Source of the DNA: a virus
Strand: one strand, 5' to 3'
DNA: 23,905 nt
IMG/VR virus record: IMGVR_UViG_3300032105_000020
Span: 1 to 23,905 of that record
How positions within the stretch are numbered: position 1 is the stretch's first letter; the number at the start of each line of letters is the position of its first letter. This document shows positions 1 to 23,905 of this stretch, piece after piece. A program made the position numbers and the translations under genes. The notes below the pieces were generated by a model. The model had not been told where the DNA came from, did no database searches, and saw only the letters and a program-made list of their open reading frames with translations.

Positions 1-88
1 GAAAGCGGCATACAGTGCCGGTATGGACGCGGAGAAAGCGGCATACAGTGCCGGTATGGACGCGGAGAAAGCGGCATACAGTGCCGGT
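1..88. repeat. 33-bp tandem direct repeat, 2.7 copies (iteron-like)
   Basis: Identical units occupy 1-33 and 34-66, and the first 22 bases recur at 67-88. The array may continue left of the window. The unit is a multiple of three and keeps the reading frame. Each unit contains GGCATACAGTGCCG (7-20, 40-53, 73-86), and the exact reverse complement of this 14-mer occurs once more at 139-152. Confidence 0.9.
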
Positions 89-487
89 GGCCCAGCGGCA
101 CATGACGACAGGATAGCGGCACATGACGACCAAAATAGCGGCACTGTATGCCAGGAATCCTATAAGAATCCTGTTAAGAATCCTTCCGCGCCCGTCGGCG
201 CCGGCGGCAAAAAGGCCGCGCCGCCGCCCGCGGACCCTGGCGCGCATTGGCGGGACTGCGAAGCGGCGTTGCGGGAGCGCTTCGGCGAGGCCGATTACGA
301 GGCATGGATTTCGACGTTGGCGGCGGTCAGCGACTTCGGCGGGCTCCTGAAATTGGCGGCGCCGTCGCGCTTCATCGAGGAAGTGGTCTGCAAGGAATAC
401 CGGGCCGGCATCGCCGAGGTCACCGGCCGCGAGGTCGAGATCGAGCACAGGAACTTTCCCGAAAAGCCCAAGGACGCGGCGGCGTGA
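2..487 (+). CDS. Phage replication protein with DnaA N-terminal-like domain (5' end missing)
   Basis: The reading frame is open to the left edge, so the true start and any N-terminal DNA-binding part lie outside; the first ATG inside is at 23 and sits in the repeat array. The first ~50 residues are low complexity: an 11-residue unit (MDAEKAAYSAG) encoded by the 33-bp repeats, then AAHDD twice, then KNP twice. Residues ~74-142 from that ATG resemble the DnaA N-terminal domain: a W-x-D-C start, a long helix, E-A-W-I, a hydrophobic beta strand LLKLAAPSRF, and a closing helix around VCKEYRAGI. In cellular DnaA this domain recruits helicase and partners; in phages of alphaproteobacteria it is common in replication initiators. 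Role in phage replication is inferred from the domain and from the repeats. Its stop overlaps the GTG start of the next gene. Confidence 0.72.
   Translation, partial: KAAYSAGMDAEKAAYSAGMDAEKAAYSAGGPAAHDDRIAAHDDQNSGTVCQESYKNPVKNPSAPVGAGGKKAAPPPADPGAHWRDCEAALRERFGEADYEAWISTLAAVSDFGGLLKLAAPSRFIEEVVCKEYRAGIAEVTGREVEIEHRNFPEKPKDAAA
94..130. repeat. 16-bp direct repeat at 21-bp spacing
   Basis: AGCGGCACATGACGAC is present at 94-109 and 115-130, and its first eight bases return at 137-144, where they run into the inverted iteron copy. It lies between the 33-bp units and the AT-richer repeats. Confidence 0.85.
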
Positions 488-1077
488 CGGCCGTTCCCGA
501 AGCCGGGCGCAAGGCCGCCGTCGGGGGGCACGAGTTCGGCGAATACCGCCGGGCGCGGATTATCCAGGGCCAGGTGATCGCGCTGGCCGATGGGTGGTTC
601 ATCGTCATCGAGCGCGGGCGGCCAAGGGACGATGGGGCGCAAGCACTCGATAATTCCCTCGACGGCGAAACCGACCCGGTCCGCGCCCGGCATCTGATCA
701 AGGCGCAGTTGAAGCGGGCGGGGACGACGCTGAACCGGACCGGGCTGCCGAAGGAAACCCTGCAGCTGGCCGGGGCGGCCATGCGCTGTCAGTACGTGCC
801 GCCGGTACTGCGCGACCTCGACAAGCGGACGCCGACAACCGTCCGGCCTTGCCGGCGCGATATCTCGGAACTCAACGAATGCCTGGAATGGCTGCTCGTG
901 CACCTCGATGGCGACGAACGCGGCGTCGTCATGGCCATGGGGATGATGGGCTGGGGTGGTCGACGGATGGCCCGAATCGATTCGCGGAAACGGTCAAAAG
1001 ACACGTTCAGGCGGATTTTCGAGCGCGGGGTCACCGAGATATTGTCTAGGCTTTTGGCGGGTTACGCCACATCTTGA
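484..1077 (+). CDS. Phage regulator candidate with C-terminal helix-turn-helix-like region
   Basis: The GTG at 484 overlaps the stop of the replication gene by 4 bp (GTGA), indicating translational coupling; earlier in-frame starts would lie inside that gene. The product is 197 residues. Its last ~65 residues carry a WLLVHLDGDERGVVMAMGM stretch, a G-R-R-M-A-R-I-D turn, then a basic helix and a final helix ending EILSRL. This resembles the sigma-region-4-like C-terminus seen in DUF6362-type and similar late regulators of alphaproteobacterial phages; the N-terminal ~120 residues match nothing I recognise. Position, right after the replication gene and just before a terminator and the late operon, is where an antiterminator or late activator (lambda Q-like) would sit. 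The function is inferred from position and is not shown by the sequence. Confidence 0.5.
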   Translation: MTAVPEAGRKAAVGGHEFGEYRRARIIQGQVIALADGWFIVIERGRPRDDGAQALDNSLDGETDPVRARHLIKAQLKRAGTTLNRTGLPKETLQLAGAAMRCQYVPPVLRDLDKRTPTTVRPCRRDISELNECLEWLLVHLDGDERGVVMAMGMMGWGGRRMARIDSRKRSKDTFRRIFERGVTEILSRLLAGYATS

Positions 1078-1085
1078 AAAATAGG

Positions 1086-1115
1086 TTGCGCCGGTTGCGC
1101 CGGTTTTGGTAGTAA
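1086..1115 (+). promoter_or_regulatory. Possible late promoter with 9-bp tandem repeat
   Basis: TTGCGC (1086-1091) and TAGTAA (1110-1115) are spaced 18 bp apart, a weak match to a vegetative -35/-10 pair. GGTTGCGCC is repeated in tandem at 1084-1092 and 1093-1101 and continues as GGTT, which could be a binding site. The location upstream of a terminator and the late operon is suggestive; the match itself is weak. Confidence 0.3.
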
Positions 1116-1159
1116 ATTAGGCGACGATTCGCGACGTGCGCGTCGGAGACATCAACCAT

Positions 1160-1189
1160 CCGCTAGGCATTGAGCCGGGCGGGTTTTTT
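1160..1189 (+). terminator. Intrinsic terminator ahead of the late operon
   Basis: CCGCTAGGC (1160-1168) pairs with GCCGGGCGG (1174-1182) around the loop ATTGA, with one G-T wobble and one A-G mismatch, and is followed by G and six T (1184-1189). It lies 19 bp before the HNH gene, so late transcription starting further upstream would have to read through it. Confidence 0.65.
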
Positions 1190-1208
1190 ATTGGGAAGGT
1201 AGAGACCC

Positions 1209-1580
1209 ATGCCCCGCCGGGCCAAGCGGCCGTGCTCGAAGCCTGGGTGCGGTCGCCTGGCCGATGGCCGGTATTGCGACCGGCACCCGAACGACGACAG
1301 GAAGCAGGCGGACCGGCGGCGGGGCAGCTCGACGAAGCGGGGATATGGCTATCGGTGGCAGAAATACCGGGAGCAATACCTGAAGGAACACCCGCTTTGC
1401 GTCATGGACTGCGAGGCCGAGGGCAGGGTGACGGCGTCGACAACCGTTGACCACATCATCCCGCACAAGGGCGATCAGGAACTGTTCTGGGATCCCGACA
1501 ATCATCATGCGGGCTGTAAAACCTGCCACGACCGCAAGACGGCGACCCAGGACGGCGGCTTCGGCCGCATCAAGGGGTAG
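1209..1580 (+). CDS. HNH endonuclease (packaging-associated)
   Basis: This 123-residue protein has the phage HNH architecture. A Cys/His cluster (C9, C14, C23, H26) is followed by the core: V-D-H-I-I-P-H at 80-86, the D-P-D-N asparagine at 98, and C-K-T-C-H at 103-107 with K110-T111. Cysteines 64 and 68 are also present. In HK97-type phages an HNH nuclease encoded next to the terminase genes assists the terminase in cutting DNA at cos, and this gene is in exactly that position, just before the small terminase. The start has AAGG ~11 bp upstream and lies directly after the terminator. The first gene of the late operon. Confident about the family; the packaging role is by analogy. Confidence 0.9.
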   Translation: MPRRAKRPCSKPGCGRLADGRYCDRHPNDDRKQADRRRGSSTKRGYGYRWQKYREQYLKEHPLCVMDCEAEGRVTASTTVDHIIPHKGDQELFWDPDNHHAGCKTCHDRKTATQDGGFGRIKG

Positions 1581-1701
1581 GGGGGGGTCTAATCTCCACA
1601 GCCCCGCAAGCCTAGACCGTTTGCCAGTACAACGTGTTCAGCCGCGAAATGAAAAGTTTTTTTCCAGGCATCGAAGAGCCGATCATCAGGGAGTCCGGAT
1701 C
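1581..1701. other. Non-coding gap between HNH and small terminase (possible cos region)
   Basis: This 121-bp interval holds an eight-G run near 1580-1587 and a seven-T run near 1657, and I see no convincing gene in it. In cos-packaging phages with an HNH-P27-terminase order the cohesive-end site commonly lies close to these genes. No cleavage site can be identified by eye. Confidence 0.22.
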
Positions 1702-2238
1702 ATGGCGGGCCGCCGCAACAAGCCGACCCAACAGAAGAATCTTGGCGGCAATCCCGGCAAGCGTTCGCCCAATAAAGCGGAGCCGAAGCCGAAAGTTTCA
1801 GGTGTCCCCAACCCGCCGGCCTACCTCGGCAGATTCGGCACGGCGCTGTGGAAAGATTACGCCCCGAAACTGGTGACCCTCGGCATCCTTTCCGAAATCG
1901 ACACCCGGGCCTGGGAAGTCCTGTGCCACGCCTATGGCCGAATGCGCCAGGCCGCCGCCGACGTCAAAAGGCATGGCCGCGTTTACACCAAGGACGGCGT
2001 TGTCCGCATGCGCCCGGAAGTCCGAATCGAGGCCGAGGCGCGCAAGGAATTCCGTCAATACTGCGCCGAGTTTGGCCTTACCCCGGCGTCCCGCTCCCGC
2101 GTCGCCGCGTCCCTGGGCGAACAGCCCGTGCTGCCGATGAACATGCCCAACCAAACCGACCCGTCGAAGAAAATGCCGAAAGGACCGTGGGGCAGTGACG
2201 AAGAGTTCTTCAATCCGCAAGGCAAAACGACCCACTAA
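1702..2238 (+). CDS. terS: Terminase small subunit, P27 family
   Basis: The 178-residue product begins with a basic tail and the signature L-G-G-N-P-G-K-R (residues 14-21) typical of P27-type small terminases, followed by P-x-P-P-A-Y-L and a helical core with a conserved W (L-W-K-D-Y-A-P-K-L). Small terminase subunits bind the packaging site as oligomers and hand DNA to the large subunit. ATG at 1702 is chosen because GGGAG lies 8-11 bp upstream and the protein then begins at the usual P27 N-terminus; the frame is open much further upstream, but only as a shadow over the HNH gene. The 3' end overlaps the large terminase gene by 44 bp, consistent with translational coupling. Confidence 0.88.
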   Translation: MAGRRNKPTQQKNLGGNPGKRSPNKAEPKPKVSGVPNPPAYLGRFGTALWKDYAPKLVTLGILSEIDTRAWEVLCHAYGRMRQAAADVKRHGRVYTKDGVVRMRPEVRIEAEARKEFRQYCAEFGLTPASRSRVAASLGEQPVLPMNMPNQTDPSKKMPKGPWGSDEEFFNPQGKTTH

Positions 2239-3898
2239 ACCGGCGCCCCTTTCAGACGAAGCCATCATCACCCTGGCCGCTTCGCTGGCGAAAAAGGCGG
2301 TTGATGACCTCGTCGATTGGGCCGCCGAAACCGCGCCGGATGATTACTACTTCGACGCCCTCGCCGCCGAGCGCGCGGTCCAGTTCTTCGCCCGCTACCT
2401 CCGCCACACCAAGAGCATATGGGCCGGCCAACCGTTCGAATTGCTCTACTGGCAAAAGGTCATCGTCCGCCTCGCCTTCGGCTGGAAACGCCCAGACGGC
2501 ACCCGCCGATTCCGCGTCGTCTACATCCGCATCCCGCGCAAGAACGGCAAGACGAGTATGGCCGCCGGCGTCGGTTTATATCTGACCTTCGCCGACGACG
2601 AGACCGGCGCCGAGGTTTATTCCTTCGCCTCCGATACCGACCAGGCCGCCATCGCCCACGACGAGGCCAAGCGCATGCGCGGCCAGTCCGAGGCGTTGCG
2701 GTCGCGGTCCATGGTCTACAAGAAATCCATCGTCGTCGGCGCGACATCGTCGAGCTACAAAGTCCTGTCCTCGACCGCCGGCACCAAACACGGGCTCAAC
2801 GCATCGGGCCTCATCGGCGACGAACTCCACGCCATGGCCGACCGCGAACTGTATGACACGCTGCACACCTCGACCGCGGCTCGCCCCCAGCCGCTGGAAT
2901 GGCTAACCACCACGGCGGGCGTCAATCGGCATTCATTCTGCCACGACATCGACGACTACGCCGGCAAGGTCCGGGAAAGGATTTTCACCGACGCCGATTT
3001 CCTGCCGGTGATGTTCGGCGCCGACAAGGGCGACAACTTCATGGATACTCGCGTCTGGGCGGCAGCCAACCCGTCCCTCGGCGTCACCATCGGCCTCGAT
3101 TATATCCGCAAGGAAGCCGAGAAAGCCAAGGTGCAGCCGTCCTACACAAACGTCTTCCGCCGCCTGCACCTGAACATCTGGACCGAGTCCCACACCCGCT
3201 GGCTGCCGAAAGACGCCTGGGATGATTGCGGCCAACCCGTCGACCCGAAAACCCTCGAAGGCCGCGAGTGCTACGGCGGCCTCGATCTAAGCCGCAAGAT
3301 CGACATATCGGCTTTTGTCCTCGTCTTCCCGCCCGTCGAAGACGGCGAACGCTGGAAGGTGCTTTGCTTTTTCTGGGTGCCGGCGGAAAACATCCTCCTC
3401 CGCGCCAAGCGCGACCGGGTACCCTATGACGTCTGGGAACGCGCGGGCCTGATCCACGCCACCGAGGGCGATGTCGTCGACTACCGGGTGATCCTGGCCG
3501 CCATCGCCGAAGACCTGGGCCCGCGCTTCAACATTCGGGAGATCGGCTTCGATGAGTGGAACGCGACGCAGCTGGCCAATGACCTCATCGGCGAAGGCTT
3601 TGAAATGGTCGCGATACGCCAGGGCTATAAGACCATGTCGGAGCCGATGAAGTTTACCGAGGAACTGATCATCGCCCGCAACATGGCCCATGGCGACAAC
3701 GCGGTGCTGAACTGGATGGCCGACAACATCGAGGTCCGCATGGACGCCAACGAAAACATCGCGCCGGACAAGTTGAAATCGATCGAGCGCATCGACGGCA
3801 TGGTCGCCCTGATCATGGCCATGGTCCGGGCGATGTTCCATGAAGACGAAGATGAAGGCATTTCCATCCCCGATGATTATGAGATCATGACCATATGA
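2195..3898 (+). CDS. terL: Terminase large subunit, HK97 type (Terminase_1)
   Basis: This 567-residue protein is the packaging motor and nuclease. The ATPase half shows a Walker A-type loop R-K-N-G-K-T at 115-120, Walker B LIGDE at 206-210 with the catalytic Glu, and a coupling motif TTTAG near 238-242. The C-terminal nuclease half carries acidic residues expected to bind metal: D364 in GGLDLS, D453 in GFDEWN and D534 in RIDG. Length is usual for the family. GTG at 2195 is the annotated start, with AAGGA ~11 bp upstream, inside the end of the small subunit gene. Its stop overlaps the next start as ATGA. The protein uses ATP to fill the prohead through the portal encoded downstream and cuts the concatemer. 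Confidence 0.96.
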   Translation: MTKSSSIRKAKRPTKPAPLSDEAIITLAASLAKKAVDDLVDWAAETAPDDYYFDALAAERAVQFFARYLRHTKSIWAGQPFELLYWQKVIVRLAFGWKRPDGTRRFRVVYIRIPRKNGKTSMAAGVGLYLTFADDETGAEVYSFASDTDQAAIAHDEAKRMRGQSEALRSRSMVYKKSIVVGATSSSYKVLSSTAGTKHGLNASGLIGDELHAMADRELYDTLHTSTAARPQPLEWLTTTAGVNRHSFCHDIDDYAGKVRERIFTDADFLPVMFGADKGDNFMDTRVWAAANPSLGVTIGLDYIRKEAEKAKVQPSYTNVFRRLHLNIWTESHTRWLPKDAWDDCGQPVDPKTLEGRECYGGLDLSRKIDISAFVLVFPPVEDGERWKVLCFFWVPAENILLRAKRDRVPYDVWERAGLIHATEGDVVDYRVILAAIAEDLGPRFNIREIGFDEWNATQLANDLIGEGFEMVAIRQGYKTMSEPMKFTEELIIARNMAHGDNAVLNWMADNIEVRMDANENIAPDKLKSIERIDGMVALIMAMVRAMFHEDEDEGISIPDDYEIMTI

Positions 3899-4095
3899 CG
3901 ACTCCGGCACCCGACTCATCCAGCGCCGCCGCCCCCGGCACCCTGAGAACCACCGTCGGCATCGCCGGCCTCGGTCTCATGGCCGGTGGGTTTTGGATGG
4001 CCTGGCCGCCCCTGGCACTGATCGTTCCGGGGGCGCTGCTGTTCACGCTGGCCGTCGCCGGTGCTGTCCGTGCCGCCAAGGTCAAGGAAAACTGA
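3895..4095 (+). CDS. Small two-segment membrane protein of unknown function
   Basis: A 66-residue protein with a short Ser/Ala/Pro-rich N-terminus and two hydrophobic stretches (about 21-40 and 42-58) separated by a proline pair, ending in a basic tail. It overlaps terL by ATGA and the portal gene by TGATG, so it is embedded in a translationally coupled chain and is probably real despite its size. Small membrane proteins between terminase and portal genes occur in HK97-like phages; no function can be given from the sequence. A holin-like topology is possible, but the lysis genes are far away, so I do not call it that. Confidence 0.7.
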   Translation: MTTPAPDSSSAAAPGTLRTTVGIAGLGLMAGGFWMAWPPLALIVPGALLFTLAVAGAVRAAKVKEN

Positions 4096-5462
4096 TGGAC
4101 TTTTTTGGTCACCTTTTCGCCGCCCATCCCGAACCCGAACCCGGGCGCGATACCGGCGATGATTTATGGTACAACCCCCTCGCCCTTCCCGGTGCTGCCG
4201 GCATGCCTGTCAGCGCCGAAACCATGCTTCAGGCGTCGGCCATCTTTTCCTGCCTCAACGTGCTGTCCCGCCCGCTGGCGTCCCTGCCCTTCGCTGTCTT
4301 CCTTCGCCAGGCGGACGGGTCCAAAACCCGTGTCGATGCCCACCCCCTTGCCGATATTCTCGGCAAGCAATCCAGCGTCCGCCATACGGCCTATGAATTC
4401 CGGGGCCAGATGGCGTGGGACCTGGTGCTGTGGCGTAACGCCTATGCCGAGATCATCCCCGGCCCCCGCGGCCCTGTCGACCAGCTGGTGCGCCTGGACC
4501 CCGCCAATGTCACGCTGCGCAAGTTTCCGTCCGGCGACATCGCCTTCGACATCGCCTTCGACGTGGTCGAGAACGGGCGCATGCGTCGGCTTCGGGAAGA
4601 CCAGGTCTGGCATCTGAAGGCGATGCCCTTCACCCCGGACGGTCTGTTGGGCCGTCCGGTGGCCGAAACCAACCGGCAACTGGTGTCGGCCATCCTTGCC
4701 GTGCAGGAATACTCGGCCCGGTTTTTCGCCAACGATACCAAGTCCGGCGGCGTCATCAGCATCGACCACCACTTTGATGGCAAGGAGTCCCGTAAGAATT
4801 ACCTCGACGCTTGGCGCAGGCAGCGCACCGGCGCCAACCGGCACAAGGACGCGATTATTGAGTTCAACGGTAAGTACCAGCGGTCGGTCCAGACCAACGA
4901 CGAGGCCCAGTTTATCCAAACCAAGAAGGAATCCGCCGTCGAAATCGCCTCCATCTTCAACGTGCCGCCGCACAAGATCGGCATCCTCGACAAGGCCACC
5001 TTCCGCAACATCGAACAGCAGGCCATCGACTTCGTTACCGACTCGCTGCTGCCGCATCTGGTGTGCTGGGAACAGGGCATCGGCCGCGACCTGCTGCCGT
5101 CGGGTGCCGGGCTGTTCGCCGAGTTCAATGTGCTGGGTTTGTTGCGCGGCGACATCAAGACCCGCTTCCAGGCCTTCGCCATCGCCCGCAACTGGGGTTG
5201 GTTGAGCGTCAACGACATCCGTAAGCTGGAAAACCTGAATCCCATCGGCCCCGACGGCGACGTCTACCTGCAGCCCCTCAACATGGCCCCGGCTGGCGAT
5301 CCGGCGGAGCCTTCCGGTCAGGGTGGTCGTGACGCCAAAAAGGGCAATGGCAGGGACCACGCGCCGCCGGCCGACCTTTTCGATGGCCCAGTCCCCGGCT
5401 ACGGCTACGAAGACCAGGCCCCCGACGAACCCGAAGGAGAACCCGATGGCAAAACCGATTGA
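4095..5462 (+). CDS. Portal protein, HK97 family
   Basis: The 455-residue product has the HK97 portal pattern: an early A-I-F-S-C-L-N-V-L-S-R helix, P-L-A-x-L-P, a central Y-x-E-F-R-G stretch, D-P-A-N-V, and the clip/stem region with F-N-V-P-P-H-K-I-G and N-I-E-Q-Q-A-I-D-F-V-T-D-S-L-L-P. The C-terminal ~50 residues are acidic, Gly/Pro-rich and probably flexible. Portals form a dodecameric ring at one capsid vertex, through which terminase pumps DNA and to which the connector binds. ATG at 4095 overlaps the previous stop as TGATG; a longer upstream reading frame is only an overlap with the small membrane gene. The end overlaps the protease gene by 17 bp. Confidence 0.95.
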   Translation: MDFFGHLFAAHPEPEPGRDTGDDLWYNPLALPGAAGMPVSAETMLQASAIFSCLNVLSRPLASLPFAVFLRQADGSKTRVDAHPLADILGKQSSVRHTAYEFRGQMAWDLVLWRNAYAEIIPGPRGPVDQLVRLDPANVTLRKFPSGDIAFDIAFDVVENGRMRRLREDQVWHLKAMPFTPDGLLGRPVAETNRQLVSAILAVQEYSARFFANDTKSGGVISIDHHFDGKESRKNYLDAWRRQRTGANRHKDAIIEFNGKYQRSVQTNDEAQFIQTKKESAVEIASIFNVPPHKIGILDKATFRNIEQQAIDFVTDSLLPHLVCWEQGIGRDLLPSGAGLFAEFNVLGLLRGDIKTRFQAFAIARNWGWLSVNDIRKLENLNPIGPDGDVYLQPLNMAPAGDPAEPSGQGGRDAKKGNGRDHAPPADLFDGPVPGYGYEDQAPDEPEGEPDGKTD

Positions 5463-6423
5463 CGAAATCGAAGCCGAGATTATGGTCCCCGCGCCCCTGG
5501 CCTATTCCCATGTCATCCGCGCCGTTGCCGAATCCCCGTGGGCCATTCTTCCGGAAACGTTGGCCACGATCATGGAAATCCTGTCCTTCCGCGCCATGGG
5601 TGGGCGGCTGACCGCCGAGGAAATCGAAACCCGCATCCGTGCCGAACATTACGGCCAGCCCGCCGCCGTCCCGGCCAGCGCCCGGGCCAAGTCCGGCGGC
5701 GGCACCGTCGCCATCCTCGGCCTGCGCGGAATCATCGCCCACCGGGCGTCGGCCTTCAACGACGTGTCCGCGCCACAGGGCACATCGGTCGAACGCTTCA
5801 CCCAGCTGTTCCGCGTGGCCATGAATAACGACGACGTTTCCGCCATCCTGATCGACGTGCAGGCGCCGGGCGGAAGCGTTGACGGCGTCTCCGAACTGGC
5901 CAACGAAATCCGCGCCGCCCGCGGCGGCAAGCCCATCATCGCCGTCGCCAACGCCTACGCCGCCTCGGCCGCCTACTGGATCGCGGCCGCCGCCGACGAA
6001 CTGGTGGTGACGCCGTCTGGCGAGGTCGGGTCCATCGGCATCTTTGCCGCCCACACGGAATTTTCAAAACAGGACGAAATGATCGGTCGCAAGACGACGC
6101 TGATCTCGGCCGGCAGGTTCAAGGTCGAGGGCAACCCCTTCGAGCCGCTTACCGAAGAAGCCCGCGAGGCCATCCAGGACCGCGTCGACGATCACTACGC
6201 CATGTTGGTTTCCGACATCGCCAAGGCCCGTGGCGTCAAGGCATCCGATGTCAGGTCCGGCTTCGGCCAGGGCCGCATGGTCGGTGCCAAGGAAGCCGTC
6301 GCCATGGGCATGGCCGACCGCGTCGATACCTTCGACAACACCCTTTCCCGCCTGCTTGCGGGACGTGGGCGTCCACGTGGGCGGCGCGCCGCCACGGCGG
6401 GCCGTTATTTCGACTTTGTCTAA
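5446..6423 (+). CDS. Head maturation protease, S49 (SppA-like)
   Basis: A 325-residue serine protease with the Clp/crotonase-fold features of family S49: a P-G-G-S oxyanion turn at 141-144, the probable nucleophile S174 in Y-A-A-S-A-A-Y-W, V-G-S-I-G-I at 195-199, and the probable general base K226 in G-R-F-K-V-E-G. It acts as a Ser-Lys dyad in this family. Between portal and capsid genes, its job is to trim the capsid protein N-terminus (and itself) in the prohead. ATG at 5446 has AAGGAG 7 bp upstream, inside the portal gene. HK97 itself uses a different (U35) protease; S49 versions at this position are known from other phages. The basic C-terminal tail (R-G-R-P-R-G-R-R) is notable and may help packing with capsid or DNA. 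Confidence 0.93.
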   Translation: MAKPIDEIEAEIMVPAPLAYSHVIRAVAESPWAILPETLATIMEILSFRAMGGRLTAEEIETRIRAEHYGQPAAVPASARAKSGGGTVAILGLRGIIAHRASAFNDVSAPQGTSVERFTQLFRVAMNNDDVSAILIDVQAPGGSVDGVSELANEIRAARGGKPIIAVANAYAASAAYWIAAAADELVVTPSGEVGSIGIFAAHTEFSKQDEMIGRKTTLISAGRFKVEGNPFEPLTEEAREAIQDRVDDHYAMLVSDIAKARGVKASDVRSGFGQGRMVGAKEAVAMGMADRVDTFDNTLSRLLAGRGRPRGRRAATAGRYFDFV

Positions 6424-6516
6424 CCACCACGAATTACACCCCTTTCACGCCGTACCGGCCGGGCGGCGGCGGGGTTATATGTCATGACCGGCCTTTCATA
6501 TTTTTAGGAGTGAACT

Positions 6517-7995
6517 ATGAACAAGCTCAATGAGCTTCGCCAGCGCCTGGTCGACGCCAAGGAACAAGGCCGCGCCAATGTCAAGGCCCTGGAAGACCTG
6601 GAGGCGGAGGAAAAGCCCTCCGACGACGAGGCCACCAAGATCGAAACCCTCAACGATGAGATCGACGCCTTGAAGGAAACCTGCGACACCTTACAGGCCG
6701 AAATCGGGGTCGAGGAAGCCCGTGCCATCCGCGCCGTCGCCTTCGCGGCACCCGAAACCCCGGCTGCCCCGGTTGCTGGAATTCCACAGGTTCAGTCCTC
6801 AATGCCGGACGGCGCCGGCCTGCTGACCGCGACGGCGGCGCTGCTGGCGGCGGGGGTGACGTTGACCCCGGCCAACGTCCCCGCCGGTCATGTCGATCAC
6901 GGCGGCTTCGAAATGCGCTCGGGCGCCTCCATCACGTCGGCGGAATTGGACCCGGCGTTGACCGGCGGCTTCCGGTCCATGGCCGACTTCGCCCTGGCCG
7001 TGCGCCAGGCTTCTCCCGGCACCGGCGATCATCGTGTCGACGAACGCCTAGCCACCATGTTCCAGGCGGCGCCGACCAACTACCACCAGGAAGAGGGCGC
7101 CGCCGAAGGCTATATGGTGCCCCCGGCCATGCGCCAGGCGATCTGGGAACTGATCTTCTCGGGCGACGACATCCTCAACCGGGTGACTTTGGAACCGACA
7201 TCGCAGAATGCGGTCAAGATCATCACCGACGAGACGACGCCGTGGGGATCCACCGGCATCCAGGCCCGCTGGGAAGGTGAAGCCAACCAGCTGACCGCCG
7301 ACAAGCTGGTTACCAACGGTGAAATGGTCGACTTGCACAAGCTCGCTGCCTACGTTCTGGCCACCGATGAGCTTCTGGAAGACGCGCCGCGCCTGTCCGA
7401 TCGGCTGACCCGCGGCGCCGCACGGGCCATCAACTGGAAGGCGTCCGATTCCATCGTCTACGGCAACGGCGCCGGACAGCCCATGGGCTACTTCAACGCC
7501 GCCTGCCTGGTGTCGGTGGCCAAGGAATCGGGGCAGGCTGCCGATACGATTGAGACCCTCAACATCGCCAAGATGTTCTCGCGCCTGTGGACCGTCGGCG
7601 GCGGGCGGCCCATCTGGATTGCCAACCGCGATATCGTGCCGCAACTGATGACCATGACTATCGGTAACCAGCCGGTGTGGACCGGCTTCAACGCCGGCCT
7701 GCAGGACGCCCCCGGCGGGCGCATGCTGGGCTATCCGATCATGTGGTCGGAACACGCCAAGACCTTGGGCGATAAGGGTGACATCCAGTTGATCGACCTG
7801 GACGGCTACTACGGCATCCAAAAGTCGGGCGGCATCCGCTTCGCGTCGTCCATCCACCTGTTCTTCGACTATGGCATCCAGGCCTTCCGCTGGACCTTCC
7901 GCATGGGTGGCCAGCCGTTCCTGTCGGCGGCGGTCTCGCCGGCTAACGGGTCCAACACCAAGTCCCACTTCGTCACCCTCGACGCGCGGGCCTAA
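6517..7995 (+). CDS. Major capsid protein, HK97 fold, with N-terminal delta domain
   Basis: The 492-residue product begins with ~75 residues of highly charged, heptad-like coiled coil, the usual built-in scaffold (delta domain), then an Ala/Pro/Gly linker and the HK97-type capsid body. Body features include V-P-P-A-M-R, W-E-G-E-A-N-Q, a long central helix around D-R-L-T-R-G-A-A-R-A-I, G-N-G-A-G-Q-P-M-G-Y, and a C-terminal F-D-Y-G-I-Q-A-F-R strand. It is about 100 residues longer than HK97 gp5, so a large N-terminal part is probably removed by the S49 protease encoded just before it; the cut site is not evident. TAGGAG lies 6-7 bp before the ATG. A 93-bp gap precedes the gene, wide for this operon, perhaps holding an extra expression signal for this abundant protein. 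Confidence 0.95.
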   Translation: MNKLNELRQRLVDAKEQGRANVKALEDLEAEEKPSDDEATKIETLNDEIDALKETCDTLQAEIGVEEARAIRAVAFAAPETPAAPVAGIPQVQSSMPDGAGLLTATAALLAAGVTLTPANVPAGHVDHGGFEMRSGASITSAELDPALTGGFRSMADFALAVRQASPGTGDHRVDERLATMFQAAPTNYHQEEGAAEGYMVPPAMRQAIWELIFSGDDILNRVTLEPTSQNAVKIITDETTPWGSTGIQARWEGEANQLTADKLVTNGEMVDLHKLAAYVLATDELLEDAPRLSDRLTRGAARAINWKASDSIVYGNGAGQPMGYFNAACLVSVAKESGQAADTIETLNIAKMFSRLWTVGGGRPIWIANRDIVPQLMTMTIGNQPVWTGFNAGLQDAPGGRMLGYPIMWSEHAKTLGDKGDIQLIDLDGYYGIQKSGGIRFASSIHLFFDYGIQAFRWTFRMGGQPFLSAAVSPANGSNTKSHFVTLDARA

Positions 7996-8026
7996 GCCAC
8001 TCCGGCCTTATCCAAACTTAAACCCC

Positions 8027-8053
8027 GGCCCCGGCGGCGATGCCGCCGGGGCC
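8027..8053 (+). other. Perfect 12-bp hairpin after the capsid gene
   Basis: GGCCCCGGCGGC pairs perfectly with GCCGCCGGGGCC around a 3-base loop (GAT). No T-run follows, so it is not a typical intrinsic terminator. Lying between the capsid gene and the next start, it could protect the 3' end of a capsid transcript or reduce read-through. Confidence 0.75.
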
Positions 8054-8072
8054 ACATCTTGGAGTTTTCATC

Positions 8073-8525
8073 ATGAATCCCAATCTTCTCGCTTCCCAGG
8101 AAGCCGCCGTTGCCGGCGTCATCGATCCCGATGCCTACGCCGTTTCCACCGTCACCTCGGGCTGGATTTCCATGGCCACATTCAAGAAAATCCAGGCCAT
8201 CGTCATGGCCGGCACCCTCGGCGCCTTGGCAACGCTGGACGCCAAGCTGGAACAGGCGACCGACGCCGGCGGCAGCGGCGCCAAGGACATCACCGGCAAA
8301 TCCATCACCCAGCTGACCCAGGCCGGCGGCGACAGCGACAAGCAGGCGATCATCAATTGCCGCGACAACGAACTGGACATCGCCAACAGCTTCACCCATG
8401 TGCGGCTGTCGATGACCATCGCCGTCCTCGCGTCGGATGCTGGTGCCATCGTCATGGGTCACTCGGAAGCCTACGGCCCGGCGTCCGATAACGACCTTAG
8501 CAGCGTCGACGAAATTGTCGCCTGA
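8073..8525 (+). CDS. Probable virion structural protein (unassigned)
   Basis: A 150-residue protein, acidic overall, without signal peptide or membrane segment. The pattern W-I-S-M-A-T-F-K-K-I-Q-A-I-V-M-A-G followed by A-T-L-D-A-K-L-E-Q-A-T and later C-R-D-N-E-L-D and F-T-H-V-R-L-S-M-T-I-A-V-L-A-S suggests a beta-rich assembly protein, and similar proteins sit next to capsid genes in other phages. A head decoration or connector-region protein is plausible, but I do not recognise the family for certain. TTGGAG lies ~9 bp before the ATG. It is preceded by a strong hairpin and followed by another, so its level may be set separately from the capsid gene. Confidence 0.7.
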   Translation: MNPNLLASQEAAVAGVIDPDAYAVSTVTSGWISMATFKKIQAIVMAGTLGALATLDAKLEQATDAGGSGAKDITGKSITQLTQAGGDSDKQAIINCRDNELDIANSFTHVRLSMTIAVLASDAGAIVMGHSEAYGPASDNDLSSVDEIVA

Positions 8526-8553
8526 CCCCAACCCGTAAACTGACCGGGAGCGC

Positions 8554-8571
8554 CGGCGCCGAAAGGCGCCG
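8554..8571 (+). other. GAAA-tetraloop hairpin in the intergenic gap
   Basis: CGGCGCC and GGCGCCG form a 7-bp stem closed by a stable GAAA loop, followed after three bases by a short mixed T-stretch (GTTTCT). It may be a weak terminator or an RNA-stability element between two structural genes. Confidence 0.5.
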
Positions 8572-8596
8572 CCGTTTCTAAATGGAGCAAACGATT

Positions 8597-9025
8597 ATGA
8601 CAGACAAACAAGAAACCGCCGCCGTCCGGTTCCTGGTCGACCATGAGGTCGATGACCACCGCAAGGGAACCAGGGACGCCGAAAAATACAAGGCGGGCCA
8701 GGTCGTCAAGGAAATGAACCTCGGTTCCGTCAACCACTTCGTGTCGCGCGGCCTGGCCGTGACGGTAAACAGCAGGGGCAAGCCCACCGACGGCGAGAAA
8801 GTCGACGGCGTCCGCGCGCCCGAGGGTCCGGCCCGTGAACAGGTGGTCCAAAACGCCATCCGCGGCCTCGACCCGCGCAAGAAAGGGAATTTCGACGCCG
8901 GCGGCAAACCCAGCCTCGACGCCGTCGCCAAGGTTCTCGGCTGGCAGCCGAAGGTCGAGGAACTCGACGCCGCCTTCGACGTCGTGATGAAGGCCGGCGG
9001 TCTCGATCTGGGCGACGCCGACTAG
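8597..9025 (+). CDS. Conserved phage protein of unknown function in the head module
   Basis: A 142-residue charged protein. Residues ~8-52 read V-R-F-L-V-D-H-E-V-D-D ... Y-K-A-G-Q-V-V ... N-H-F-V-S-R-G-L-A-V, a small-domain pattern I have seen near connector genes. The C-terminal third (K-P-S-L-D-A-V-A-K-V-L-G-W) looks helical. I do not assign a function. ATG at 8597 is preferred over the in-frame ATG at 8582 because GGAG at 8584-8587 would serve it at a 9-bp spacing and nothing similar precedes 8582. It ends 3 bp before the connector gene. Confidence 0.65.
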   Translation: MTDKQETAAVRFLVDHEVDDHRKGTRDAEKYKAGQVVKEMNLGSVNHFVSRGLAVTVNSRGKPTDGEKVDGVRAPEGPAREQVVQNAIRGLDPRKKGNFDAGGKPSLDAVAKVLGWQPKVEELDAAFDVVMKAGGLDLGDAD

Positions 9026-9028
9026 ACC

Positions 9029-9841
9029 ATGACCGAGGTCGTCGTCAACGCGCCAACGGGCTTGCCGCTCGACCTGGGGGAGGTCAAACGCCGCCTCCGG
9101 GTCGACGGCCCCGACGAGGACTTGGAAATCACCGGCCTCATCGCCGCCGCCGGGGCCTACGCCGAGGGCTTCATCTGGCGGGCGCTGCTGACGCGCACCC
9201 TCGACCTGGTGCTGGACTCCTTCCCGGCGGTCATCCGCCCGCCCAAGCCACCGCTGCGTTCGGTCACTTCCATCACCTACATCGACACCGCAGGCGCGAC
9301 GCAGACCCTGGCCGCGTCCAAGTACCAGGTCGACCTCAACACCGAACCCGGCCGCATCATGCCCGCCCATGGCGACACCTGGCCCGGAACGCGCGCCGTG
9401 TTCAACGCCGTCACCGTCCGTTACAAGACCGGCCTGTTGACGCCGTTCACCGCCGATGACGCCACCGACATCCTCGCCGCCGTCGGCCATCCTTACGCCG
9501 ATACCGATGTACTGCGCCTAAGCCATTCCGGCGCCGAGGGCGAGGCGCCGCCGGCGGGTCTGGCCTTGAATATGGATTATTACGCGCGGGACGTCGTCGC
9601 CGGGGTGTCGCTGAAGGTGGCGGCCACGTCCGGCGGCGCCGCCATCGATATCACCGGCACCGGCACCGGCACCCATTACCTGGGCATCATGCCGGAAAAC
9701 GTCCGCCTTGGCATGCTGCAGGCCATCGGCACCTGGTTAGCCAACCGCGAAACCATCGTCGTCGGCGTGTCCGTGTCGTCCCTACCGGGCGTGGCGGCGG
9801 CCGATCATCTGCTGTTCACAGAACGCAACCACCTGGGATAG
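9029..9841 (+). CDS. Head-tail connector (gp6/phiE125 gp8-like) with an inserted domain
   Basis: This 270-residue protein has the standard connector adaptor pattern: L-D-L-G-E-V-K-R-R-L-R-V at 14-25, then L-I-A-A-A-G-A-Y-A-E helix, R-P-P-K-P-P-L-R-S-V strand, V-T-V-R-Y-K-T-G at 128-135, and a C-terminal helix A-I-G-T-W-L-A-N-R-E with A-A-A-D-H-L-L. Such proteins form the ring under the portal. Between the V-R-Y-x-x-G strand and the M-P-E-N-V-R helix, which are normally only some residues apart, lies an extra ~80-residue block (about 138-219) ending A-I-D-I-T-G-T-G-T-G-T-H. A matching block occurs inside the tail-tip protein of this phage. Length is therefore well above the usual ~190. Confidence 0.85.
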   Translation: MTEVVVNAPTGLPLDLGEVKRRLRVDGPDEDLEITGLIAAAGAYAEGFIWRALLTRTLDLVLDSFPAVIRPPKPPLRSVTSITYIDTAGATQTLAASKYQVDLNTEPGRIMPAHGDTWPGTRAVFNAVTVRYKTGLLTPFTADDATDILAAVGHPYADTDVLRLSHSGAEGEAPPAGLALNMDYYARDVVAGVSLKVAATSGGAAIDITGTGTGTHYLGIMPENVRLGMLQAIGTWLANRETIVVGVSVSSLPGVAAADHLLFTERNHLG

Positions 9842-9851
9842 GTCAAAGAGA

Positions 9852-10169
9852 ATGCGCGCCGGCCGCCTGGACAGGCGCATCGTCATCCAGAAGGACACGC
9901 CGACCCGCTCCGCCACTGGGGCCGAGAAACAGGCGTGGTCGACCCTGGCGACGGTATGGGCGGAAAAGCGCCACGTCGCCGGCGGCGAGACGTTCCGGGG
10001 CGTCCAGGTGGTGGCCAAGGCCACGCTTGCCTTCGTCATCCGCCACCGCACCGACGTGACGACGAAAATGCGCGTCAGCTACGACGGCGAACTCTACGAC
10101 ATCCACAGGATCGACGAACTGGGCCGGCGCGACGGGTTGATCATCCAGGCCTCCGCCGTCAACGTCTGA
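9852..10169 (+). CDS. Head closure / head-tail adaptor protein
   Basis: A 105-residue protein with the phage head-tail joining signature: an R-A-G-x-L-D-R-R-I-V-I-Q start, W-S-T-L-A-T-V-W-A-E, a central G-G-E-T-F-R-G and A-F-V-I-R-H-R-T-D-V, and a final L-Y-D-I-H-R-I-D-E-L-G-R-R-D-G strand. Members of this family (SPP1 gp16/HK97 gp7-like) form the ring that seals the packaged head and accepts the tail. Length is normal. It follows the connector gene by 10 bp and precedes the gp10-like gene by 2 bp, as expected for this module. Confidence 0.9.
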   Translation: MRAGRLDRRIVIQKDTPTRSATGAEKQAWSTLATVWAEKRHVAGGETFRGVQVVAKATLAFVIRHRTDVTTKMRVSYDGELYDIHRIDELGRRDGLIIQASAVNV

Positions 10170-10171
10170 AA

Positions 10172-10645
10172 ATGGCCGGCGTCGTCAATACCCGCATCGA
10201 GGGGGCCAGGGAACTCGATAAGCTCTTAAAGCGGCTGCCCGAGCGTGTTGCCCGAAATGTCCTGCGTCGGGCGACAACGAAGGCGGCGAAGGTCATCGAG
10301 GAAGAAATTCGTCAACGGACGCCCGTCGGGCCGACCGGAAACCTGAAAGCAAGCATTACCCAGAAGGGTGTCCGTCAGCCCAACAAGCAAAATTTAACCC
10401 GCCGCGTAGGGGCGTTTAAGGGCGGTAAATTCAAGGGCCATCACGCCCACCTCATTGAATTTGGAACCGTGAAAATGTCACCCCGGCCATTCATTCGACC
10501 GGCCTTCGACACCAAAAAAGCCGAGGCCCTGAAAGTCATGGGTGAGGAACTGGGCAAAGGAGTCGAAAAGGCGGCGGCCAGGCTGGCCGGCAGCTTCGCC
10601 AAGAGCGGCCTGGCCCGGCGCAAGCGCCGGCGTCGTAGGAGGTAG
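10172..10645 (+). CDS. HK97 gp10-like neck/tail completion protein
   Basis: A 157-residue basic protein. It starts with the family pattern I-E-G-A-R-E-L-D-K-L-L-K-R-L-P, has R-Q-R-T-P-V-G-P-T-G-N-L-K-A-S in the middle and A-H-L-I-E-F-G-T-V-K-M-S-P-R-P-F-I-R-P-A-F near the end, all diagnostic of HK97 gp10-type proteins that join head and tail. The C-terminus is an unusually basic Lys/Arg run. ATG at 10172 starts 2 bp after the previous stop; an upstream open stretch in the same frame is only an overlap. The ribosome site of the next gene (AGGAGG) lies within its last codons. Confidence 0.9.
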   Translation: MAGVVNTRIEGARELDKLLKRLPERVARNVLRRATTKAAKVIEEEIRQRTPVGPTGNLKASITQKGVRQPNKQNLTRRVGAFKGGKFKGHHAHLIEFGTVKMSPRPFIRPAFDTKKAEALKVMGEELGKGVEKAAARLAGSFAKSGLARRKRRRRRR

Positions 10646-10648
10646 CCA

Positions 10649-11059
10649 GTGTCCATCGAAAGCGAGATTTACACGCGGCTGACCACCCACGCCGGGCTTT
10701 CGGTCCTGGTTTCGACCCGGGTCTATCCATGGACAGAAGTGCCGCAGGAACCCACGTATCCTTTCGTCACGTATCACCTAGTTTCGGCCCCGCGGCCGCA
10801 CGCCATGGGCGTCGATGCCGGCGTGGTCATGGCGATGTTCCAGTTCAATGTTTGGGCCGAGGACGACGAAGTCGGCACCGCCGGATATGACGCCATGCTG
10901 GCCGCTAAAGATCAACTTCGACTCGCCCTGCAACGCTGGCGCACCACATCCGGCACCATCGTCCAGGACACGTTTTTGGAAAATGAGAGTGATGATTCCG
11001 ATCCGGTCCTCGAAAGCCACGGTCGCAGGTTCGACGCCAGAATAATTTACGAGGAGTAA
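10649..11059 (+). CDS. Tail completion protein, DUF3168-like
   Basis: This 136-residue protein opens with S-I-E-S-E-I-Y-T-R-L-T, then R-V-Y-P-W-T-E-V-P-Q and P-F-V-T-Y-H-L-V-S, a strand F-Q-F-N-V-W-A, and a helix D-A-M-L-A-A-K-D-Q-L-R. That order is the DUF3168/gp17-like tail terminator or completion family, which caps the tail tube at the head-proximal end. GTG at 10649 is preceded by AGGAGG at a good distance. It sits between gp10-like and tail-tube genes, the expected place. Confidence 0.85.
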   Translation: MSIESEIYTRLTTHAGLSVLVSTRVYPWTEVPQEPTYPFVTYHLVSAPRPHAMGVDAGVVMAMFQFNVWAEDDEVGTAGYDAMLAAKDQLRLALQRWRTTSGTIVQDTFLENESDDSDPVLESHGRRFDARIIYEE

Positions 11060-11062
11060 CCC

Positions 11063-11785
11063 ATGTCCGCTGAAACCATTTCCGACGCCAAGCTCTACAT
11101 GGGCGAATTCGACCTGTCCGGGGCGATGAACGAAACCGCACTTCGCTATGGCGCCGAATTGAAGCGGGCGACCACCTTCGGCGACAGCGGCGAGCGCCGC
11201 CTGGCCGGGCTGCCCGATGCCGCCGTCGAGGCCAAGGGATACTGGGATTCGACCCTCGGTAAAGGCATTTTTAACGACATCGGCGTCGCCGACGTGCCGT
11301 TCAGCGTCGTCCCGCAAGGCGAGACGGAAGGCAACCGCGCCTTTCTGTTCCGCGTCGCCGCCGGCGAATACAGCCTCGGCGGCCCGGTCGGCGAGATGTT
11401 CCCGTTCTCCCTCGGCGCCGAATCGAGCGCCGGCGATCCCCTGATCCGGGGCACCCTGATGCACCGGGCGACGCGCACGGCGACCGCCAACGGCTCAGGC
11501 CGGCAGCTGGGCGCGGTCTCGGCGGCGCAGAAGCTCTACGGCGCCCTGCACGTGTTCGCCGCCTCCGGCACCACGCCGACCCTCGACGTGACGGTGCAAT
11601 CCGACGACGCGTCCGGCTTCCTGTCGGCGGTCACCCGCATGACCTTCGCCCAGAAGACCGCCATCGGGTCCGAATGGCCGGCGCCGATCGCCGGCGCCAT
11701 CACCGACGACTGGTGGCGGATCGTCTGGACCATCGGCGGCACGTCGCCCAGCTTCGACTTCGCCGTCGTCTTGGGAATCCAGTAG
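11063..11785 (+). CDS. Tail tube-like protein, long form
   Basis: A 240-residue protein whose N-terminal part (L-R-Y-G-A-E-L-K-R-A-T-T-F-G-D-S-G-E-R-R-L) matches a segment of the shorter protein encoded at 11951 (Y-S-E-E-L-K-R-A-T-S-M-G-D-K-G-E-R-R-L), showing that the two are paralogous tail-tube-fold proteins. After residue ~120 comes extra sequence (G-A-L-H-V-F-A-A-S-G-T-T-P-T-L-D-V-T-V-Q and W-W-R-I-V-W-T-I-G-G) that looks like a small beta domain. It may be the main tube protein with a surface domain or a minor tube subunit. GAGGAG lies 8 bp before the ATG, a strong site in keeping with an abundant product. Confidence 0.78.
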   Translation: MSAETISDAKLYMGEFDLSGAMNETALRYGAELKRATTFGDSGERRLAGLPDAAVEAKGYWDSTLGKGIFNDIGVADVPFSVVPQGETEGNRAFLFRVAAGEYSLGGPVGEMFPFSLGAESSAGDPLIRGTLMHRATRTATANGSGRQLGAVSAAQKLYGALHVFAASGTTPTLDVTVQSDDASGFLSAVTRMTFAQKTAIGSEWPAPIAGAITDDWWRIVWTIGGTSPSFDFAVVLGIQ

Positions 11786-11794
11786 GAACCGGAA

Positions 11795-11947
11795 ATGCTT
11801 GAAAAAATCAAACTCTCGAAAGACCACAACGGCCGCCGCAAGGGGACCGTGCTTACCGTCGACGCTCTGCGCGCCGAGCGGATGATCGCCGCCGGCACCG
11901 CCAAGCCCGTCCGCGCCCCGAAACCCAAACCCCAGACAAGGAACTGA
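11795..11947 (+). CDS. 50-residue basic protein between the two tail-tube genes
   Basis: ATG at 11795 opens a 50-codon frame ending with TGA at 11945-11947. It begins M-L-E-K-I-K-L-S-K-D-H-N-G, continues G-T-V-L-T-V-D-A-L-R-A-E-R-M-I-A-A-G-T-A, and ends in a Lys/Pro-rich tail. The pattern D-H-x-G-x-x-x-G-x-V-L-x-V-D-x-x-x-A-x-x-x-x-A-A-G is one seen in short proteins of phage structural operons, so I take it as real. AGGAA precedes it, and it fits the gap exactly, with 9 bp before and 3 bp after. Function unknown. Confidence 0.7.
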   Translation: MLEKIKLSKDHNGRRKGTVLTVDALRAERMIAAGTAKPVRAPKPKPQTRN

Positions 11948-11950
11948 ACC

Positions 11951-12379
11951 ATGCCCCGAGAAGTCCTCAATGACGCCTTCGTCTCGATCAACGCCGTCGA
12001 CCTGTCCGACCACGTGGAAACGGTCGAGATGACCTATTCCGAAGAACTGAAACGCGCCACCTCCATGGGCGACAAAGGCGAACGCCGGCTGCCGAGCGGC
12101 ATCGGCGACTGGTCGCTGGCCGTCACCTTTTTCCAGGACTATGACGCGGCCAAGGTCGACGCCACCCTGTTCCCGATCGTCGGCGCGGCCCAGGTCGCCA
12201 TGAAGTTCCGCAAGTCGAAGACCGACGCCATCTCGGCCACCAACCCGGAATACCAGGGCAACGGCATGATCGAGGGCGACTTGGTCTTGGGCGGCGGCGG
12301 TGTCGGCGAAATGAACATGGCGCCGGTGACTTTTGTTTCCGCCGACGGCGTCCGCCTTTTCCGCGACACGACGCCTTAA
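11951..12379 (+). CDS. Tail tube-like protein, short form
   Basis: This 142-residue protein has the compact tail-tube pattern: D-A-F-V-S-I-N-A-V-D-L-S-D-H-V-E-T-V near the N-terminus, Y-S-E-E-L-K-R-A-T, a Y-D-A-A-K-V-D-A-T-L-F helix, and N-P-E-Y-Q-G-N-G-M-I-E-G strand followed by a final V-T-F-V-S-A-D-G. The size and pattern suit a tube subunit better than the longer paralogue upstream, and its place just before the tail-chaperone genes is where the major tail protein normally lies. Which of the two makes the tube cannot be decided from sequence alone. Confidence 0.82.
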   Translation: MPREVLNDAFVSINAVDLSDHVETVEMTYSEELKRATSMGDKGERRLPSGIGDWSLAVTFFQDYDAAKVDATLFPIVGAAQVAMKFRKSKTDAISATNPEYQGNGMIEGDLVLGGGGVGEMNMAPVTFVSADGVRLFRDTTP

Positions 12380-12391
12380 AGAGGCAGGACC

Positions 12392-12766
12392 ATGGCAAAG
12401 CCCAAAACCCAGGCCCCGGACGCTCTCGGCCGCGACGCCATCCTCGACGCCGAGGACCGGAAGCTGGAAACGGTGCCGGTGCCCGAATGGGGCGGCGATG
12501 TCACCATCCGCATGATGTCGGCCAACGAGCGCGACCAATGGGAACAGGAGATGTTCAATCCGGACGGCAGCGTCAAGTCCGACAAGGCGGCGACGCTTCT
12601 GGCGGTCCGTGTCATCACCGACGGGGACGGCAAGCGGCTGTTCGCCGACGAAGACATCGACATCCTGGGCGCCAAGAGCACCGCCGCCCTCAACCGCATC
12701 TTCGTTGCCGCCAAGCGGCTCAACAAATTGACCCTGGCCGACGTCGAGGACCTGGAAAAAAACTGA
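12392..12766 (+). CDS. Tail assembly chaperone, G-like (short product)
   Basis: A 124-residue protein with the tail-chaperone pattern: V-P-V-P-E-W-G-G-D-V-T-I-R-M-M-S-A-N-E-R-D in the first half, A-A-T-L-L-A-V-R-V-I-T-D-G-D-G and L-G-A-K-S-T-A-A-L-N-R-I-F-V-A-A-K-R-L-N-K in the second. It lies between tail tube and tape measure genes. Chaperones of this type coat the tape measure before tube assembly. The frame ends at TGA 12764-12766 just after the slippery site, so most ribosomes make this short form. Confidence 0.9.
   Translation: MAKPKTQAPDALGRDAILDAEDRKLETVPVPEWGGDVTIRMMSANERDQWEQEMFNPDGSVKSDKAATLLAVRVITDGDGKRLFADEDIDILGAKSTAALNRIFVAAKRLNKLTLADVEDLEKN
12757..12763 (+). promoter_or_regulatory. 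Programmed -1 frameshift site (A AAA AAC)
   Basis: The heptamer A AAA AAC lies in phase at the last codons of the short chaperone gene (GAA AAA AAC TGA). A -1 slip places ribosomes in the frame that is open to 12996 and codes for a T-type extension. The heptamer is a canonical X XXY YYZ slippery sequence, the shift direction is right, and the gene pair is the one where such slips are conserved. GC-rich sequence follows and could form a stimulatory structure. Confidence 0.88.
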
Positions 12767-12996
12767 CCGGGCGGCCCGGCCGCCGCTTCGCCTTCGACCT
12801 CGCCCGCACCCTCGGGATGACGGTCGGTCAACTGGGCGCCGCCATGTCGTCCGCCGAATTGGCCGAATGGATGGCGCTGGCCAACCTGGAGGCGCGGGAG
12901 GACTCCGAGCGGGCCGTGCGCGGCGATCTTGAACAGGGGGCCGTGCGGGCCCTCGCCAAGCGCCGCCACGGCCGCGGCAAGGGCCGGCGGCGCTAG
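12763..12996 (+). CDS. Tail chaperone T-like extension, made as GT fusion by -1 frameshift
   Basis: Read after a -1 slip at 12757-12763, this adds about 77 residues to the G-like protein, for a fusion of ~201. The extension carries R-F-A-F-D-L-A-R-T-L-G-M-T-V-G-Q-L, then S-S-A-E-L-A-E-W-M-A-L-A-N-L-E, the usual small helical T domain (gpT-like) with its conserved tryptophan, and a basic tail. No start codon or ribosome site of its own is convincing, which supports production only as a fusion. The T part is thought to bind tail tube subunits while the G part holds the tape measure. Confidence 0.85.
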   Translation: MTGRPGRRFAFDLARTLGMTVGQLGAAMSSAELAEWMALANLEAREDSERAVRGDLEQGAVRALAKRRHGRGKGRRR

Positions 12997-13044
12997 ACCG
13001 GCTGGCGCAACAAAGAAACCAACCACGGAATCCGGAGGTCATCA

Positions 13045-15123
13045 ATGGCACAACCCGTAGGCGTCCTGTTCGCCGATCTGTCGCTGAACTCGGCCGCCTT
13101 CGCCGGCGACATGGGCAAGGCGCGGCGCTCGCTCAGTTCCGGCACCGCCAAGATGAACCGGACCCTGGCGACCCTGGACAAGGGTTTTCGCCGGGTCGGC
13201 CGGACCATCGCCTCGAACCTCAAGGGCATGGTGTCGCTGCGCGGCGGCATCGCCCTGGTGGCCGGCGTGGCGGGGCTGGGCCTGCTGGTCAAAAGGTCCC
13301 TGGACACCGCCGACGCCATCGCCAAGGCCGCCGACGCCATCGGCATCGGCACCGCCGCCCTGCAGGAATACCGCTTCGCCCTCGATATTTCCGGCGTCGC
13401 CCAGGAAAAGACCGACAAGGGGCTGAAGAAGTTCGTTCGCAACATGGGCGATCTGGGCCGGACGTCGAGCGAAACCCAGACCACGCTGAAGGATCTCGAC
13501 CCCGCCCTGCTGGCCAACCTCCGAAACCTCACGTCCGTCGAGGACCAATTGCAGGCGGCGTTCAGGGCGCTGGCAAGCTACGACGATCAAACGAAACGAG
13601 CGGCCGTGTCGGCGTCCCTGTTCGGAGCACGGGTGGGCATCGACATGACGGTGGGGGTCAAGAACGGCATCGCCGCCTTCGAAGACCTGCGCAAGAAGGC
13701 CCGCGACCTTGGTCTGATCATCGACGACAAGCTGCTGCGCGGCGCCGAGGACGCCGTGGACGCGCTCACCATCCTCGGCACGGTGATCAAGACCAAGGTC
13801 ACCGCCGCCGTCGTCGGCTTCGCGCCGCAAATCGCCGGCCTGGCCCAGACCTTCACCGACAACATTCCGAGGATCGCCAGTTGGGTGGAGAGTTTCGCCA
13901 GGTTCGTCGGTCTGATCGACAAGACCGACGTGGAGAAACTCGCCGACATCGAGGACAGGATCAAATTTATCGGCTCTGGACTCAGGGGCTTCGCGGTTGA
14001 CTTGGGTTTGTTCGACAGCCTGAAAAAGGAATTGGCGGAACTGGAGGCACGGAAGCGGGCGCTTCTGGAGAAGCCGGTTCCGCCGGCGCTGGTTATCAAG
14101 ATACCGCCACCGTCACCGGCGTCGGCGCCAACGCCGATCAAGGGCCCGGACGACAAGCTTTCCGCCCGGATGTTTCCCGAGGGAACGGTGGCGGGGCTGA
14201 ATGCGGCGGCGCAGGCCAACGCCGATTTCACCCAGTCGGAAAACGAAAAATTCTTTCGAATCCAAGACTCGACCGCCGCCCTCGATCGTCAGACGGCGCA
14301 GACCCAGCGGATGATCGCCGCGACGCGGCAGGGCGAGGACGCCGTGACCCGGGTCACCCAGGCCATCCAACTGGAGAACGAGGCATTGAGTCTCGGCATC
14401 GACCGCACATCGGCGGCGGGCCAGGCCTGGGAGCGGGCGACCCTCAAGGCCCGGCAAATGGAAGGCAGCCTGGCCGACCTGCAGGCCCGCCAGCAGCAAC
14501 AGGCGCGGCAGGCGGAGGCCGTCGGCAACGTCATGGTCAGCACCCTCGACAGGATCTCCAGGGGCTACACGGATATGAAGTCGCTGGCGCTCGGGGTTCT
14601 GTCGGACATCCTGCGCGAGACCCTGCGCCTGGCGCTGGCGCAACGGAGCCTGAGCTTCGGCGGCGGTGGCGGCGGAGGGTTTAATTTCGCTTCGGTTCTA
14701 AGCGCCGGCCTTGGTTTACTTTTCGGCGGCGGTGGCAGTGTTGCCGCCGCCGGCATTTCGACTCCCCCGACAATGGACTTTTTCAGGATACCGACCGGCG
14801 GCGGCGGGGCCACAATTGGGGCGGCCCATGGCGTCTCGTTCATCGTTCCAGGCTCTGGGGGCACCGACAGCCAGCCGGTGAATATCCAGGCCACGCCCGG
14901 AGAGCGGGTGACGGTGGAAACACCGGCGCAACAGCGGCGCGGCGGGACGATAAAGATAGAATTTCACCAGTCATTCGACTTCCGCGGCGCCGCGCCCGGC
15001 GTCTTCGCCGAGGCGCAACGGTTCAAGGACCAGATCATCACCGAAACCACCGACGCCGTGTTCGACCTGATCGGGCAGGGCGGCGCCGCCGCCGGCGCCG
15101 TCGGCCGACGCAGCCGGGCCTGA
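13045..15123 (+). CDS. Tail tape measure protein
   Basis: At 692 residues this is the longest protein but one in the window and follows the tail chaperones as expected. It has an amphipathic, helix-rich body; a hydrophobic stretch at about 64-82 (L-R-G-G-I-A-L-V-A-G-V-A-G-L-G-L-L-V); a Pro/Ala/Lys-rich break near 350-370; a Gln-rich helix near 475-492; and Gly-rich segments near 546-570. It sets tail length and helps DNA entry. From the known rule of roughly 1.5 angstrom per residue, the tail should be near 100 nm, fairly short. GGAGG lies 7 bp before the ATG. A shared A-K-A-A-D-A-I-G-I-G-T-A-A-L-Q-E-Y segment is typical of proteobacterial tape measures. Confidence 0.93.
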   Translation: MAQPVGVLFADLSLNSAAFAGDMGKARRSLSSGTAKMNRTLATLDKGFRRVGRTIASNLKGMVSLRGGIALVAGVAGLGLLVKRSLDTADAIAKAADAIGIGTAALQEYRFALDISGVAQEKTDKGLKKFVRNMGDLGRTSSETQTTLKDLDPALLANLRNLTSVEDQLQAAFRALASYDDQTKRAAVSASLFGARVGIDMTVGVKNGIAAFEDLRKKARDLGLIIDDKLLRGAEDAVDALTILGTVIKTKVTAAVVGFAPQIAGLAQTFTDNIPRIASWVESFARFVGLIDKTDVEKLADIEDRIKFIGSGLRGFAVDLGLFDSLKKELAELEARKRALLEKPVPPALVIKIPPPSPASAPTPIKGPDDKLSARMFPEGTVAGLNAAAQANADFTQSENEKFFRIQDSTAALDRQTAQTQRMIAATRQGEDAVTRVTQAIQLENEALSLGIDRTSAAGQAWERATLKARQMEGSLADLQARQQQQARQAEAVGNVMVSTLDRISRGYTDMKSLALGVLSDILRETLRLALAQRSLSFGGGGGGGFNFASVLSAGLGLLFGGGGSVAAAGISTPPTMDFFRIPTGGGGATIGAAHGVSFIVPGSGGTDSQPVNIQATPGERVTVETPAQQRRGGTIKIEFHQSFDFRGAAPGVFAEAQRFKDQIITETTDAVFDLIGQGGAAAGAVGRRSRA

Positions 15124-15126
15124 TCC

Positions 15127-15753
15127 ATGGCCATCCTCACCATGCCGTCGCTGACTAAATTTACGGCGGCGAAGTTCGGCCCGGTCACCAACACGCTCGC
15201 GCACACGTCCAGACTCAATAAGACGACGCAGACGGTGGAGCTGTCCGGCAACCGCTGGGTGCTGGAGGCGACGATCCGGGAAGACGAGGCCATTGGCGAG
15301 GCGTGGTCGGCGTTCCTGGCAGAGTGCGACGGCCCGGCGGGGCGCTTCCATGCCGGCGATCCCCGCCGCATGACGCCCCGGGGCGCGGTCGGCGCGTCGG
15401 CGCCGCTGGTCAAGGGCGGCCCGCAGACCGGCAAGTCGCTGATCACCGACGGCTGGGACCTGAGCGTTACTGGCATCATGCTGAAAGGCGATATGTTCGC
15501 TTTCGACCTGCCGACCACCGGGCGGTCGCTGCACAAGATGATCGCCGACGCCAATTCCGACGCCCTCGGCAACGTCACCCTCAATTTTCGCCCAGTGATC
15601 CGCGAAAGCCCGGCCGACAACGCCGCCGTCATCATCCAGAACCCGACCTGCGTCATGCGCCTGATCGACGACAACCAGGCGCCGCAGCCCGAAACGCCGG
15701 GCGGCATCTACGACATCACCTTCGCCGCCATCGAGTCCTACAACACGGGCTAG
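15127..15753 (+). CDS. Distal tail-type protein
   Basis: The 208-residue product follows the tape measure and has no signal peptide or membrane segment. Recognisable stretches are N-T-L-A-H-T-S-R-L-N-K-T-T-Q-T-V-E-L, W-V-L-E-A-T-I-R, A-W-S-A-F-L-A-E-C-D-G-P-A-G-R-F, and V-T-L-N-F-R-P-V-I-R-E. The pattern of an early strand pair followed by a trimming of a measured 'field' (G-R-F-H-A-G-D) is that of the distal tail family that starts the tail tip under the tape measure. I assign it by this pattern and by gene order, with moderate confidence. Confidence 0.7.
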   Translation: MAILTMPSLTKFTAAKFGPVTNTLAHTSRLNKTTQTVELSGNRWVLEATIREDEAIGEAWSAFLAECDGPAGRFHAGDPRRMTPRGAVGASAPLVKGGPQTGKSLITDGWDLSVTGIMLKGDMFAFDLPTTGRSLHKMIADANSDALGNVTLNFRPVIRESPADNAAVIIQNPTCVMRLIDDNQAPQPETPGGIYDITFAAIESYNTG

Positions 15754-15762
15754 GAGCTGGTC

Positions 15763-16347
15763 ATGCCGAGAAATCTGCCCGCCGGCGTCGCCGCCGCCTC
15801 GCAGGCCGAAGTCATCCGCCCGCGTTTCCTGGTCGAACTGGACTTCGGCTCCGGCATCATCCGCGTCACCGACGCGCCGTTCTCGATCTTTTGGGACTCC
15901 GACGGCGACATGGTGGACGAGGAATTTTTCGGTGTCGGCGACATGGGGTCCATCTCGGCTGTCGAGGAAACCATCGAGGGCAAGGCCAAGCGGGTGACGC
16001 TCAGGCTGACCGGCGTCAAGTCGTCGCTGATTTCGGCGGCGCTGAACGAGAATTACCGGCTCCGTCCCGGGCGCATCTGGCGGACTTATCTCAATGAGGA
16101 CAACCAGATCAAAGGCGCCCCGCACCCGCGCTTCATCGGCCTGATGGACACCATGGTGCCGCGCCTCGACGGCGACGATTCGACGATCCTGCTCAACATC
16201 GTCAACCGCTACGCGCGCTGGGAAACGGCGCTGGACGCGCCCCGGTGGTCGGACGAGGACCATCAGTTCCGCCGCCCCGGCGACACGTTCCTGTCCAGGA
16301 TGCCGGAAATCGCCAAGGGCAAGGAAGTGTTCTGGGGGAAGGGGTGA
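15763..16347 (+). CDS. Tail tip/baseplate hub-associated protein
   Basis: This 194-residue protein reads R-P-R-F-L-V-E-L-D-F-G-S-G-I-I-R-V early, G-V-G-D-M-G-S-I-S-A-V-E-E-T-I-E-G-K-A in the middle, then R-L-T-G-V-K-S-S-L-I-S-A-A-L, P-R-F-I-G-L-M-D-T-M, and W-S-D-E-D-H-Q ... G-D-T-F-L near the end. That order is found in proteins encoded between the distal tail protein and the DUF6950/NlpC-like protein of many siphophages, where they are thought to belong to the tail tip hub. The molecular role is not established from sequence. AGGAG (15752-15756) lies 6 bp before the ATG, overlapping the previous stop. Confidence 0.72.
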   Translation: MPRNLPAGVAAASQAEVIRPRFLVELDFGSGIIRVTDAPFSIFWDSDGDMVDEEFFGVGDMGSISAVEETIEGKAKRVTLRLTGVKSSLISAALNENYRLRPGRIWRTYLNEDNQIKGAPHPRFIGLMDTMVPRLDGDDSTILLNIVNRYARWETALDAPRWSDEDHQFRRPGDTFLSRMPEIAKGKEVFWGKG

Positions 16348-16390
16348 TGGTTAGAGGCGCGGACGTCCGAAGGACGGACAGGGAAACGAC

Positions 16391-16849
16391 GTGATTACGC
16401 GTTTTCCGGACTGGGTGCCGCGCTTGCGCGCCGCCGTCCTCGAACAGTGGGAGCGCGAATGGCAATGGGGGAAGTTCGACTGCTGCGCCGGCCCGTGCGG
16501 GCTGGTCGAGGCGATCACCGGCGTCAATCTAATGGGTCAGCTTTTGACCTACACCACGGAAATCGGATCGCTCCGCGTGCTTAGGCGCTGGGCGCCTAGC
16601 GGAACGGCGGACAACAAGCTGCTGGAGGCCGGCGCCGAACGCCTCTGCGGCGAACACGGCCTGCCGGAAGTGGCGGTGCTGCGGGCGCACCGGGGATCGC
16701 TGGTGTTGATCACCGCCGAAACCGCGACCGGCCCGGCCGACGTGCTGGCGTGCGTCGACCTGTCGGGGGAACGGGTGATTACCGCCAACGCCGACGGCGG
16801 GTGGCTGTCGTTCCCGATCACCGCCGTCCGGCGGGCGTGGCAGGTCTGA
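16391..16849 (+). CDS. Tail assembly protein, DUF6950/NlpC-like
   Basis: A 152-residue protein starting at GTG 16391 with an AGGGA site upstream. It shows W-Q-W-G-K-F-D-C-C near residues 24-32, where the cysteine of NlpC/P60-type hydrolases sits, followed by helix C-G-L-V-E-A-I-T-G-V and a later A-D-V-L-A-C-V-D strand. A catalytic histidine in the usual place is not clear, so activity is uncertain; several phage members of this fold are inactive tail-tip factors. It sits between hub and tail-tip genes as in lambda-like order (gpK position). It ends 1 bp before the next gene. The 43-bp gap before it holds a small GTCC-GAA-GGAC hairpin. Confidence 0.72.
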   Translation: MITRFPDWVPRLRAAVLEQWEREWQWGKFDCCAGPCGLVEAITGVNLMGQLLTYTTEIGSLRVLRRWAPSGTADNKLLEAGAERLCGEHGLPEVAVLRAHRGSLVLITAETATGPADVLACVDLSGERVITANADGGWLSFPITAVRRAWQV

Positions 16850-16850
16850 C

Positions 16851-19250
16851 ATGCCGCCGGCAATCGCCGGTGCCGCCATCGCCGGCGCCTTTTCCGCTGT
16901 CGTCGGGGCCACCGCCTTCGGCCTGGGTATCGCCGGGACGGCGTTCCTGGTCGCCGGCGCCAACCTGGCCCTCGGCTTCATCACCCGGGCGATGGCCGGG
17001 AAGCCGAAGGTGCCGACGTTCCCGGATTTCAAGGTCGAGGCCCAGGACCGGGTGACGACGGCGCGCACCACGGCGGCGGGAAAAACCATGGTCCTCGGCG
17101 AGGCGCAGATCGCCGGGCCGCTGAACGCCTTCGAGTCGACGGGCACCGACAACGAGTTCCTGCACACCGCCGTCCCGCACGCCGTGCATCCGTGCGACGC
17201 GGCGACGGCGAAGTTCCTCAACGACGAGGAAATCGGCGACCAGGACGGTTCCGGCAACGTCACCACCGGGCGTTTCAAGGACCATGCCCGGTTCAACGTC
17301 CATCTCGGCGCCTTCGACCAGGCCGCCGACAGCGACATGGTGGACGAGATTCCGGGCTGGACCGCAAACGACAAGGGCGGCGGCATCACCTATTCGGCGA
17401 TCCGCAACAAGCAAAGCCAGGACGTGTGGCCGAACGGCTTCTCCAACGCCAAGGTGACCCTGCGCGGCATGCCGTGTTACGACCCGCGGGTCGCGGCGGT
17501 GGCGATCACGTCGTCGACGGCCGCCGACCCGGCGGTGTTCGCCACCACCGCCGCGCACGGGCGCTCCGTCGGCGACTACGTCTGGATCCCGGCCCACGAC
17601 GCGGCGGTGCCGACGGTCGAGAAGATGTACCAGGTCAAGACGGTGCCGACGGCGACGACCCTGACCCTGCTGGATGAGGACGGCGCCACGGTGGCGCTGA
17701 CCACGGGCGGCAGCGGCGGCGAACTGTCGCCAATGGCGTGGACCGACAATTGGACCCTGTTGGTCCATATGTACATGGCCCACCGGGCGACCCTGAACGC
17801 CAAGGACTCGGAGTTCAACTTCACCCAGATCGCCGCCGACGCCAACAAGTGCGACGAACAGGTGTCGCTGACGCCGGAAAACCGCACCTTCGCCGCCGCC
17901 CCGGCGGACGATATCCTGACCCTTGCCTCCAACGCGCCATGGCGCATCGGCGACGGCTGCACGGTAGCGACGACCGGCACCCTGCCGGCGGGCCTGGCGC
18001 CGGCGACGACGTATTACCTGATTCGGGATTCCAAGACCAAAGTGCGTTTGGCGGCGACCCTTGAGGACGCCCGGGCGCGGATCGCCATCGACATCACCGG
18101 CGCCGGCACCGACACCCACACCATTACCCGCCAGTCGCAGTTGCGGTACACCTGCAACGGCGTGGTGATCCTGGGCGCCAACCCGGTCGAGGCGCTCGAC
18201 GACCTGATGACGGCGGCGGCCGGCGTCGTCGTCGACGACGAAGGCATCTTCAAGATTTATTGTGGCGTGGCGGCGGCGTCGAGCGGCACCACCGACGAGA
18301 CGGACTTGCGCGATGCCGAGCTGGCGCCGGAGCCGCACCTGCCCTATGCCGAGACGTTCAATTCGGTGCGCGGCACCTACGTCGACCCGGACAAGTTCTA
18401 CGCCCCCGTCGACGCGCCGCCGTACCAGAATTCCACCTACGTCGCCGCCGACGGCGGCGAGGAAATCTTCCGCGACCTGGCGCTCCCGTTCACCGACTGC
18501 CCGGTCCGGGCGCAGCGGCTGTTCAAGATCGCCGTCGAGCGGGCGCGCCAGGGGGTAACGGTGATGTTCCGGGCCAAGCCGCGCAAGTTCCCGACCGCCG
18601 TCTGGGACGTCGAGGCGGTTTCCATCGACCTGCTGGGATGGGCGGCGAAGGAATTCCGCGTCATGTCGGTACGGGAAAACCCGGACCTCGGCATCGACCT
18701 GCTGTACCGCGAAGAGGCTGCCGCCGTATGGGACTGGAACCTGGGAGACGAGACGTCCCTCGACCCGGCCCCCAACTCGGGCCTGCCCGACCCGTTTACC
18801 GTCGCCAACCCGACCGGCCTGGTGGTAAGCACGGAAACGGTGATCGACGAACAGGGCGGCAAGGTCCACCGGGCGGTGATCACCTGGACCGCCCCGGCCG
18901 ACGCCAACGTCACCAAAGGCGGCGCCATCGAGGTACGGTTCAAGAAATCCGCCGACGCCAATTACGATCCGACGTTCGAGGTTTCCGGCGATAAGACCAA
19001 GGCGACGACGCCGGCGCTTGATTTGAGCGTCGATTACGACTTCGGCGCGCGCTCGCGCAACAACATCGGCATCCGCATCGTGCCCGAGACCTGGACGACC
19101 GTGACCGGCTTCACCGTCGGCGCCGCCAGCGTCGGGGCGACGGCCAGGGTCGATTACGGGCTGATCGTCAACGCGGCGGACGTCTTCGTCCGCGACGGCG
19201 GCATCGGCGAAACCGCGTCGCGGACCATCGACGACGGCACCATCGTTTAA
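16851..19250 (+). CDS. Tail tip (J-like) protein with two inserted domains and FnIII-like C-terminus
   Basis: The 799-residue product has a hydrophobic, Gly/Ala-rich N-terminus (1-45) and the tail-tip core (C-Y-D-P-R at 209-213, S-M-T-D-N-W-x-L-like at 296-304, A-N-K-C-D-E at 331-336, R-Y-T-C-N-G-V at 432-438, a long C-terminal half with V-R-E-N-P at 607-611). Two blocks interrupt the core. Residues ~214-296 read like the E1 FCCH-type insert common in phage proteins (A-A-H-G-R-S-V-G-D-Y-V, then Y-Q-V-K-T-V). Residues ~344-426 (P-A-G-L, Y-Y-L-I-R-D, A-I-D-I-T-G-A-G-T-D-T-H) match the block in the connector. A fibronectin III-like domain spans ~653-740. It binds the hub and positions the fibre. 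Confidence 0.85.
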   Translation: MPPAIAGAAIAGAFSAVVGATAFGLGIAGTAFLVAGANLALGFITRAMAGKPKVPTFPDFKVEAQDRVTTARTTAAGKTMVLGEAQIAGPLNAFESTGTDNEFLHTAVPHAVHPCDAATAKFLNDEEIGDQDGSGNVTTGRFKDHARFNVHLGAFDQAADSDMVDEIPGWTANDKGGGITYSAIRNKQSQDVWPNGFSNAKVTLRGMPCYDPRVAAVAITSSTAADPAVFATTAAHGRSVGDYVWIPAHDAAVPTVEKMYQVKTVPTATTLTLLDEDGATVALTTGGSGGELSPMAWTDNWTLLVHMYMAHRATLNAKDSEFNFTQIAADANKCDEQVSLTPENRTFAAAPADDILTLASNAPWRIGDGCTVATTGTLPAGLAPATTYYLIRDSKTKVRLAATLEDARARIAIDITGAGTDTHTITRQSQLRYTCNGVVILGANPVEALDDLMTAAAGVVVDDEGIFKIYCGVAAASSGTTDETDLRDAELAPEPHLPYAETFNSVRGTYVDPDKFYAPVDAPPYQNSTYVAADGGEEIFRDLALPFTDCPVRAQRLFKIAVERARQGVTVMFRAKPRKFPTAVWDVEAVSIDLLGWAAKEFRVMSVRENPDLGIDLLYREEAAAVWDWNLGDETSLDPAPNSGLPDPFTVANPTGLVVSTETVIDEQGGKVHRAVITWTAPADANVTKGGAIEVRFKKSADANYDPTFEVSGDKTKATTPALDLSVDYDFGARSRNNIGIRIVPETWTTVTGFTVGAASVGATARVDYGLIVNAADVFVRDGGIGETASRTIDDGTIV

Positions 19251-19260
19251 GGGAAAAGGC

Positions 19261-20235
19261 ATGAGTACGGAACGGCAAAACCGGCGCGGGACGAAAACCC
19301 AGCACAACACGTTCACCGGCGCCGTCGGCGAGGTGACCGTCGATACCACTAACAAACGCCAGGTTATCCATGACGCGCTGAAGGCCGGCGGGTTTCCGTG
19401 CCCGAACATCGACGACCTGCAGTCCGGGCGCACCGTCTACGCCCAGGCCGGCGGCACCGCCAACGCCCTGACCCTGGCCCTGGCGCCGCCGATCATCGCC
19501 CTGGTCGAGGGGCTGCGGGTCGGCTTCGAGGCGACGGCCACCAACACCGCCTCGGCGACCCTCAACGTCGACGGCAAGGGCGTCAAGACCTGTAAAAAGA
19601 ATGCCGGCGGCGACAATCTGGCCGCCGGCGATTTCGTTATCGGCGGCCATTATATGGCCGAATACGACGGCGCCAATTGGCAGATCATCGCCGGCCAGTC
19701 CGGCGGCGGCGGCGGCGTCTGGACTTTCGTGGCGACGCACACCGGATCGGGGTCTACGGTCAACATCGAGACGACGGCGCTGTTCGACGGCACCTATGAT
19801 GAAGTGTTGATCTTTGTGGAGAGACTGGAGCCGGACTCGCAGGGCAACGGCCACAGACCTCGTTGCCGGATCAAGTCCGGTGGCTCCTATAAAACAGCGA
19901 GCTACCAATCCTATCTGATCGCAGGCGAGGGCGGCATGACGGCGTTTGCCACTGACAATGCTGCCCTTCCAGGGGCTATCAGCATTGGGGCAACAATCAA
20001 TAGTCTTGATCGTTGCAGCGGTTACATCCGGATCAGAATGCCCGCCGATACGACAGAAAGAAAATTCATCCACATATCCTTCATTTCTGCGAATCTCAGC
20101 CCCCATCGATCAGTGGATGGGTGGGGTTATTGGGACGGTGGCGACGGGGCCTTGCAGGGTATTCATTTCTTCATGGTCTCCGCTGGAACCATACAGGCGT
20201 TCACCGCCCATTCCTTCGGCAAGAAGAACGCATAG
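19261..20235 (+). CDS. Tail fibre/receptor-binding protein
   Basis: A 324-residue protein following the tail-tip gene, with AAGGGAAAAGG before the ATG. The N-terminus (F-T-G-A-V-G-E-V-T-V-D-T-T, then H-D-A-L-K-A-G-G-F-P) resembles the N-terminal domain of phage fibres and of the Bordetella tropism determinant. A middle repeat-like fibre module (G-L-R-V-G-F-E-A-T-A-T-N-T-A, L-N-V-D-G-K-G) leads to a Gly-rich linker (G-G-G-G-G near residues 148-153). The last ~170 residues form a separate domain (F-V-A-T-H-T-G-S, H-F-F-M-V-S-A-G-T-I-Q) likely to be the tip that touches the host. From about 19790 onward the DNA is poorer in GC and uses different third bases, pointing to an exchanged tip. No diversity-generating repeats or reverse transcriptase are in the window. 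Confidence 0.78.
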   Translation: MSTERQNRRGTKTQHNTFTGAVGEVTVDTTNKRQVIHDALKAGGFPCPNIDDLQSGRTVYAQAGGTANALTLALAPPIIALVEGLRVGFEATATNTASATLNVDGKGVKTCKKNAGGDNLAAGDFVIGGHYMAEYDGANWQIIAGQSGGGGGVWTFVATHTGSGSTVNIETTALFDGTYDEVLIFVERLEPDSQGNGHRPRCRIKSGGSYKTASYQSYLIAGEGGMTAFATDNAALPGAISIGATINSLDRCSGYIRIRMPADTTERKFIHISFISANLSPHRSVDGWGYWDGGDGALQGIHFFMVSAGTIQAFTAHSFGKKNA

Positions 20236-20242
20236 GTGAAAC

Positions 20243-20623
20243 ATGGCCGAATATATCCGCACAATTGACGGGCCGACAGACCCGGAACTCCTAGCCTCTG
20301 GAAAGAATTACCACGGAGGTTTGACCGTTGACGATCCAGTAACCGGACATCAGGCCCGAAACGAGGACGGGGTTCTCCTGGTCAAGGATATCGAGTTCAC
20401 GCAAGCCGAAGAAGATGCTTGGGACGTTGAGCACGCGCAATGGGCCTCGGACGATGCAAATTATCTCGCCAACGAGAAGTACAAGGACGACCGTAGCAAA
20501 GCCTACGGTCCCGTCGAGGACCAGTTGGACATGATCTACTGGGACCTGGTCAACGGCACCACGACTTGGCGCGACCACGTCGCGGCGGTCAAGGCCGCCC
20601 ATCCGAAACCGATGACGCAGTGA
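20243..20623 (+). CDS. Tail fibre assembly/chaperone-like protein
   Basis: A 126-residue acidic protein right after the fibre gene. The C-terminal segment A-Y-G-P-V-E-D-Q-L-D-M-I-Y-W-D-L and V-K-A-A-H-P-K-P is the pattern shared by XkdW- and Tfa-like proteins, small factors that help fold and trimerise fibre tips. The N-terminal ~75 residues are variable in such proteins because they contact the cognate tip. Base composition in that N-terminal half is also lower in GC, like the adjacent fibre tip, whereas the C-terminal part looks like the rest of the operon. AGGTG lies ~7 bp upstream of the ATG. Confidence 0.75.
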   Translation: MAEYIRTIDGPTDPELLASGKNYHGGLTVDDPVTGHQARNEDGVLLVKDIEFTQAEEDAWDVEHAQWASDDANYLANEKYKDDRSKAYGPVEDQLDMIYWDLVNGTTTWRDHVAAVKAAHPKPMTQ

Positions 20624-20627
20624 TCTC

Positions 20628-21008
20628 ATGACCCGGATATTTTTCCCGGCCGCCGTCCCCGCCCGCCTCTTGAGGCGGGCTTTTTTATGGCGTCGCGCGG
20701 CGCTGTGCGCCGTCGCGGGAGCGGCTTTTTTCATGGCCGTGTTTCCGCTTCCGGCGGCCGCCCATGGTCCGGTGTGCGACCGGCGCGCCGACGTGCTGGC
20801 CCGCCTCGCCGAAAAATACGGCGAGGCGCCGACCGGCGAGTGGGGGATCGCCGGCGGCGCCGTGGTCGAGGTTTTGGTGTCGCCCGAGGGAAGCTGGACG
20901 TTGATCCTGACCCAGGCGACGGGCATTTCGTGCCTGATGGCCACCGGCGAGGACTGGCAGGGCAGGCGCCCGCCGCCGCCGCCGCCGCCCGAGGAAGGGG
21001 GGACGTGA
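20628..21008 (+). CDS. Exported conserved phage/alphaproteobacterial protein (start uncertain)
   Basis: The frame from ATG 20628 to 21008 encodes 126 residues. An RR-containing n-region, a hydrophobic run (A-L-C-A-V-A-G-A-A-F-F-M-A-V-F) and an A-A-A-H cleavage-type motif form a signal peptide, then a mature part C-D-R-R-A-D-V-L-A-R-L, Y-G-E-A-P, V-V-E-V-L-V-S, W-T-L-I-L-T-Q, C-L-M-A-T-G-E-D-W, a small secreted domain with two cysteines often encoded by alphaproteobacterial prophages, ending in a poly-proline tail. Function is unknown. From 20628 the leader is too long (~47) and includes an intrinsic terminator; TTG at 20670 would give a normal leader of ~33 residues but starts in the hairpin; ATG at 20733 would leave too little. 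The start 4 bp after the previous stop would fit coupled translation. Confidence 0.68.
   Translation: MTRIFFPAAVPARLLRRAFLWRRAALCAVAGAAFFMAVFPLPAAAHGPVCDRRADVLARLAEKYGEAPTGEWGIAGGAVVEVLVSPEGSWTLILTQATGISCLMATGEDWQGRRPPPPPPPEEGGT
20661..20686 (+). terminator. Strong intrinsic terminator before the lysis genes
   Basis: GCCCGCCTC (20661-20669) is the exact reverse complement of GAGGCGGGC (20672-20680); six T follow (20681-20686). It is the best terminator in the window. It lies 38 bp after the tail fibre chaperone stop and inside the possible reading frame of the exported protein. Confidence 0.88.
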
Positions 21009-21322
21009 TGGAGCCTAAAAAGTGGGACGGCAAGGAAAGGCGAAAGCCCGGCGGGAAATTGGAGCGCCTGGCCGAGGACGCGGCCTGCCGGGCGTCCCGG
21101 AAGGTGCTCGGCGACTTCACCGATCACGACCTTTCGGCGAAGGATGGCCGCGCCGCGCAGCGGGCCGACTTCCGTCATTTGCACGAAATCCGCGTCGGGT
21201 CCAAGGAATTCCGGGCGACGGCCAAAAAGGCGGCCGTCAAGACCGCCATCGGCGGCGGCGTCGCCGGCGTCTGCTATGCGATCTGGCAGGCCATTGCGCC
21301 GCATATCAAAGGCGGCGGGTGA
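21008..21322 (+). CDS. Small protein with C-terminal membrane segment (holin candidate)
   Basis: The ATG overlaps the previous stop as TGATG. The 104-residue product has a polar, highly basic N-terminal part (K-W-D-G-K-E-R-R-K, and many Arg/Lys/His up to ~75) and one hydrophobic segment near the end (T-A-I-G-G-G-V-A-G-V-C-Y-A-I-W-Q-A-I). It lies directly before, and overlaps, the endolysin gene. A cytoplasmic N-terminus with a single C-terminal membrane segment, encoded next to an endolysin, suits a holin-type protein, but the sequence has no family I recognise, so this is inference from position. Other possible roles are an anchor or regulator of lysis. Confidence 0.55.
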   Translation: MEPKKWDGKERRKPGGKLERLAEDAACRASRKVLGDFTDHDLSAKDGRAAQRADFRHLHEIRVGSKEFRATAKKAAVKTAIGGGVAGVCYAIWQAIAPHIKGGG

Positions 21323-21765
21323 TGGCCATGACCGGCGGGTTCAGTTTCGGCAAGGCGTCGTCGGGGCGGCTGCAATCGCTGCATCCGGCGTTGGTCCAGG
21401 TCGCCGAGGCGGCGATCCGCGAGACGCCGTATGATTTCTCGATCACCGAGACGGCGCGGACCCTGGCCCGGCAGCGCGAACTGTTCGACCGCGGCCTGTC
21501 GCGCCTCGACGGCGTCAGCCGAAAATCCAAGCACAACCTGGACCCGGCCGAGGCCTTCGACTTCTGCCCCTATCCCGGCCTGATCGCCGGCGTGTCGGTG
21601 TGGGACGGCGGGCGCTGGCGCTTCGAGGTCGTCGCCGGGGTGATCCTGGGCCTCGGCGCGCGTTTCGGCGTCGGGCTGATCTGGGGCGGCGACTGGGACG
21701 GCGACGCGTCGCGGCGCGACCAGACCCTGCACGACCTGCCGCACATCGAACTGACGGATCCGTAG
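21322..21765 (+). CDS. Endolysin, peptidase M15 family
   Basis: This 147-residue enzyme has the zinc-ligand pattern of M15 L-alanyl-D-glutamate-type endopeptidases: S-K-H-N-L-D-P-A-E-A-F-D with H71 and D80, then W-G-G-D-W-D at 121-126, and D-L-P-H-I-E-L at 138-144 with H141. It cuts the peptide cross-links of peptidoglycan at the end of the infection. No signal peptide or membrane segment is present, so it needs a holin to reach the wall. ATG 21322 overlaps the previous stop (TGATG); an in-frame ATG at 21328 is an alternative. It ends the cluster; no spanin genes are visible downstream. Confidence 0.93.
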   Translation: MAMTGGFSFGKASSGRLQSLHPALVQVAEAAIRETPYDFSITETARTLARQRELFDRGLSRLDGVSRKSKHNLDPAEAFDFCPYPGLIAGVSVWDGGRWRFEVVAGVILGLGARFGVGLIWGGDWDGDASRRDQTLHDLPHIELTDP

Positions 21766-21775
21766 CGGTTTTCAC

Positions 21776-21802
21776 CACGGAGATCACAGAGAACACAGAG
21801 AA
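21776..21802. repeat. 9-bp tandem repeat, CACGGAGAT / CACAGAGAA x2
   Basis: Three consecutive 9-mers, CACGGAGAT, CACAGAGAA and CACAGAGAA, begin 10 bp after the endolysin stop, preceded by TTTTCAC. This short motif family occurs scattered between genes in many bacterial genomes and is non-coding here. It may mark the junction between phage DNA and later insertions. Confidence 0.75.
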
Positions 21803-21809
21803 GAATTTT

Positions 21810-22001
21810 TCAGCCGCGCCCTACCAGCAAGTCGCCGGCCTGGCGCATGATTTTGGCAAGCTCCGCCGGCGACCCGTCGAAAGGGTCGAGCATGACGGCC
21901 GTGCGGGCGTCCGTCGCGCCGTCGTCCATGTCCTCGACGATGGCGACGAAGCCGGGCGGATGCAGGCGCACCAGCCACTCGTTGCCGGCGGCGTCCTCGG
22001 C
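21810..22001 (-). pseudogene. C-terminal fragment of an unknown gene, fused to transposase debris
   Basis: On the minus strand the frame continues from the transposase segment as E-D-A-A-G-N-E-W-L-V-R-L-H-P-P-G-F-V-A-I-V and ends G-D-L-L-V-G-R-G at TGA (21810-21812). About 62 residues are left, without its own start. It reads as a genuine soluble coding sequence, not an IS product, but I do not recognise the family. The missing N-terminus was probably lost when the IS inserted or recombined at about 22000. Its orientation is opposite to the phage genes, so it could be host or an earlier phage gene. Confidence 0.5.
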
Positions 22002-22360
22002 GATCAGGGTCTCGGCTTCCTCGCGACTGACGCGGACCGTGCGCTTAACTCCCAGAACCGCACGGCCAGGGCTTCGATCCGCCGCAAGGACCGGCTGACG
22101 GTCGACTTGTCGGTTCGGTACAGGCAGGCCATGAAATCCTGCGTGATGGCGCACCGGTACAGGATCAACAGAACCAGCAGATGGTCCTCAAGTCCGCCCA
22201 CACCCCACGGACGCCCGGAGCGGTTCTTCGGAACCACGATCCGCTCTCGCCAATGAGGCCGCAGGCGATCAACCAACTTGCGGAACGTATCCGCCTCAAT
22301 ACCCGTCAGGGAGCGAAATTGCCGTTTGGAAATAAGCCACGCGCTGTTAAACTTCGCCAT
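22000..22360 (-). pseudogene. Truncated, frameshifted IS5-type transposase
   Basis: Minus-strand ATG at 22358-22360, with AAAGGAGG just upstream, opens an N-terminal transposase domain: I-S-K-R-Q-F-R-S-L-T-G-I, F-R-K-L-V-D-R-L-R-P, H-L-L-V-L-L-I-L-Y-R and S-T-V-S-R-S-L-R-R-I-E. This is the HTH domain of IS5-family (DDE_4-like) transposases. Near 22055 the frame breaks; the continuation V-K-R-T-V-R-V-S-R-E-E-A-E-T-L-I-A appears in another minus frame, as the intact protein would need, so a 1-bp loss is likely. At LIA the expected acidic active-site region (normally D-x-T-E-Q-P) is replaced by unrelated sequence. It is dead and lacks the catalytic domain. Confidence 0.75.
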
Positions 22361-22457
22361 TGGAAGAGCCTCCTTTGCTCTTCCTTCTTTGAATCACACG
22401 CGGGTTAACAAAGATTCACCGTACTTTTGCAATAGGTCTAATAAGGAGTGCCAACTG

Positions 22458-22832
22458 ATGGCAAAAACAAGTTTAAAAGCGCCGCCCGTACCCCCAGCGT
22501 CCCAGCCTTCCCTACCCGCTTCGGATCGGTTGTTGACCGAGGCCGAGGTGGCCCAACATCTCAACTGTACCATATGCTGCCTGCAAGCCTGGCGCCAGCG
22601 CGGCGGTGGACCGGAATTTGTGAAGGCCGGGTTCCTCGTGCGGTATCGACCGCAGGCAATAATTGATTTCGAGGTTTCCAATACCCGCACCACCACCAGC
22701 GACCCCGGCCCGGCCCGGCCCGGCCCGGCCCGGCTGGGTGAGGGTGTGGTCATGGTTAAAAAACAAACACCGGCTGGTGAGCCGGTAACCGGCCGAGGCG
22801 CGGTTCCTGGATCGCAACAAGATCAGCCGTAA
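22458..22832 (+). CDS. AlpA/excisionase-like DNA-binding protein with repeat-coded C-terminus
   Basis: ATG at 22458 has AAGGAG ~10 bp upstream. In the 124-residue product, residues ~25-75 form the winged helix-turn-helix of the excisionase/MerR-like HTH_17 group: L-L-T-E-A-E-V-A-Q-H-L, C-L-Q-A-W-R-Q-R-G-G-G-P-E-F, V-R-Y-R-P-Q-A-I-I-D-F. Such proteins bend DNA for excision or regulate phage and host genes. After residue 81 the chain is P-G-P-A-R repeats coded by (CCCGG)6, then a polar tail that matches no family. Because the repeat unit is five bases, gain or loss of a unit shifts the frame of the tail, while the HTH domain remains. The tail may be an artefact of earlier slippage. Confidence 0.7.
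   Translation: MAKTSLKAPPVPPASQPSLPASDRLLTEAEVAQHLNCTICCLQAWRQRGGGPEFVKAGFLVRYRPQAIIDFEVSNTRTTTSDPGPARPGPARLGEGVVMVKKQTPAGEPVTGRGAVPGSQQDQP
22704..22733. repeat. (CCCGG)6 simple sequence repeat
   Basis: Six perfect tandem CCCGG units lie inside the excisionase-like reading frame, followed by CTGGG. The unit length is not a multiple of three, so slippage alters the downstream frame. Confidence 0.92.
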
Positions 22833-22872
22833 GAACCTCCAGGCGTGGTGCGGGCGGCGGGACGCGCGATGA
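22752..22872 (+). pseudogene. Possible frameshifted small gene (HTH-protein remnant)
   Basis: In frame 1 the sequence after the TAA at 22786-22788 reads P-A-E-A-R-F-L-D-R-N-K-I-S-R-K-N-L-Q-A-W-C-G-R-R-D-A-R and stops at TGA 22870-22872. This looks like real coding sequence, unlike the tail of the excisionase-like frame over the same bases. Removing one base near 22788 would join it to M-V-K-K-Q-T-P-A-G-E-P-V from the ATG at 22752. It may be a separate small gene or the original tail of the upstream gene, now out of frame. Confidence 0.35.
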
Positions 22873-22912
22873 TTCTTTATTGGCGAAAAACAACACTTCG
22901 GGGTTTTTCGAC

Positions 22913-23620
22913 ATGACCTTCGACATCGCCACGGCGCGGCTGTGCCTGAAACTTTCGGGGCTGGCCTACGAGGACGACCCGGGCCCGGCCTTGCGGGGCC
23001 TCGGGCTGCGCCTGGTCAACCGCTACGACAAGAAAGGCACCCAGGCGTTCCTGGCCACCGACGGCAAGAGGCTGTTGCTGGCCAACTGCGGCAGCAATGA
23101 GTTCATCGACTTTTTCAACGACGCGCGCTACGTCAAGACCGACTTCCGCCCGGTTGGTACGGAAGGTGGCCGCGTCCATGCCGGTTTTTATGACGCCTTC
23201 AAGGCGGTCAGGCCGGCGATCGCCAGTGACCTGAAAAAGCCGCGCCAACGGGGCAAGACCCTGATCACCACCGGCCACAGCCTCGGCGGGCCGTTGGCGA
23301 AGTACGAGGCCGTCACCTTCAAGGCCGCCGCGGTCTATGTGTTCGGCAGCCCGCGGGCCGGCAACGGCGCCTTCGCCGAGCGGCTGGAAAAGCAATGCCC
23401 GGTGTTCCGGTTCGAGAACCGCTTCGACCCGGTGACCATGGTTCCCCCCGCCACGTCGCCGATCCAGGCCTGGGTGTCGTGGCGCCAGGACCGTCCGGTG
23501 ACCCTGTACCGCCACGCCGGCGATACGGTCACCTTGTGGCGGCTGTTCCACCGGTTTTTCCGCTACGAAAAAAGCGTCGAGGAATACTTGGCATCGCTGG
23601 AACAGTTCCCCCGGCCCTAA
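22913..23620 (+). CDS. Class 3 lipase-like alpha/beta hydrolase (cargo)
   Basis: From ATG 22913 the 235-residue product shows the Lipase_3 order: V-H-A-G-F-Y-D-A-F at 88-96, G-H-S-L-G-G at 121-126 with nucleophile S123, V-F-G-S-P-R-A-G-N at 143-151, R-F-D-P-V-T-M-V-P at 170-178 with D172, and Y-R-H-A-G-D with H201 as the likely base. The usual F-R-G-T/S oxyanion turn before the helix is N-C-G-S here (58-61), so the arginine is a cysteine. There is no signal peptide, thus a cytoplasmic or lysis-released enzyme. A TTG at 22880 extends the frame but has no ribosome site. It is not a core phage gene; it may be phage cargo acting on host lipids. Confidence 0.82.
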   Translation: MTFDIATARLCLKLSGLAYEDDPGPALRGLGLRLVNRYDKKGTQAFLATDGKRLLLANCGSNEFIDFFNDARYVKTDFRPVGTEGGRVHAGFYDAFKAVRPAIASDLKKPRQRGKTLITTGHSLGGPLAKYEAVTFKAAAVYVFGSPRAGNGAFAERLEKQCPVFRFENRFDPVTMVPPATSPIQAWVSWRQDRPVTLYRHAGDTVTLWRLFHRFFRYEKSVEEYLASLEQFPRP

Positions 23621-23637
23621 AAAGGGGAATTATATAC

Positions 23638-23832
23638 TTGACTCCCTCGCCTCGACAGACGCCACTGAAATGCCGCTGCGGTGCGAAAGCGCCAAAGCCG
23701 GAGACTGACGGTGCCTACGGCAGCACGCTATTCGAGTGCGGCGTGTGCGGTCGCATAGTCGGCGGCCTCGATAAAGACGATGCCTTGGAAATGTGGAACG
23801 CCGCCATGTCTCCAAGGGAGTCAAATATATAA
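23638..23832 (+). CDS. Lar-like zinc-ribbon protein
   Basis: TTG at 23638 with AAGGGGA about 10 bp upstream opens a 64-residue protein. It reads L-K-C-R-C-G-A-K-A early, then Y-G-S-T-L-F-E-C-G-V-C-G-R and D-D-A-L-E-M-W-N-A, the layout of Lar-type restriction-alleviation and related small phage zinc ribbons (two Cys pairs, then the helix ending A-x-x-x-W-N). The first pair is C12-x-C14 rather than the common C-x-x-C; the second is C34-x-x-C37. In lambdoid phages Lar-type proteins modulate host restriction; here that role is only inferred from the family pattern. No ATG start fits, so the start is provisional. Confidence 0.65.
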   Translation: MTPSPRQTPLKCRCGAKAPKPETDGAYGSTLFECGVCGRIVGGLDKDDALEMWNAAMSPRESNI

Positions 23833-23905
23833 ATCCCATTCTTTGGGGGTTCCCGGGGTTTCGCCGGCGTGGCCAGTTCGACCATGCCGAGGATTTTCAG
23901 CTGAT

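Follow-up and report, generated by a model that had tools for sequence, protein, structure and literature searches.

Domain shuffling at the protein level is well documented in phages (PMC10684548). Ig-like inserts are already known in head–tail adaptors and J-type hubs, and these promiscuous Ig-like or FNIII domains, such as the attachment domain of the R4C adaptor, FNIII-A of lambda J and Jersey HDII-ins3 (PMC10276861, PMC10721106, PMC13243795), are small beta domains that occur patchily between relatives. Lactococcal phages of the 936 group carry modular decorations on several virion proteins per phage, made of common 'bricks'; carbohydrate-binding inserts lie in their neck, tube and distal-tail proteins, and some of them were shown to bind host cells (PMC6669499). 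The tail-tip megatron of R4C also has a carbohydrate-binding domain (PMC10276861), and the beta-barrel of the K1F endosialidase tailspike (Pfam End_beta_barrel, PF12195), another barrel in a phage adhesion protein, binds sialic acid (PMC12632334). Hubs of the lambda gpJ and T5 pb3 family are likewise known to carry domain-sized insertions (HDII-ins).

Here we analyse a stretch of viral DNA of 23,905 nucleotides (the window; IMG/VR record IMGVR_UViG_3300032105_000020, positions 1 to 23,905), in which a head–tail connector and a tail-tip hub contain the same kind of inserted block. A preliminary description, made from the letters of the window, had proposed one roaming domain inserted in two unrelated virion proteins, and a family profile together with homologues that have no insert now strongly supports this proposal. 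The block almost certainly belongs to a large, unnamed family of ~80-residue barrels inserted in loops of tailed-phage structural proteins, and these barrels resemble the first catalytic cysteine half-domain of ubiquitin-activating enzymes (E1_FCCH, Pfam PF16190). Like the Ig-like domains, the module is a small beta domain added to an adaptor, a J-type hub and other proteins; however, those domains are Ig sandwiches, whereas the module is predicted to be an FCCH-like barrel. The sites of insertion also differ, since the R4C domain is N-terminal and lambda FNIII-A occupies residues 72-215.

Results

The connector gene (9029..9841, plus strand) encodes 270 amino acids and carries one module. The part preceding the insert matches TIGR02215 (E 5.4e-13) and phrog_442 (E 3.3e-18), and its score of 49.1 bits against an NCBIfam cut-off of 39 identifies it as a TIGR02215, or HK97 gp6-type, protein. 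The preliminary description had placed a block of ~80 residues between a V-R-Y-x-x-G strand and the C-terminal helix, and this is what we see: a module that we call type B lies at about residues 137-219 (approximately 9437..9685, plus strand), between VRYKTG and the helix beginning MPENVRLGM. Connectors sampled from phages of Bradyrhizobium, Roseibium, Rhizobium, Sinorhizobium, Caulobacter, Marinobacter, Microcystis, Nostoc and others align with the window protein on both flanks of the insert, and none of the 13 has the block; their V-x-Y-x-x-G strand runs directly into the C-terminal helix. The outcome named in advance as fatal to the insert idea, a block that all close connector homologues contain as part of the core fold, is hence not what these homologues show. 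Among 15 connectors compared (that of the window and 14 others), the module was found only in the window and, at the identical site, in an environmental phage (L109). In addition, the corresponding loop of a distant environmental connector (L130) contains it.

The second carrier (16851..19250, plus strand) is a tail-tip hub protein of 799 amino acids with two modules. It matches phrog_5616 (E 1.6e-61), and tblastn matched 343 phage records, many of them labelled central tail fiber J. Its family profile finds a T5-type baseplate hub (8hqz, E 1.7e-28) and pb3 (7zhj, E 1.3e-23) in the PDB, so that sequence homology across the hub domains assigns it to the lambda J/T5 pb3 type. The type B module of the hub occupies residues 346-428 (17886..18134, plus strand; module profile E 2.7e-25) and interrupts the protein between CDEQV and RYTCNG, as originally described. 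T5-type hubs have only ~31 residues (T5-type residues 496-526) between the corresponding flanking points. Both inserts of the window hub are missing from all four relatives CRP-811, CRP-831, Pavpe01 and Ec1, whereas module B is present in an environmental hub (L010) that is 54% identical. With 13 of 13 connector homologues and four hub relatives without it, the module behaves as a removable insertion in both carriers. Among the matches listed, about 10 environmental hubs have module B exactly between CDExV and RYTCNG, and two hubs (L039 and L050) have two tandem copies at this site. A further J-type hub (L102:1-2337, minus strand) carries a pair of modules at the usual site; a segment of ~215 residues that looks like a LamG/concanavalin-type domain splits the second one, so that one insert lies inside another.

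The other hub insert, overlooked in the preliminary description, is an E1_FCCH-like module of type A at about residues 214-294 (17490..17732, plus strand), directly after a conserved YDPR; L010 has it, and the four insert-free hubs do not. The window module A itself has no match to Pfam E1_FCCH, but family members found through it match this Pfam family above the cut-off (4e-12 to 1.5e-15). Comparison of the A and B families by hhalign gave a probability of 95%, with 0.4% for a reversed control and 5% when the two hub sequences alone were compared. In a joint alignment of both families, type-A rows were aligned onto module B. The type A sequences had been gathered with a pattern common to both families. 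Owing to this shared pattern and to the 5% obtained for the two hub copies alone, common ancestry of modules A and B is judged from sequence as likely rather than certain.

Several independent comparisons indicate that the connector and hub blocks of type B are the same module. Their pairwise alignment scores 81, a value that none of 2,000 shuffles reached (at most 60). Of the ORFs of the window, a profile built from 97 environmental-phage copies, with both window copies excluded, matches those of the hub (E 2.7e-25) and the connector (E 1.2e-16) and no others, and thus assigns both to the family. When the columns of the conserved GTGTHT tail motif were removed, the hub (2.7e-19) and the connector (1.3e-10) were still found, and no other ORF rose above the threshold. 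Of the shared features named earlier, DIL, PAGL, YY and the ending AIDITGxGTxTH hold for both blocks, and the strand V-x-L-x-x-A-A-T does not, since the tail-tip protein reads KVRLAATL.

Two other origins of this likeness have to be weighed against membership in one phage-wide family. A, T, G and D are abundant in both blocks, and no match came from a consensus query, perhaps because the low-complexity filter of BLAST hides such blocks; a T/G/A-rich, low-complexity resemblance by chance or convergence might be imagined, but the shuffle test, the independent profile E-values, the position-specific conservation and the confident shared fold family leave it practically no room. A recent duplication or gene conversion within the genome would be suggested by the DNA at 9641..9675 and 18084..18118 (both plus strand), which encodes the conserved AIDITGxGTxTH end and differs, as reported, at only 3 of 35 positions. 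Given the two peptides and the codon usage of this phage, about 6.9 +/- 1.6 mismatches are expected in such a stretch, and three or fewer occurred in 1.4% of simulations (P 0.014, for a stretch picked post hoc because it matched). Since this excess over the codon-usage expectation is small, the 32 identical bases are weak evidence of recent copying; moreover, the genome is GC-rich and no part of the module is more conserved than the one they encode. The two window copies as wholes are 36% identical in amino acids, and among 147 other copies listed, the hub module takes 72nd place in nearness to the connector module, and the connector module 100th place in nearness to the hub module. Among the copies listed, the hub module is nearest to that of the L010 hub (54%) and the connector module to one in a protein with a tail-terminator match (L082, 51%). 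We rejected recent duplication, which appears very improbable, on the identity and these ranks, and the close link between the window copies implied by the preliminary description is likewise not supported, each copy having at least 70 nearer relatives elsewhere. Because of the low identity and the many nearer relatives in other phages, the sequences point, with good confidence, to two copies of a promiscuous phage-wide module that were acquired separately or diverged long ago.

To delimit the family, IMG/VR was scanned for DNA encoding the motif D-[IVL]-T-x-x-G-T-G-T-H-T. At least 120 stretches were found, nearly all of which encode the same ~80-residue unit in ORFs of very different lengths; as loci were collected by their C-terminal motif, the sample is biased to copies that retain it. 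The module occurs in at least 134 ORFs, at least 19 of which have two or more copies, and even copies that have diverged widely retain the fold motif. Among the matches listed, 84 non-redundant carriers were classified by PHROGs, Pfam and NCBIfam. Recognised families comprise J-type hubs and head–tail adaptors (phrog_442, phrog_40, SU10_adaptor, Gp36 and YqbG), and also sheath, major tail, distal tail, nozzle, neck terminator, tail completion and HK97 capsid proteins. Named examples are a putative tail tube protein of Sphingomonas phage MMDA13, a tail sheath of a Rhizobium Cuauhnahuacvirus phage, minor tail proteins of Microbacterium phages, and fibres and baseplate wedges of cyanophages. In L109, tandem tail-tube paralogues (4593-5027 and 5038-5766, minus strand), one with and one without the module, form a natural pair. 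Long ORFs with four or five copies each were seen in L098 (4538-9580, minus strand), L125 (6000-9521, plus strand) and L004 (2-5188, plus strand).

No Pfam family detects either window copy of type B, and PHROGs gave partial matches to families of unknown, tail-fibre and baseplate-wedge proteins. The Pfam families of Ig type (Big_2, I-set and FN3) did not match the module. One tail-tube copy, a six-copy profile and a 62-copy profile, searched by sequence against the PDB, gave nothing or chance matches, and a consensus query found no match by tblastn, probably because of low-complexity masking. At sequence level, PF16190 is matched above cut-off only by the other type-A relatives, and not by window module A, either window module B or five other type-B copies. 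The K1F barrel family PF12195 is weakly matched by two type-A relatives (0.009 and 0.03, below the Pfam cut-off) and not by type B. The motif PAGL...YYV...DITxxGTGTHT was seen in phage sequences only, the collections profiled being those of phages.

The fold was approached by predicting structures of both carriers, as had been suggested. For hub residues 336-432, AF2 with 62 aligned sequences, the connector copy among them, reached a pLDDT of 91.5 and a pTM of 0.79; the whole connector, modelled without relatives, reached a pLDDT of 34.7. As only the hub copy could be modelled, that the connector copy folds likewise rests on profile homology. The model of hub module B is an all-beta small barrel with one short helix, in which the first and last strands are long. 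Its best 18 fold matches in the PDB are all E1 enzymes (Uba1/Uba6 chains; TM 0.60-0.65, probability 1.00), so the predicted barrel is superposable on the FCCH domain. These matches are consistent, but the best E is 0.016 and none reaches 0.001, and the isolated FCCH domain (2v31) stands at rank 46. At rank 19 comes the FCWL1 adaptor (9jlf_E; probability 0.92, TM 0.48), which at this rank is no more than a lead to a solved example of the module. A library of viral structures gave matches to fibres, spikes and cyanophage baseplate wedges, the best being an unnamed protein at E 4e-10.

Discussion

The likeness to FCCH is one of predicted fold and implies no E1 chemistry for the module. Taken as a whole, the account that we consider probable is of a compact, self-contained plug-in unit, which for this reason may be tolerated in exposed loops, would spread among phages by recombination, and would be retained for the weak, repeated contacts that it makes with glycans of the host surface. 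Adaptors form 12-membered rings (PMC10276861), and T5 pb3, a homologue of the carrier hub, is a trimer at the tip (PMC10038345). If the stoichiometry of these related phages applies, 12 connector subunits and three hub subunits would display about 12 copies at the neck and 3 + 3 at the tip. The last element of the account, accessory binding of glycans or of the host surface, is a role of which we are less than half convinced. The preliminary description had suggested a surface domain, perhaps for decoration or adhesion, which would agree with part of the precedents. The binding role is suggested by analogy with the 936 phages, whose carbohydrate-binding modules belong to another domain family and bind by experiment, with the carbohydrate-binding domain of the R4C megatron, and with the sialic-acid-binding K1F barrel, whose Pfam family the two type-A relatives weakly match. 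The R4C authors consider an adaptor domain adjoining the head unlikely to act in adsorption (PMC10276861), which counts against it.

Two alternatives to surface binding deserve consideration. The inserts may be local braces or spacers, the connector barrel packing on capsid or portal and stabilising the neck, the hub barrel packing on neighbouring subunits and holding the tip closed as other hub insertion domains do. In R4C, the Ig-like attachment domain of the adaptor touches the capsid, and stabilisation is the role preferred by the authors of that structure (PMC10276861); in lambda and T5, insertions of the hub line the tube or shut it, and they move when it opens (PMC11101478, PMC10038345); and the hub insertion site is fixed across diverse phages. 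However, close relatives assemble without the module, and its presence in proteins with quite different neighbours, as well as in tandem copies at one site, is hard to fit to one packing role; for neck and tip together, we regard bracing as possible but rather unlikely. Recurrence in tolerant loops, many unrelated carriers, patchiness between relatives and the tandem tube pair with and without the module would equally be expected of effectively neutral passengers that are tolerated because they fold by themselves and leave the core fold intact. Conservation of the fold motif across widely diverged copies, and several hub lineages that keep the module at one site, suggest maintenance instead, and purely neutral carriage seems improbable. 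We therefore retain the plug-in module with host-surface contacts as the working account.

A full-text search of open-access papers turned up no account of FCCH-type modules in virions, and we found no literature report of an FCCH-like barrel in lambda or T5 hubs. A bolder reading, to which we give little credence, is that barrels of the FCCH type make up a major class of mobile virion domains not described before, as promiscuous as Ig-like domains and spread over capsid, neck, hub and fibres, and that they are related to the eukaryotic E1 FCCH by ancestry instead of chance likeness. That phages exchange Ig-like and sugar-binding domains between particle proteins is known, and here a second fold appears to be exchanged on a large scale. 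The module reaches the head–tail adaptor, where the role of added domains is disputed, and with a profile of it a domain overlooked by Pfam could be annotated. Moreover, natural pairs with and without it, among connectors and in the tandem tube genes of L109, make its function directly testable.

Neighbouring genes of the window add further observations. Two adjacent genes in tail-tube position (11063-11785 and 11951-12379) have a common stretch, ELKRAT-x-x-GD-x-GERRL, with ~100 extra C-terminal residues in the larger product; neither matches Pfam. The gene after the hub (19261-20235) begins with a Major tropism determinant domain (PF18454, E 3.4e-10), and on account of this N-terminal domain its product is probably a tip-attached receptor-binding protein. 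Two overlapping ORFs in different frames (21810-22360, minus strand) look like pieces of an IS5-type transposase and may be the remains of an insertion element; the contig may cover part of a prophage. Near the contig end, an ORF at 22880-23620 encodes TGHSLGGPLA, a motif characteristic of class 3 lipases.
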